The position numbers and the translations under genes were made by a program. The notes under the pieces are model-generated. The model was not told where the DNA came from, did no database searches, and saw nothing but the letters and a program-made list of their open reading frames with translations. Positions 1-64,000 of a stretch of DNA of 64,000 nucleotides are shown in pieces; the stretch's first letter is position 1, and each line of letters starts with the position of its first letter. The stretch is taken from NCBI RefSeq assembly GCF_004339675.1, contig NZ_SLVM01000017.1, positions 1-64,000 on the forward strand, given 5' to 3'. This DNA comes from Rhodovulum steppense (GTDB lineage Bacteria; Pseudomonadota; Alphaproteobacteria; Rhodobacterales; Rhodobacteraceae).

Positions 1-439
1 GATGATCTCTATCTCAGACATAAGCACGTGCTCAGGCATATGCCTAAGCCTCCATGGTCATGCCCAAGTGTCCGGTCAAAAAGGGGGCCAGTTCAGCTCC
101 GCTTCGCCGCGGTCAATGATCTCTTCCCGTCCGAGGCGTATGACAACTTCCGCGCCTTCGACGCTATTTTGCAGAGAGCAACGGATCGGAAACCGGAAAC
201 TGACTGGTTTCCGAGTGGGGTGCGCCGCCGCTGATTTCATGGGGTTTTTCCTGACCGCCAGCCCTAGGCACGCGCCGTTCGGGCGCGGAAAAGCTCCGAA
301 ACGGTCAAAGCCCCTGCAACTCGCCATCCGCTAATTTCATAGGGTGCGAGAATCCTCGGGTGTCAAAACCTCCTGTCGCCGCTCAGCAAGCCGAAACCCT
401 TCGCGCGCGTGACCGGCGGGTGACGCCCGCCGCGTCGTC
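1..439. other. Gene-free edge region with short repeats, possible insertion-element remnant
   Basis: No open frame here has a good start, codon pattern or recognisable motif. Two things stand out. An inverted repeat CGGAAACC...GGTTTCCG lies at 187-213 with an 11-nt loop. An 18-bp imperfect direct repeat (16 of 18 identical) lies at 228-245 and 328-345, spaced exactly 100 bp. On the minus strand a pyrimidine-rich CCCCCTTTTTGACCGG stretch near 70-86 precedes short frames that run off the left edge, which recalls the end of an IS21-like element. The IS assignment is a guess from memory of such ends; no transposase can be read in the window. Confidence 0.3.
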
Positions 440-1660
440 CTAGCCGCCCAGCCGCCGGTTGCGCATCGCGATCAGCCGCAGCCGCAGCGCGTTCAGCTTG
501 ATGAAGCCCTGCGCGTCCTTCTGGTCATAGGCGCCCGCGTCTTCCTCGAAGGTGACATGGCTTTCCGAATACAGCGAATGCTCCGACCAGCGGCCCACAG
601 TCCGCACCGAGCCCTTGTAGAGCTTCAGCCGCACGGTGCCGGTGACGTGCTCCTGGCTCTTGTCGATCAGCGCCTGCAGCATCTCGCGTTCGGGGCTGAA
701 CCAGAACCCATTATAGATCAGTTCGGCATAGCGCGGCATCAACTCGTCCTTCAGATGCGCCGCGCCGCGGTCCAGCGTGATCTGCTCGATGCCCCGGTGC
801 GCCTCCAGCAGGATGGTCCCGCCGGGGGTTTCATAGATGCCGCGCGACTTCATCCCGACAAAGCGGCCCTCGACCAAGTCGAGCCGGCCGACGCCATGCC
901 GTCCGCCGATCTCGTTCAGCCGGGTCAGCAGGGCGGCGGGCGACAGCGCCTCGCCGTTGATCGCGACCGCATCGCCGCGCTCGAAGCTTACCTCGACATA
1001 TTCCGGCGCATCGGGCGCCTTTTCGGGATCGACGGTGCGCTGATAGACATAATCGGGCGCCTCGATGGCCGGATCCTCCAGCACCTTGCCCTCGGACGAG
1101 GTGTGCAACAGGTTCGCATCGACCGAGAACGGCGCCTCGCCGCGCTTGTCCTTGGCGATCGGAATCTGGTTCTTTTCCGCGAAGTCGATCAGTTTCGTCC
1201 GGCTGGTCAGATCCCATTCCCGCCAGGGCGCGATCACCTTGATCTCAGGGTTCAGCGCATAGGCCGAAAGTTCGAACCGCACCTGGTCGTTTCCCTTGCC
1301 GGTCGCGCCATGGGCAACCGCATCCGCCCCGGTTTCCGCCGCGATCTCGATCAGCCGCTTGGAGATCAGCGGCCGCGCGATGGAGGTGCCCAACAGGTAA
1401 AGCCCTTCGTAAAGCGCGTTCGCCCGGAACATCGGGAAGACGAAGTCGCGCACGAATTCCTCGCGCAGATCCTCGATATAGATGGCGCTGGCGCCCATCA
1501 TCTCGGCCTTGGCGCGGGCCGGTTCCAGTTCCTCGCCCTGGCCCAGGTCGGCGGTAAAGGTCACCACCTCGCAGCCATATTCGGTCTGGAGCCATTTCAG
1601 GATGATCGAGGTGTCGAGGCCGCCGGAATAGGCCAGGACGACTTTCTTGGGCGCGGACAT
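440..1660 (-). CDS. argG: Argininosuccinate synthase
   Basis: ArgG joins citrulline and aspartate with ATP to make argininosuccinate, the penultimate step of arginine synthesis, in the cytoplasm. The 406-residue product has the N-type ATP pyrophosphatase PP-loop AYSGGLDTS at residues 10-18 and the substrate-loop motif [10 protein letters not shown] at 121-130, and it has the usual length of the family. The ATG at 1660 has a GGAG ribosome-binding site eight bases upstream. It is divergent from ilvA, with about 110 bp between the two starts that must hold both promoters. A second arginine gene, argJ, is 26 kb away. Confidence 0.97.
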
Positions 1661-1770
1661 GCGGAGAACTCCGTTGAGGGAAGTCCCGGCGGCGTTTATT
1701 GGGTTTCAGCCAAAGGGGCAAGGGCGGCCCGGGGCTTGCATCCGGCGGCCCTGTCGCGCCAGAGAAGTGC

Positions 1771-3018
1771 ATGAGCGATTTCTTCACAAAGGCCCGCGCC
1801 GCCGAATCGGCGCTTCGTGAATTGTTCCCGCCGACGCCCTTGCAGGGCAATGTCCACCTGTCGGAACGCTATGGCGCCGAGATCCTGCTCAAACGCGAGG
1901 ATCTGACGCCCGTACGCTCCTACAAGATACGCGGGGCGTTCAACGCGATGCGCAAGGTTCTGGCCGCTAGGCCCGATCAGCGCGTCTTCGTCTGTGCCAG
2001 TGCGGGCAACCATGCCCAGGGCGTCGCCTTTGCCTGCCGCCATTTCGGGGTGCAGGGGGTCGTCTTCATGCCGGTCACCACGCCGCGGCAGAAGATCGAC
2101 AAGACCCGCACCTTTGGCGGCGAGAATATCGAGATCCGGCTGACCGGCGATTATTTCGACGACACGCTGGCCGCGGCTCAGGCCTGGTGCGCCGAGGCGG
2201 GCGGGCATTTCCTTTCGCCCTTCGACGACGAGGACGTGATCGAGGGGCAGGCATCCGTCGCGGTCGAGATCCTCGACGCGCTGGACGGCGCGCCCGATCT
2301 GGTGATCCTGCCGGTGGGCGGTGGCGGGCTGGCTGCCGGTGTCGTCTCGGTCCTGCGCGAGGTGGCGCCTGAAACGCGCGTGAAATTCGTGGAACCGGCA
2401 GGCGGCATGTCGCTGGCCGCGGCCATGGCGGCGGGGGCGCCCGTGACGCTGCCCCGGGTCGATACCTTCGTCGATGGCGCCGCGGTTGCGCGGATCGGGA
2501 CCACGACCTTCGGGGTGCTGGGCCGGATCGACCCCTCCGACATCCTGGCCGCGCCCGAGGACCGGATCTGCACCACCATGCTTGAGATGCTGAATGTCGA
2601 GGGCATCGTTCTGGAACCCGCGGGCGCGCTGGCGGTCGATGTGCTGCCGGTGCTGGCCGATCAGATCGCGGGCAAGCGCGTGGTCTGCGTCACTTCGGGC
2701 GGGAATTTCGATTTCGAGCGGCTGCCCGAGGTCAAGGAACGCGCCCAGCGCTATTCGGGCGTGAAGAAGTATTTCATCCTGCGCCTGCCGCAGCGGCCCG
2801 GCGCGCTGCGCGATTTTCTCGACCTTCTGGGGCCGGAGGATGACATCGCGCGGTTCGAATATCTCAAGAAATCGGCGCGGAACTTCGGCACGGTGCTGAT
2901 CGGGATCGAGACATCGCACGCCGAAAATTTCCCCGCGCTGTTCGCCCGGATGGGCGAGCGGGGCCTCGTGCATCGCGACATCACCGACGATGTGGTGCTG
3001 TCGGAATTCCTGATCTAG
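1771..3018 (+). CDS. ilvA: Threonine ammonia-lyase (threonine dehydratase)
   Basis: This PLP enzyme deaminates threonine to 2-oxobutanoate, the entry to isoleucine synthesis. The 415-residue product has the PLP lysine (K52) in SYKIRG, the phosphate-binding SAGNHAQG and PVGGGGL loops, and a C-terminal ACT-like regulatory domain beginning near YFILRLPQRPGALRD. One such regulatory unit is present, as in the shorter form of the family, so feedback by isoleucine is likely but not shown. The ATG at 1771 was chosen because a longer frame starting at 1699 adds low-complexity sequence outside the fold. The stop codon overlaps the stop of the convergent Hpt gene. Confidence 0.93.
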   Translation: MSDFFTKARAAESALRELFPPTPLQGNVHLSERYGAEILLKREDLTPVRSYKIRGAFNAMRKVLAARPDQRVFVCASAGNHAQGVAFACRHFGVQGVVFMPVTTPRQKIDKTRTFGGENIEIRLTGDYFDDTLAAAQAWCAEAGGHFLSPFDDEDVIEGQASVAVEILDALDGAPDLVILPVGGGGLAAGVVSVLREVAPETRVKFVEPAGGMSLAAAMAAGAPVTLPRVDTFVDGAAVARIGTTTFGVLGRIDPSDILAAPEDRICTTMLEMLNVEGIVLEPAGALAVDVLPVLADQIAGKRVVCVTSGGNFDFERLPEVKERAQRYSGVKKYFILRLPQRPGALRDFLDLLGPEDDIARFEYLKKSARNFGTVLIGIETSHAENFPALFARMGERGLVHRDITDDVVLSEFLI

Positions 3019-3344
3019 GCGACCCGCGAGCGGGCCTTGCCAGCCGCCATCAGCAGCCCACGGGATTCGGCATAGCTGTCGAGCAGCGCCGAAAGCTCGA
3101 CCGACTCGCCCTGCGCCAGCCGGTGTTCCAGCCCCTGGCAGATCGCGCAGAATTCCTTGAGCCCCAGATTCAGCGCCGAGCCGCGCACGAAATGCAGATC
3201 GGCGGGCAGGCAGGTCTGGTCCGGCGTGGCGCGCAGCCGGGTCATGACTTCGTCAACTTCCTCAAGGAACAGATCCAGCACCTCGTCGAAGGCCTCCTCT
3301 CCGACTTCGCTGCGCAATTCCTCCACCCTCTTCCAGTCGATCAT
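3015..3344 (-). CDS. Hpt-domain phosphotransfer protein
   Basis: This is a 109-residue, mostly helical protein with the histidine phosphotransfer motif: H51 in LHFVRGSALNLG, close to the usual HxxKGS form with Arg in place of Lys. Such proteins carry phosphate between hybrid kinases and response regulators. The ATG at 3344 has GGAGG 11 bases upstream; an in-frame GTG at 3356 is the alternative. It is divergent from the receiver-phosphatase gene at 3500, so the two probably work in one phosphorelay, which is inference from position. No cognate kinase is in the window. Confidence 0.8.
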   Translation of the reverse strand: MIDWKRVEELRSEVGEEAFDEVLDLFLEEVDEVMTRLRATPDQTCLPADLHFVRGSALNLGLKEFCAICQGLEHRLAQGESVELSALLDSYAESRGLLMAAGKARSRVA

Positions 3345-3499
3345 CGTCCACCACACCTCCGATACGCCCCCGCTGATCCAGAAGACTAGGGGCCGGTCCT
3401 TAACGGTGAATGAGGCACAAGGCGAAAAAAAGGTCGAAAACGATCTTTCACGGCTCGTTAAGTCACCTCATCCTATTCCGGTCCGACCAACGCACAAGG

Positions 3500-4765
3500 A
3501 TGCCCGTGACCGCCGTGATCGAACAGCCCCTGTTTTCCCAGGATCCGCCCTCTCTGGTGCGACTGGTCCTGCTGGTCGATGACAGCCGCCTTCAGCGGCG
3601 AATCCTGCGCGCCTCGCTGGAACGCTGGGGCTATGCGGTCGAGGAATGCGGCTCGGCCGAAGAGGCGTTGGAAATCTGTCGCGACCGCCCCGTGGACCTG
3701 ATCATCAGCGACTGGATGATGCCGGGCATGAACGGTCCGGAATTCTGCAGCGCCTTTCGCGCCCTTCCGCGCGACAGCTACGGGTATTTCATCCTGCTGA
3801 CCTCGAAATCCGAGACCGGGGAAATGGTCCATGGCCTCGATGTCGGCGCCGACGAATTCCTGACCAAACCCGTGAATGCCAACGAGCTTCGGGCGCGAAT
3901 CGCATCGGGCGAACGTATCCTGCGCATGGAACACCAGCTGCGCGAACGGAACCGGCTGCTGAGTACGACGCTGGCCGAATTGCGCAACCTCTATGACGCG
4001 ATCGACCGCGACCTGGTCGAGGCGCGCAAGCTGCAACAATCGCTGGTGCGCGACCGCTCGCGCCGCTTCGGCGGTTCCGAGGTTTCGCTGCTCTTGCGCC
4101 CTTGCGGCCATGTCGGCGGCGATCTGGTCGGCTTCTTTCCCGCGGGCGAGGGGCAGGTCGGCCTCTTCTCGGTCGATGTTTCGGGCCACGGGATCAGTTC
4201 GGCAATGATCACGGCGCGGCTTGCCGGGCTGCTGTCCTCGGTCTCGGCCGAACAGAACATCGCGCTCGAATCCGATGCCGGTGGCGCCATCCGTGTCCGC
4301 CCGCCCGAAGAGATCGTGGAACATCTGAACCGGCTCTTCCATGAAGAGCTTGAGACCGAGCATTATTTCACCATCCTGCTTGCGGTGGTCTCGCTCGACA
4401 GCGGGATCATGCGTTTCGTTCAGGCAGGCCATCCCTATCCGGCGATCCAGCGGGCCGATGGCCGGGTCGAGTTCATCGGTTCCGGCGGCCTGCCCGTCGG
4501 CCTGCTGCCCGAGGCGACATTCGAGCAGGACGAGGTGCGCCTTGGCCCGGGCGACCGTGTGTTGCTGGCTTCGGACGGCATCACCGAATGCCCATCGTCA
4601 ACAGGCGATCAACTCGGTGACGAGGGGCTTTGCGCCCTGATGGAGCGCAATGCCGCCATGCGGGGCGAGTCCTTTCTCGAAGTCGTGATGGCTGAACTGA
4701 TCGACTTTGCCGGCAGGCCGGACCTGCCCGACGACATCTCGGCCGTCCTGTTCGAGTTCGGCTAG
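3500..4765 (+). CDS. Response regulator with PP2C/SpoIIE-type phosphatase output domain
   Basis: The 421-residue product has an N-terminal receiver domain (acidic pair D27/D28, phosphoacceptor D71 in IISDWMMPGMNG, lysine in LTKPVNA), a helical linker near residues 135-180, and a PPM/SpoIIE (RsbU-like) serine phosphatase domain with GGDLVGFF, VDVSGHG, SDGITE and a final DDISAV motif that supply the metal-binding aspartates. Proteins of this build usually dephosphorylate anti-sigma-factor antagonists in partner switching. No antagonist or anti-sigma gene is nearby, so the target is unknown. The start is uncertain: ATG 3500 lacks a well-spaced ribosome-binding site, and ATG 3410 would add 30 residues of unlike sequence. 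Confidence 0.85.
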   Translation: MPVTAVIEQPLFSQDPPSLVRLVLLVDDSRLQRRILRASLERWGYAVEECGSAEEALEICRDRPVDLIISDWMMPGMNGPEFCSAFRALPRDSYGYFILLTSKSETGEMVHGLDVGADEFLTKPVNANELRARIASGERILRMEHQLRERNRLLSTTLAELRNLYDAIDRDLVEARKLQQSLVRDRSRRFGGSEVSLLLRPCGHVGGDLVGFFPAGEGQVGLFSVDVSGHGISSAMITARLAGLLSSVSAEQNIALESDAGGAIRVRPPEEIVEHLNRLFHEELETEHYFTILLAVVSLDSGIMRFVQAGHPYPAIQRADGRVEFIGSGGLPVGLLPEATFEQDEVRLGPGDRVLLASDGITECPSSTGDQLGDEGLCALMERNAAMRGESFLEVVMAELIDFAGRPDLPDDISAVLFEFG

Positions 4766-4776
4766 GCCGAGGCCCC

Positions 4777-5223
4777 CTAGCGCGCGACCCCCAGAAAGCG
4801 CGCCACGAAATGCCGGTCGCCCGCATTGCCCAGTTCCCGCAACGCCGCTTCGGGCGACATCCACAGCGCGCTATGGCCCGGCTCGCGCGGGGCGCCATGG
4901 GCGCGGACCGGACGCGCCAGATAGATGGCGCACAGCTTTTCCGCCCAGAGGTCATATTCCGGCATGTAGGTGAAGCGTCGGAACGCCCCCAGCCGCCGCA
5001 TCACGTCGATCCGCCAGCCGGTTTCCTCGAACACCTCGCGATGCAGCGCCGACAGGGGCGATTCGCCCGGGTCGATGCCGCCGCCGGGCAACTGGTATTC
5101 CGGGACCGGCTCCTGCTGATGCGTGACCAGAAGCGAGCCGTCGCGCACCAGCAGGGCATAGGCCCCCGGGCGCAGCCGGTAGCGTTGGTCCGCCTGTATC
5201 GCCTCGCCGAATCGCCGGATCAT
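4777..5223 (-). CDS. Nudix hydrolase
   Basis: The 148-residue product carries a complete Nudix box, GGIDPGES...REVFEETGW, in its central region, so it should hydrolyse a nucleoside-diphosphate-X substrate with Mg2+. Nothing in the sequence fixes the substrate. The ATG at 5223 is preceded by GGGGGAGAAC, a good ribosome-binding site. It is divergent from hslO and shares a 76-bp regulatory gap with it. It is unlike the two other Nudix proteins in the window (6288 and 27333). Confidence 0.85.
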   Translation of the reverse strand: MIRRFGEAIQADQRYRLRPGAYALLVRDGSLLVTHQQEPVPEYQLPGGGIDPGESPLSALHREVFEETGWRIDVMRRLGAFRRFTYMPEYDLWAEKLCAIYLARPVRAHGAPREPGHSALWMSPEAALRELGNAGDRHFVARFLGVAR

Positions 5224-5234
5224 GTTCTCCCCCT

Positions 5235-5263
5235 TTGTGCTTGGGCCGCAGGCTCTATATAAC
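5235..5263 (+). promoter_or_regulatory. Candidate sigma-70-type promoter for hslO
   Basis: TTGTGC (5235-5240) and TATAAC (5258-5263) are separated by 17 bases, with the hslO start about 37 bases downstream. A heat-shock sigma match was looked for and not found, although hslO is a stress gene elsewhere. Confidence 0.4.
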
Positions 5264-5299
5264 GCCCCCGGGCCAAGGCCCAGAACCAGGGAAACGCTC

Positions 5300-6301
5300 A
5301 TGTCCATCGGATCGCAGATCGCCTGGGACGATACCGTCCTGCCCTTCCAGCTTGACCGCAGCGATATTCGCGGGCGGGTCGCCCGGCTGGATGGCGTTCT
5401 TGATCAGGTTCTGGCGCAACATAACTACCCACCCGGGATCGAGGCGCTGGTGACCGAGGCCGTCTTGCTGACCGCGATGATCGGCCAGACGATCAAGCTG
5501 CGCTGGAAGCTGTCCTTGCAGGTGCGCGGCGACGGCCCGGCGCGGCTGATCGCGACCGATTACTACGCCCCCACCGAGCCCGGCGCCCCGGCCCTGATCC
5601 GCGCCTATGCCAGTTTCGACGCCGCGCGACTGACCCCCGGCGCCGACCCCTTCGGCCTGATCGGGCAGGGCTATTTCGCGATGCTGATCGACCAGGGCCG
5701 CGACATGCAGCCCTATCAGGGGATCACGCCGATCGCCGGCGGCTCGCTTGCCTCCTGTGCCGAGACCTATTTTGCCCAGTCCGAACAATTGCCCACCCGC
5801 TTCGCGCTGGGCTTCGGCCGGACCCGGCTGCCCGGCCAGCCGGAACGCTGGCGCGCGGGCGGTGTGATGCTGCAACTGATGCCCGCGGCCTCGATCCCCG
5901 CCGCGGCCGAGGGTGGCAGCGGCGAGGCGGGGCTGTTGCAGGCGGATGACATCCTCGACGGGGACGAGGCCGAGGCCTGGACCCGGGCCAACCTGCTGCT
6001 CGACACGGTCGAGGACATGGAACTGATCGGCCCCGCGGTGCAGCCGACCGAGATGCTGGTGCGGCTGTTCCACGAGGAAAGCCCCCGCGTCTTCGACGCC
6101 CAGCCGGTGCAGTTCGGCTGCACCTGTTCCGAAGACAAGGTGCGGCAAAGCCTGTCGATCTATTCGGCCAAGGATATCGGCCACATGACCACCGACGAGG
6201 GGATCGTGACTGCCGATTGCCAGTTCTGCGGCGCCCATTACGAACTGGACCCCGCGACCCTGGGGTTCGAGGCGGAACAGGGGCGCGATGCCGGGGAGTG
6301 A
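5300..6301 (+). CDS. hslO: Redox-regulated chaperone Hsp33
   Basis: Hsp33 is a cytoplasmic holdase switched on by oxidative unfolding. The 333-residue product ends with the zinc-binding redox switch: a CTC motif (FGCTCSEDKV) followed about 32 residues later by CQFC, the CxC/CxxC pair of the family. The N-terminal domain has the expected HslO features, including GYFAMLIDQGRD and the YQGITPIAGGS region. The start at 5300 has AGGGA nine bases upstream; a longer frame from 5222 is not supported. It overlaps the next gene by 14 bp, so the two are probably co-transcribed. Confidence 0.95.
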   Translation: MSIGSQIAWDDTVLPFQLDRSDIRGRVARLDGVLDQVLAQHNYPPGIEALVTEAVLLTAMIGQTIKLRWKLSLQVRGDGPARLIATDYYAPTEPGAPALIRAYASFDAARLTPGADPFGLIGQGYFAMLIDQGRDMQPYQGITPIAGGSLASCAETYFAQSEQLPTRFALGFGRTRLPGQPERWRAGGVMLQLMPAASIPAAAEGGSGEAGLLQADDILDGDEAEAWTRANLLLDTVEDMELIGPAVQPTEMLVRLFHEESPRVFDAQPVQFGCTCSEDKVRQSLSIYSAKDIGHMTTDEGIVTADCQFCGAHYELDPATLGFEAEQGRDAGE

Positions 6302-6890
6302 TCCGCTTGCGCTGCTGCGGGGGGCGCTGTCCCGGCCGGGCGGTGAAACCTCGGATCACGACCTGAACCCCGATTTCATCATGCCCGAAGGCCGCGTGTT
6401 GCGCCCCGCCGCCGTTCTGGTGCCGATCCTGTCCAGCCCGGCGGGGCTGCGGGTGATCCTGACCAAGCGCTCCTCGCGGCTGGTGCATCACCCCGGCCAG
6501 ATCGCCTTTCCGGGCGGCAAGCTCGATGCGGGCGACGATGGCCCCGTCGCCGCCGCGCTGCGGGAATCGCATGAGGAAATCGGTCTGCCCCCCGATCTGG
6601 TCGAGGTTCTGGGCATCCTGCCGGCGCATGAAACCGTCACGGGCTTCACCGTGACCCCCGTTCTGGGCCATGTCAGAGACTGTTTCGACCCGATCCCCGA
6701 GGCCGGAGAGGTGGACGAGGTGTTCGACGTGCCCTTCGCCGAACTCATGGATCCCGCGCGCTATGTCGTCCAGTCGCGGTTCTGGCGCGGGCAGCGGCGG
6801 TATTACTACACCGTGCCCCACGGCCCCTATTACATCTGGGGCGCGACCGCGCGCATCCTGCGGGCGCTGGCCGACCGGGTGGCGCGATGA
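6288..6890 (+). CDS. CoA pyrophosphatase-like Nudix hydrolase (NudL family)
   Basis: The 200-residue product combines the NudL/CoAse signature (LTKRSSRLVHHPGQIAFPGG) with the Nudix box running from AFPGGKLDAGD to ESHEEIGL. Known relatives split coenzyme A into 4'-phosphopantetheine and 3',5'-ADP and may clear oxidised CoA. The start lies inside the end of hslO, and the stop overlaps the CCA-enzyme start as ATGA, so it sits in a translationally coupled run. Confidence 0.88.
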   Translation: MPGSDPLALLRGALSRPGGETSDHDLNPDFIMPEGRVLRPAAVLVPILSSPAGLRVILTKRSSRLVHHPGQIAFPGGKLDAGDDGPVAAALRESHEEIGLPPDLVEVLGILPAHETVTGFTVTPVLGHVRDCFDPIPEAGEVDEVFDVPFAELMDPARYVVQSRFWRGQRRYYYTVPHGPYYIWGATARILRALADRVAR

Positions 6891-8074
6891 TCCGGGTGCG
6901 CGGCGAGTGGTTCTTTGCCGACCATACCCAAGCGGTCTGTCGCATGCTGACCGCCGCGGGCCATCAGGCGCTTTTCGTCGGGGGCTGCGTGCGCAACGCG
7001 CTGCTGGGCGTGCCGGTCAGCGATATAGACATCGCCACCGACGCCCGCCCCGACCGGGTGATCGCCCTGGCCGAGGCGGCGGGGCTGAAGCCGGTGCCGA
7101 CCGGGCTGGATCACGGCACGATCACCGTGGTCGCGGGGCATCTGCCGCATGAGGTCACGACCTTCCGCCGCGATGTGGAAACCTTCGGGCGGCGTGCCGT
7201 GGTGGCCTTTGCCGATACCGCCGCCGAGGATGCGCATCGCCGCGATTTCACGATGAACGCGCTTTACGCCACGCCCGAGGGCGAGGTGATCGACCCGCTG
7301 GGCGGCCTGCCCGACCTGATCGCGCGGCGGGTGCGCTTCATCGACGATGCCAATGCCCGCATCCGCGAGGATTACCTGCGCATCCTGCGCTTCTTCCGGT
7401 TCCATGCCTTTTATGGCGATGCCGATGGCGGGCTGGACGCCGACGGGCTCGCGGCCTGTGCCGCGCATGTCGAGGGGCTGTCCCGCCTGTCGCGCGAACG
7501 GGTGGGGGCCGAGATCGCCAAGCTGCTCTCTGCGCGCGACCCTTGCCAGAGCGTGGCCGCCATGGCGCAGGCGGGCGTGCTGGCGCAGGTTCTGCCGGGA
7601 TCCGATCCGGCCGTGCTGCCTGTGCTGGTGCATCACGAGGCGGCGCTGGGCCTGCCGCCCGACCCGATCCGGCGCCTCGTGGCATTGGGCGGCGCGGATC
7701 ATGCGGAACGGCTGCGCCTGAGCAAGGCCGACGCGCGCAGGCTGGCCCGGCTGCGCGAGGCGATGACCGGAACCGACACGCCCGGCGCGCTGGCCTACCG
7801 TCTGGGCGCGGCCGAGGCGCGGGATGCCATGCTGCTGCGCGCCGCCGCGACCGGCACGCCCCCCCCGGCCGACCTGTCCGACCGGATCGCCGAGGGCGCC
7901 GCCGCCATTTTCCCCGTCACCGCACGCGATCTGATGCCCGCCTTCACCGGCCCCGCGCTGGGCGCGCAGCTCGACGCGCTGGAAACACGCTGGATCGAGT
8001 CGGGGTTCAGCCTGACCCGGGCGGAGCTGCTCGGCCAGCCGAAGGCCGTTTCAGGCCGGAACAGAGACGCATAG
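6887..8074 (+). CDS. CCA tRNA nucleotidyltransferase / poly(A) polymerase family
   Basis: The 395-residue product belongs to the class II nucleotidyltransferase family that adds CCA to tRNA 3' ends. It shows the GGCVRNALLG motif near residue 32, the catalytic DIDIAT pair, the RRDFTMNAL motif and the RFIDDANARIREDYLRILRFFRF segment of the neck. The head domain and C-terminal helical domain have normal length. Its ATG overlaps the stop of the Nudix gene. A role as a poly(A) polymerase cannot be excluded from motifs alone. Confidence 0.92.
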   Translation: MIRVRGEWFFADHTQAVCRMLTAAGHQALFVGGCVRNALLGVPVSDIDIATDARPDRVIALAEAAGLKPVPTGLDHGTITVVAGHLPHEVTTFRRDVETFGRRAVVAFADTAAEDAHRRDFTMNALYATPEGEVIDPLGGLPDLIARRVRFIDDANARIREDYLRILRFFRFHAFYGDADGGLDADGLAACAAHVEGLSRLSRERVGAEIAKLLSARDPCQSVAAMAQAGVLAQVLPGSDPAVLPVLVHHEAALGLPPDPIRRLVALGGADHAERLRLSKADARRLARLREAMTGTDTPGALAYRLGAAEARDAMLLRAAATGTPPPADLSDRIAEGAAAIFPVTARDLMPAFTGPALGAQLDALETRWIESGFSLTRAELLGQPKAVSGRNRDA

Positions 8075-8157
8075 GCCACCCAGACCGCGCCATGGTGGCC
8101 CTTGGCATCGCGCCGGTCTATAGTTCAGGTCCAACCCGCGCTAAGGCCATCCCGCCC

Positions 8158-9999
8158 GTGTTCCGCTTCTTCGAAAACCTGGTCGATCCCTACACGGCCT
8201 ACCGCCAGACCGACACCCCGCCGCAGCGGCTGGCTCCGTTCCTGTGGGACTATGCCCGCCCCTTCCGCAAGGTCTTTGTCGCCGCCATCGTGCTGGCCAT
8301 CGTCGTGGCCGCGGTCGAGGTCTGGCTGATCCACGCGATGGGGCAGGTGGTCGATATCCTGTCCTCGGGCACGCCCGAACAGGTCTGGGACGATTACGGT
8401 CTGACCCTGATCGTGCTGGCGGTCTTCATCCTGATCCTGCGCCCGGTGCTGCAAGGGCTGGATGTGGCGATCCTCAACAACGCGATCATGCCGAATTTCG
8501 GCGCGCTGATCCGCTGGCGGGCGCATGCGCAGGTGCTGCGCCAGTCGGTCGGCTGGTTCGAGAACGATTTCGCCGGCCGCATCGCCAACCGCATCATGCA
8601 GACACCCCCCGCGGCGGGCGAGGCGGTGTTCCAGATCTTCGACGCCATCGCCTTTGCCGCGGCCTATACCATCGGCGCGCTGATCCTGCTGGGCCAGGCC
8701 GATCCGCGGCTGGCGGTGCCGCTGGTGATCTGGCTTGTGTTCTATGCCGCCCTGGTGCGCTGGACGATGAAGCGGGTCGGCCCCGCGTCCAAGGCCGCGT
8801 CGGACGCGCGCAGCGCGGTGACGGGCCGCGTGGTCGATGCCTATACAAACATCCATGCGGTCAAGCTGTTCGCCCATCACGACCGCGAGCTTGCCTATGC
8901 CAAAGAGGCGATCGACCGCTCGCGCGAGACCTTTGCCGCCGAGATGCGCATCTTCACCAGGATGGACATCGCGCTGACCGCGCTGAACGGCTTTCTCATC
9001 GTGGGCGTGGTGGGCTGGGCGATCCTTCTGTGGATGCAGGGCACGGCCAGCGTGGGCGTGGTCGCGGCGGCCACCGCGCTGACCTTGCGGCTGAACGCGA
9101 TGACCGGCTGGATCATGTGGGCGGTGTCGAGCTTCTTCCGCTCGCTCGGCGTCGTGGCCGAGGGGATGGAGACCATCGCTCAGCCGATCACCCTGACCGA
9201 TGCGAAGGACGCGACGCCGCTGGCCCTGCGCGAGGGGCGGATCGAGTTCCAGTCCCTGACCCACCATTACGGGCGAGGCTTCGGGGGGCTGGACCGGGTT
9301 GACCTGACGATCCGCCCGGGCGAAAAGGTCGGCCTGATCGGCCGGTCGGGGGCGGGCAAGTCGACGCTGGTGAAGCTTCTGCTGCGGTTCTACGAGGCCG
9401 AGGGCGGGCGCATCCTGATCGACGGGCAGGACATCGCGCAGGTCACTCAGGAATCCCTGCGCCGCCAGATCGGCATGGTCAGTCAGGACGCCAGCCTGAT
9501 GCACCGCTCGGTCCGCGACAACATCCTTTACGGCCGCCCCGAGGCCAGCGAGGCGGAGATGATCGAGGCGGCAGGCCGGGCCGAAGCGCATGAGTTCATC
9601 CTTGATCTGCGCGATCCCGAGGGGCGCGCGGGCTATGACGCGCAGGTGGGCGAGCGGGGCGTGAAACTGTCTGGCGGGCAACGCCAGCGCGTGGCGCTCG
9701 CCCGCGTGATCCTCAAGGACGCGCCGATCCTCGTGCTGGACGAGGCGACATCGGCCCTTGATTCCGAGGTCGAGGCGGCGATCCAGGACACGCTTTACAA
9801 CGTGATGGAGGGCAAGACCGTGATCGCCATCGCGCACAGGCTCTCGACCATCGCGCATATGGACCGGATCGTGGTGCTGGATGCGGGCCGCATCGTCGAA
9901 CAGGGCAGCCATGCCGAATTGCTGGCGCAGAACGGCCTTTACGCGCGGTTCTGGGCGCGCCAGTCGGGCGGTTTCATCGGCACCGAGGCGGCGGAATGA
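8158..9999 (+). CDS. ABC exporter, fused permease and ATPase
   Basis: The product (613 residues from the GTG at 8158) is a half-transporter with six predicted membrane helices in roughly the first 330 residues and a C-terminal ATPase with Walker A GRSGAGKST, signature LSGGQRQR, Walker B ILVLDEATSALD and an H-loop in AIAHRLSTI. It is of the MsbA/multidrug exporter type; the substrate is unknown. The start is uncertain: GTG 8158 begins just before the conserved FRFFENLVDPY region, while ATG 8092 would add 22 residues and has no ribosome-binding site. The stop overlaps the next start as ATGA. Confidence 0.88.
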   Translation: MFRFFENLVDPYTAYRQTDTPPQRLAPFLWDYARPFRKVFVAAIVLAIVVAAVEVWLIHAMGQVVDILSSGTPEQVWDDYGLTLIVLAVFILILRPVLQGLDVAILNNAIMPNFGALIRWRAHAQVLRQSVGWFENDFAGRIANRIMQTPPAAGEAVFQIFDAIAFAAAYTIGALILLGQADPRLAVPLVIWLVFYAALVRWTMKRVGPASKAASDARSAVTGRVVDAYTNIHAVKLFAHHDRELAYAKEAIDRSRETFAAEMRIFTRMDIALTALNGFLIVGVVGWAILLWMQGTASVGVVAAATALTLRLNAMTGWIMWAVSSFFRSLGVVAEGMETIAQPITLTDAKDATPLALREGRIEFQSLTHHYGRGFGGLDRVDLTIRPGEKVGLIGRSGAGKSTLVKLLLRFYEAEGGRILIDGQDIAQVTQESLRRQIGMVSQDASLMHRSVRDNILYGRPEASEAEMIEAAGRAEAHEFILDLRDPEGRAGYDAQVGERGVKLSGGQRQRVALARVILKDAPILVLDEATSALDSEVEAAIQDTLYNVMEGKTVIAIAHRLSTIAHMDRIVVLDAGRIVEQGSHAELLAQNGLYARFWARQSGGFIGTEAAE

Positions 10000-11243
10000 G
10001 CCTGACGATCGACCGGCTGTCCCTGCGCGGCGAAGGGGTCACGGCCGAAGGTGTGACCGTCGCGCTGGCGTTGCCCGGCGAGCTTGTCGAGGGCGAGATC
10101 GCCGAGGGCCGCATCGCCCGGCCGCGCATCCTGACGCCCGTGGCAGACCGCGTGCGCCCGCCCTGTCCGCATTTCGCCAGTTGCGGCGGCTGCGCGCTGC
10201 AACATGCCAGCGACGGTTTCGTGGCCGCGTGGAAGACCGGCGTGGTCGAAACCGCGCTGGCAGGGCAGGGGCTGGCCGCGCCGCTGGACCCGATCCACAC
10301 TTCGCCCCCCGCCAGCCGCCGCCGCGCCGTTCTGGCCGGGCGGCGCACGAAAAAGGGCGTTCTGGTCGGCTTTCACGGGCGGGCCAGCGATCAGATCGTC
10401 GCGATCCCCGATTGTCGGCTCCTGCATCCCGACCTGATGGCCGCCCTGCCCGGATGCGAGGCGCTGGTGGCGCTGGGTGCCTCGCGCAGCGGCGAGGTCA
10501 CGCTGACGCTGACCCGCTCCGAGGATGGGGTGGATCTGGCCGTCACGGGCAGCAAACCGGCTGCCGCCGCCGGGCTGGCCGCGCTTGCCGAACGCCACGA
10601 CCTGGCCCGGCTGACCTGGAATGGCGAGGTGATCGCCACCCGCCGCCCGCCGCGGCAGCGGATGGGCCGCGCCCATGTCGTGCCGCCGCCCGGGGCCTTT
10701 CTTCAGGCGACCGAGGACGGACAGGCGGCGCTGACCCAGGCCGTGCGCGCGGCCCTTGCGGGCGCGCAGCGGGTCGCCGACCTGTTCGCGGGTTGCGGCA
10801 CCTTTGCCCTGCCGCTGGCCGAGGCGGCCGAGGTTCACGCGGTCGAGGGCGACGCCGCGATGCTGGCCGCGCTCGACCGGGGCTGGCGCGGGGCGCCGGG
10901 GCTGAAACGGGTCACGCATGAGGCGCGCGACCTGTTCCGCCGTCCGCTGCGCCCGGACGAACTGGCCCGCTTCGACGGGGCCGTGATCGACCCGCCGCGC
11001 GCGGGCTCCGAGGCGCAGGTGGACCAGATCGCCGCCTCAGGTCTTGCGCGGCTTGCCTATGTCTCGTGCAATCCCGTGACCTTTGCCCGCGACGCGAAAA
11101 GGCTGGACTCTGCGGGATTCCGCCTTGGCGGCGTGCAGGTGGTCGATCAGTTCCGCTGGTCCTCCCATGTGGAACTTGTCGCCACATTCACGCGGGGCCA
11201 TATCGCCAGTCAACGCGGCTTTCCGATTCGAGTGGAGCAATGA
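9996..11243 (+). CDS. 23S rRNA/tRNA (uracil-C5)-methyltransferase, RlmD/TrmA family
   Basis: The 415-residue product methylates uracil C5 in RNA using S-adenosylmethionine. It has the 4Fe-4S cluster cysteines (CPHFASCGGCALQH, near residues 57-70, with a further Cys downstream), the SAM-binding DLFAGCGTFALPL, the DPPRAG motif, and the catalytic cysteine in YVSCNP. The cluster cysteines favour the RlmC/RlmD subfamily, but the exact uridine cannot be told by eye. It is coupled by ATGA to the ABC exporter upstream and to the channel gene downstream. Confidence 0.88.
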   Translation: MSLTIDRLSLRGEGVTAEGVTVALALPGELVEGEIAEGRIARPRILTPVADRVRPPCPHFASCGGCALQHASDGFVAAWKTGVVETALAGQGLAAPLDPIHTSPPASRRRAVLAGRRTKKGVLVGFHGRASDQIVAIPDCRLLHPDLMAALPGCEALVALGASRSGEVTLTLTRSEDGVDLAVTGSKPAAAAGLAALAERHDLARLTWNGEVIATRRPPRQRMGRAHVVPPPGAFLQATEDGQAALTQAVRAALAGAQRVADLFAGCGTFALPLAEAAEVHAVEGDAAMLAALDRGWRGAPGLKRVTHEARDLFRRPLRPDELARFDGAVIDPPRAGSEAQVDQIAASGLARLAYVSCNPVTFARDAKRLDSAGFRLGGVQVVDQFRWSSHVELVATFTRGHIASQRGFPIRVEQ

Positions 11244-12067
11244 GGGACAGACTGGCCAAGGCGCTTGAGCGCCCCGTCACGCGCAACGCCATCATGGGCG
11301 TGATCCTGTTCAACGCCGTGCTGCTGGGGATGGAGACGTCCGGCAGCATCATGGCCGAGGCAGGCCCCCTGATCCTGATGCTGGACAAGCTGTGCCTTGC
11401 GATCTTCGTGGCCGAGATCGCGGCCAAGCTTGTGGCCTATCGGCTGTCCTTCTTCCGCTCGGGCTGGAACATCTTCGATTTCGCCATTGTCGGCATCTCT
11501 CTGGTGCCCGGCGCGCAGACGCTCAGCGTGCTGCGCGCGCTGCGCATCCTGCGTCTGCTGCGCGTGATCTCGGTCGCGCCGCGCCTGCGCCGGGTGGTCG
11601 AGGGGTTCATCACCGCGCTGCCGGGCATGGGCTCGGTCTTCCTGCTGATGGGGATGATCTTCTATATCGGCGCGGTCATGGCGACCAAGCTGTTCGGGGA
11701 TGCCTTCCCCGACTGGTTCGGCACGCTGGGTCTGTCGGCCTATTCGCTATTCCAGGTGATGACGCTGGAAAGCTGGTCGATGGGCATCGTTCGCCCAGTG
11801 ATGGAGGTTTTCCCCTATGCCTGGGCGTTCTTCGTGCCGTTCATCATGGTCACGACCTTCGCGGTGGTGAACCTGCTGGTGGGCCTGATCGTCAACTCGA
11901 TGCAGGACGCCCACCACGAAGAGGACGTGCAGCGCACCGATGCCTATCGCGACGAGGTGCTGTCGCGGCTGGCCGCGATCGAGGCCCGGCTTTCGGGGTC
12001 CGACGCCGCGCCAGAGGCGCGTTTGCAGGATGAATCCGCACGAAAAATCGCGTATGATCGCCCCTAG
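11240..12067 (+). CDS. Bacterial voltage-gated sodium channel, NaChBac/NavAb type
   Basis: The 275-residue product is a six-helix voltage-gated channel subunit that should form a homotetramer. S4 carries four arginines at three-residue spacing (R99, R102, R105, R108 in LRALRILRLLR). The selectivity filter is TLESWSM at residues 175-181, the high-field-strength Glu filter of bacterial sodium channels and the same string as in NavAb. A polar helical tail after S6 (about 222-255) fits the C-terminal coiled coil that holds the tetramer. ATG 11240 overlaps the stop of the methyltransferase; an upstream extension from 11066 lies antisense-like over that gene and was rejected. The physiological role is unknown. 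Confidence 0.9.
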   Translation: MRDRLAKALERPVTRNAIMGVILFNAVLLGMETSGSIMAEAGPLILMLDKLCLAIFVAEIAAKLVAYRLSFFRSGWNIFDFAIVGISLVPGAQTLSVLRALRILRLLRVISVAPRLRRVVEGFITALPGMGSVFLLMGMIFYIGAVMATKLFGDAFPDWFGTLGLSAYSLFQVMTLESWSMGIVRPVMEVFPYAWAFFVPFIMVTTFAVVNLLVGLIVNSMQDAHHEEDVQRTDAYRDEVLSRLAAIEARLSGSDAAPEARLQDESARKIAYDRP

Positions 12068-12099
12068 GCAAGAAACCGGAACGAGCGGACAAGGCGGGA

Positions 12100-12594
12100 A
12101 TGATCGGACGACGTGCTTTCATGGCGGCGGGAGCGTGTCTTGCGCTGTCCGCCTGCGGATCGAAATTCAGAACCTATAACGGGCCCGAGGTCACGCGGGT
12201 CGTGGTGTTCAAGGACAAGCGGCGGATGTATCTGCTGCACCATGACAAGGTGCTCAAGGGGTTCGATGTCGGGCTGGGGTTCCAGCCCAACGGGCACAAG
12301 CTGCACGAGGGCGACGGGCGCACGCCCGAAGGGCGCTACCTGATAGACCGGCGCAATCCGAACAGCAATTTCCATCTGTCGGTGGGCATATCCTACCCGA
12401 ACGAGCGCGATGTCGAGGTGGCGCGCGCGCTGGGCCTCAGCCCGGGCGGGGATATCTTCATCCATGGCCGGGCGGGCAAGCACAAGGGCAAGCGCCGCGA
12501 CTGGACCGAAGGGTGCATCGCGGTCTCGGATCGCGAGATCGAACAGATCTATGCCATGGTGCGCGATGGCACCGTGATTGACATCCTGCCCTGA
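12100..12594 (+). CDS. L,D-transpeptidase family lipoprotein (YkuD domain)
   Basis: The 164-residue product has a lipoprotein signal with lipobox LSAC near residue 19 and a YkuD domain with the catalytic His in FIHGRAG and Cys in WTEGCIAVSD. Such enzymes form 3-3 peptidoglycan cross-links or attach proteins to the wall, in the periplasm. The domain is the short form, with no peptidoglycan-binding repeat. It follows the channel gene by 32 bp and may share its transcript. Confidence 0.88.
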   Translation: MIGRRAFMAAGACLALSACGSKFRTYNGPEVTRVVVFKDKRRMYLLHHDKVLKGFDVGLGFQPNGHKLHEGDGRTPEGRYLIDRRNPNSNFHLSVGISYPNERDVEVARALGLSPGGDIFIHGRAGKHKGKRRDWTEGCIAVSDREIEQIYAMVRDGTVIDILP

Positions 12595-12616
12595 GGCGGC
12601 GCGAATCGGGCCGCGC

Positions 12617-13153
12617 CTAGAAGGCCGAAGCGACCTGATCCGCCCGCGATCCGGTGATAAGCGACCACCAGATCTTGCCGTTCGGCTCCTGGTAATAGGC
12701 AAAGCCCATATCGGTCAGCCGCGGCATCAGCAGCGTTTCGCGCTTCTCGGGATCCTCCAGCCAGGCGGCCAGGATTTCCAGCTCGGTCTCGTAGGTCTCG
12801 GCGATCAGTTCGGCGCCGACCCCGCCCTGGTAGCCCGCACGGTTCACCCGGTCCAGCGTCGAGGAACCGTCAGAGCCGAAGGTCCAGGGCCGGTTCTGCA
12901 CCGCCATGTCGCGGGCATGGGTGGCGGCGGCAGCGTTCAGCCGCGAATCGAGTTCCAGCGAACGCACGCCGCGGGCCTCGCGCAGGGCGTTCACCGCGTC
13001 CAGCATCCGGTACTGGATGCGCGCCCGATCCGCCTGCGAGATGCGGTAGACCTGCGGCAGGGGCTTGCCGTCCGGGCCAAGCCGGACGGGGTCGGTGGGG
13101 GTGCACGCCGTAACGGCAAGAATGATCGCAAGAGCCGGGACCAGAACTTTCAT
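12617..13153 (-). CDS. CAP/SCP-domain lipoprotein
   Basis: The 178-residue product has a lipoprotein signal (lipobox VTAC near residue 17) and a CAP (SCP/PR-1-like) domain, seen in the AVNALREARGV...LNAAAATHARDMA region and in the later GELIAET-like segment with YETELEILAAWLEDPEKRETLL. These secreted proteins are common in bacteria but their activity is mostly unknown. It is convergent with the upstream transpeptidase and divergent from the second one, so three envelope proteins stand together. Confidence 0.75.
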   Translation of the reverse strand: MKVLVPALAIILAVTACTPTDPVRLGPDGKPLPQVYRISQADRARIQYRMLDAVNALREARGVRSLELDSRLNAAAATHARDMAVQNRPWTFGSDGSSTLDRVNRAGYQGGVGAELIAETYETELEILAAWLEDPEKRETLLMPRLTDMGFAYYQEPNGKIWWSLITGSRADQVASAF

Positions 13154-13237
13154 CGGGACATCCTAACACGCTTCGGGCGATGTCTAGCGGCTCTGCGCCG
13201 CCGGTTCAAATCCCCTGAGCGCTGACAGGTCTTTGAA

Positions 13238-13266
13238 TTGCGGGGATGCACGGTCAAGCGTATATA
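13238..13266 (+). promoter_or_regulatory. Candidate promoter of the second L,D-transpeptidase
   Basis: TTGCGG (13238-13243), a 17-base spacer and TATATA (13261-13266) lie about 40 bases before the TTG start at 13306. Confidence 0.4.
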
Positions 13267-13305
13267 TCAGCGCAAAGTGGAACCCTTCCAAGCTTGGAGT
13301 GAAAG

Positions 13306-13911
13306 TTGAACAGCAAGGTCCCGTCTTTCCCGTGTCGCGTGACGCGCAGGCGATTCGTCGGCGGTTCGGCTGCGCTCCTTGGCGGACTGGCCGCGCCCGC
13401 CGTCCTTGGGCAGACCGTCGAGATGGAGCAGTCGATCGCCCAGGGGGCGCGGCGCAACACCGCGATGTTCCGGGCGCTGGACTGGCAGCCCTATTTCTCC
13501 GACCTGCGCAACGGGGCGGTTCTGGTCGATATCTCGTCGCGCGCGCTGCATTACTGGTCCGAGGACCGCGCGGTCTACAAGGTCTACCCGACCTCGGTGC
13601 CGATGTCCGAAGATCTGACCCGGCGCGGACGCACCTCGATCATCCGCAAGGTCGAAGGCCCGGACTGGCGCCCCACGCCCGCGATGAAGCAACGCAATCC
13701 CGAATGGCCGGACTACGTTCCGCCGGGGCCGGACAATCCGTTGGGCACCCACGCGCTGCACCTGAGCTGGACCTATTACCGGATACATGGCACCCACGAC
13801 ACCCGCAAGATCGGGCGGCGGTCGTCGAACGGGTGCGTCGGCCTTTATAACGAGCATATCGCCGAACTGTTCGACCTGGCCAAGGTGGGCACGCAGGTGT
13901 TGCTTATTTGA
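13306..13911 (+). CDS. L,D-transpeptidase, Tat-exported (YkuD domain)
   Basis: The 201-residue product has a twin-arginine-like leader (TRRRFVGG...LGGLAAPAVLG) and a YkuD domain with the catalytic motif IHGTHDTRKIGRR-SSNGCVGLYN (His and Cys both present). It should act on peptidoglycan in the periplasm. The start is an uncommon TTG at 13306, chosen because GGAG sits six bases upstream; a GTG at 13339 would cut into the leader just before the arginines. It is not closely similar to the lipoprotein transpeptidase at 12100. Confidence 0.87.
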   Translation: MNSKVPSFPCRVTRRRFVGGSAALLGGLAAPAVLGQTVEMEQSIAQGARRNTAMFRALDWQPYFSDLRNGAVLVDISSRALHYWSEDRAVYKVYPTSVPMSEDLTRRGRTSIIRKVEGPDWRPTPAMKQRNPEWPDYVPPGPDNPLGTHALHLSWTYYRIHGTHDTRKIGRRSSNGCVGLYNEHIAELFDLAKVGTQVLLI

Positions 13912-13951
13912 CGACAATTCCCGGGGCCGCCGGGCAGGGCGCTCTGCATTG

Positions 13952-13980
13952 TTGAAAACGGTGCCCGCCGCGGATTAGAC
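13952..13980 (+). promoter_or_regulatory. Promoter of the small membrane protein gene
   Basis: TTGAAA (13952-13957), a 17-base spacer and TTAGAC (13975-13980) give a good sigma-70-type match, with an untranslated leader of about 65 bases before 14053. Confidence 0.5.
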
Positions 13981-14052
13981 AGGAGTCACATGCCTTCGAT
14001 GCATGCGACAGGCGGATCCATCCGTCTCGCGCTGTTATTTGGGAGTAGAAAG

Positions 14053-14232
14053 ATGAAGAAGATCGCCCTTGCCACGGCCCTTTCGGTTGCCGCGACTGCC
14101 GGTTTCGCCGGCGGCTACTCGGAGCCGGTCATGGAACCCGAAATCATCGTCCAGGACACCTCGTCCTCGGCCGGTGGCGTCATCGTTCCGATCCTGGCGC
14201 TGATCCTGTTTGCGGCCGTCATCGCCGACTGA
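14053..14232 (+). CDS. Small secreted/membrane protein
   Basis: This is a 59-residue protein with an N-terminal signal peptide (MKKIALATALSVAATAGFAGG), a short acidic stretch (EPVMEPEIIVQD), and a C-terminal hydrophobic segment (GGVIVPILALILFAAVIAD), so it is likely anchored in the inner membrane. The ATG at 14053 has GGGAG seven bases upstream. It is a single-gene unit, with its own promoter and an intrinsic terminator. I do not recognise its function. Confidence 0.75.
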   Translation: MKKIALATALSVAATAGFAGGYSEPVMEPEIIVQDTSSSAGGVIVPILALILFAAVIAD

Positions 14233-14253
14233 TCGGCGCGACACCGAAACGAA

Positions 14254-14290
14254 AAAGAAGGCGGTGGGAAACCACCGCCTTCTTTCTTTC
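14254..14290 (+). terminator. Intrinsic terminator after the small membrane protein gene
   Basis: A near-perfect 14-bp stem (AAAGAAGGCGGTGG with its complement) closes a GAAA loop at 14268-14271 and runs into a T-rich tail. The flanking A-run and T-run may let it also serve the convergent hemH transcript. Confidence 0.85.
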
Positions 14291-14316
14291 GTGCCTGACG
14301 TTCCATGGGCGCAGTG

Positions 14317-15408
14317 TCAGCCCAGCCAGCCGCACAGATGAGCGCGGATCACCTCGCACAGCGCCTCGATATGCTGATCGTCGTCGTTGAGGCAGGGGAT
14401 ATAGGTAAACTCCTCGCCGCCCGCCTCTTCGAAGCTTTCCCGGATCTCCTCGTTGATCTCTTCCAGCGTCTCGATGCAGTCGGCCGAGAAGGCCGGTGCA
14501 ATAACGGCGATCCTTTTCTTGCCGCGCTCGGCCAGCCGGGCGACCTCTTCCACGGTATAGGGTTGCAGCCATTCCTCGGGGCCGAATCGCGACTGGAAGG
14601 TGGTCGTGATCCGGTCATCCGCCCAGCCCAGCCGTTCCTTCAGCAGGCGCGTGGTCTTGAGGCACTGGCAATGATACGGGTCGCCCTCGGTCAGATAGCG
14701 CGTCGGCACCCCGTGATAGGAACAGACCAGCACGTCCGGCTTGTGTTCCAGAGCCGCGTAGCCCCGCTCGACCGAGGCGGCCAGCGCGTCGATATAGGCC
14801 GGGCTGTCGAAATAGGCGGGCACGGTGCGCACCTGCGGCTGCCATTTCTCGTCCATCAGCGCGCGGAAGAAATGATCGTTCGCGGTGGCCGACGTGGCGC
14901 CCGAATATTGCGGGTAAAGCGGGAAGAACAGGATCTTGCGGCAGCCCTTGTCGACCATCTCGCGCACCTTGGATCTGGTCGAGGGGCTGCCATAACGCAT
15001 GCAGAAATCCACCACGACCTCGCTGCCGAAACTGGCCTCCAGCGCCTCGCGCACCTTGGTGGTCTGCGATTTGGTGATGGTCATCAGGGGGCTTTCGCCC
15101 GCCTCGTGATTCCAGATCGACTTGTAGGCTTCGCCCGACGAGAACGGCCGCTTGGTCAGCACCACGAGTTGCAGGATCGGCTGCCAGATCCAGGGCGAAT
15201 AGTCGATCACCCGCTTGTCCGACAGGAACTCGTTCAGATAGCGCCGCATCGACCAGTAGTCGTAATTGTCCGGCGTGCCGAGATTGGCCAGCAGAATCCC
15301 CACCTTCTCGGGCGGAATCCTCGGGTGGTCGGCGGGGGCGTGGGCTGGACGCTGGGTTGTCGCAGAGGACAGACCATCCTTGCTCCCACCTTGCTTGGAG
15401 TCGAACAT
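14317..15408 (-). CDS. hemH: Ferrochelatase
   Basis: HemH inserts ferrous iron into protoporphyrin IX, the last step of protoheme synthesis. The 363-residue product has the family motifs GILLANLGTPDN, FPLYPQYSGATS, and the active-site SYHGVPTRYLTEGDPYHCQC with the conserved His. The ATG at 15408 was chosen from family length; a longer frame reaching 15612 overlaps the upstream methyltransferase and has no ribosome-binding site. Heme is needed by the diheme QhpA subunit encoded later in the window, but that is only a general link. Confidence 0.95.
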   Translation of the reverse strand: MFDSKQGGSKDGLSSATTQRPAHAPADHPRIPPEKVGILLANLGTPDNYDYWSMRRYLNEFLSDKRVIDYSPWIWQPILQLVVLTKRPFSSGEAYKSIWNHEAGESPLMTITKSQTTKVREALEASFGSEVVVDFCMRYGSPSTRSKVREMVDKGCRKILFFPLYPQYSGATSATANDHFFRALMDEKWQPQVRTVPAYFDSPAYIDALAASVERGYAALEHKPDVLVCSYHGVPTRYLTEGDPYHCQCLKTTRLLKERLGWADDRITTTFQSRFGPEEWLQPYTVEEVARLAERGKKRIAVIAPAFSADCIETLEEINEEIRESFEEAGGEEFTYIPCLNDDDQHIEALCEVIRAHLCGWLG

Positions 15409-15481
15409 CACGTCTTTTCCGGGATCTCTGTCGGGCTTCAAACTGGAATACCTCAAGCACATAAACGCATTCTGACCGGGG

Positions 15482-16324
15482 TCAATCCGCCCCCTGGCCG
15501 TTTCCGTCGCCAAGCATCCGCTCGGTCGTGCCCAGCGCCTCGGCCAGCCGGGCGCGAGCCGAACCTGGGCGCAACGGCCTGGGTTGCGTGTCCGCAGGCG
15601 CCCACCCCGCAAGGTAGATCAATTCCGCGGTTGCGGGGATGCGGCCATCCGGCCCGGCATGCGCCCCGGCATAGCGCCGGGCGGCCTCGGCGAACAGCGC
15701 GCGGGGGGCTGTCCGGCGGTGCCGCGCGGCCAGCGCGTTGGTCTCGCCCATCGCGCGCAACTCGCGCATCAGGTGGAAAGGGGTCTGGTAACTCACCATA
15801 TGCAGAGCAGAATCGGCCACGGGCAGCGCGAATCCCGCGCGTTGCAGCAACCCGCCCAGATCGCGAATCTCGCCCATCGGCAGCACCCGGGGCGACAGCC
15901 CGCCGGTCAGCGCCACCTCTGCCTCGGCCAGCGCCGCGCGCAACTCGTGCAGGCTGCGCCCGCCGAACAGAACGCCAAGAAACAGCCCGTCGGGCCGCAG
16001 CGCGCGGCGGCATTGCACCAGTTGCCCGACGGGATCGTTCGCCCAGTGCAGGCAGAGCGCATGGATCACAAGATCGTGTGCGCCGTGCTCCAGCGTCAGC
16101 GTCTCGTCATCCTCGACAAGCGCCGCGCCGGGAAAGCCGCGTTGCCACGGCTCGGGAAAACCGGTGACGATGGCAGGCGACGTAAAGGTTCTGTTAACCT
16201 CGATGAGCCTTTCCTGAATCTCGTCGGCTGCAAGTGCGTGCAGGAACAGCTCGGGCGCGCGGCGGGCGCGGGCACGGTGGCGCCTCAGCGCCGCACGGTC
16301 GGTCAGGTCGGGTGGGCTCTGCAT
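15482..16324 (-). CDS. SAM-dependent methyltransferase-like protein (BioC/NDUFAF5-like)
   Basis: The 280-residue product resembles the methyltransferase family that includes BioC and the complex I assembly factor NDUFAF5: LFLHALAADEIQERL at the start, then HDLVIHALCLHWANDPVGQLVQCRRALRPDGLFLG in the core. The glycine-rich SAM motif I expected near residues 50-65 reads VTGFPEPWQRGFPG and is poorly conserved. Methyl transfer is therefore uncertain. The gene faces away from comF, with 43 bp between the starts. Confidence 0.7.
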   Translation of the reverse strand: MQSPPDLTDRAALRRHRARARRAPELFLHALAADEIQERLIEVNRTFTSPAIVTGFPEPWQRGFPGAALVEDDETLTLEHGAHDLVIHALCLHWANDPVGQLVQCRRALRPDGLFLGVLFGGRSLHELRAALAEAEVALTGGLSPRVLPMGEIRDLGGLLQRAGFALPVADSALHMVSYQTPFHLMRELRAMGETNALAARHRRTAPRALFAEAARRYAGAHAGPDGRIPATAELIYLAGWAPADTQPRPLRPGSARARLAEALGTTERMLGDGNGQGAD

Positions 16325-16367
16325 CGGGTCTCCGCCAATCGAAGGGCCTATGTAGGGGCGGGGCCGG

Positions 16368-17087
16368 ATGTTTCAAAGCGCATTGCGACTGATCTATCCC
16401 CCGCGCTGCGTGTCCTGCGGCGAGATGGTGGAACGCGATTTCGCCCTCTGCATGACCTGCTGGGGCCAGATGGATTTCATCGCCGGGCTGGTCTGCGATT
16501 GCTGCGGCACGCCGCTGCCGGGCGAAGATGGCGGCACGCCCGAATATTGCGACGACTGCCTGGCCCGACCGCGGCCCTGGTCGCACGGGCGCGCGGCGCT
16601 GCTGTATCGCGACAAGGCGCGCAAGATGGTTCTGTCCTTCAAGCATGCCGACCGGACCGAACTGGCGCGTCCCGCCGCCGAATGGATGCTGCGTGCGGGC
16701 CGGGCGATCCTGACGCCCGGGATGGTCGTCGCCCCGGTGCCGCTGCATCGCTGGCGGCTTTTGCGGCGGCGCTACAACCAGGCCGCGCTGTTGTCGCAAG
16801 CATTGGCCGAGGGCGCGGGTCTCGCGCATATTCCCGACCTGCTGATCCGCCGTCGCAAGACCCGGGTGCAGGACGGCATGGGGGCCGAGCAACGCTTCGC
16901 CAACCTCGCGGGCGCCATCGCCGTGCATCCCCGCCATCGCGAGCGGCTGCGCGATCGCACCGTGCTGCTGGTCGATGACGTCATGACCTCGGGCGCCACG
17001 CTGTCGGTGGCGGCCGAGGCCTGTCTTGCCGCCGGGGCCCGAGAGGTGCGGATCCTGGTTCTGGCCCGCGTTGCGAAAGCGTCCTGA
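16368..17087 (+). CDS. comF: ComF family phosphoribosyltransferase-like protein
   Basis: The 239-residue product has the N-terminal zinc-binding cysteines (PPRCVSCG, CMTCW, CDCCG, CDDC) and a C-terminal phosphoribosyltransferase domain with the PRPP loop VLLVDDVMTSGATL. ComF is linked to DNA uptake in naturally competent bacteria, although its reaction is unsettled. No other competence genes are near, and the position next to the BioC-like gene is common in this group of bacteria as far as I recall. Confidence 0.9.
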   Translation: MFQSALRLIYPPRCVSCGEMVERDFALCMTCWGQMDFIAGLVCDCCGTPLPGEDGGTPEYCDDCLARPRPWSHGRAALLYRDKARKMVLSFKHADRTELARPAAEWMLRAGRAILTPGMVVAPVPLHRWRLLRRRYNQAALLSQALAEGAGLAHIPDLLIRRRKTRVQDGMGAEQRFANLAGAIAVHPRHRERLRDRTVLLVDDVMTSGATLSVAAEACLAAGAREVRILVLARVAKAS

Positions 17088-17124
17088 ACGCCTATAGTAC
17101 CCGCCAGGCAATGGAAAACGGACC

Positions 17125-17382
17125 ATGAGATCGGTTGAAATCTATACAGCGCCGCTTTGCGGCTATTGCCACGCCGCCAAGCGGTTGTTGCAACAAAAGG
17201 GCATCAGCTATTCGGAAATCGACGTGGGCGCGCAGCCCGCGCTGCGTCAGCAGATGATGGCCCGCGCCCATGGTCGCCACACGGTTCCGCAGATCTTCAT
17301 CGGCGAGACCCATGTGGGCGGCTGCGACGAGCTTTACGCGCTGGACCGGGCGGGCAAGCTCGATCCCTTGCTGGCGGGGTGA
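17125..17382 (+). CDS. grxC: Glutaredoxin 3
   Basis: The 85-residue product is a class I dithiol glutaredoxin with an active site CGYC near residue 12 and the glutathione-binding cis-Pro motif TVPQIFI, followed by GGCDEL. It reduces disulfides with glutathione in the cytoplasm. The next gene starts six bases after its stop, so they form one unit with the amidohydrolase and MarR genes. Confidence 0.93.
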   Translation: MRSVEIYTAPLCGYCHAAKRLLQQKGISYSEIDVGAQPALRQQMMARAHGRHTVPQIFIGETHVGGCDELYALDRAGKLDPLLAG

Positions 17383-17387
17383 CGGCG

Positions 17388-18221
17388 ATGCGGGTGGCCC
17401 TGATCCAGATGACATCGGGCGATGTGCCCGAGGCCAACATCGCCCCGGCCTGCGAGATGGTGCGCCAGGCGGCGGCGGGCGGTGCGCAATTCGTGATGAC
17501 GCCCGAGGTGACCAACTGCCTGTCGTCCAGCCGGGCACAGCAGGAAAGCGTCCTGAGCCATGAAGAGGACGACCCGATGCTGTCGGCCCTGCGGCAAGAG
17601 GCGGTCAATGCCCGCATCTGGCTGCTGATCGGCTCGCTGGGTCTGAAGACGCATGACCCCGACGGACGCTTCGCCAACCGCTCCTTCCTGATCGCCCCGG
17701 ACGGGTCCATCGCCGCGAAATACGACAAGATCCACATGTTCGACGTGCAGATCACCGAAACCGAAAGCTACCGCGAATCGGAAGGCTACCGGCCCGGCGA
17801 CCGCGCGGTGGTGGCGCCGACTCCCTTCGGCAGGATCGGTCTGTCGATCTGCTACGATCTGCGCTTTCCCCATCTCTACCGCGCGCTGGCCCAGGGCGGG
17901 GCCGAGATCCTGACCATTCCTGCCGCCTTCTCGCCGGTGACGGGTGCGGCGCATTGGGAAACGCTGCTGCGCGCCCGCGCGATCGAGACCGGATGTTATG
18001 TGCTTGCGCCCGCGCAATGCGGGCTGCACCCCGCGACCGAGGGCCGCCCGCGCCGGACCCATGGCCATTCGCTGGCCGTGGCCCCCTGGGGCGAGGTGCT
18101 GGCCGATGGCGGCACGGCGCCCGGCATCACCTATGTCCAGATCGACCGGCAGGAGGTGGCGCGCGCCCGGGCCCGCGTGCCCTCGATCACCCATGACCGG
18201 CCCTTCGCGCCGCCCTCGTGA
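17388..18221 (+). CDS. Carbon-nitrogen hydrolase (nitrilase superfamily, Nit1/Nit2-like)
   Basis: The 277-residue product has the Glu-Lys-Cys catalytic triad: Glu in MTPEVTN, Lys in KYDKIHMFD and Cys in SICYDLRFP. The sequence is closest to the Nit branch, which includes deaminated-glutathione amidase and omega-amidase. Sitting directly behind a glutaredoxin gene favours the deaminated-glutathione repair role, but this is inference. The ATG at 17388 was preferred over the overlapping GTG at 17379. Confidence 0.87.
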   Translation: MRVALIQMTSGDVPEANIAPACEMVRQAAAGGAQFVMTPEVTNCLSSSRAQQESVLSHEEDDPMLSALRQEAVNARIWLLIGSLGLKTHDPDGRFANRSFLIAPDGSIAAKYDKIHMFDVQITETESYRESEGYRPGDRAVVAPTPFGRIGLSICYDLRFPHLYRALAQGGAEILTIPAAFSPVTGAAHWETLLRARAIETGCYVLAPAQCGLHPATEGRPRRTHGHSLAVAPWGEVLADGGTAPGITYVQIDRQEVARARARVPSITHDRPFAPPS

Positions 18222-18661
18222 CCGAGATCGGCGACAGCCTGGCCGTGACGATCTTCAGCGAGATCTTCATGGCCGACCAGCTGGCGCGCAACCGGATCGC
18301 GCGGGCGCTGCCCAAGGGGATGGAACTCAGCCATTTCTCGGTCCTGAACCACCTGGCCCGGATCAACGAGGAACGCAGCCCCGCCCAGCTTGCCGCGACC
18401 TTCCATGTCACGCGGGGCGCGATGACCAACACGCTGAACCGGCTGGACTGGGCGGGCCATGTCCATATCCGCCCCGACTGGGACGACGCGCGGCGCAAGA
18501 TGGTCTCGATCAGCCCCTCGGGCCGGGCCGCGCGCGATGTCGCGATCCAGGCCATGACCCCGGTCCTGGCCGAGGCCGTGGCCGATATCGGCGAGGACCG
18601 GCTGCGCGCCGCGCTGCCCGTCCTGCGCATGCTGCGCCAGAAGCTGGAAGGCCCGCGCTAG
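18218..18661 (+). CDS. MarR-family transcriptional regulator
   Basis: The 147-residue product shows the MarR winged helix: [41 protein letters not shown], then the wing [17 protein letters not shown]. It begins at a GTG that overlaps the stop of the amidohydrolase (GTGA). The ligand and targets are unknown. Its stop overlaps the stop of the convergent ubiG. Confidence 0.88.
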
Positions 18662-19404
18662 GCGGGCTTCACCGACGCCGTGACGTAGTTCACCGACAGA
18701 TCCCGGCTCGACAGCGACCAGCCCCAGGTGATCGGGTTGAACACGAAGCCGGTGCGGTCCACAGGTTTCAGCCCGGCCTGTTCCAGCAAGCGGCACAACT
18801 CGTCCGGCGTGATGAACTTGGACCATTCATGCGTGCCCTTGGGCAGCCAGCGCATGACATATTCCGCCCCGACAATCGCCATCGCAAAGCTTTTCGGGTT
18901 GCGGTTGATCGTCGAACACAGATGCAGCCCGCCCGGTTTCAACAGCTTCCGGCAGGCGGTCAGATAGGCCAGCGGGTCGGACACATGCTCGACCACTTCC
19001 ATGTTCAGCACCACGTCGAACTGTTCGCCCGCCTCGGCCAGCGCCTCGGCGGTGGTGTGGCGATAGTCGATCATCAGCCCCGATTGTTCGGCATGGATGC
19101 GCGCGACGGGAATGTTGCGCGCCGCCGCATCCGCACCCACCACGGTTGCCCCCAGGCGCGCCATCGGCTCGGACAACAGCCCGCCGCCGCAGCCGATATC
19201 CAGCAGGCGCAGCCCCCTGAACGGCATCTCGGCCGAAAGGTCACGGTCGAATTCCGCCGCGATCTGGCGGCTGATATAGTCCAGCCGACAGGGGTTGAGC
19301 ATGTGCAGCGGCTTGAACTTGCCATTCGGATCCCACCATTCGGCGGCCATCGCCTCGAATTTCGCGACTTCCGTGGGGTCGACGGTCGTTTCGGCTCCTT
19401 GCAT
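18658..19404 (-). CDS. ubiG: Ubiquinone biosynthesis O-methyltransferase
   Basis: UbiG carries out both O-methylations in ubiquinone synthesis. The 248-residue product has SAM motif [21 protein letters not shown], the [13 protein letters not shown] motif, and the family-typical [15 protein letters not shown] and [10 protein letters not shown] segments. The ATG at 19404 has GGAG six bases upstream; longer frames to 20274 run antisense over the next gene. The UbiH-like hydroxylase at 48614 would act in the same pathway. Confidence 0.95.
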
Positions 19405-19475
19405 CGCGGGCTCCGTTCCTGTCTTCTGTATCAATGCCCTTGGGGCGTGTGGCTTTCGCGTTATATAGGCGGCGC

Positions 19476-20465
19476 ATGGACAAATCGGCAGGCCAAAAGC
19501 GCGCATCGCAACTTCTTTACCCGCCGGTCGATCCGTTCGACCAGCGCATGCTGGACGTAGGCGACGGCCACCGTCTTTATGTCGAGCAATGTGGCCATCC
19601 CGACGGCATCCCCGTCGTCGTCCTGCATGGCGGACCCGGCGGCGGGTGCAGCCCGGCGATGCGGCGCTATTTCGATCCCGAGGAATTCCGCATCGTCCTG
19701 TTCGATCAGCGCGGCTGCGGCCGCTCGCGGCCGCATGCCAGCGTGTCGGCCAACACCACCTGGCACCTGGTTCGGGACATCGAGGCGATCCGCACCGCGC
19801 TGGGCATCGAGCGCTGGGTGCTGTTCGGCGGAAGCTGGGGCGCCACGCTCGCGCTGATCTATGCCCAGACCCATCCCGACCGCGTGGCCTATCTGGCGCT
19901 GCGCGGGGTGTTCCTGATGACCCAGGCAGAGCTTGACTGGTTCTATGGCGGCGGCGCGGGGCAGTTCTGGCCCGATCTCTGGGCGCGTTTCGCCGAGATG
20001 ATCCCCCAGGACGAACGCGGCGACATGATCGGGGCCTATCATCGGCGACTGTTCTCGGGCGACCTGATGATGGAGACGCGCTTTGCCCGCGCCTGGGCAT
20101 CCTGGGAAAACGCGCTGGCCTCGATCGACCACGAAGGCCCGCTGGGCGAGGCGCCGGCCGATTACGCCCGCGCCTTTGCCCGGCTCGAGAATCACTATTT
20201 CCGCAATCGCGGCTTTCTGGACCGGGACGGGCAGCTTCTGCAGGACATCCCCCTGATCGCGCATATCCCCGCAACCATCGTGCAGGGCCGTTACGACATG
20301 GTCTGCCCGCCCGCCGCCGCCTGGCGGCTGGCTGAACGCTGGGGCCGGGCGGATCTGCGGATGGTGCCGCTGGCCGGGCATGCCCTGTCCGAACCCGGGA
20401 TCAGCGCCGAGTTGGTACGCACCATGCACGGCGTCCAGCGGCAAGCGGCGGCCTTGGGGCTGTGA
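19476..20465 (+). CDS. pip: Proline iminopeptidase
   Basis: The 329-residue alpha/beta-hydrolase matches the prolyl aminopeptidase family, which frees N-terminal proline from peptides. It shows the oxyanion motif [10 protein letters not shown], the nucleophile elbow [10 protein letters not shown], the acid in GRYDMVCP and the His in PLAGHALSE. The start at 19476 is set by family length; no strong ribosome-binding site is seen. It is divergent from ubiG and overlaps the next gene by four bases. Confidence 0.92.
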
Positions 20466-21109
20466 GCATCAACATCCGCTTCTGGGACAGGCTTGCACGC
20501 CGCTACGCGCGCATGCCGCTGCGCGATCCCGAAACCTATGAGCGCAAGCTGGCGATGACCCGCGCCCATCTTGCCCCCGGCGCGCGCGTGTTCGAGATCG
20601 GCTGCGGCACCGGCACGACCGCGCTCAAACACGCCCCCCATGCGGGCCATGTCACCGCCATCGACTGTTCCGCCAACATGATCGGGATCGCGCGCGACAA
20701 GGCCGCGGCCGAAGGCATCGCCAATGTCACCTTCGAAGTCGCCAGCCTTGAGGACATGCCCGACACGCCCGGCGCCTGGGACATGGTGATGGCGCATAAC
20801 GTGCTGCACCTCTTGCCCGACCGCCCCGGCGCGCTGCTGCGCATCCACCGCATGCTGAAACCCGGCGGCGCGTTCGTCTCCTCCACCGCCTGCGCCGCGC
20901 GCGCGCCCTGGGCATTCCGCGCCATCGTCCGGACCGGCCACGCGCTGCGCCTGCTGCCGCTGTTCAACTTCCTGACCGAGGACGGGCTGAAGGCCGAGAT
21001 CGAGGCCGCCGGGTTCGAGATCGCCGAGGAATGGCTGCCGCCTGGCGGCCGGTCGGCGCTGTTCCTGATCGCGCGGAAGAAAAACGAGCTACCGAGAGGT
21101 CCATCGTAG
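20462..21109 (+). CDS. Class I SAM-dependent methyltransferase
   Basis: The 215-residue product has SAM motif I FEIGCGTGTTALKHA, the acidic residue in VTAIDCSANMI, and the post-II motif DMVMAHNVLHLL, with an RMLKPGG segment. It resembles small-molecule methyltransferases of the UbiE/BioC group. The substrate cannot be told. It starts at a GTG that overlaps the stop of pip. Confidence 0.85.
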   Translation: MSINIRFWDRLARRYARMPLRDPETYERKLAMTRAHLAPGARVFEIGCGTGTTALKHAPHAGHVTAIDCSANMIGIARDKAAAEGIANVTFEVASLEDMPDTPGAWDMVMAHNVLHLLPDRPGALLRIHRMLKPGGAFVSSTACAARAPWAFRAIVRTGHALRLLPLFNFLTEDGLKAEIEAAGFEIAEEWLPPGGRSALFLIARKKNELPRGPS

Positions 21110-21121
21110 AGAGGGAGAGCC

Positions 21122-21436
21122 ATGAAAGGCGAAGGCTGGAGTCTTGGCCCTGTGTGGGTTGGCCTAATTTCGTTGGTTGTTGCTACGGTCTCCTTTTTTG
21201 TTGGTGTCAATCAAGGCATTGAGGCCGCGCCAGAAGTGGCAGCAGCCGAGCGCGAAAGTGCAGAGTCGTTCCAGCGCTGGGTGGAGGAAGAATCAGAAAA
21301 AAGGCCTTGGTATCCTAGCGACCGATACGAGGCTTGTGACCGGATGTTTGAGTGGGCAGCGGACATCATTGATCAGGAGAGAATGGAGCAGATGCGGAAC
21401 GAAGAGCCAATTGGCGATCCATATCGTGATCGCTAG
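21122..21436 (+). CDS. Hypothetical single-pass membrane protein
   Basis: The 104-residue product has one strong hydrophobic helix near the N-terminus (about residues 10-28: VWVGLISLVVATVSFFVG) and a charged soluble tail with several Trp, Tyr and acidic residues. GGGAGAGCC before the ATG is a good ribosome-binding site. Base and codon use are clearly less GC-rich than the flanking genes, with codons such as cta, ttt and gtt. I do not recognise the protein. It looks like a recent insertion between the methyltransferase and the rimP operon. Confidence 0.65.
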   Translation: MKGEGWSLGPVWVGLISLVVATVSFFVGVNQGIEAAPEVAAAERESAESFQRWVEEESEKRPWYPSDRYEACDRMFEWAADIIDQERMEQMRNEEPIGDPYRDR

Positions 21437-21470
21437 CGGCTTGCGTCATTGATCCCGCCGAACAATCTCC

Positions 21471-21499
21471 TTGCACAAACGCCCCGTTCCGCCTATATC
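21471..21499 (+). promoter_or_regulatory. Promoter of the rimP-nusA-infB operon
   Basis: TTGCAC (21471-21476), a 17-base spacer and TATATC (21494-21499) make a good sigma-70-type promoter. The predicted start near 21506 gives a leader of about 88 bases that contains the terminator-like hairpin at 21556-21578. Confidence 0.55.
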
Positions 21500-21555
21500 G
21501 CCCTCAACAACGGCGGTTCGGCCTCCACACCCGATCCTCCACCGGTGAGTTTCGC

Positions 21556-21578
21556 ACGGGCCGTTGGCCCGTTTTTTT
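21556..21578 (+). terminator. Terminator-like attenuator in the rimP leader
   Basis: ACGGGCC and GGCCCGT form a 7-bp stem with a GTT loop, followed at once by seven T residues. The hairpin ends only about 16 bases before the rimP ATG and lies downstream of a good promoter, so it probably attenuates the operon instead of ending an upstream transcript. Upstream AACGGC (21509-21514) can pair with GCCGTT (21560-21565), which would disrupt the terminator stem. This resembles the rimP leader element reported in alphaproteobacteria. Confidence 0.65.
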
Positions 21579-21593
21579 GTGTCTGGAACAGCC

Positions 21594-22187
21594 ATGTCCG
21601 ACCTCATCGCCAAGACTGCCATGGACCGGCGCCTTGCCGGAATCCTGACCCCCGTGATCGAGGGGCTGGGGTTCGAGCTGGTGCGCATCCGGTTGATGGG
21701 CGGCAATACCAAGACGCTGCAGATCATGGCCGAACGCCCCGAAGGCGGCATCGAGGTGGACGAATGCGCCCGGATCTCGACCGCGGTCTCGGCCGTTCTG
21801 GATGTCGAGGACCCGCTCGAGGACGCCTATACGCTGGAGGTGTCCAGCCCCGGCATCGACCGCCCCTTGACCCGGCTCAAGGATTTCGCGGTCTGGGAGG
21901 GCCATGAGGCAAAGATCGAGACGACCGAGATGATCGACGGCCGCCGCCGCTTCAAGGGCGTGCTGGCCGGTGTCGAGAATGACGAGGTGCTGATCGAGAT
22001 CGACGGGCCGGACGGGCAGCCGGTGACCATCGGGCTGGAGTATGACTGGCTGTCGGACGCCAAGCTTGTGCTGACCGACGAACTGATCCGCGAGATGCTG
22101 CGCGCCCGCAAGGCCGCCGGCATCATCGACGAGGACGATTTTGACGAGATCGAGACGGACGAGGGTTCCGTCGCGCAGGAGGACTGA
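21594..22187 (+). CDS. rimP: Ribosome maturation factor RimP
   Basis: RimP helps assemble the 30S subunit. The 197-residue product has the family pattern: an N-terminal alpha/beta domain ([47 protein letters not shown]) and a C-terminal SH3-like barrel, then an acidic tail. The ATG at 21594 directly follows the leader hairpin. nusA begins three bases after its stop codon. The operon order rimP-nusA-ylxR-infB is standard. Confidence 0.95.
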
Positions 22188-22190
22188 GAC

Positions 22191-23819
22191 ATGGCGATTA
22201 CCTCTGCCAACCAGCTTGAACTGCTCCAGACCGCCGAGGCGGTGGCGCGGGAAAAGATGATCGACCCCGATCTGGTGGTGCAGGCGATGGAAGAATCCCT
22301 CGCCCGGGCCGCCAAGTCGCGCTACGGCTCGGAAATGGACATCCGCGTGTCCATCGACCGCAAGACCGGCCGGGCGACCTTCACCCGGGTGCGCACCGTG
22401 GTCGAGGATGACGCGCTGGAGAATTACCAGGCCGAACTGACCGTCGCGCAGGCCAAACAGTTTCTCGACGATCCCAAGGTTGGCGATACCATCGTGGACG
22501 AGGTGCCGCCCGTCGAAATGGGCCGGATCGCCGCGCAAAGCGCCAAGCAGGTGATCCTGCAGAAGGTCCGCGAGGCCGAGCGCGACCGCCAGTTCGAGGA
22601 ATTCAAGGACCGCGTCGGCACGATCATCAACGGCCAGGTCAAGCGCGAGGAATACGGCAACGTCATCGTCGATATCGGCCGGGGCGAGGGCATCCTGCGC
22701 CGCAACGAAAAGATCGGCCGCGAAAGCTATCGCCCGAACGATCGCATCCGCTGCTTCATCAAGGATGTCCGCCGCGAAACCCGCGGCCCGCAGGTGTTCC
22801 TGAGCCGCACCGCGCCCGAGTTCATGGCCGAACTCTTCAAGATGGAAGTGCCGGAAATCTACGACGGCATCATCGAGATCAAGGCCGTGGCCCGCGACCC
22901 GGGCAGCCGCGCCAAGATCGCCGTGATTTCCTATGACAACTCGATCGACCCCGTGGGCGCCTGCGTCGGGATGCGCGGCAGCCGCGTGCAGGCCGTCGTG
23001 AACGAGCTTCAGGGCGAGAAGATCGACATCATCCCCTGGAACGAGGATCAGGCCACCTTCCTGGTGAACGCGCTGCAACCCGCCGAGGTCAGCAAGGTCG
23101 TCATCGACGAGGAGGCCGGCAAGATCGAGGTCGTGGTCCCCGACGAGCAGCTATCGCTGGCCATCGGTCGGCGCGGCCAGAACGTGCGACTGGCCAGCCA
23201 GCTGACCGGGCTCGACATCGACATCATGACCGAGGCCGAGGAAAGCCAGCGCCGCCAGGCCGAGTTCGAGGAACGCACGCGGCTCTTCATGGACACGCTG
23301 GACCTTGACGAGTTCTTCGCCCAGCTCCTGGTCTCGGAAGGCTTCACCAATCTCGAAGAGGTGGCCTATGTCGATCTCGACGAGCTTCTGGTGATCGAGG
23401 GCGTGGACGAGGACACCGCCGGAGAGCTTCAGGCCCGCGCCCGCGACCATCTCGAAGAGCAGAATCGCAAGGCGTTGGAACATGCCCGTGAACTGGGCGT
23501 CGAGGACAGCCTGGTTGAATTCGAGGGCCTGACGCCCCAGATGCTCGAAGCACTGGCCGAGGACGGCATCAAGACGCTTGAGGACTTCGCCACCTGCGCC
23601 GACTGGGAACTGGCCGGCGGCTGGACCACGGTCGATGGCCAGCGGGTCAAGGATGACGGTATCCTCGAAAAGTTCGACATGTCGCTGGAAGAGGCACAGA
23701 CCCTGGTGATGACCGCGCGGGTTCTGCTGGGCTGGGTCGATCCCACCGAGATCGAGGACGACGCCGAGGACGAGGCCGACGCCGAAGAGGAAGAGGGCGA
23801 AGAGGAGGCCGGAGCCTGA
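22191..23819 (+). CDS. nusA: Transcription termination/antitermination factor NusA
   Basis: NusA binds RNA polymerase and controls pausing, termination and antitermination. The 542-residue product has the N-terminal polymerase-binding domain, an S1 domain (about 130-200), two KH domains ([18 protein letters not shown] and [18 protein letters not shown]), and C-terminal helix-hairpin-helix repeats, ending in a strongly acidic tail. If the leader hairpin is an attenuator, NusA could feed back on its own synthesis, which is inference. Confidence 0.97.
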
Positions 23820-23832
23820 TCCAGGGCTCCGG
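23809..23832 (+). repeat. Hairpin across the nusA stop codon
   Basis: CCGGAGCC (23809-23816) pairs with GGCTCCGG (23825-23832), enclosing the nusA stop codon in an 8-base loop. There is no T-run. It ends at the edge of the G-rich ribosome-binding region of the next gene, so it may influence coupling between the two. Confidence 0.45.
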
Positions 23833-23841
23833 GGGGCCGAC

Positions 23842-24462
23842 ATGGGCCGAGCAGGCGCGCGAAAACCTGACGGCGAGCCGGAGCGGCGCTGCATCGCCAC
23901 CGGCGAGGTGCAGCCGAAGGCGGGGCTGATCCGCTTCGTCGTCGGCCCCGACGACCAGATCGTGCCTGACCTTGCGGCCAAGCTGCCCGGCCGGGGCATC
24001 TGGGTCGCGGCGGATCGCGACGCGCTGGAGCTGGCGGTCCGCAAGCGGCTGTTCGCGCGGGCGGCGAAACGGCAGGTCAGCCTGCCCGAGGGGCTTGTCG
24101 ATCTGGTCGAGGCCGGGCTGTTGCGCCGGGTGGTCGAGGGGCTGTCGCTGGCGCGCAAGGCCGGGCAGGCGGTGGTCGGGTATGAAAAGGTCAAGGGCTG
24201 GCTCGACAGCGGCCAGGCCGCCGTTCTGGTCCAGGCCAGCGACGGGTCGGAACGGGGCAAGACCAAGCTCAGGCCCCCGCAGCGCGAGGGCGCCTATATC
24301 GACTGCCTGACCGCCCGGGAAATCGGTTTGGCTTTCGGCCGGGAACATGTGATACATGGCGCGCTTGCGGCTGGCGGACTCACGGAACGTGTAGTAGAGG
24401 ATGCCGCCAAGCTTTCGGGCGTCCGCAAGTGGATCGGGGGAGAGACCCCCGGAAAGGGTTGA
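23842..24462 (+). CDS. RNA-binding protein, YlxR (DUF448) fused to an L7Ae-like domain
   Basis: The 206-residue product begins with a YlxR/DUF448 domain ([41 protein letters not shown]) and continues into an L7Ae/YlxQ-like RNA-binding domain ([32 protein letters not shown]). In Bacillus these are two separate small proteins in the same operon position. Here they are one chain, as is usual in alphaproteobacteria. A role in translation or RNA metabolism fits the operon but is not settled. Confidence 0.88.
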
Positions 24463-24469
24463 AGACCGA

Positions 24470-26980
24470 ATGAGCGATACTGACGGCAAGAAGACACTGG
24501 GTTTGCGTGGCGGCTCGCGGTCCGGCCAGGTGAAGCAGAGCTTCAGCCATGGCCGTACCAAGAACGTGGTCGTCGAGACCAAGCGCAAGCGCGTGGTCGT
24601 GCCCAAGCCCGGTGCAGCCAAGACTGGCGGGGCCGCCGGAGGGGGCGCGTCGGGCGGCGACCCGGCCAAGCGTCCTGCCGGCATCTCCGATTCCGAGATG
24701 GAGCGCCGTCTGAGGGCTTTGCAGGCCGCCAAGGCGCGCGAGGCCGATGAGGCCATCCAGCGCGAGGAAGACGAAAAGCGTCGCGAGGAAGAGCGCCAGC
24801 GTCGCCGCGAAGAGGCCGAGGCGAAGGAGCGCGAGCAGCGCGAGATCGAAGAGGCCGCGCGCCGCAAGTCCGAAGAGGAAGAAGAGCGCCGTCGCAAGGA
24901 AAGCGATGCCGCCGCTGCCGCTGCCAAACCCGCCGCCAAGCCCGTCGAGGCGCCTGCTGCCGCAGAGGCTGCGGTCGATCCGGCCAAGGCCGGTGCCAAG
25001 GCCGGGCTGCGCAAACCCGAGCGCGAGCGTGATCGGGTCGAGGAGCGCCCGGCCCGCGCCAAGGCCAAGGACGACGCCCGCAGGTCGGGCAAGCTGACCG
25101 TGAACCAGGCGCTGGCGGGCGGCGAGGGCGGCCGTCAGCGGTCGCTCGCCGCGATGAAGCGCAAGCAGGAACGGCTGCGCCAGAAGGCGATGGGCGGGGC
25201 CGATGCCCGCGAGAAGGTCGTGCGCGACGTGCAGGTGCCCGAGACCATCGTGGTCCAGGAACTGGCCAACCGGATGGCCGAACGCGCCGCCGACGTGGTC
25301 AAGGCCCTGATGAAGATGGGCATGATGGTGACCCAGAACCAGACGATCGACGTGGATACCGCCGAGCTGATCGTCGAGGAATTCGGCCACCGGATCGTGC
25401 GCGTGTCCGATTCCGACGTCGAGGACGTGATCGACACCGTCGACGACAAGGCCGAGGATCTCGAGCCGCGCCCGCCGGTCATCACGATCATGGGCCATGT
25501 CGACCACGGCAAGACCTCGCTGCTGGACGCGATCCGCGACGCCAAGGTCGTTGCGGGCGAGGCCGGCGGCATCACCCAGCATATCGGCGCCTATCAGGTT
25601 CAGACCGATGGCGGCGCCACGCTGACCTTCCTCGACACGCCCGGCCACGCGGCGTTCACGTCCATGCGCGCCCGCGGCGCGCAGGTGACGGATATCGTCG
25701 TGCTTGTGGTCGCCGCCGACGACGCGGTGATGCCGCAGACCGTCGAGGCGATCAACCACGCCAAGGCCGCCAAGGTGCCGATGATCGTGGCGATCAACAA
25801 GATCGACAAGCCCTCGGCCAACCCGACCAAGGTGCGCACCGACCTGTTGCAGCACGAGGTGGTGGTCGAGCAGATGTCGGGCGAGGTCCAGGATGTCGAG
25901 GTCTCGGCGATCACCGGCCAGGGGCTGGACGAATTGCTGGAAGCCATCGCGCTTCAGGCCGAGATCCTCGAACTCAAGGCAAACCCGAGCCGCGCCGCCG
26001 AAGGCGCCGTGATCGAGGCGCAGCTCGACGTGGGCCGCGGCCCGGTCGCGACCGTGCTGGTCCAGAAGGGCACCCTGCGGAAGGGCGACATCTTCGTCGT
26101 GGGCGAGCAATGGGGCAAGGTCCGCGCGCTCATCAACGACAAGGGCGAGCGCGTCGAGGAGGCCGGTCCCTCGGTTCCGGTCGAGGTGCTGGGCCTGAAC
26201 GGCACGCCCGAGGCGGGCGACGTCCTGAACGTGGTCGAGACCGAGGCCCAGGCCCGCGAGATCGCCGAATACCGCGAGTCCAAGTCCAAGGAGAAGCGCG
26301 CCGCCGCCGGGGCCGCCACGACGCTGGAACAGCTCATGGCCAAGGCCAAGGAGGACCAGAACGTCGCCGAGCTGCCGATCCTGGTCAAGGCCGACGTGCA
26401 GGGCTCGGCCGAGGCGATCGTCCAGGCGATGGAAAAGATCGGCAATGACGAGGTGCGCGTGCGCGTGCTGCATGCCGGTGTCGGCGCCATCACCGAAAGC
26501 GATGTGGGCCTTGCCGAGGCGTCCGGCGCCCCGATCATGGGCTTCAACGTGCGTGCCAACGCCCCCGCCCGCAGCGCCGCCAACCAGAAGGGCGTCGAGA
26601 TCCGCTATTACAGCGTGATCTACGATCTCGTGGACGATGTGAAGGCGGCGGCCTCGGGCCTGCTGTCGGCCGAGATCCGCGAGACCTTCATCGGCTACGC
26701 CCAGATCCGCGAGGTCTTCAAGGTCTCGAATGTCGGCAAGGTTGCGGGCTGTCTGGTCACCGAAGGCGTGGCGCGGCGCTCCGCCGGGGTGCGCCTGCTG
26801 CGCGACAACGTGGTGATCCACGAAGGCACGCTGAAGACGCTCAAGCGCTTCAAGGACGAGGTGGCAGAGGTCCAGTCGGGCCAGGAATGCGGCATGGCCT
26901 TCGAGAATTACGACGACATCCGCCAGGGCGACATCATCGAGATCTTCGAACGCCAGGAGGTCGAGCGCAAGCTCGCCTGA
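24470..26980 (+). CDS. infB: Translation initiation factor IF-2
   Basis: IF-2 is the GTPase that brings initiator tRNA to the 30S subunit. The 836-residue product has a long charged, low-complexity N-terminal region with Glu/Arg/Lys-rich repeats (about 80-230), the IF2-N domain, and the GTPase core with G1 [10 protein letters not shown]3 DTPGH and G4 NKID, then the beta-barrel and C-terminal domains. The start at 24470 is followed by the typical [14 protein letters not shown] opening; the longer frame from 24401 overlaps ylxR. Confidence 0.97.
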
Positions 26981-27003
26981 TCCCGCGGCCAGAGCGAACC
27001 ACC

Positions 27004-27034
27004 AAGGGGGCGTCCATCATCGGGCGCCCCTTTT
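27004..27034 (+). terminator. Intrinsic terminator after infB
   Basis: A stem of about 12 bp (AAGGGGGCGTCC with GGGCGCCCCTTT, including G-T wobbles) closes an ATCATC loop and is followed by four Ts. It ends the rimP-infB operon. Confidence 0.8.
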
Positions 27035-27066
27035 CGTCATCGACCCTCGGTCGGGATGCCGCTGCC

Positions 27067-27201
27067 TCAGGCGGCCTTGTTGACCGGCTTGCCCGTGTAA
27101 AGCCGGTCGCCCACCCGCACCACGATCCGACCGTCCGGGCGGCGCGCCACGAACGATCCCTGAACCGACACGCAGGATCCGAGTACGATAGTCTGGATCA
27201 T
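27067..27201 (-). CDS. Small hypothetical protein, 44 residues
   Basis: The product begins MIQTIVLGSCVSVQGSFVA and ends VGDRLYTGKPVNKAA; it looks like a small beta-rich protein without a signal peptide. The ATG at 27201 has GAGG eight bases upstream; the longer frame to 27273 lacks such a site. It is convergent with infB and divergent from nothing close. A perfect 13-bp palindrome lies 19 bases before the start. I do not recognise a function. Confidence 0.6.
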   Translation of the reverse strand: MIQTIVLGSCVSVQGSFVARRPDGRIVVRVGDRLYTGKPVNKAA

Positions 27202-27219
27202 CGAACTTGCCTCGAATGA

Positions 27220-27232
27220 AAACGATTCGTTT
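27220..27232. promoter_or_regulatory. Palindrome upstream of the 44-residue gene, possible operator
   Basis: AAACGATTCGTTT is a perfect odd palindrome centred 25 bases upstream of the ATG at 27201, in an AT-rich patch unusual for this window. Its place suits a repressor or activator site. It does not match the Fur or Irr consensus I know. Confidence 0.4.
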
Positions 27233-27332
27233 CTAACCCCGATATGGCCAAGAACGAAACTTTCTTTCGCCACAGGTTGTCCTGATGCGCGAAATCTCGC
27301 CTATACCGGGATCCGGCCCCCGCGGCGGCCCG

Positions 27333-27731
27333 CTACAGCCAATCCCGAAGCACGGGGATCAGCGGCAGATCGGCGGGCGGCATCGGATAGCTGCGCAGAT
27401 CCTTCGCGCGCACCCAGGCCAGCGCCTGCCCCTCCTGCCCATGGGGCTGGCCTTCCCATTTGCGGCAGGCGAACAGCGGCATCAGCAGGTGGAAATCCTC
27501 GTAGCTGTGGCTGGCGAAACTCAGCGGCGCAAGGCAGCTGGCCCATGTGTCGATGCCCAGCTCCTCCTTCAGCTCGCGCATCAGCGCCGCCTCGGGCGTT
27601 TCGCCCGGCTCGACCTTGCCGCCGGGAAACTCCCACAGGCCCGCCATCGACTTGCCCTCGGGCCGTTGCGCCAGCAGCACGCGGCCGTCCGAATCGACCA
27701 GCGCGACGGCCGCGACAAGAACGACCTTCAC
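27333..27731 (-). CDS. mutT: 8-oxo-dGTP diphosphatase
   Basis: The 132-residue product has the MutT form of the Nudix box, FPGGKVEPGETPEAALMREL followed by KEELGI, and the family opening VAAVALVDSDGRVLLAQRPEGK. MutT clears oxidised guanine nucleotides from the pool. It begins at a GTG that overlaps the argJ stop (GTGA), so it is translated behind argJ. Confidence 0.9.
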   Translation of the reverse strand: MKVVLVAAVALVDSDGRVLLAQRPEGKSMAGLWEFPGGKVEPGETPEAALMRELKEELGIDTWASCLAPLSFASHSYEDFHLLMPLFACRKWEGQPHGQEGQALAWVRAKDLRSYPMPPADLPLIPVLRDWL

Positions 27732-29095
27732 GACCGGTAATCGGCGTTGATGTCGATATAGCGATGCGTCAGGTCACAGGTCCAGACCGTCGCCGCCCCG
27801 GTGCCCAGGCCCAGATCCACCCCGATCGCCAGTTCCGCGCGCCGCATATAGGCCGCGCCCGCCTCCTCGGCATAGCCCTCGGCGACCAGGCCCTTCTCGG
27901 CCACCAGGATATCGCCGAACCGGATCGCCAGCAGGTCGCGGTCGGCCTTCGCCCCCGACTTGCCCACCGCCATCACGATCCGGCCCCAGTTCGGATCCTC
28001 GCCCGCGATCGCCGTCTTGACCAGCGGCGAATTGGCAATCGCCATCGCCACCTTCCTGGCATCCGCCGCGTTCGCCGCGCCGGTCACCGCGATCTCGACG
28101 AACTTGGTCGCCCCCTCGCCATCGCGCACCACCTGTTGCGCCAGATCCAGCATCACGCCGCGCAGCGCCTCCTGAAAGGCGCGGGCGGACGCGCTGCGCA
28201 GATCGGTGATCTCGGGCGCCCTGGACTTGCCCGTGGCCGCCAGCAGCAGCGTGTCGGAGGTCGAGGTATCGCCATCGACCGTGATGCAGTTGAAGGTCTC
28301 GTCGGTCAGCCGCGCCAGCATCCGCTGCAGGGGTGCCTGTGCGATCTTCGCATCGGTGAACAGATAGACCAGCATCGTCGCCATGTCGGGCGCGATCATC
28401 CCCGATCCCTTGGCGATGCCCGCGATCCTGACCTCGTGCCCCTCGATCTCGACCGTCGCGGTGGCCCCCTTGGGGAAGGTGTCGGTCGTCATGATCGCCC
28501 GCGCCGCCTGGCCCAGCGCATCGGGCGACAACCGCGCGGCCAGATCCTCCAGCACGGCAGTGATCCGTTCATGCGGCAGCGGCTCGCCGATCACGCCCGT
28601 CGAACTGGTGAAGACCCGCCCCTCGGGCACGCCAGCGGCCTGCGCCACACCCGCCGTGATCGCCTGCACCGCCTCCACCCCCCGCGCGCCGGTAAAGGCG
28701 TTCGAGTTGCCCGAATTCACCAGGATCGCCGCCCCCTGCCGCGGCCCGGGCGTGGCGCCGATCTTGGCCTCGCAATCCAGAACCGGCGCGGACCGCGTGG
28801 CCGAGCGGGTGAAGACCCCGGCCACCGTCGTCCCCGGCGCAAGCCGGGCCAGCATCACATCCAGCCGCCCCTTGTAGCGCACCCCCGCCTCGGCGGCGGC
28901 GAACTCGGCGCCCGCGATCACCGGCAGGACGGGAAAGCCGCCCGCAGGGGCCAGCGGCGAAACGGAGGCTGCGCGCGCAACCGGCGCGGCCACGCCCGCT
29001 GCCAGTTCCTGCCGCAGACGCTCCAATTCGCGCTTCAGCGGCTTGACCTTCGCCTTGGTGATCTTCTTCTCGATCTTCTTCTTCGACTTGGCCAT
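27728..29095 (-). CDS. argJ: Bifunctional glutamate N-acetyltransferase / amino-acid acetyltransferase
   Basis: ArgJ transfers the acetyl group from N-acetylornithine to glutamate in the cyclic arginine pathway. The 455-residue precursor cleaves itself before the nucleophilic Thr in the motif IAPDMATMLVYLFTDA; KGSGM, NSGNSNAFTGARG and EDPNWGRI are also present. Compared with the roughly 410 residues usual for the family, there is an N-terminal extension of about 45 residues, rich in Lys and Arg with heptad-like character. The start at 29095 is well supported by AGAGGGA six bases upstream, and no other in-frame ATG occurs before the conserved core. Confidence 0.94.
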   Translation of the reverse strand: MAKSKKKIEKKITKAKVKPLKRELERLRQELAAGVAAPVARAASVSPLAPAGGFPVLPVIAGAEFAAAEAGVRYKGRLDVMLARLAPGTTVAGVFTRSATRSAPVLDCEAKIGATPGPRQGAAILVNSGNSNAFTGARGVEAVQAITAGVAQAAGVPEGRVFTSSTGVIGEPLPHERITAVLEDLAARLSPDALGQAARAIMTTDTFPKGATATVEIEGHEVRIAGIAKGSGMIAPDMATMLVYLFTDAKIAQAPLQRMLARLTDETFNCITVDGDTSTSDTLLLAATGKSRAPEITDLRSASARAFQEALRGVMLDLAQQVVRDGEGATKFVEIAVTGAANAADARKVAMAIANSPLVKTAIAGEDPNWGRIVMAVGKSGAKADRDLLAIRFGDILVAEKGLVAEGYAEEAGAAYMRRAELAIGVDLGLGTGAATVWTCDLTHRYIDINADYRS

Positions 29096-29120
29096 CGCCG
29101 TCCCTCTGCTGCGTGCCGGA

Positions 29121-29966
29121 TCAGTTGTCCAGAAGTTCGCGGTTCTTCAACACCGCGGGGTCGATCTCGATCTCGGCGCGGCTTATCTCGGCCTCGGCGG
29201 CATAGCGTTCCAGGGCCGCCTCCATCGCGTCGCGCTGGATCTGCTGCACGATGCTTTCGCGCACCTCGTCCAGCGCCGGGGCATCCTTCAGCCGACTTTC
29301 ATGCAGCTTGACCAGATGCCAGCCGAATTGCGTCTCGAACGGACCGGCGACCGTGCCGGGCTCCATCGCGACCACCACATCCTCGAAGGATTGCACCATC
29401 ATGCCCTTGGTGAACCAGCCCAGTTCGCCGCCCATCGGCCCCGAACTGTCGATCGAGGTCGACTTGGCCAGCTCGGCGAAATCGGCGCCGTCCTGCACCT
29501 CGGCCATGGCCGCCTGCGCCTCTTCCTCGGTCTCGACCAGGATATGCGCGGCGCGGTATTCCGGCGTGGGCTCGGCGCCCGCAAAGGCGGCCTCATAGGC
29601 CGCCTGGATGGCCTCCTCGGTCGCTGCCTCCTCGGCCGCGCGGCCCAGCGCCTCGCCCGCAAGGAAGGAGCGGCGTTCATTGTCCAGCGCCAGCCGCGCA
29701 CCCAGCGACAGCTCGCCGCCGGTCTGCTCGGCCACCGCGGTTTGCCGGATCAACTGGTCCAGGATCGCCTGGTACAGCGTGTCGTCGGGCAGCGCCTGGT
29801 ATTCCGGCGGCAATTGCGCGCGCATGACGATCATGTGCCCAAGCGTGATCTCGGTCGCGCCCACGCGGGCCACGACGGTTCCGGGGCCGATCTCCTCGGC
29901 CGCCGCCGGCAGGGCCAGCCCGGCAACGAGGGCAAGCGCAAGCAGCGGTTTAGCAGGTCTGGACAT
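29121..29966 (-). CDS. Parvulin-type peptidylprolyl isomerase, exported
   Basis: The 281-residue product has a signal peptide (cleavage near PAAAEE), an N-terminal helical chaperone-like region, and one parvulin domain (YRAAHILVETEEEAQ...GPMGGELGWFTKGMMVQSFEDVV...FGWHLVKLHE). It is of the PrsA/SurA/PpiD-related type that folds exported proteins in the periplasm. ATG 29966 is preferred to TTG 29972 because AGGAG lies six bases upstream. It is divergent from secA, a fitting partner for export. Confidence 0.9.
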   Translation of the reverse strand: MSRPAKPLLALALVAGLALPAAAEEIGPGTVVARVGATEITLGHMIVMRAQLPPEYQALPDDTLYQAILDQLIRQTAVAEQTGGELSLGARLALDNERRSFLAGEALGRAAEEAATEEAIQAAYEAAFAGAEPTPEYRAAHILVETEEEAQAAMAEVQDGADFAELAKSTSIDSSGPMGGELGWFTKGMMVQSFEDVVVAMEPGTVAGPFETQFGWHLVKLHESRLKDAPALDEVRESIVQQIQRDAMEAALERYAAEAEISRAEIEIDPAVLKNRELLDN

Positions 29967-30000
29967 GGGCAACTCCTTTCGTGCCGCGCGCTTGGCGACG

Positions 30001-30029
30001 TTGACTCCAATCTGGCGGCCCCTTACATC
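30001..30029 (+). promoter_or_regulatory. Candidate secA promoter
   Basis: TTGACT (30001-30006), a 17-base spacer and TACATC (30024-30029) lie about 115 bases before the secA start, in the 177-bp gap shared with the divergent isomerase gene. Confidence 0.45.
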
Positions 30030-30143
30030 GCGGGTGGTCCTTGGGGCCGCTCCTCAGTCTGAGGCCACTTCTATTGCCGCATCGACAGGCGGGCAAGGCG
30101 TCCGTCGAACAACATCCCTTGAGACAGCCGCCGCGGAGAGAAC

Positions 30144-32867
<2,724 letters not shown>

Positions 32868-32880
32868 GCGGTTCCCGACA

Positions 32881-32928
32881 GGCGAGGATCCGGTGTTGAA
32901 AAATCGTCCTCCACACCGGAAACTCGCC
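32881..32928 (+). repeat. Long interrupted hairpin between secA and the PstS/OmpA-like gene
   Basis: GGCGAG and CCGGTGT (32881-32896) pair with ACACCGG and CTCGCC (32913-32928), giving 13 base pairs broken only by a symmetric GAT/AAA internal loop, around a 16-nt loop. No T-run follows, so it is not a standard intrinsic terminator. Confidence 0.6.
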
Positions 32929-32958
32929 GCCAACTGAGGCGGTCAGGGCCTTCTTGCC

Positions 32959-34512
32959 ATGCGCTTGTTCCGATGCGCGGCGCTGGCCGCCGCGCTGCTC
33001 TCCCTTCCCGTCGCCCCCGCCCGGGCGCAGGACGTCACGCTCAGTTCGCGTGACGGATCGGTCGAGATCAGCGGCACGCTGATCGGCTTCGACGGCGAAT
33101 TCTACCGCGTCGACACGATCTATGGCCCGCTCACGCTCGACGGGCAGGGCGTCATCTGCACCGGCCCCGGCTGCCCCGGGATCGAGGCCCATGTCGCGCG
33201 CTTCCGCCTGTCCGGCACGCCCGTCCTGGGCGAGGTGCTGATGCCCGCCCTGATCGAGACCTATGCCGACCAGCATGGCCTGTCCGTCACCCGCGACCGT
33301 GACGGGCCGGGCCTGCGCTTCGTTCTCAGCGACCGCGCCGCCGGTCATCCCGTGGCCGAGATCGACCTGAGCCTCGTCAGCACCGAAGAGGGCTTCGCCG
33401 ACCTGCTGGCAGAGACCGCCGATATCGTCATGGCCGCCCGCGAACCGCGCCCCGACGAGATCCGGCGACTGCGCGAGGCGGGCTTCGGCGACCTTTCCGA
33501 TCCCGCCCGCCGCCGCGTCGTGGCGCTGGATGCCATCGTGCCGGTCGTCGCGCCCGGCCATCCGGTGCAGGAAATCGCCATCGACGCGATGATCGGCATC
33601 CTCACCGGCCAGATCACCGACTGGTCGGAACTCGGCGGCCCCGACGCGCCGCTGACGGTGCATCTGCTCGACCGGCAGGACGGGTTGCAGCAGGCCATCG
33701 CCCTGCGGCTGCTCGACGGCGCATCACCCACCCCCGCCGCCCGCCGCCATTCCGGCGCCGCCGCGCTGTCGGCCGCGGTCGCCGCCGATCCGCTGGGCGT
33801 CGGGCTGACCCGCGTCTCGGCACTGGGCGACGCGCAGCAGGTGCCGCTGACCGGCGGCTGTGGCCTGCGCCTGGTTGCAAACCGCCAATCGGTCAAGACC
33901 GAGGATTACCCCTTCGTCGCGCCGCTGTTCCTCTATACCACCGCCCGCAGGCAGCAGCTTTTCGCGCGCGAGTTCCTCGACTGGCTGGATACGGCCCCCG
34001 CGCAACTGGTGATCCGGCGCGCGGGTTTCGTCGACCAGTTGCGCGACACCATTCCCTTCGGCCGCCAGGGCGACCGGCTGGGCCTCGCCATCGCCCAGGC
34101 CGGACCCGAGGTGACGCTGTCCGACTTGCAGCGCCTTGTCGCGGCGCTGGCGGGGGCGCAACGGCTGAGCACCACATTCCGCTTCCGCGAGGGCGGCTCG
34201 GCGGAGCTCGACGCGCAATCCTTCGGCAATATCGGCGCGCTGGCCCGCGCGCTTGAGGCCGGGGTCTTCGACGGGCGCACCCTGATCTTTGCGGGATTCA
34301 CCGATGGCGACGGACCGGCCGAGGCCAATCTGGGAATCGCGCGGCTCCGGGCCGAGGCGGTGCATGACGCGGTGCGGGCGGTGGCGACCGCCGCCGACCT
34401 GTCGCGCGTGGCGCTCAGGGTCGAGGCGTTCGGCGAAGCCCTGCCCATCGCCTGCGACAACAGCGCCTGGGGCGGGTTCATCAACCGCCGGGTCGAGGTC
34501 TGGCTGCGCTGA
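32959..34512 (+). CDS. Exported phosphate-binding-like (PstS/PBP) protein with C-terminal OmpA domain
   Basis: The 517-residue product has a signal peptide (cleavage near PARAQ), a long periplasmic-binding-protein-like region with two lobes (EVLMPALIETYADQHGL..., DAIVPVVAPGHPVQEIAIDAMIGILTGQITDWSELGG), and a C-terminal OmpA/MotB peptidoglycan-binding domain (IFAGFTDGDGPAEANLGIARLRAEAV...NRRVEVWLR). Such a fusion should tether a ligand-binding domain to the cell wall. The ligand is unknown; the family is often annotated as phosphate ABC transporter substrate-binding/OmpA. Confidence 0.83.
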   Translation: MRLFRCAALAAALLSLPVAPARAQDVTLSSRDGSVEISGTLIGFDGEFYRVDTIYGPLTLDGQGVICTGPGCPGIEAHVARFRLSGTPVLGEVLMPALIETYADQHGLSVTRDRDGPGLRFVLSDRAAGHPVAEIDLSLVSTEEGFADLLAETADIVMAAREPRPDEIRRLREAGFGDLSDPARRRVVALDAIVPVVAPGHPVQEIAIDAMIGILTGQITDWSELGGPDAPLTVHLLDRQDGLQQAIALRLLDGASPTPAARRHSGAAALSAAVAADPLGVGLTRVSALGDAQQVPLTGGCGLRLVANRQSVKTEDYPFVAPLFLYTTARRQQLFAREFLDWLDTAPAQLVIRRAGFVDQLRDTIPFGRQGDRLGLAIAQAGPEVTLSDLQRLVAALAGAQRLSTTFRFREGGSAELDAQSFGNIGALARALEAGVFDGRTLIFAGFTDGDGPAEANLGIARLRAEAVHDAVRAVATAADLSRVALRVEAFGEALPIACDNSAWGGFINRRVEVWLR

Positions 34513-34514
34513 GG

Positions 34515-35282
34515 CTAGATATAGCCCTCGGCGCGCAGGCTGATCTCGCGCGCCTTGCCGACGATGATGTGATCGTGCAGCACGATCCCCAGCGCCGTGC
34601 AGCCCGCCGCGATCTGCCCGGTCATCGCGATATCCGATTCCGACGGCGTCGGGTCGCCCGAAGGGTGGTTATGCACCAGGATCAGTGCCGAGGCGTTCAG
34701 CTCCAGTGCCCGCTTGACGACCTCGCGGGGATAGACCGGCACATGATCGACCGTGCCGCGCGCCTGTTCCTCGTCGGCGATCAGGATGTTCTTGCGGTCA
34801 AGGAACAGCACCCGGAACTGTTCGGTCTGGCGATGCGCCATCGAGGTGCGGCAATAATCCAGCAGCGCGTCCCAGCTTGAAATCACCTGCCGATGCATGA
34901 TTCGGGCGCGCGCCAGCCGATGCGCCGACGCCTCGACCAGCTTCAGTTCGACCAGCACCGCCTCGCCCACGCCGATCACCTCGCGCAGCCGGGCGGTGGG
35001 GGCCGACAGTACCGCGTTGAAATCGCCGAACCGTTCCAGCAACGCGCGGGCCAGCGGCTTGACGTCCTGGCGCGGGATGGCGCGGAACAGCAGCATCTCC
35101 AGCAATTCGTAATCCGGCATCGCATCGGCACCCCCCTCCATGAAGCGGGTGCGTAACCGCTGCCGATGATCGCGCAGGTAGGAGGGCGGCCGGTCGGCCT
35201 GCGACAGCGGCACCGGCCGCGCCTCGGCAAAGAGCGGCAGCGGCGGTTCGGAAAAGCTCTGGGTGTCACGCGGGCGAGTCAT
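34515..35282 (-). CDS. radC: RadC-family JAB1/MPN metalloprotein
   Basis: The 255-residue product has an N-terminal helix-hairpin-helix region ([29 protein letters not shown]...VIGVGEA) and a C-terminal JAB/MPN domain with the metal motif [14 protein letters not shown]. Despite its name RadC has no proven DNA repair function. It is convergent with the OmpA-domain gene, the two stops being two bases apart. Confidence 0.92.
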
Positions 35283-35343
35283 ACCCCGAGCCTAGGGAAA
35301 TCATGCTGAACGAAGGATTAACGCCACAGCAGAATCCGCGGCC

Positions 35344-36477
35344 TCAGCCTTTCATCCCGTCCCAGAAACTCTTGACCTTGCGAAAGAAGGACGACCCCTC
35401 GGGATTGTTCTCCTCGCTCAGTTCCTCGAACTCGCGCAGCAATTCCTTTTGCCGGGTGGTCAGGTTGACCGGCGTCTCGACCGCAAGCTCGATCAGCAGA
35501 TCGCCCTGCCCGCCGCCGCGCAGCCCCGGCATGCCCTTGCCGCGCAGGCGCATCTGCTTGCCCGACTGGCTGCCCTCGGGCACCTTCACGCGCGAGCGTC
35601 CGCCGTCGATCGTGGGCACCTCGATCTCGCCGCCCAGCGCCGCACCCGCCATCGAGACCGGCACCCGGCAATACAGCGTCATGCCGTCACGCTCGAACAG
35701 CGGGTGATCGGCCACCTCGATGAAGATATACAGATCCCCCGGCGGCCCGCCGCGCAATCCCGCCTCGCCCTCTCCGGCCAGCCGGATCCGCGTGCCGGTC
35801 TCGACGCCCGGGGGGATGTTGACCGACAGCGCGCGTTCGCGTTCCACCCGGCCCGCCCCGCCGCAGGACTTGCAGGGGTTCTTGATGATCTGGCCCATCC
35901 CGCCGCAGGTCGGGCAGGTGCGCTCGACGGTAAAGAACCCCTGCTGGGCGCGCACCTTGCCCATGCCCGCACAGGTCGGGCAGGTCGCGGGCTCCGCGCC
36001 GCCTTCGGCCCCGGTGCCGCTACAGGCATCGCAGCCGACAGACCCGGGCACGGTGATCTTCTTCTGCAGGCCGCGAAAGGCGTCTTCCAGCGTGATCCGC
36101 AGGTTGTAGCGCAGATCCGAGCCGCGCGTGGCGCGCTGGCGCCCGCCGCCGCCCATGAAATCGCCGAACAGGTCGTCGAACACGTTCGAGAAGGCCGAGG
36201 CGAAATCGCCCCCGCCGAATCCCGGGCCCCCGCGCGGCCCGCCCATGCCCCCCTCGAAGGCGGCATGGCCGAAACGGTCATAGGCGGCCTTCTTGTCGGG
36301 ATCCTTCAGCGTCTCGTAGGCCTCGTTGACTTCCTTGAACTGGGCCTCGGCCTTGGGATTGTCCGCGTTGCGGTCGGGATGCAGTTCCTTGGCCTTCGTG
36401 CGGTAGGCCTTCTTGATCTCGTCGGCCGAGGCGCCGCGGGCGATGCCCAGGACCTCGTAGAAATCGCGCTTTGCCAT
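35344..36477 (-). CDS. dnaJ: Chaperone protein DnaJ
   Basis: DnaJ stimulates the ATPase of DnaK and hands it unfolded proteins. The 377-residue product is a class A J protein: a J domain with HPD (residues about 33-35), a Gly-rich linker, four zinc-finger repeats ([32 protein letters not shown]), and the C-terminal substrate-binding region. It lies 74 bp downstream of dnaK on the same strand and is likely read from the same heat-shock promoter. Confidence 0.97.
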
Positions 36478-36551
36478 CGGCTATTCCCCTGTCCGGAATG
36501 CGCGGGGCCGGCCCGGTTTCCCGGACCGGCCACCTGGGTTCCGGTCGTTTC

Positions 36552-38462
<1,911 letters not shown>

Positions 38463-38572
38463 GTCTGTTACCTCTTCTTCGGCGATGTTGTGGAGATCAG
38501 GCCCTGAAAAGGCCCCTGTCCTCCGATCCCAGAATTCCGGTCGGGGGGGTGGTCCCCGATCCTTGTCTCGGG

Positions 38573-38604
38573 CGTATATAAGGAGGGGTCCAGACCCCTG
38601 CAAG
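38573..38604 (-). promoter_or_regulatory. Heat-shock (RpoH-type) promoter of dnaK
   Basis: On the minus strand CTTG (38604-38601) is followed after 18 bases by CTTATATACG (38582-38573), which fits the alphaproteobacterial RpoH pattern CTTG-N17/18-CYTATnTnnG at every fixed position. The spacer holds a 7-bp palindrome AGGGGTC-CA-GACCCCT at 38584-38599, which could be a further control site or chance. Confidence 0.7.
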
Positions 38605-38639
38605 CGCGGCCCATGACAGAAATGTGAGTGTGGTGAACG

Positions 38640-39272
38640 ATGTCCGAAACGCCCGAGGGCGCCCGCCCGACCCCCGGTCTGGTGGTGCGCGGGGTCCAGA
38701 TCTTTCCCGGCTGGCTGGACGCCGAGGCCCAGCGCGCGATGGTCGCGGAGCTGCGCGCCGTGGTCGCCGCCGCGCCGCTCTTCCAGCCCGAAACCCGCTG
38801 GGGCCGCAAGATGAGCGTGCGCATGACCTCGGCCGGGCGCTTCGGCTGGGTCTCGGACCGGCGCGGCTATCGCTATGCGCCCTGCCATCCCTCTGGGCTG
38901 CCCTGGCCGCCGATCCCGGCCTCGGTGCTGGCGGTCTGGGACGCGGTGACCGGCCTCGACCGCCGCCCCGATTGCTGCCTCGTGAACTTCTACGGCGAGG
39001 GCACGAAAATGGGCATGCACCAGGACCGCGACGAGGCCGATTTCCGCTGGCCGGTCCTGTCGATCTCGCTGGGCGACGCGGCGCGGTTCCGCATCGGCCA
39101 CCTGACCCGCGGCGGCGATACCGAAAGCCTGTGGCTCAATTCGGGCGACGTTCTGGTGATGGGCGGCGCGGCGCGGCTGGTCCATCACGGCATCGACCGG
39201 CTGCGCCCCGGCTCCTCCGGCCTGCTGGCCGGGGGCGGGCGGATCAACCTCACGCTGCGGGTGGTGGACTGA
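38640..39272 (+). CDS. alkB: Alpha-ketoglutarate-dependent dioxygenase AlkB
   Basis: AlkB removes alkyl groups from DNA and RNA bases by oxidation with Fe(II) and 2-oxoglutarate. The 210-residue product has the iron ligands HQD (in MGMHQDRDE) and H (in LVHHGIDR), and the 2-oxoglutarate arginine in [11 protein letters not shown], with FYGEGTKMG before the first motif. It is divergent from dnaK. No ada gene is adjacent. Confidence 0.9.
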
Positions 39273-39278
39273 CGCCCG

Positions 39279-40454
39279 TCAGACCCGCTCCAGCGCCAGC
39301 GCTATTCCCTGCCCGCCGCCGATGCACATCGTCACCAGCGCCCGCCGCCCGCCGGTGCGGGCAAGTTCGTGGATCGCCTTGACCGTGATGATCGCGCCCG
39401 TCGCCCCCACCGGATGACCCAGCGCGATCGCGCCGCCATTGGGGTTCACCCGCTCGGGGTCCAGCCCCAGCGCCCGGTTGACTGCAATCGCCTGCGCGGC
39501 AAAGGCCTCGTTGCTTTCGACCACGTCGAAATCGCCCACACCCAGCCCCGTCCTGGCCAGCAACTCCTCGACCGCGGGCACCGGCCCGATCCCCATCACC
39601 CGCGGCGCCACGCCCGCATGGGCATAGCCGATCAGCCGCGCCATCGGCTCCAGCCCCGCCGCCTCTGCCGCGTCCTCGCGCGCCAGAACCAGCGCCGCGG
39701 CGCCGTCATTGATCCCGCTCGCATTGCCCGCCGTCACCGTGCCATCCTTCTGGAAGGCGGGCCGCAGCGCCGCCAGCGCCTCCGGCGTCGTCGCCTTGGG
39801 ATGCTCGTCCACCGCAAAGGCCCGCGTCTCGCGCCGCACCGCCACCTCGACCGGCACGATCTCGGCGGCAAAGCGGCCCTCGGCAATCGCCCGCGCCGCG
39901 CGGCCCTGGCTCTCCAGCGCAAAGGCGTCCTGATCGGCGCGGCTGATGCCATGCTCGGCGGCCACGTTCTCGGCGGTCACACCCATATGGCCGGTCCCGA
40001 ACGGACAGGTCAGCGCGCCCAGCATCATGTCGGCCGCGCCGGTATCGCCCATCTTCTGGCCCCAGCGCGCCGCGGGCAGGACATGCGGCGCCCGGCTCAT
40101 GCTTTCGGCCCCGCCCGCCAGCCCGAACCCGGCATCCCCCAGCATCAGCGCCTGCGCGACCGAGACGACGGCCTGCGCCCCCGACCCGCACAGCCGGTTG
40201 ACGTTCATCGCGGGCACGGTCTCGGGAATCCCCGCCTCCATCGCGGCGATGCGCGACAGGTACAGGTCGCGCGGTTCGGTGTTCAGGATATGGCCAAAGG
40301 CGACATGGCCGATGCGCGCGCCCTCGACCCCCGCCCGTTCCAGCGCCGCGCGCGCGGCGATGGCGCCCAGCGTCGCGGGCGGCAGGCCCGCAAGACTGCC
40401 GCCGAATGTGCCGATGGCGGTGCGCGCGCCGCTCAGGATGACGATGCCGGTCAT
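39279..40454 (-). CDS. Acetyl-CoA acetyltransferase / beta-ketothiolase
   Basis: The 391-residue thiolase has the nucleophilic Cys in [11 protein letters not shown] near residue 88, the conserved [11 protein letters not shown], the His in [16 protein letters not shown], and the second Cys in CIGGGQG. The sequence looks like the biosynthetic/BktB-like branch, which interconverts acyl-CoA and 3-ketoacyl-CoA; exact chain-length preference cannot be read. ATG 40454 has a strong GGAGGA site upstream. It is divergent from the flavin monooxygenase unit, so a joint role in aromatic or acyl-CoA breakdown is possible. Confidence 0.9.
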
Positions 40455-40625
40455 GTGTTCCTCCTCCTCCGCCGGACCCGCCCCTTGATAGCGCGGCCCG
40501 CCCCCGTCCATAGCATGACGTCGCGTCGATCCCCCGCCGAAAAAACCGGTTGCAGTGGCCCGCCGGGTGGCAGAGGTTAACGCCCGGGTGGCGGCCAGCG
40601 AAGCAGACCGTCAAGGGAGAGTGCC

Positions 40626-40727
40626 ATGACCCATGTCCCCGCAGGTGCCCGCGGCACGGGCGTCCGTGACCTGCCCGCGCGCCGGGGCGGCACCGCCGCG
40701 CGCGCCGTCCCGCCGGGGGCCGCGTGA
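40626..40727 (+). CDS. Possible 33-residue leader peptide of the flavin monooxygenase gene
   Basis: This short frame starts at an ATG with GGGAG six bases upstream, encodes 33 residues rich in Ala, Arg, Gly and Pro (MTHVPAGARGTGVRDLPARR at the start), and ends with a TGA that overlaps the ATG of the monooxygenase (TGATG). The good ribosome-binding site and the overlap suggest translational coupling. It resembles nothing I know, and it could be a chance frame or the residue of a start-site choice. Confidence 0.4.
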   Translation: MTHVPAGARGTGVRDLPARRGGTAARAVPPGAA

Positions 40728-42277
40728 TGGCCCATGCCTATGCGCCCTTTCCCTATGTCGTCCCGCCCGGGCTGAACGCGCCCGAACCGCGCCACAAGGT
40801 CGTCATCATCGGCGCGGGGCCGGTCGGTCTGGTGCTGGCGCTGGATCTGGCCCGTCGCGGGACGCCATCGGTGCTGCTCGAGGCCGGCGACGCGGTCGCG
40901 ACCGGCTCGCGCGCCATGGGCTGGTCCCGGCGCAGCCTCGAGATCTTCGACCGTCTGGGCATCGCCGACAAGGTGCTGGAAAAGGGCGTGCCATGGAGCG
41001 TCGGCCGCGTCTGCCACGGCGATGACGAGATCTTCAGCTTCGATCTGGCCGAAGGCCCCGGCGACCGGATGCCGCCCTTCCTCAACCTCCAGCAATATCA
41101 TGTCGAGCATTTCCTGAGCGACCGCGCGCTGGCCGACCCGCTGATCGACCTGCGATTCCGCAACCGCGTCACCGGGATCGACCCGGACGCGGACGGGGTG
41201 CAGGTCACGATCCGCACGCCGGATGGCGGCTACATGCTCGCGGCGGATTATGCGATCGCCTGCGACGGGGCGCGCTCGACTGTCCGGGCGATGCTCGATC
41301 TCGATTTCGAGGGCGAGCTGTTCGAGGAACGCTTCCTCATCGCCGATGTCGAGATGGAGGGCGACCTGCCCTCCGAACGCTGGTTCTGGTTCGAGCCGGG
41401 CTTCCATGACGGCCAGTCCGCACTGCTGCACCGGCAGGCCGACAACATCTACCGCATCGACCTGCAACTCGGCCCCCATGCCGACCCGAAGGAAGAGAGC
41501 AGGCCCGAAAAGGTGATCCCCCGCATCGAACAGGTGATCGGCCCCGATTTCGAGCTCGACTGGGTCAGCGTCTACAGCTTCCAGTGCCGCCGCCTGGGCG
41601 AATTCGTCCATGGCCGGGTGATCTTCGCCGGCGACAGCGCCCATCTGATCCCGCCCTTCGGCGCGCGCGGGGCCAATGGCGGGTTGCAGGATGCCGACAA
41701 TCTGGGCTGGAAGCTGGCCGCCGTGCTGGACGGCCGCGCGCCCCCCAGCCTGATCGACAGCTACAACCGCGAACGGGTGCAGGCCGCGGACGAGAACATT
41801 CGCCAATCCAGCCGCGCCACCCGCTTCATGGGTCCGGCCAACGGCGTCGAACGGCTGTTCCGTGACCAGATCCTGGCCCTCGCGCGCAAGGCGCCCTTTG
41901 CCCGCGACTGGGTCAATTCCGGCCGCCTCTCGACGCCCTGCATCTATGCCACCACCGGCCCCGACGACCCGCGCCTGCCCGCGATCTCGCGTCCCGGAGC
42001 GGTCGCCCCCGACGCGCCGCAGGGCGCGGGCTGGCTGCTGGCGGCGCTGGGCCGCGACGCGATGCTGCTGGCGATCAATTGCGACGCCCCCGCCGTTGCG
42101 GACCTGCCCGTTCTGCCGGTCGAGGTGAACCCGGCGGTGGTCGCGCGCTATCTGGGCCGGGCCGGGCGCGCGCTCTATCTGGTGCGGCCCGACCAGGTCA
42201 TCGCCGCCCGCTGGGTCGAGGCCGACGCGCGCCAGATCGCAAAGGCCCTCGCCGCGCTGTGGGAGGGACGCGCGTGA
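40727..42277 (+). CDS. FAD-dependent aromatic hydroxylase-like monooxygenase
   Basis: The 516-residue product is a group A flavoprotein monooxygenase with the dinucleotide fold VVIIGAGPVGLVLALDLARRG, the DG motif in CDGARSTVR, and the GD motif VIFAGDSAHLIPPFGARGANGG, plus a C-terminal thioredoxin-like extension. It resembles 3-(3-hydroxyphenyl)propionate and phenol hydroxylases. The substrate is unknown. Its ATG overlaps the stop of the small upstream frame, and its stop overlaps the start of a DUF2783 gene. It does not look like the shorter QhpG protein of qhp clusters. Confidence 0.85.
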   Translation: MAHAYAPFPYVVPPGLNAPEPRHKVVIIGAGPVGLVLALDLARRGTPSVLLEAGDAVATGSRAMGWSRRSLEIFDRLGIADKVLEKGVPWSVGRVCHGDDEIFSFDLAEGPGDRMPPFLNLQQYHVEHFLSDRALADPLIDLRFRNRVTGIDPDADGVQVTIRTPDGGYMLAADYAIACDGARSTVRAMLDLDFEGELFEERFLIADVEMEGDLPSERWFWFEPGFHDGQSALLHRQADNIYRIDLQLGPHADPKEESRPEKVIPRIEQVIGPDFELDWVSVYSFQCRRLGEFVHGRVIFAGDSAHLIPPFGARGANGGLQDADNLGWKLAAVLDGRAPPSLIDSYNRERVQAADENIRQSSRATRFMGPANGVERLFRDQILALARKAPFARDWVNSGRLSTPCIYATTGPDDPRLPAISRPGAVAPDAPQGAGWLLAALGRDAMLLAINCDAPAVADLPVLPVEVNPAVVARYLGRAGRALYLVRPDQVIAARWVEADARQIAKALAALWEGRA

Positions 42278-42462
42278 GCCTGATCGACACCCCCAATATC
42301 GACGATCCCGACGATTTCCTGGCCGAGCTTCTGGCCGCCCATCGCGGCCTGACCGAGGCGCAAAGCCACGCGCTGAACGCCCAGCTCCTGCTGATCCTCG
42401 CCAATCATGTCGGCGATCCGGCCGTGCTGCGCGCCGCGCTGGCGCTTGCCCGCCAACGCTGA
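42274..42462 (+). CDS. DUF2783 small protein
   Basis: The 62-residue helical protein (DDPDDFLAELLAAHRGLTEA, then QLLLILANHVGDP) matches my memory of the DUF2783 family, which tends to sit behind flavin monooxygenases like the one here. It starts at a GTG overlapping that gene's stop and has GGGAGGGA upstream. Its role is not known; a small partner or stabilising subunit is conceivable. Confidence 0.7.
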   Translation: MSLIDTPNIDDPDDFLAELLAAHRGLTEAQSHALNAQLLLILANHVGDPAVLRAALALARQR

Positions 42463-42465
42463 GCC

Positions 42466-43074
42466 CTAGCGCCGGTTGCCCATCCGGTCATTTGTCTCCT
42501 GCACGATGCTGAACATCCGTGCCGACAATTGCACGCCGGTCCGCATCTCGCCCAGGATCACCGTGGTCGCCTGGCCCGTGTCGTCGGTGATGACCCATTG
42601 GCGCAGTTCCACCGGGTTGCCGGTAAAGACCAGCGCGATGGTGCCGTATTCGGGATGCTCGGGATCCTGCGCGATCACCCGTGTCATGGTCGCATCGCCG
42701 TCATGGCCCACCACCATCCGCGCCCGCGACAGATCCACGTTGCGCTCCAGGATGATGTTCAGCGGCGTGCGGCGCAGCGGATATTGCTCGGGCGGCTGGT
42801 TCGACTTGGTGTCGAAGATCGCGACCTGCCCGCCGCCCGCGATCACCAGCCCGCCATTGGGCGGATCGTATTCGAACCGCGCCCGGCCGGGCCGCTGAAG
42901 CAGCATCCGCCCGGTCGAGATCGACCCGTCGGCATTGACCTGCGTGAACTCGGCCCGCGCGGTCGAGAAACTGTTGAGATAGCCCGAGATCGCCGACAGC
43001 GGCAGCTTGTCGGCAAGTCCGGGCGCGGCGGTGGCCGCCCAGAGGGCAAGGCCAAGGGCAAGGCGTCTTATCAT
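42466..43074 (-). CDS. lolA: Outer-membrane lipoprotein carrier protein LolA
   Basis: LolA shuttles lipoproteins across the periplasm to the outer membrane. The 202-residue product has a signal peptide (cleavage near GLADK) and the LolA fold features: the YLNSFSTARAEFTQVNADGSISTGRMLLQRPGRARFEYDPP strands and the later TPLNIILERNVDLSRA segment. It follows ftsK by 88 bp on the same strand, a neighbourhood common in alphaproteobacteria. It is convergent with the DUF2783 gene. Confidence 0.88.
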   Translation of the reverse strand: MIRRLALGLALWAATAAPGLADKLPLSAISGYLNSFSTARAEFTQVNADGSISTGRMLLQRPGRARFEYDPPNGGLVIAGGGQVAIFDTKSNQPPEQYPLRRTPLNIILERNVDLSRARMVVGHDGDATMTRVIAQDPEHPEYGTIALVFTGNPVELRQWVITDDTGQATTVILGEMRTGVQLSARMFSIVQETNDRMGNRR

Positions 43075-43162
43075 GGCGGCAATCTAGTCGCTCGCACGCG
43101 CCTTTGCATCAGCCAAAGCGTAACGAATTGGCGAGGGGCAGGCCCCCCGCCCGCGCCGCCGG

Positions 43163-45868
43163 TCAGCCCTGTTCAGGCACCAGGATCTCGCGCTTGCCGA
43201 CATGGTTGGCCGGGCTGACCACGCCTTCTTCCTCCATCTGCTCGACCAGGCGGGCGGCCTTGTTGTAGCCGATGGCCAGCTTGCGCTGGATGTAGGAGGT
43301 CGAGCATTTGCGATCCTTCAGCACGATCGCCACCGCCTGATCGTACAGCGCGTCGTCGCCATCGCCATTGCCGCCCAGGCCCAGCACCAGGTCGATCTCG
43401 CCCTCGCGGTCCTCGTCCGGTCCCTCGACCACGTTGCCGACATAATCGGGCGGCCCGAAGCCCTTCAGATAGGTGACGATCTCCTCGACTTCCTCATCCG
43501 ATACGAACGGCCCGTGCACGCGGGAAATCCGACCCCCGCCCGCCATGTAAAGCATGTCGCCCATGCCCAGAAGCTGTTCCGCCCCCTGTTCGCCCAGGAT
43601 CGTGCGGCTGTCGATCTTGCCGGTCACCTGGAACGAGATTCGGGTCGGGAAGTTCGCCTTGATCGTGCCGGTGATGACATCGACCGAGGGCCGCTGGGTG
43701 GCCATGATGAGGTGGATCCCCGAGGCCCGCGCCATCTGCGCCAGGCGCTGGATGCAGGCCTCGATCTCCTTGCCCGCCACCATCATCAGGTCGGCCATCT
43801 CGTCGACGATCACCACGATATAAGGCAGCGTCTCGGGCTGGAACTCGTCGGTCTCGAACACCGGCTCGCCGGTCTCGTCGTCGAACCCGGTCTGGACCGT
43901 GCGCTTGAACATCTCGCCCCGGTCCAGCGCATCGCGCACCCGCCCGTTATAGCCCTCGATGTTGCGCACGCCCATCTTGGACATCTTGCGATAGCGTTCC
44001 TCCATCTCGCCCACGACCCATTTCAGCGCGACGACGGCCTTCTTGGGGTCGGTGACGACCGGGGACAGCAGATGCGGGATGCCGTCATAGACCGACAGTT
44101 CCAGCATCTTGGGGTCGATCATGATCAGCCGGCATTCCTCGGGCGTCAGCTTGTAGAGCAGCGACAGGATCATCGTGTTGATCGCCACCGACTTGCCCGA
44201 CCCGGTGGTGCCCGCGATCAGCAGGTGGGGCATCTTGGCCAGGTTCGCCACCACCGCCTCGCCGCCGATATCCTTGCCCAGCGCCAGCGGTAGCCGCATC
44301 GCGCTGTCGCCGAAGGCGCGCGAGGACAGGATCTCGCGCAGCACCACCTTCTCGCGATTGACATTGGGCAGTTCGATCCCGATCACGCTGCGCCCCGGCA
44401 CGGTCGAGACCCGCGCCGACAGCGCCGACATGCTGCGCGCGATGTCGTCCGACAGCCCGATCACCCGGCTGGCCTTCAGCCCCGGCGCGGGCTCCAGCTC
44501 GTACATGGTGACCACGGGGCCGGGCCGGACCGACACGATCTCGCCCTTGACGCCGTAATCGTCCAGCACGTTTTCCAGCATCCGCGCGTTTTCCTCCAGC
44601 GCCTCGTCCGACAGGACATGGCGCTGGATCGAATCGGGGCTGGCCAGCAGCGACAGCGGCGGATGTTCATAGCCGCTGTCGGGCTCGCTGAAGGGCAGCG
44701 CCGGTTGCGCCTCTTCCATCGCCCGGCGCGAGGGGGGCACCGGCTTGCTGACGGGATGCTGCACGACCCGGCGGGGTTCCTCGTCGAACTCGGGCAGGGG
44801 CAAGTCGGCGGCCCGCGCGCTCAGCGGCGGCTCGACCGGCAGCGCGTCCGGCGTGCCCGCCCGATCGCGCCGCACGGGCGGCTCCGCGCGAAAGGCCGGG
44901 CGGCCCGACTGGCGGGCGCGGTTGCGGATCACGTCGGCGATGCGTTCCCTGATCCGGTCCTCGGAAATCGGTCCGATCCCGTCCACGCTGACGGGCAGGT
45001 CGCGCTCGACCAGTTCCATCTCGGGCTCCGCCATCCGCCGCCCCAGCACCGGCACCCGCGCCATCAGCCCGCCGATGACACCGCTCCGGGCCGGTTCGCC
45101 CGCGGGCGCCCGGCTCGCCACCAGCGGCTCGGCCCGCTGGGCGCGCACGGGTTCGGCCCCGGCGCGGCGTGTCTGCACGTTCTCGCCCAGCCGCAGCCCG
45201 GCACTCAGCGCGCCGCGCGCCGATTTCCCGGCCAACCGGCGCAGCCCTTCATAGCTCAGGATCAGGCCGAACAGCAGGAACCGGCCAAAATTGCGCAATT
45301 CGTCCCGGTCCACGCCCAGCACGAAAAGCCCCATGCCGATGGCCGCCATCCAGACCAGTGCTGCGACCACGCGCAGCCCCGCCACAGTATCCACCGGCGC
45401 CACGCCCAGGATCGCGCCCAGCACCGTATCGCCAAACAGCCCGCCCATGCCGAAGGCGTGGGTCCAGCTTGCGGGCGGCACATGGGTCGAGGCATAGACC
45501 GCCGCCAGCGCCACCGCGACCGGGGCAAAGATCAGCCGCGACAGCGCGCGGTCCTCGCCCCAATGGCCCGCCAGCCGCAGCCCCCAGACCGCCGGGATCG
45601 CCACCAGCCCCCAGGAACCCCATCCGACGATGATATGCAGCGGCGCCGCGATCGAGGCGCCGAACCGGCCCAGCATGTTTTCGGCCGGGGCATCGGTCGC
45701 CGACAGCCAGCTTGGATCGTCAGGGACGTAAGAGCCCAGGATCGCCACCATCACCAGCGCCGCCCCGATCAGCGTGAAGCCCAGCAATTCCTTGCCGCGC
45801 CGCTCGATGGCGGCCTGGACGTTGGAATCGAGAAGCGGTTCGCGCCGTTTCATCTGATACGAAGCCAT
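43163..45868 (-). CDS. ftsK: DNA translocase FtsK
   Basis: FtsK pumps DNA at the division septum and activates dimer resolution. The 901-residue product has about four membrane helices in the first 200 residues, a proline- and charge-rich linker, the motor domain with Walker A GTTGSGKS and Walker [26 protein letters not shown], and the C-terminal winged-helix gamma domain ([24 protein letters not shown]). Its start is 13 bases behind the dapC stop. Confidence 0.96.
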
Positions 45869-45881
45869 ACCCTAACCGTCC

Positions 45882-47063
45882 TTACCCGTAGAGGCAGTCA
45901 CGCAGCCGCATCAGCCCGTGCCGCATTTCTTGTTCTGGGGCGACCATCGCGACCCGGACATAGCCTGCACCCGGATTTTCGCCGTTCACCGCGCGCGACA
46001 GATACGCGCCGGGCAGCACCCGCACCCCCGTCCCGCGCCACAGCTTCAGCGCCGCCGCCTCGCCATCGGCGACCGGCAGCCACAGGAAGAACCCGCCTTG
46101 GGGCGGGCGATAGCCCGGCACCGTCCCGAGGATCTCGTCGGCGATGGCATATTTGCGCCGGTATTGCGCAAGGCTTTCGGCCACATGCGCCTCGTCCGCC
46201 CAGGCCCGTTCCGCCACCCGTTGCAGGGGCAGGGGCAGGGGTGCACCGGCATAGGACCGCAGCCGCTTGACATGGCCCAGGCTCTCCGCCCCGCCCGCGC
46301 AGAATCCCGACCGCAGCCCCGGCAGGTTCGAGCGTTTCGACAGCGAATGAAACACCAGCACCCGTTCGGGATCGGCGCCGATCTCGCGCGCCACCTCCAG
46401 CGCGCCGGGGGGCGGGCTGTCGCGGTAGATCTCGGAATAGCATTCATCGGCGAAGATGCGGAAATCGTGCTTTTCGGCCAGCCGGATCAGATCCGCCCAA
46501 TAGTCCCGATCCGCCACCGCGCCCTGCGGATTCGCGGGCGAGCACAGATAGGCAATCGCCACCCGGTCCAGCAATTCGCCCGGCAGCGCGGCATAATCGG
46601 GCAGGAACCCGGTTTCGGCCGTGGCGGGCACATAGACCGGCTCCGCCCCGACGGCCAGCGCGGCCACCGCATAGACCTGGTAGAACGGGTTCGGCGTCAG
46701 GATCGCGGGCCGCTGGCCGCGTTTCTGCTCGGGGCAGAGCGCCAGCGCCGCGTTGAACAGCCCCTCGCGCGTGCCGTTCAGCGTGCTGATCTGCGTCGCC
46801 GGATCGACGCGCACCCCATAGCGCCGCGCCAGCCAGTCCGAGATCGCGCCCAGCAATTCCGGCGTGCCCTCGTTCGGGGGGTATTTGCCGAACTCCGCGG
46901 CATGGGTGGCGATCACCTCCGTCACCCAGTCGGGAAAGGCATGCTGCGGCTCGCCGATGGTCATGTGCAGGGGCGCGCCGCCGGGGGCGTGGTCGTCCAG
47001 CAGACGCCGCAACCTCGGAAACGCGTATTCTGGCAGGTTCGAAAACCGCTCGGGAAAGGTCAT
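45882..47063 (-). CDS. dapC: Succinyldiaminopimelate aminotransferase (DapC-like)
   Basis: The 393-residue PLP aminotransferase matches the DapC branch: MTIGEPQHAFPDWV near the N-terminus, TPNPFYQVYAVAAL, CSPANPQG, FADECYSEIY, and the PLP lysine in SLSKRSNLPGLRSGF. DapC makes N-succinyl-LL-diaminopimelate in lysine and peptidoglycan synthesis, and dapB at 52146 acts in the same pathway. ATG 47063 starts the conserved FPERFSNLPEYAFPRLR opening; the frame continues far upstream but overlaps the amidase gene. A broader class I aminotransferase role is possible. Confidence 0.85.
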   Translation of the reverse strand: MTFPERFSNLPEYAFPRLRRLLDDHAPGGAPLHMTIGEPQHAFPDWVTEVIATHAAEFGKYPPNEGTPELLGAISDWLARRYGVRVDPATQISTLNGTREGLFNAALALCPEQKRGQRPAILTPNPFYQVYAVAALAVGAEPVYVPATAETGFLPDYAALPGELLDRVAIAYLCSPANPQGAVADRDYWADLIRLAEKHDFRIFADECYSEIYRDSPPPGALEVAREIGADPERVLVFHSLSKRSNLPGLRSGFCAGGAESLGHVKRLRSYAGAPLPLPLQRVAERAWADEAHVAESLAQYRRKYAIADEILGTVPGYRPPQGGFFLWLPVADGEAAALKLWRGTGVRVLPGAYLSRAVNGENPGAGYVRVAMVAPEQEMRHGLMRLRDCLYG

Positions 47064-47197
47064 GGACCCCTGTCTGCCTGTGCTGCCTCGGATCGGGGCG
47101 TCTGACGCACCCCGTTTCGCATCAGGATAACGGCTGGATTGCCCCCGGTCCAGAAAAGCCCCCCGCCCCTGCGGCTTGCGGGGCGATGTTGTGGCAT

Positions 47198-48529
47198 TTA
47201 GGCCAGCGCCGCCTCGGCCGCCGCCCCCAGCCGCAACAGCCGTTCCTCCGACATCGGCGGCCCCATCAGCGAGATCCCGGTCGAGGGGATGCCGGTCGGC
47301 AGAGTCAGAACCGCCAGCCCCATCAGGTTGCCGATCCGGGTGTTGCGCAGCGTCATCAGGTTTTCGGCCACGAAGAAGTCCGGATCGGCCATCAGCGCCG
47401 CCACCTTCGGCGGCAGGATCGGGCAGGTCGGCACCAGCACCGCGTCGAATCCGGCGGTCGCGGCGGCATAGGCCGCGCGCAGCCGGTCCAGCTTTTGCCA
47501 GGCGGCGACATATTCGGCGCCCGAATACTCCCGCCCGCCGCGGAACCGGTTCAGGATCGCGGGATACATCCGCTCGGGCGCCGCCTCGATGCTCGCCCCC
47601 CAGGTGCCGTAGGCTTCGGTCGCGAACAGCACCCCGGACAGCGCCAGCGCCTCGGCGATCCCGGGCACCGCGCCCCGGCTGATCGTGGCCCCTGCCTGCG
47701 CCAGCCGGTCCACCGCCTGCTCGAACCCCGCAAGGGGGCCGTCGCGGATATCGTCGAAGGCCACGGTCTCCAGCACCATCAGCCGCGCGCCCGCCAGCGT
47801 CGCGCCGCGCAGATCCGCGGGCCTGCCCCCCTCCAGCGCCGCCAGCAAAAGTGCTGCATCCTCGACATTGCGCGTCAGCGGCCCCACCGTGTCGAATCGC
47901 GGGCAAAGCGGCACGACACCCGCCAGCGACAGCCGCCCCGCCCCGGTCTTCAGCCCGACCAGATCGTTCCAGACCGCCGGCACCCGGACCGAGCCGCCGG
48001 TATCCGACCCGATCCCCGCCGCCGCCAGCCCGAACGCGACCGAGGCCGCCGCCCCCGAGGACGACCCCCCCGGCGCGGCCTCGGCGTCATGCACATTGGG
48101 CGGCGTCGCGGTCACCGGGTTCAGCCCCAGCCCCGAAAAGGCCAGTTCCGTCATATGCGTCTTGCCCAGACAGACCAGCCCCGCGGCGCTCGCATTGGCC
48201 AGCACCCCGGCATCGCGGCCGGGCACGCGGCCCGCCAGCAGGGCCGATCCCGCCTCGGTCGCCACGCCCGCCGTATCGAACAGGTCCTTCCACGAGATCG
48301 GCACCCCGTCCAGCGGCCCCAGCCGATGCCCGGTCCGCGCCCGGTCCCGCGCCGCCTGCGCCTCGGCCCGCGCGCGGTCTTCGGTCAGGCGAGCATAGAT
48401 CCGCCCCGCCTCGGGATGCGCCGCGATGGCCTCCAGACAGGCGTCGGTCAGGTCCACCGGGTCGATCCGGCCCGCACCGATCCCGCGCCCCAGATCCCCC
48501 GCGCTCATCCCCCGCCAGTCGCCCGTCAT
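47198..48529 (-). CDS. Amidase (amidase signature family)
   Basis: The 443-residue product has the Ser-cisSer-Lys triad of the amidase signature family: Lys in SWKDLFDTAG, the Ser-rich PGGSSSGAAASVA loop, and the nucleophile in GSDTGGSVRVPA. It is probably a stand-alone amidase, not GatA, because gatB/gatC are absent and the length is short for GatA. The substrate is unknown. Confidence 0.87.
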   Translation of the reverse strand: MTGDWRGMSAGDLGRGIGAGRIDPVDLTDACLEAIAAHPEAGRIYARLTEDRARAEAQAARDRARTGHRLGPLDGVPISWKDLFDTAGVATEAGSALLAGRVPGRDAGVLANASAAGLVCLGKTHMTELAFSGLGLNPVTATPPNVHDAEAAPGGSSSGAAASVAFGLAAAGIGSDTGGSVRVPAVWNDLVGLKTGAGRLSLAGVVPLCPRFDTVGPLTRNVEDAALLLAALEGGRPADLRGATLAGARLMVLETVAFDDIRDGPLAGFEQAVDRLAQAGATISRGAVPGIAEALALSGVLFATEAYGTWGASIEAAPERMYPAILNRFRGGREYSGAEYVAAWQKLDRLRAAYAAATAGFDAVLVPTCPILPPKVAALMADPDFFVAENLMTLRNTRIGNLMGLAVLTLPTGIPSTGISLMGPPMSEERLLRLGAAAEAALA

Positions 48530-48613
48530 CGCCCGCCTCCCTGACCCGATGGCGAAAGGCTAGCGGGCGCCGTGCTTATGGACAATCCCGCGCGCGCCGC
48601 CATATTGCGGGAC

Positions 48614-49840
48614 ATGGAACGCAACTCCGACATCCTGATCGTGGGCGGCGGGCTGAACGGCCCTGCGCTGGCCCTTGCACTGGCCCAGGGCGGGCTGACC
48701 GTCACCGTGATCGACGCCCTGCCCGAGGCCGCCCGCGCCGAGGACCGTTTCGACGGGCGTGCCTATGCGCTGGCGCTGGCCTCGACCCGGCTGCTGCGCG
48801 CCATCGGGATCTGGGACAAGCTGCACAACCGCAGCCAGCCGATCCTTGAAATCGTCGCCTCCGACGGGCGCGCGGGCGAGGGGCCGGCGCCCTTCTTCCT
48901 CGATTTCCACCATGGCGAGATCGAGGAAGGCCCGATGGGCTACATGCTCGAAGACCGCTACCTGCGCCGCGCCTTCCTCGACGCGATGGCCGCCGATCCG
49001 CGGATCACGACGATCTCCGGCGAGACCGTGATCGCCCAGGCCCCCGACGCGACCGGCGTCACCGTGACGCTGGCCTCGGGCCGCACGCTGCGCGGGCTTG
49101 TCCTGGTCGGCTGCGACGGGCGGCGGTCGGGCACCGCGGAACGGGCGGGGATCCGGCGCACCGGCTGGGATTACGGCCAGACCGCGCTGGTCTGCGCCAT
49201 TGCGCATGAGCACCCCCATAACGGCGCCGCGCATCAGTTCTTCATGCCCTCCGGCCCCCTGGCGATCCTGCCTTTGCCCGGCAATCGCTGTTCCATCGTC
49301 TGGAGCGAGACCCATGCCAATGCCGCCGCGATCCAGGCGCTGGACGATGCGGGCTATCTGGCGGCGCTGCGCCCGCGCTTCGGCGATTTCCTGGGCGAGA
49401 TCGCGCTGGAGGGCGACCGCTTCGCCTATCCGCTGAACCTGACGCTGGCCAATGCCTTCGTCGCGCCGCGCATCGCGCTCTTGGGCGATGCCGCGCATGG
49501 TGTGCATCCGATCGCGGGGCAGGGGCTGAACCTCGGCCTGCGCGATGTGGGCGCGCTGGCGCAGGTGCTGGTCGAGGCGAAACGGCGCGGCGAGGAGATC
49601 GGCGCCATCGACGTGCTGGAGCGCTATCAGACCTGGCGGCGCTTCGACACGACCCTGATGGCGGTCGGAACCGATGCGGTGAACAAGCTGTTTTCCAACG
49701 ACAACCCGATCCTGCGGCTGGGCCGCGATCTTGGCATGGGCGCGGTCAACGCGCTGCCCGCCCTGCGCCGCCGCTTCATCCGCGAGGCCGCCGGGCTGAC
49801 CGGCGACCTGCCGCGATTGATGACCGGCCGCCCGCTCTAG
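48614..49840 (+). CDS. UbiH/UbiF-family FAD monooxygenase
   Basis: The 408-residue flavin hydroxylase shows the FAD fold DILIVGGGLNGPALALALAQGG, the CDGRRSGTAE motif, and the family signature ALLGDAAHGVHPIAGQGLNLGLRDVGAL. Members of this family hydroxylate the ubiquinone ring; which position cannot be told from sequence. An alternative start at 48578 would add 12 residues. It is divergent from the amidase. Confidence 0.9.
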   Translation: MERNSDILIVGGGLNGPALALALAQGGLTVTVIDALPEAARAEDRFDGRAYALALASTRLLRAIGIWDKLHNRSQPILEIVASDGRAGEGPAPFFLDFHHGEIEEGPMGYMLEDRYLRRAFLDAMAADPRITTISGETVIAQAPDATGVTVTLASGRTLRGLVLVGCDGRRSGTAERAGIRRTGWDYGQTALVCAIAHEHPHNGAAHQFFMPSGPLAILPLPGNRCSIVWSETHANAAAIQALDDAGYLAALRPRFGDFLGEIALEGDRFAYPLNLTLANAFVAPRIALLGDAAHGVHPIAGQGLNLGLRDVGALAQVLVEAKRRGEEIGAIDVLERYQTWRRFDTTLMAVGTDAVNKLFSNDNPILRLGRDLGMGAVNALPALRRRFIREAAGLTGDLPRLMTGRPL

Positions 49841-49948
49841 GCGGCTTCGGGAAAGGGAAATCCGGCATTGCCCGAGGGGGACTGTTCCGGGTCCCGGGCG
49901 CGGCCCGGGCTTACACCCGGGCCAGACCTGTTCACCGCGCGCTTGCGC

Positions 49949-50854
49949 TCAGGTGCAGAAGACCCGGTGCGGGTGCAATTCGCCCGCCTTGTAGATCCCG
50001 ACCGCGACCGCCTGACCGTCATAGGACGCCCAGGCCTCGTCGCCATATTCCGCCTCGGATGTCAGCACGATCCCCGGATTGCCGTTGCGCAGCCGCGCCG
50101 CCCCATCGGCGGTGGTGCGCAATTCGGGCAACTCGGCCAGGCCATCCTCCAGCGGGCGCAGATGCTCGTCCAGCGCGGGGGTCTTCGCCAGCGCCTCGAT
50201 CTGCTCCATGCTGATCCCGTCCTCGGCCTCGAACGGCCCCGACCAGACCCGCCGCAACTCGGTCACATGGCCCTGGCAGCCCAGGATCTGCCCCAGATCG
50301 CGCGCGACCGAGCGCACATAGCCGCCCTTGCCGCAGATCATTTCCAGCACGGCATGATCGGCATCGGGCCGCTCGACCATGTCCAGGCTTTCGACATAAA
50401 GCGGCCGGGGCGCGATCTCGACCTCCTCGCCAGCCCGGGCCAGCGCATAGGCCCGCTCGCCGTCGATCTTCACGGCCGAGAATTGCGGCGGCACCTGTGC
50501 GATATCGCCGACGAATCCGGTCAGCGCCTTGCGGATCTCGTCATCCGTGGGCCGCTCGTCCGAGGTCGCGATCACCTCGCCCTCGGCATCGTCGGTATTG
50601 GTCGCGATCCCGAACCGCACGGTGAAGCGATAGGCCTTCAGCGCATCGGTGATATAGGGCACCGTCTTGGTCGCCTCGCCCAGCGCCACCGCCAGAACGC
50701 CGGTCGCGGCAGGGTCCAGCGTGCCCGCATGGCCCGCCTTCCTGGCCCCGAACGCCCAGCGCACCTTGTTCACCACCGCGTTCGATGTGATCCCGGCGGG
50801 CTTGTCCACCACCAGCCAGCCCGAAATGTCGCGTCCCTTGCGGCTGCGTCCCAC
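49949..50854 (-). CDS. truB: tRNA pseudouridine(55) synthase
   Basis: TruB makes pseudouridine 55 in the T loop of tRNAs. The 301-residue product has the catalytic Asp in [14 protein letters not shown], the [14 protein letters not shown] opening, [14 protein letters not shown], and LRRVWSGPF. The start is a GTG at 50854. It ends a minus-strand unit with rbfA and the DUF2233 gene. The 108 bp after its stop hold no clear terminator. Confidence 0.95.
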
Positions 50855-50937
50855 GCCCGTCGCTCCCGAAATGTTGCAAGACCCGCCTGCTAGCGAAGCC
50901 CGCGCGCGGCGTCAACGCGGTGCATCAGCGGGGGGCA

Positions 50938-51675
50938 TCAGCGGGGCGCATCCACCACCGCGCCGATGATCGGCCCCATCGGCAGCCCGATATCCGCCCG
51001 CCCCAGATCCGGCGCGTAAAGCCGCGAGATCTTGCCATCCAGATACAGCGCCTCCGGCGTGCCCAGCACGTCGCGAAACAGCCGCCCGAATTCATGGAAC
51101 GTCACCGGCCGGTCGGAAATCGCAAAGACCGCACCCCCCTCCCGCGTGACGCCGACCCCGTTGCGCACGAAGCGCGAGTCGCTGTCGACCAGGAAGCGCG
51201 GATGCAGCTTGCCCCCGATCACCAGCATCGGCCCCGATTGCGTGGCAAAGCGGCAATCGGGCGGATCGGCCAGATAGGCGCGCGTCTCGATCACCTGCGC
51301 AACGCCATCGCCCAGGCAAAGGACACCGTTCGGCAGCAGCCCGAAATTCCCCGGCCCCGCGCTGGCCACCGCGGGCGCAAGTTCCTCGCCCGCCTCGATG
51401 TAAAGCCCCACGGGCGTCCGGTCGGGGTGATACATCCCCCCGTTCATCGCGAATCCCAGCGTCCTGCCCTCGGCCGCCAGCATCCGCTCGACCCGCACGA
51501 AACTGCCCAGCACCGCGCCATCCGGCCCCAGCCGGAACAGCCGCAACTCGGTCTCGGCCGGATCGACGGCGCAGACGACATAGCCGCGGCCTTCATGGGT
51601 GATGCGCTCGCAGAAGGCCTGCGCCACGCCCGGCAGCATCAGCGCCACAAGGATCGCGGTCGCCCTAAGCCTCAT
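50938..51675 (-). CDS. Exported DUF2233 (phosphodiester glycosidase-like) protein
   Basis: The 245-residue product has a signal peptide (cleavage near GVAQAF) and the DUF2233/NAGPA-like domain, visible in [45 protein letters not shown], and [17 protein letters not shown]. Relatives cleave phosphodiester-linked sugars; the bacterial substrate is unknown. The ATG at 51675 lies within the end of rbfA, so it is co-translated with it, wedged between rbfA and truB. Confidence 0.82.
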
Positions 51676-52063
51676 CGGGATCGGGGGTGGCGGTATCGCG
51701 GCGCACATCCTCCTGCGCCAGCAGCCGCCGCGTCTCGTCCATCCGATCAAAGGTCTCGTCCAGCGCGAACCGGATCTCGGGGGCGAATTTCAGTTCCAGC
51801 TTGCGCGACACCATGCGCCGCAACTCGCCCCGGTTGCGCCGCAGCGCCGCCAGCGCCGCCTCGGCCCCGCGCCCGCCCAGGGGCAGCACGAAGGCGGTGG
51901 CGACCTTCAGATCGGGCGAGGTGCGCACCTCGCCCACCGTGATCGACATGGCGTTCAGTTCTGGATCATGCACGTCGCCGCGCGCCAGAACCTCGGACAG
52001 CGTGCGGCGGATCAGTTCGCCGACGCGAAGCTGCCGTTGCGAAGGGGCGGAGGAACGTGCCAT
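51665..52063 (-). CDS. rbfA: Ribosome-binding factor A
   Basis: RbfA helps mature the 16S rRNA 5' end and is needed for growth in the cold. The 132-residue product shows the KH-like fold: [24 protein letters not shown], the [22 protein letters not shown] strand, and [20 protein letters not shown]. It is divergent from dapB, with 82 bp between the starts. Confidence 0.95.
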
Positions 52064-52145
52064 GCGCCCGATCTAGGCGATGCGGGGCGCTTTGCCAAGC
52101 GGGCGCGAAGCGGCTAAACCGGCGCAAAGGCGCATGGAGGGCGAA

Positions 52146-52955
52146 ATGGCGGACCTGCCGGGCATCGTGATCATGGGCGCATCGGGCCGGATGGGCCAGA
52201 TGCTGATCCACACCGTTCTGCAAAGCGACAAGGCCCGACTCGTCGGCTGCGTCGAGCGCTCCGGCCATCCCTGGATCGGCCGCGACATCGGCGAGGCGAT
52301 GGGCGGCCCGCATCTGGGCCTTGCCGTCACTGACGACGCCATCGGCACGATCGCCCAGGCCCGGGCCGTGATCGACTTCACCACGCCCGAGGCGACGGTC
52401 GCCACCGCGACCCTGACCGCCCAGGCCCGCGCCGTGCATGTGATCGGCACCACCGGATTCGGCCCCGAGCATCTGCACAAGATCAAGGCCGCCGCCCGCC
52501 ATGCCGTGATCGTGCGCGCCGGCAACATGAGCCTTGGCGTGAACCTGCTGGTGCAACTGACCCGCAAGGTCGCCGCCGCGCTGGATGCCGATTTCGACAT
52601 CGAGGTGGTCGAGGCGCATCACCGCCACAAGGTCGATGCCCCCTCGGGCACCGCGCTCATGCTGGGACAGGCCGCGGCCGAGGGGCGCGGCGTCGCGCTG
52701 TCCGAGGTCTCCGAACGCGGCCGCGACGGCATCACCGGCGAACGCGGCCGCGGCGCCATCGGCTTTTCCGCGATCCGGGGGGGCGACATCGTGGGCGAGC
52801 ATGACGTGATCTTCGCCGGGATGGGCGAACGGATCGTGCTGCGCCATGTCGCGACGGATCGCGCGATCTTCGCCCGCGGCGCGCTGCGCGCCGCGCTGTG
52901 GGGGCAGGACCGCAAGCCCGGCGAATACGACATGCTGGACGTTCTGGGTCTCTAG
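52146..52955 (+). CDS. dapB: 4-hydroxy-tetrahydrodipicolinate reductase
   Basis: DapB reduces the dipicolinate precursor with NAD(P)H in the lysine and diaminopimelate pathway. The 269-residue product has the dinucleotide motif [22 protein letters not shown], and the catalytic/substrate motif [18 protein letters not shown] 52146 has GGAGGG upstream; the longer frame from 52080 overlaps the promoter region. Confidence 0.95.
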
Positions 52956-52983
52956 ACGGCGCGTCCCGGGGGCCGGACCCCCG

Positions 52984-53025
52984 TTGACAGCGGCGCGCCA
53001 AACGGTCTTTCTGAACACACGTTCA
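52984..53025 (+). promoter_or_regulatory. Candidate promoter and operator of the TRAP transporter operon
   Basis: A perfect -35 box TTGACA (52984-52989) is followed, 22 bases later, by an inverted repeat TGAAC-ACAC-GTTCA (53012-53025) that overlaps the expected -10/start region. No good -10 hexamer is seen at 17-18 bases (TTTCTG is the best). The palindrome is well placed for a repressor. No regulator gene is adjacent upstream. Confidence 0.4.
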
Positions 53026-53118
53026 TTTCCAGAAGGCGGAACCCGGGGAGGGGGGAATGCTCGGCAGGAACAGCAACAGGCCCGGCCCGGCCGAACGGGG
53101 CCGTGCAGGGGGGCGGAC

Positions 53119-53619
53119 ATGCTGATCCGCGCCATCGACGGGCTGAACGAACTCGTGGGCCGCACGGTCGCGGTGCTCGCGCTCGGCTTCGCCGCCGTCA
53201 TCATCTACGACGTCTTCATGCGCTACGCGCTGAACAGCCCGACGCGCTGGGCCTTCGACGTCTCCAAGCAGATGTTCGGCTTCTACTTCATCCTGCTGGG
53301 CGGCTATGCGCTGCGCCATCAGAGCCATGTGCGCGTGGACCTGCTGACCGAACACATGCGCCCCGGCACACGGCGCTGGGTGGATATCGCGGGCTACCTG
53401 ATCTTCTTCTTCCCCTTCGCCTGGATCTTCTTCCGCCGCAGCTGGGATTTCGCCGCCCGGTCCTGGGCGCAGGGCGAAACCACCTATGGCGCGGTGCAAC
53501 TGCCGGTCTACCCGCTCAAGGCGGCGATGTGCGTGGCGGCGGGCCTGCTGCTGCTGCAAGGCATCTGCGAAGTGCTGAAACTGCTGTTCAACCGGACGGA
53601 ATCGCCCCATGGGACCTGA
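53119..53619 (+). CDS. TRAP transporter small permease (DctQ type)
   Basis: The 166-residue product has four predicted membrane helices and the DctQ features (RYALNSPTRWAFDVSKQMFGFYFILLGGYALRHQSHVRVDLL). It pairs with the large permease in an ion-driven uptake system. ATG 53119 was chosen from family length. It overlaps the next start by 11 bp. Confidence 0.9.
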   Translation: MLIRAIDGLNELVGRTVAVLALGFAAVIIYDVFMRYALNSPTRWAFDVSKQMFGFYFILLGGYALRHQSHVRVDLLTEHMRPGTRRWVDIAGYLIFFFPFAWIFFRRSWDFAARSWAQGETTYGAVQLPVYPLKAAMCVAAGLLLLQGICEVLKLLFNRTESPHGT

Positions 53620-54931
53620 GCTGATCGCCCTCCTGATGTTCGGCCTGCTGCTGCTGGGCCTGTTCATGGGCCACCCGCTGGCCTTCGTGCTGGGCGGCGC
53701 GGCGGTGATCGGGGCCTTTGCGGCGGGCAAGCCGATGGTGCTGGGGATCGTGGTCAACCGCGTCTTCGGCGACGTGCTGGACAATTACACCCTGATCGCC
53801 ATTCCGCTGTTCATCCTGATGGCGCGGTTCCTGTCGGATTCAGGCGTCACCGACAAGATGTTCGAGACATTGCGCCTGTTGCTGGCGGGGCTGCCGGGCG
53901 GGATGGCGCTGGCGGTGGTGTTCATCTCGATCCTGCTGGCGGCCACCACCGGCATCATCGGCGCCTCGATCACGGTGATGGGCTTCATGGCGCTGCGCCC
54001 GATGCTGCAATACGGCTACAGCCCGACCATGGCCTCGGGCCTGATCGCGGCCTCGGGCTGCCTGGGAATCCTGATCCCGCCCTCGATCATGCTGATCCTG
54101 ATGGCCAGCTATTCGCCGCTGTCGGTGGGCGAGCTGTTCGCGGGCTCCATGATCCCCGGCGTGCTGCTGGGCCTGCTCTATGCGGCCTGGGTCATGCTGG
54201 TGGCCTTCCTGCGCCCCGACATGGCGCCGCCCGTGCCCGCCGACGACAAGATCTCCCGCGGCGCGCTGTTCCGCATGCTCCTGCTCGAAGCGGTGCCGCC
54301 CCTGCTGCTGATCCTCGGCATCCTCGGCTCGCTGCTGGCGGGCATCGCCACCGCGACCGAAGCCTCGGCCATCGGTGTGTTCCTGGCGCTGATGATCGTC
54401 GTGGCGCGGCGCAGATTCGCGCTCAAGACCTTCTACAGCGCGCTGATCGAGACCGCCCGCACCTCGGCGATGATCCTGTTCATCGTCATCGGCGCCACCG
54501 CCTTTACCGGGGTCTTCAACATCACCGGCGGGCTGCGCGCCACGCAGGAGATCATCCGCGCCCTGGAAATGGAACCCTGGATGCTGATGACGATGCTGCT
54601 GTTCATCGTCTTCCTGCTGGGCGCCTTCCTCGACTGGACCGGGATCGTGCTTCTGTCCTTCCCGATCTTCCTGCCCATCGTGCAGGAGCTGAACATCGAC
54701 CTTCTGTGGTTCGTGGTGCTGATGGCGGTGGTGCTCCAGACCTCGTTCCTGACGCCGCCCTTCGGCTACGCGCTGTTCTATCTCAGGGCGATCGCGCCCC
54801 CCAGCGTCAGGACCGCGCAGATCATCGTGGGGGTGCTGCCCTTCATCGGGCTGATCCTGCTGATGTGCCTGGCCGTGGCGATGTTCCCGCAACTGGTGAC
54901 CTGGCTGCCCGGGCAGTTCTACGGACGCTGA
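53609..54931 (+). CDS. TRAP transporter large permease (DctM type)
   Basis: The 440-residue integral membrane protein has about 12 hydrophobic segments and the DctM signature regions (ATTGIIGASITVMGFMALRP, ASGCLGILIPPSIMLILMAS, FLTPPFGYALFYLRAIAP). It is the ion-coupled transport subunit. It sits between the DctQ and DctP genes of one operon. Confidence 0.93.
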   Translation: MGPELIALLMFGLLLLGLFMGHPLAFVLGGAAVIGAFAAGKPMVLGIVVNRVFGDVLDNYTLIAIPLFILMARFLSDSGVTDKMFETLRLLLAGLPGGMALAVVFISILLAATTGIIGASITVMGFMALRPMLQYGYSPTMASGLIAASGCLGILIPPSIMLILMASYSPLSVGELFAGSMIPGVLLGLLYAAWVMLVAFLRPDMAPPVPADDKISRGALFRMLLLEAVPPLLLILGILGSLLAGIATATEASAIGVFLALMIVVARRRFALKTFYSALIETARTSAMILFIVIGATAFTGVFNITGGLRATQEIIRALEMEPWMLMTMLLFIVFLLGAFLDWTGIVLLSFPIFLPIVQELNIDLLWFVVLMAVVLQTSFLTPPFGYALFYLRAIAPPSVRTAQIIVGVLPFIGLILLMCLAVAMFPQLVTWLPGQFYGR

Positions 54932-54958
54932 GACGACCAAAACCGGAGGAGAAAGACC

Positions 54959-56047
54959 ATGAAAACCAAGACCACCCTGTTCACGGGCGCCGCCCTTGCG
55001 GCAAGCCTGTCGGTGCCTGCCATGGCCGCCGAGACCTGGACCATGACCACCACCTGGCCCTCGTCGCTGGAACTGATCGAGATCGACCGCCATTTCGCGG
55101 ATCTTGCCAACAAGCTGACCGCGGGCGAGCTGACCATCGACTTCTACGAGGGCGGGTCGCTGGTGCCCGCGGGCGAGGTGTTCGGCGCGGTCGAAAGCAA
55201 CACGATCCAGGCCGGCGGCGACTGGCCGGGCTACTGGGCCGGGCGCGATGCCGCCTTCTCGCCGCTGGCCACCACCGCCAGCCTGTTCAACGCGGTGGAC
55301 TATGTGAACTGGATCCTCGAATGGGGCGGCGCGGCGCTTTATGACGAGATCTACGGCAATTACGGCATGGTCTACCTGCCCTATGGCGTCACCAACAACG
55401 AATCGGGCTTCCGCACCAATTCGCCGATCCGCACGCTCGAAGACCTTCAGGGCAAGCGGCTGCGGCTCTCGGGCCTCGAACAGGGCAGGATCCTCGAACG
55501 CCTCGGCGGCAGCCAGGTGTCCATGGCGGGCGGCGAGATCTACCAGGCCCTCGAACGCGGCGTGATCGACGGCGCGGAATTCTCCACCCCGAACGTGGAC
55601 TGGTCGGGCGGCTTCCAGCAGGTGACGCAATACTGGGCCACGCCCGGCTGGCACCAGTCGGCCTCGGTCTTCGGGGTGATGATCAACAAATCCGCCTGGG
55701 ACGCCCTCGCCCCCGAGACGCAGGAAAAGCTGCGCGTGGCGGCCAATGCGACGCTGTTGTGGTCGCTTGCCTTCACCGAGCGCCGCGCGACCGAAGCCTA
55801 TGCCCAGTTCGACGAGGCGGTGGAGATCACCCGCTATGACGACGAGACGCTGGCCCGCGTGCAGGAAATCGCCAACGAGGTGATCGTGGAAACCGCCTGC
55901 GCCAACCCGAACTCGGCCAAGGTCTATCTCAGCCAGCTCGAATACCTGGCCGATTACGCCAAATGGCGCGACGCCTCGGCGCCCTTCAACCTCGGCCGCA
56001 CGCCGAACGGCCCGGATATCGAGGCGATTCGCGCCTGCGCCAACTGA
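54959..56047 (+). CDS. TRAP transporter substrate-binding protein (DctP/TakP-like)
   Basis: The 362-residue product has a signal peptide (cleavage near AMAAE) and the DctP fold. The stretches GGEIYQALERGVIDGAEFS and the following PGWHQ resemble the TakP branch that binds 2-oxo acids, but the ligand is not determined by this. It is the third gene of the operon, with GGAGGAG upstream of its ATG, and is followed by a strong terminator. Confidence 0.88.
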   Translation: MKTKTTLFTGAALAASLSVPAMAAETWTMTTTWPSSLELIEIDRHFADLANKLTAGELTIDFYEGGSLVPAGEVFGAVESNTIQAGGDWPGYWAGRDAAFSPLATTASLFNAVDYVNWILEWGGAALYDEIYGNYGMVYLPYGVTNNESGFRTNSPIRTLEDLQGKRLRLSGLEQGRILERLGGSQVSMAGGEIYQALERGVIDGAEFSTPNVDWSGGFQQVTQYWATPGWHQSASVFGVMINKSAWDALAPETQEKLRVAANATLLWSLAFTERRATEAYAQFDEAVEITRYDDETLARVQEIANEVIVETACANPNSAKVYLSQLEYLADYAKWRDASAPFNLGRTPNGPDIEAIRACAN

Positions 56048-56067
56048 CCGAACCCACTCGCGAAACG

Positions 56068-56096
56068 GGGGTCCGCAGCGATGCGGGCCCCTTTTT
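56068..56096 (+). terminator. Intrinsic terminator after the TRAP operon
   Basis: GGGGTCCGCA and TGCGGGCCCC (one T-G wobble) form a 10-bp stem with a GCGA loop, followed by five Ts. It separates the transporter from the qhpR-like gene. Confidence 0.85.
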
Positions 56097-56208
56097 CGTG
56101 CAGTCGCGCCCGGATCGCGCGCCGGACCTGCCCTTGGGTTAACAAATTCGTAGGCCGCCACGGCCCCCTGCGGTTAACGTCTTCGTGAACGCCCGACAGG
56201 TCAGGCCC

Positions 56209-57174
56209 ATGGACGCGTCCTGGATACTCAGCCGCCCCTATACCGCGCTGGTGCCCCCCGCCTGCGCCGACACCCCGCCCGCCATGGCGCTGGCCGAGTT
56301 CGTCTCGGGGCTCGAACGGATGCGCGCCGACAGTTCCGATCCGCTGGTCTCCTGGCGTCAGGGCCTGTCGCTTGCCTTTGCCGATCTCGGCCCGCTGGGC
56401 GAGGCGGTGGCCCGCGCCACCACCCTTGGCGCCGCGCTGCGCTGTCTGGCGCAGGGCTTTCCCGCGCTGCAATCCGGCACAAGTGCCCGGTTCGAGGTCG
56501 ATGGCGATTGCGCCCGCTTCACCTACCGCGTGCTCGACTGCCGGATCTGGCCGCGCCGGGCCGATTCCGAACTGACGCTGGGCGTCGTCGCCCGCATCGC
56601 CGGGCATTTCGGCGCGCCCCCCACCGCCCTCAGCGACATCGCCTTCGAACACGCGCCCTGCGCCCGCACCGCCCCCCTTGCCGCCGCCCTGCGCCGCCCG
56701 CCCCGCATGGCTGCGCCCGAAAACGCCATCGCCTTTCCCGTCCGTATGCTCGACCGCCGCGCCCCCACCCCCGACGACTCCTTCCCCGAGGCGCTGCGCA
56801 TGCTCGACCGCACCATCGCCGAGCATCGCCGCTCCGAACGGCTGTCCTCGCGGGTGCGCTTCGCCATCTTCGACCGGATCGGCCATGCGCCCGTAGATCA
56901 GGACGCCATCGCCCGCCATCTGGGCCTGTCGCGCCGCTCCCTGCGCCGCCATCTCGATGCCGAGGGCACCAGCTTTGCCGACCTTCTTGCCGAATGCCGC
57001 CGCGCCTGCGGCCACGCCATGCTGACCCGCACCGCGCTGCCGCTCAGCGAGATCGCGCTCGCGCTGGGCTATTCAGACCAGACCGCGTTTTCCCGCGCGT
57101 TTTCCCGCTGGTTCGGCGAATCGCCGCGCGAATTGCGCCGCTCGGGCGGGCGCGAGGAAAGCGTGATCCGCTGA
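56209..57174 (+). CDS. qhpR: AraC-family regulator, likely QhpR
   Basis: The 321-residue product has an N-terminal ligand/dimer region of the AraC-binding type and a C-terminal double helix-turn-helix: ISRHL-like IARHLGLSRRSLRRHLDAEGTSF and LSEIALALGYSDQTAFSRAFSRWFGESPRELR. In Paracoccus an AraC regulator of this kind switches on the qhp genes in response to primary amines. ATG 56209 has a better-placed AGG-rich site than GTG 56185. Its 3' end runs antisense into the 3' end of qhpF for about 106 bp. The qhp role is inferred from position. Confidence 0.75.
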   Translation: MDASWILSRPYTALVPPACADTPPAMALAEFVSGLERMRADSSDPLVSWRQGLSLAFADLGPLGEAVARATTLGAALRCLAQGFPALQSGTSARFEVDGDCARFTYRVLDCRIWPRRADSELTLGVVARIAGHFGAPPTALSDIAFEHAPCARTAPLAAALRRPPRMAAPENAIAFPVRMLDRRAPTPDDSFPEALRMLDRTIAEHRRSERLSSRVRFAIFDRIGHAPVDQDAIARHLGLSRRSLRRHLDAEGTSFADLLAECRRACGHAMLTRTALPLSEIALALGYSDQTAFSRAFSRWFGESPRELRRSGGREESVIR

Positions 57175-58814
57175 TCGAACGGCCCCTCGCGCGCCGGTCC
57201 CGCATGGGCGATGAAAATCCGCGTGCGGTCGGCGTAATGCGCGTCCAGCGCCGCCAGAATCCGCCCCGCCGAGGCCGCATCGACCTCCGACAGGCTCTCA
57301 TCCAGGATCAGCACCCGGAACGGCAGCAACAGCGCGCGGGCCAGCGCGATCCGCTGCCGTTCGCCGCCTGACAGGTTCGCCCCCGTCTCGGTCAGCATCA
57401 GGTCCAGCCCCGCCCCCTGCGCCCGCACCCAATCGGCCAGGTCGGCCTGTTCCAGCACCTGCCACAGCCGGGCATCCGACGCCGCCGGATCGGCCAGCCG
57501 CAGGTTGTCGCCCAGGCTCATCGCCAACAGCGTCCCGCGCTGCGGCACCAGCGCCACCGCCCGGCGCAGCGCCACGGGGTCAAGCGTGCGCACATCCACC
57601 CCGTCCAGCGTGACCCGCGCGCCCGGCGCCGGGGCCGCCAGCCGCAGCGCCAGGTGCATCAGGCTGGATTTCCCGGCCCCCGAGGCCCCGTCGATCAGCA
57701 CCCTTGCCCCCGCCGGGATCGTCGCCGTAACCGGCGCGTGATCCGCCATTGCCGCCCGCGCCACCTCGAAGCCCAGCACGGCCCCCGGCGGCAGCGGCCT
57801 GCCCGGCGCCTCGGTCGCCTCGGCATCCATCAGGTCCGCCAGACGCCCCGCCGACACAAGCGCCTGCGCCTGCGCGTGATACAGCCCCAGCAGGTTGCGC
57901 AGCGGCCCGGTCAGCATCCCGATATAGGCCAGGAACGCGATCAGCGCGCCGATCTGCCAGTCGCCCCGCACCACCCACAGCCCGCCGATCAGCAGCACCG
58001 ACAGCCGCACCCCCGCCGCGATCACCTGCGGCACCGCGCCCACCAGTTCCAGCCAGCGCCGCTGGCGCTCCAGCGCCGCGATCTGGCCAGTCTGCAACGG
58101 CTCCAGCGCGCCCGCCCGCGCCTCCCCCGCCCCCAGCGCGCGCAGCGTGGGCAGGCTCGACAGGCTCTCGATCACGAAGCTCGACACCGCGCCGCGCATC
58201 TCGCGCACATCCTCGGCCCGCGCGGTCGTGCGCCCCCGCGCCCAGGCCAGAAAGGCCAGCTCCAGCGGCGCCGCCAGGATCGGGATCAGCGCCAGCCGCC
58301 AGTCCAGCACCACCAGCATCACGCCCCCGCCCAGCAGCCGCAGGATCGAGCCGAAGGCCGCCAGCAGCCCGTCAAAGGCGAAACGCTGGATCTCGGCCGT
58401 GTCCCCGTCGATCCGCGCCGTCATCTCGCCCACGGGCTTGGGCGGCGCCAGCGGATCGCGCAACAGGCTGGCCCGCATCGCGCGCCCGCGCAGATCGGCC
58501 AGCATCCGCGCCGAGAACCGCAGATGCAGCAGCGCATTGACCACGCCCATCCCCAGCGCCGCCAGCCCGACGCCAAAGGCCGCCAGCGCCCAGGTCCAGA
58601 CCGCCTGCGCATCGCGCGCCACCAGCCCCTCGTCGATGAACTGCTTGGTCAGCCACGGCGTCGCCAGCCCCAGCAGAACCGCCAGCAGCGACACCGCCAG
58701 CACCAGCGCGATGCCGCCCGAGGCCCGCGCGATCACCGGCCCCAGCCAGCCCGCCGCGCCCGGCCCGAAGAAGACCCGCGCCGCCCCCCGGCCGAAGCGT
58801 GCCGCCCCGTTCAT
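57069..58814 (-). CDS. qhpF: ABC transporter of QHNDH maturation (QhpF)
   Basis: The 581-residue fused half-transporter has six predicted membrane helices, then an ATPase with Walker A GASGAGKSS, signature LSGGERQR, and Walker B VLILDESLSEVD. In the Paracoccus system QhpF takes the processed gamma subunit across the membrane. After the H-loop (FIAHAGPAREG) the chain does not keep the normal ABC C-terminus; about 40 residues (RITLSSRPPERRNSRGDSPN and on) are read antisense to qhpR. The ATG overlaps the qhpE stop by four bases. Confidence 0.85.
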   Translation of the reverse strand: MNGAARFGRGAARVFFGPGAAGWLGPVIARASGGIALVLAVSLLAVLLGLATPWLTKQFIDEGLVARDAQAVWTWALAAFGVGLAALGMGVVNALLHLRFSARMLADLRGRAMRASLLRDPLAPPKPVGEMTARIDGDTAEIQRFAFDGLLAAFGSILRLLGGGVMLVVLDWRLALIPILAAPLELAFLAWARGRTTARAEDVREMRGAVSSFVIESLSSLPTLRALGAGEARAGALEPLQTGQIAALERQRRWLELVGAVPQVIAAGVRLSVLLIGGLWVVRGDWQIGALIAFLAYIGMLTGPLRNLLGLYHAQAQALVSAGRLADLMDAEATEAPGRPLPPGAVLGFEVARAAMADHAPVTATIPAGARVLIDGASGAGKSSLMHLALRLAAPAPGARVTLDGVDVRTLDPVALRRAVALVPQRGTLLAMSLGDNLRLADPAASDARLWQVLEQADLADWVRAQGAGLDLMLTETGANLSGGERQRIALARALLLPFRVLILDESLSEVDAASAGRILAALDAHYADRTRIFIAHAGPAREGPFDQRITLSSRPPERRNSRGDSPNQRENARENAVWSE

Positions 58815-59479
58815 GCGCAGCCCCGGCATTCGGGCCCGTGAAACCGCGCCGCGCCCGCCAGCGCGTCCCGCGCGGCCGCGCCATCGGCAAACCGCGCCCC
58901 GGCCGCGATCCGCGCCGCCAGATGCCCCGCAACCCGCGCCGCGGCAAGGCTCGCGCCGCCCTGTCCCGTCCCGCCCTGTTCGGGCGATCCGCACCAGGCC
59001 CCGATCACGCCGCCCTCAAGTGCCGAAAGCCCGTCCCAGTCGCAACGCGCATCGCCCGTTGCCGCGATCACGCCGGGATAGGCCGCCGGATAGCACGGCC
59101 CCCCCCGCGCAGGCGCCGCCGCGACCACGATCCGCCCCGCCGCCACCGCCGCCAGCGCCGCGCGGCTGAGCGGCACCCGGTCGGCCGCCAGCCCCAGGCT
59201 CAGGCAGATCACATCCGCCTTCCGCCCCGCCAGCCAGTCCAGCGCGCTCGCCACCTGGATCGCCGTCGTTACCGGGCGGTCCTGAAACACCTGCGCATGA
59301 ACGATCCGCGCATCGGGCAGCGCACGCCGGATCACCTCGGCCACCGCCGTTCCATGGCCCAGCCGGTCAGGCCGCGCCGCGACCCAGGTGCCATCCGGCA
59401 GGAACAGCCGCCCCCCCGCCAGATCGGCCTCGGGGCCGCCGCTGTCGATCACGCCGACAAGAGGGGGGCGGCCCGTCAC
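58811..59479 (-). CDS. qhpE: Subtilisin-like protease of QHNDH maturation (QhpE)
   Basis: The 222-residue serine protease has the triad Asp12 (VIDSGG), His42 (LGHGTAV) and Ser177 (GGASLAAARVAG), the short subtilase layout, and no signal peptide, so it acts in the cytoplasm. In Paracoccus QhpE removes the leader peptide from the cross-linked gamma precursor. It starts at a GTG three bases behind the qhpB stop and overlaps qhpF by four bases. Confidence 0.88.
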   Translation of the reverse strand: MTGRPPLVGVIDSGGPEADLAGGRLFLPDGTWVAARPDRLGHGTAVAEVIRRALPDARIVHAQVFQDRPVTTAIQVASALDWLAGRKADVICLSLGLAADRVPLSRAALAAVAAGRIVVAAAPARGGPCYPAAYPGVIAATGDARCDWDGLSALEGGVIGAWCGSPEQGGTGQGGASLAAARVAGHLAARIAAGARFADGAAARDALAGAARFHGPECRGCA

Positions 59480-59482
59480 CGC

Positions 59483-60559
59483 CTAGTCGGCGCGCGTGAA
59501 CAGCCGCACCGAGGCCAGCGACATCGAATGCCCGTCCGGCAGGTCGATCTGGCCTTTCTTCTCCAGCGTCTCGGCATCATAGACCCCGATATTGCCCAGC
59601 GTGCCGCCGATGAAGATCGTGCTGCCATCGCTTGAGACATTCACCGAGTAATAGCTGTGCGGCAGGTTCACCCGCTTGATCGGCGCGCGCGTCTCCAGAT
59701 CGAAACTGGCCAACTGGTTGTAGACGCCGAAAATCCGCTGCTTCGCCGGATCGGCCACGGTCGAGAAATAGAAGATGTCGGTCGCCTCCGCGTCCTTCAT
59801 CACCATCTCGCCGGTCTCCAGATCCAGCGTCAGCAGCCCGGTGCGATAGGCCTCCGGGTCTTCGGGGTCGCCATCCTCGCGAAAGGTGTAGAAGGGCGTG
59901 GTCACCATCCCCGCCACCTCGAATTGCGACCAGGCATCCAGAACGTCGGGCTGGACATATTCGCCCTTGCCCCAGCCATGGATCGGCAATTCATCCACCT
60001 TCTGCCCGGTCGCGCCGTCGAAGACATGCATCTCGCGGCCCATCCCGTAGATCCGGCTGCCATCCTTCGAATAGGCGATCACCGTCACCTGCCGCGGCGC
60101 CTCGGCCCGGGCCTTCAGCACGCCGGTTGCCGCGTCATACAGCGACAGCCGCGTGGGCCGCACCTCGAAATGGTTCTTGAAAAGCCCCACCGGGCTTTCA
60201 TAGACCGCCAGCGTCGCGCCGTCGGGCGACAGGTCCATCCCGAACAGCGCCTTCACCCGCTCCTGCTCGGTGCCCAGGATCAGGCGCTGCACTTCCTCGC
60301 CGCTTTCCAGGTCGATCTCGACGATCTCCTCGTTCTGCGCGACGATCACGAAGGCGCGGCGCCCATCCGCGCTGACCACGGGCAGGCTGGGCAGCGGCGC
60401 GGCCATGTCGATGGTGATGACCTTGTCCACCGCCATCGCCTCGGTATCGACGATCACCAGCCGGTCGGGACGGGTCGGCGCGATCAGGTAGTCGCGGGCC
60501 AGCGCGGGCGCGGCGGCAGCCAGCAGGGCAGGGGCCAGCAGGGCAGTCAGCGTCTTCAT
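59483..60559 (-). CDS. qhpB: Quinohemoprotein amine dehydrogenase beta subunit
   Basis: The 358-residue product has a signal peptide (cleavage near PALARD) and a seven-bladed beta-propeller made of repeated YVTN-like units (for example LVIVDTEAMAVDKVITIDM and VSSDGSTIFIGGTLGNIGVYD). The beta subunit packs against gamma and alpha in the periplasm. The ATG at 60559 lies five bases behind the qhpC stop, with GAGG close upstream. Confidence 0.9.
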   Translation of the reverse strand: MKTLTALLAPALLAAAAPALARDYLIAPTRPDRLVIVDTEAMAVDKVITIDMAAPLPSLPVVSADGRRAFVIVAQNEEIVEIDLESGEEVQRLILGTEQERVKALFGMDLSPDGATLAVYESPVGLFKNHFEVRPTRLSLYDAATGVLKARAEAPRQVTVIAYSKDGSRIYGMGREMHVFDGATGQKVDELPIHGWGKGEYVQPDVLDAWSQFEVAGMVTTPFYTFREDGDPEDPEAYRTGLLTLDLETGEMVMKDAEATDIFYFSTVADPAKQRIFGVYNQLASFDLETRAPIKRVNLPHSYYSVNVSSDGSTIFIGGTLGNIGVYDAETLEKKGQIDLPDGHSMSLASVRLFTRAD

Positions 60560-60564
60560 CCTCG

Positions 60565-60912
60565 TCACCCTTTCAGCCGGGGAAAGACCGATTGCAACTG
60601 GCGCCAGTCCGCTTCCGAGGCGGGCGCGTTCTCGGTCCAGTTCGGATAGGTGGTCATCGTGTCGGGCACCTGCGCGGGCCACCAGCAGGGATCGGCGCAG
60701 CCGTAAAGATCGGCCTCCATCGGCTGGCACAGGTTGGCGACACCGCCAAAGGCGTCGATCTCCCAGCCCGGATCGAACGAGGTGGTGCAGCCCACCAGCG
60801 CGTTCATGGCCAGCACTTCCTCGGCGCTGCCCTCTGCGGGCGCGGCGGCTTCGGCCTCAAGGGCCTCGTCCATCGCCTTGGCCCGGGCATTGGCGGGGGT
60901 CAGGTGTTTCAT
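60565..60912 (-). CDS. qhpC: Quinohemoprotein amine dehydrogenase gamma subunit precursor
   Basis: The 115-residue precursor holds the cofactor CTQ. Taking M36 as mature residue 1, all known cross-linking partners are present: Cys7-Glu16, Cys27-Asp33 and Cys41-Asp49 thioethers, and Cys37-Trp43 forming the cysteine tryptophylquinone, within the motif [10 protein letters not shown]. The first 35 residues form an Ala/Glu-rich leader without a Sec signal, as expected for a precursor matured in the cytoplasm. The ATG overlaps the qhpD stop (ATGA). The mature part is about 80 residues. Confidence 0.95.
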
Positions 60913-62348
60913 TGGGCTCTCCTCGGCTGAAGATGGCGACGGAAGAAATCGGGATTGGCCTGCATGATGCGGGTATAGGCGGCGATCCCGAAATCGACCC
61001 AGTCCCGCATCAGGTCGCAATAGTGATAGACCGGCGCGAACGGATCGCCCTGCCGCGCATAGGATTCGTGATAGCATCCGCCCGCGCAGATCGACCGGAT
61101 CCGGCAGGTCCGGCAGCCATAGCCGCTGCGATCCTGCGCCCCCTCGATGAAGCCTGCCAGCCGCGGCACGTCGATGCCGGTCTCGACATTGCCATAGGTC
61201 GGCTGGTCTGACCCGACGAAGCGGTGGCACAGATGCAGATCGCCCGCCTTGTCGACGGCCAGCATCCCCAGCCCGGCCCCGCAGGGCACCGCCTTTTTCG
61301 TGCCCTGCGCGATGTCCGTCAGCAACTGGTGCATGTTCGAGAAGCCGATATTCTCGCCCCGTATCGCGGCCTCGACATAGCGCCGCCCGAGCGTCTTCAT
61401 GTCCTCGAACACCTGCCCCAGCGCAGCACCTTCCAGGTTGAAGACCGATACCGGGCCGGATGTCGCCGGGCCGAATCCCACCTCGGCAAAGCCCAGATCG
61501 CCGCGCAGATGGTCATGGATCGCCAGCACATCGGTCACCCCGCGCGTCAGCGTCACCCGCGCGCCCACGGGACGCGAGCGATACCGCCCCAGCAGCATCC
61601 GCACATTCCGCGCCACCGCGTCATAGGTGCCCCGCCCGCCCACGTTCCGCCGGTTCACGTCATGCAGCGCCTTGGGGCCGTCCATCGACACGGTCAGCCC
61701 GAAGCGATGCGCATCCAGCCAGTCCACCAGCGGCTCGGACAGCAGCGTGCCATTCGTGGTCAGCGAGAAATCGACCGTCTTGCCCAGCTCCGCCACCCGC
61801 GCCTCGGCATGGTCGACCACCTGCCGGATCAGCGCGATATTGGTCAGCGGCTCGCCCCCGAAGAAGACGACATTGACCCGGTCCCGCGCCGATGCCTGCC
61901 GCAGCAGCAATTCGAACGCCGCCACCGCGGTCTGGAAAGTCATCTTCTCGCCCTTGGCGGGGGTCGTCAGATCCTCCTTGTAGCAATAGGTGCAGGCCAG
62001 GTTGCAGCCCGTGTTGACGTTCAGAACGATCGTCGACAGCGGCACATCCTCGACCCGGGCAATCCGGATCGGCGCGGCCGGCGTGGCCGCATCGCGCAGG
62101 ATGTCGAGGGCCACGAAACTGGCGACGCAATCGGCCAGCGCGCCGGGCGCATGCCGCCCACCCAGTTCCGCGCGCAGAGCCGCGGCATCCGCCACACCCG
62201 CCCGCGCGAACAGGTCGAACACATCACGCGCCACCGCGTCCATTTCATACAGCCCGGTCGAGGGCACATGCATCAGCATCGCGCGCCCGTCCACCTCGAC
62301 CCGGTGGGCATTCTCGGGGATGAAGGCCAGCATTCCCATCGCGCTCAC
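60909..62348 (-). CDS. qhpD: Radical SAM thioether-forming enzyme QhpD
   Basis: The 479-residue product has an N-terminal PqqD-like recognition region (about 5-85), the radical SAM motif CNLACTYC at 115-122, the GGEPL motif, and a C-terminal SPASM domain with further Cys (CGAG...[23 protein letters not shown]). In Paracoccus QhpD makes the three Cys-to-Asp/Glu thioether cross-links in QhpC. The GTG at 62348 overlaps the qhpA stop by four bases; an ATG at 62339 is the alternative. Confidence 0.93.
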
Positions 62349-63895
62349 CGGATCGGCGGATCGACGAAACGCTGGACGGTGGCGTAAAGCTGCGCGCGCC
62401 CCTCCAGCACCTCGCCCGCCTGTTCAAGCCGGGCAACCACCCACAGATTGCCCGCATTGTTCGTCATCATCGGCCGTTCCGGGTTCGGCCCCGCATCGCC
62501 CGGCGTGAACCGGCCCGTGCCGTCGATCACGCCCGCAAAGCGCGCATCCTCCATCGCCGCGGCCACCTCGTCGAAATTCTCGGTGCTCCAGTCGGCGGGG
62601 AAATGGCCCACAAGGATGTCGTCCTCGGTGCCCGGCTCGCCATCGGGACCGTTCAGGTAGCCCAGCACCTCGAATTGCGCGGGGACCTTGGCAATCGGCC
62701 CGTCATTGCCGCCCACGCGCGAGATCGTGACCTCTGGCACCACCGCGATCCGGTCCAGCCGGTCATACAGAACCAGCGGCGCGGCCAGATCCCCCAGTCC
62801 AAGCGTGACAGGCCCCACCGCCGCCTCCGCCCCGGCGGTCACGCGCAGCACGACCTGCGTCGTGCTTTCCGAAACCACCTCGGCACTGACGCCTTCGGGC
62901 AGCACCGGCGCGCCCGACAGCCCCACGCCGGTCAGCGTGACCTCGGCCGCCTCGCCCAGCCGCAGATGGCCGGGGCTGATGCCCAGGATACGCGGCGCGG
63001 CATCCTCGCGCGCGGCCAGCATCCGCGCTCCGATCACGTCGCTTTCGGCATCGAACCAGCGCCCCGCCAGCGCCCCATCCGCGCCCAGCGCCATGACCTG
63101 CCGGATCTCGGTCTCGCCATCCGACAGCGTCGCGCGCCACTCGCCCGCGCCATAGACCAGCCCCTGCCCGTCGAAATGCGCGTGGCTGCCATCGGCAAAG
63201 CCCATATCCAGATGCACCTCGTAGCCCGCGCCCTCGGCCATCACATGCATCGTCCCGGCATAATCGCCCCGCCCCGGCATCCGCCCGGCCACACTCCAGG
63301 CCCCCGACAGATCGGCGGCCAAGGGCGCCGGGGCGTCGCCCAGCCCGTAAGTCCCGGCCAGGAAATCCAGCACCTCGCTCATCGCAAGGCCCCACCAGTC
63401 GCGGTCACGCGCCAGCGCCTGATATTCCAGCGTCGGATACTGCCCCAGATGGAAATGGATCATATGCGCCCAATCCTCGCGCGTGCGCCGTTGCAGCGCG
63501 ACCCGGGCAAAGGAATGGCAGCGTGCGCACATCTCGGCCAGGTCCTGACTCGGCGCCAGATCCACCGAAACGGGTTCCTGCTCCAGGATATAGCGCCAGC
63601 CCTCGGTCTCCGCGACCGCCAGCCCGCGCGTGTCGGCCAGATGGCGCACCATCGCCGCGCGCTCCTCGCCCGACAGCCGGACCCCGTGATTGCGCATCAT
63701 CCGCACCAGCGTCATGTCCCAGCCTTCGGGCGTGCGGCGGCCATCGTCGATTCGCGGCAGGCTGCCATCGGCGCGCGGCGCGTGACAGGTGGTGCAGACG
63801 CGGTCCAGGATCTCCTGCGGTTCCATCGCAAGGGCAGGCAGCGCCAGCGCCAGCGCGGCGCAGGTCGACCAAAGGGCGGGGGCTGTTCGGCTCAT
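62345..63895 (-). CDS. qhpA: Quinohemoprotein amine dehydrogenase alpha subunit (diheme cytochrome c)
   Basis: The 516-residue product has a Sec signal (cleavage near PALAM) and two heme c motifs, CTTCH (34-38) and CARCH (123-127), followed by Ig-like and barrel domains (GISPGHLRLGEAAEVTLTGVGL). The alpha subunit takes electrons from the CTQ of gamma and passes them to periplasmic acceptors. The start at 63895 gives the signal peptide MSRTAPALW; ATG 63904 is three codons earlier and equally open. It is the first gene of the operon; its promoter is only partly in the window. Confidence 0.92.
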   Translation of the reverse strand: MSRTAPALWSTCAALALALPALAMEPQEILDRVCTTCHAPRADGSLPRIDDGRRTPEGWDMTLVRMMRNHGVRLSGEERAAMVRHLADTRGLAVAETEGWRYILEQEPVSVDLAPSQDLAEMCARCHSFARVALQRRTREDWAHMIHFHLGQYPTLEYQALARDRDWWGLAMSEVLDFLAGTYGLGDAPAPLAADLSGAWSVAGRMPGRGDYAGTMHVMAEGAGYEVHLDMGFADGSHAHFDGQGLVYGAGEWRATLSDGETEIRQVMALGADGALAGRWFDAESDVIGARMLAAREDAAPRILGISPGHLRLGEAAEVTLTGVGLSGAPVLPEGVSAEVVSESTTQVVLRVTAGAEAAVGPVTLGLGDLAAPLVLYDRLDRIAVVPEVTISRVGGNDGPIAKVPAQFEVLGYLNGPDGEPGTEDDILVGHFPADWSTENFDEVAAAMEDARFAGVIDGTGRFTPGDAGPNPERPMMTNNAGNLWVVARLEQAGEVLEGRAQLYATVQRFVDPPIR

Positions 63896-63941
63896 CGGTG
63901 GCATGTCCCTGTTGCTTTGTCGGTGTCGCGCTCTTGGTGTC

Positions 63942-63960
63942 GCGCGGCGCTTTGCCGCGC
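63942..63960 (-). repeat. Small hairpin upstream of qhpA
   Basis: GCGCGGC (63942-63948) and GCCGCGC (63954-63960) make a 7-bp stem with a 5-base loop, about 40 bases before the qhpA start. It may be in the untranslated leader or be an operator. The window ends before any clear -35 box can be placed. Confidence 0.35.
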
Positions 63961-64000
63961 CGATCAAATCTTTGCCAAGCTCCGTCCGCATTTCTTGACA

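Follow-up and report, generated by a model that had tools for sequence, protein, structure and literature searches.

The described qhp systems and the present locus

The closest described relatives of the locus studied here are the qhp loci of Paracoccus (structures 1JJU and 1PBY; chromosomal and plasmid loci) and the qhp/pea loci of Pseudomonas (structure 1JMX; QhpG structure 7CTQ). In the available sections of PMC7876137, the gene set is given as qhpABCDEFGR and the system is counted in more than 1300 species; the same sections report that disruption of qhpG in P. denitrificans yields a quinone-less gamma subunit and that qhpG is essential for the CTQ cofactor. For qhpF, the relevant literature comprises that paper and PMC8172795, going by the accessible portions of both, and among the matches listed for qhpR there was no paper on this system.

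On the strength of its gene content, the locus at hand almost certainly encodes a quinohemoprotein amine dehydrogenase (QhpA, QhpB and QhpC) along with the maturation proteins of its gamma subunit, with QhpR as the likely activator (Table 1); its amine-oxidising activity is predicted from the same source, as is growth on primary amines such as n-butylamine. It shares with the Paracoccus loci the genes A to G and R, their order and the cross-link residues, and the alpha, beta and gamma subunits of the Paracoccus structures align over nearly their whole length to the proteins of the window (the whole stretch of Rhodovulum steppense DNA that was analysed, 64,000 nucleotides at the start of contig C17). 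It differs from Paracoccus in having a QhpC leader of 35 rather than 28 residues, a single operator arm in place of a pair, TRAP transporter genes instead of an aldehyde dehydrogenase gene beside qhpR, and a histidine at position 315 of QhpG. The Pseudomonas loci encode the same proteins in other gene orders, and no convergent qhpR was detected in them with the window's QhpR as the query. Once qhpG is included, the locus is a standard Paracoccus-type qhp cluster, specifying an enzyme that derives its cofactor from amino acids of its own chain.

Table 1. Features of the qhp locus; positions are those of the window unless given for contig C17, and bit scores are followed by the model's cut-off where one applies
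Feature	Position	Strand	Evidence
qhpR, AraC-type regulator, convergent with qhpF	56209..57174	+	NF049968 363 bits (cut-off 250)
qhpF/qhpR convergent coding overlap, 106 bp	57069..57174	both strands	third codon positions facing
qhpF, ABC exporter	57069..58814	-	PF00664, PF00005 over cut-off
qhpE, subtilisin-like leader protease	58811..59479	-	NF049966 224 bits (cut-off 165)
qhpB, beta subunit	59483..60559	-	TIGR03907 344 bits (cut-off 223); 1JJU chain B 453 bits
qhpC, gamma-subunit precursor	60565..60912	-	NF037958 160 bits (cut-off 50); 1JJU chain C 147 bits
QhpC leader, 35 residues	60808-60912	-	alignment to 1JJU chain C
qhpD, radical SAM/SPASM thioether-forming maturase	60909..62348	-	TIGR03906 756 bits (cut-off 453)
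qhpA, alpha subunit	62345..63904	-	TIGR03908 634 bits (cut-off 274); 1JJU chain A 647 bits
qhpA-qhpG divergent promoter region, window part of 212 bp	63905..64000		gap between genes
Candidate QhpR operator TTGACATTTCCGGACA	C17:63995-64010, crosses window edge		conservation
qhpG, tryptophan dihydroxylase	C17:64117-65409, outside window	+	NF049967 402 bits (cut-off 240); 7CTQ 149 bits

Gene content and family assignments

The original prediction of six minus-strand genes (57069-63904) and a regulator facing them (56209-57174) stands in its coordinates and junctions. All qhp frames are open; qhpA starts with the ATG at 63904, A and D overlap in GTGA (62348-62345), D and C in ATGA (60912-60909) and E and F in ATGA (58814-58811), and gaps of 5 and 3 bases separate C from B and B from E, respectively. 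The regulator gene starts with the ATG at 56209, a GTG at 56185 being a possible earlier start.

In a profile scan of the seven window proteins and the adjoining TRAP binding protein against NCBIfam and Pfam, the family roles predicted for QhpA, QhpD, QhpC, QhpB, QhpE and QhpR were borne out, with all six exceeding curated NCBIfam equivalog cut-offs. The profile search of QhpA-F that had been proposed as a check is thereby positive for A, D, C, B and E and equivocal for QhpF, which matched ABC exporter models of NCBIfam below their cut-offs and no qhp-specific model among the best 25 of 151 families, while its two Pfam ABC exporter domains are over cut-off. The best segments of this protein are 53-64% identical to the QhpF of nine Paracoccus and Neomegalonema loci, a resemblance which, together with its place in the operon, identifies it as the probable QhpF.

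Residue-level features agree with these assignments. By eye, QhpA displays two CxxCH haem motifs and a start that resembles a signal peptide, and QhpD has the CxxxCxxC motif and the SPASM cysteines, with ten cysteines kept in at least 81/82 aligned proteins (C115, C119, C122 and C374 in 82/82 and six more in 81/82). In QhpE, H42 and S177 are found in 58/58 aligned proteins and D12 in all 49 that reach that position; we take these to be the Asp-His-Ser triad of the subtilase family. The genome as a whole holds a complete set of qhpA-G and qhpR. A chance match is excluded by PF08992, which has a single match in this genome (4.1e-43) and none in 14/14 control genomes.

QhpG beyond the window edge

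The claim that the operon is complete does not hold for the window: qhpG is absent from it and sits past its edge, divergent from qhpA over a 212-bp gap (its frame counted from ATG). The earlier reader overlooked both this gene and the 106-base convergent overlap of qhpF and qhpR (see below). A search of the genome with NF049967 gave 12 matches, of which one, at C17:64138-65364, is over the cut-off; weak matches below the cut-off also occur in 14/14 control genomes. The in-window match at 48632-49540 scores 49 bits, and the gene that contains it encodes a general FAD-binding monooxygenase domain.

QhpG can be aligned with 7CTQ over residues 7-409. The protein retains four of the five residues mutated in the available part of PMC7876137, namely E43, R48, R71 and the W185/W187 pair; on a manual matching of the numbering, these correspond to E42, R47, R70 and W183 in the Pseudomonas enzyme. 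The fifth published residue, Arg314, corresponds to His315 in this QhpG. This column has Arg in 40/49 and His in 6/49 aligned proteins (three short ones dropped), and in the same part of that paper R314A is among the mutants reported to have lost almost all activity and/or to have a reduced affinity.

QhpC cross-links and leader

The mature part of QhpC aligns without gaps from its first residue to 1JJU chain C and 1JMX chain G; precursor residue 36 corresponds to residue 1 of 1JJU chain C, such that the mature part begins MNALVGC. By alignment to 1JJU, all eight cross-link and cofactor residues (Cys7, Glu16, Cys27, Asp33, Cys37, Cys41, Trp43 and Asp49) are at their published positions, and they are kept here and in 96/96 other loci, a count that includes repeats (L091-L093 repeat L094-L096, and other repeats remain). 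The thioether pairs, Cys to Asp/Glu, are presumably 7/16, 27/33 and 41/49. Cys37 and Trp43 are named as the CTQ residues in the available text of PMC7876137.

Leader lengths were counted backwards from Cys7 with starts picked by rule, and odd singletons may be start errors. Across the 96 loci, the leader has 28 residues in 82 and 26 in five, while a length of 35 is seen in four rows (two places) and 32 in two rows (one place); lengths of 27, 31 and 33 occur in one locus apiece. The long form has its extra residues after the conserved MKHLTPAN start and ahead of the EEVLA that precedes the cut.

A candidate operator between qhpA and qhpG

An alignment of nine qhpA-qhpG gaps uncovered a conserved TTGACATTTCCGG. 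All 13 gaps scanned contain this arm with 0-2 mismatches. Nine of them also contain a second, inverted arm (0-2 mismatches), and the remaining four, which lack it, are the gaps of the window's genus. Shuffling the window's gap produced a second arm with up to 3 mismatches in 0.9% of cases. In the genome, the 16-base site is matched once at fewer than two mismatches, beside qhpA. An operator-like site with 2 mismatches at C25:13450 overlaps the end of a frame, which we take to be an ectoine synthase, and was set aside as chance.

We scanned 18 loci (330,577 bases) for pairs of the inverted 13-base motif, allowing 36-40 bases between arms and at most 3 mismatches per arm. This gave 17 pairs in 13/18 loci and none with the reversed pattern, and a comparison with gene positions placed all 17 either in the qhpA-qhpG gap or no more than about 400 bp upstream of qhpR. 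Several of the scanned loci had defined the motif, so their pairs are not independent; the definition drew neither on pairs upstream of qhpR nor on any from the five plasmids. The five loci without a pair are the four of the window's genus (L010, L094, L095 and L096) and L014, whose arms are 40 bases apart from start to start; in L020 and L021, the qhpA-qhpG arms are 63 bases apart and the sole pairs caught are those upstream of qhpR. The same scan of 70 other qhp loci found no pair. We infer a candidate tie of this operator to QhpR: the AraC-type regulator would most likely activate the divergent qhpA and qhpG promoters via the TTGACATTTCCGG site.

Distribution, gene order and neighbours

The arrangement with qhpG and qhpR on one strand and A, D, C, B, E and F between them on the other is found in 12/86 loci examined, a total that includes short first pieces (L091-L093) from relatives in the window's genus. 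Nine of these 12 are Paracoccus or Neomegalonema loci, out of ten in all; the exception, L019, is a contig of 4 kb, and L020 and L021 share a contig. The other three belong to relatives within the genus of the window. With this genome included, the gamma subunit is present in 4/16 genomes of the genus and 9/295 sampled genomes of the family; therefore, the locus is patchy. Plasmid records that already name the genes number 19, of which 10 are from Paracoccus and nine from Leisingera.

Next to qhpR in the window are the TRAP transporter genes dctQ, dctM and dctP (52846-56047). An aldehyde dehydrogenase gene adjoins qhpR in 4/5 annotated Paracoccus plasmid regions and is absent from beside qhpR within the window.

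Two further loci of the survey deserve mention. Pseudomonas morbosilactucae has two distinct qhp loci (L015 and L062), a Paracoccus-like one with a QhpD 73% identical to that of the window and a Pseudomonas-type one with 55% identity, which suggests lateral transfer. L038, a qhp contig binned as Klebsiella pneumoniae, and L039, from a Gammaproteobacteria MAG, have the same QhpC, and the former label is perhaps a binning error.

Alternative readings of the locus

The better of two competing accounts is that this is a genuine qhp locus, but one that in this lineage is silent or has little activity, as the channel residue Arg314 of QhpG has become His, one operator arm has been lost and an aldehyde dehydrogenase gene is not adjacent. 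His315, the absence of the operator pair in 4/4 loci of the genus and the occurrence of the gamma subunit in just 4/16 of its genomes would all fit this account. We nonetheless regard it as improbable, since the frames are open, the catalytic residues that were checked are retained, 6/49 proteins have His at that position of QhpG and the whole locus is kept in the same order in three relatives.

The original prediction had named as grounds for refutation that an unrelated RiPP family fits QhpC or QhpD better; such a fit was looked for and not found: QH_gamma was the sole family matched by QhpC in the profile scan, and for QhpD the runner-up to its own TIGR03906 (756 bits) was PapB at 254 bits, with no other family over its cut-off among the remaining 24 shown of 67 matches. 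A RiPP cluster that secretes a modified peptide with another role, and is qhp-like just in its radical SAM enzyme and protease, is a very unlikely alternative; QhpD does match ranthipeptide and nif11-type maturase models under their cut-offs, and the locus has the protease and exporter that are typical of RiPP clusters, but QhpC matches QH_gamma alone, QhpA and QhpB are both over cut-off and qhpG adjoins. An amine dehydrogenase locus of the Paracoccus type is the reading that we retain.

The tail-to-tail overlap of qhpF and qhpR

The overlap codes for the tail of the exporter and a DNA-binding helix of the regulator on opposite strands. It spans 94-106 bp in 13/13 convergent loci measured (94 in three, 97 in five and 106 in five), these being the window, L099 and eleven others, with L021 (broken qhpF) and L101 (ends like L011) left out, and it occurs in Paracoccaceae and Neomegalonemataceae, two families of Rhodobacterales. 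Public annotation gives a 97-base overlap in 4/5 annotated Paracoccus plasmid regions, and the fifth has a short AraC frame that is free of overlap. The qhpR annotation in L135 (P. sanguinis plasmid pPspOM122) is a short ligand-binding-domain frame ending before qhpF, and the regulator of this plasmid may be broken. Elsewhere, L098 has qhpR downstream of qhpF on the same strand and a QhpF that lacks the tail, L100, L102, L103 and L104 have no QhpF match within 1.5 kb either side of qhpR, and the Pseudomonas-type QhpF ends examined are devoid of an antisense tail.

In all 13 overlaps, the qhpF stop (TAG in five, TGA in eight) lies opposite a Gly-Tyr-Ser-Asp-Gln/His stretch of qhpR. The two reading frames oppose each other at their third codon positions, so the AraC helix largely determines the QhpF tail. 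A substitution test gave no evidence of independent selection on the tail: columns with a qhpR-silent third-position change that alters QhpF were not significantly rarer in the overlap than in the rest of qhpR (Fisher p 0.33), standing against silent ones at 4 to 17 in the overlap and 78 to 171 in the rest, one column possibly counted in both classes; differences between sequence pairs that alter QhpF likewise number 64/305 in the overlap and 440/1810 in the rest of qhpR. Antisense stops are found in 0/30 overlap columns and 55/295 control columns (13 sequences), a count to which we give no weight, since openness is what defines the overlap. Backward reading of a conserved AraC helix is a sufficient explanation of the QhpF tail.

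A scan of 56000-57400 for sigma-70 promoters found nothing, and one for terminators found two weak sites (shuffles 0.6 +/- 1.0), none of them in the overlap or qhpR; the single weak site on the operon strand is at 56162-56149, past qhpR. Both stops lie inside the overlap, which leaves a terminator no room between the two genes. On a speculative and rather unlikely reading, operon transcripts may therefore continue into qhpR in antisense and dampen expression of the regulator, as a built-in brake. In the available part of PMC2478687, 54/178 convergent overlaps over 60 bp are considered possibly real, most of them conserved just in very close species. Either the overlap or an operator may already have been published in reference 11 of PMC7876137, a study of the P. 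denitrificans genes.

Implications

The qhp system itself is already known, and the present genome is another host of the ordinary type. The locus nevertheless yields material for work on the family: the 35-residue leader is a natural length variant that could be used in studies of QhpC maturation, while the candidate QhpR operator, as defined by conservation, and the long convergent overlap, here conserved past close relatives, are testable by-products.
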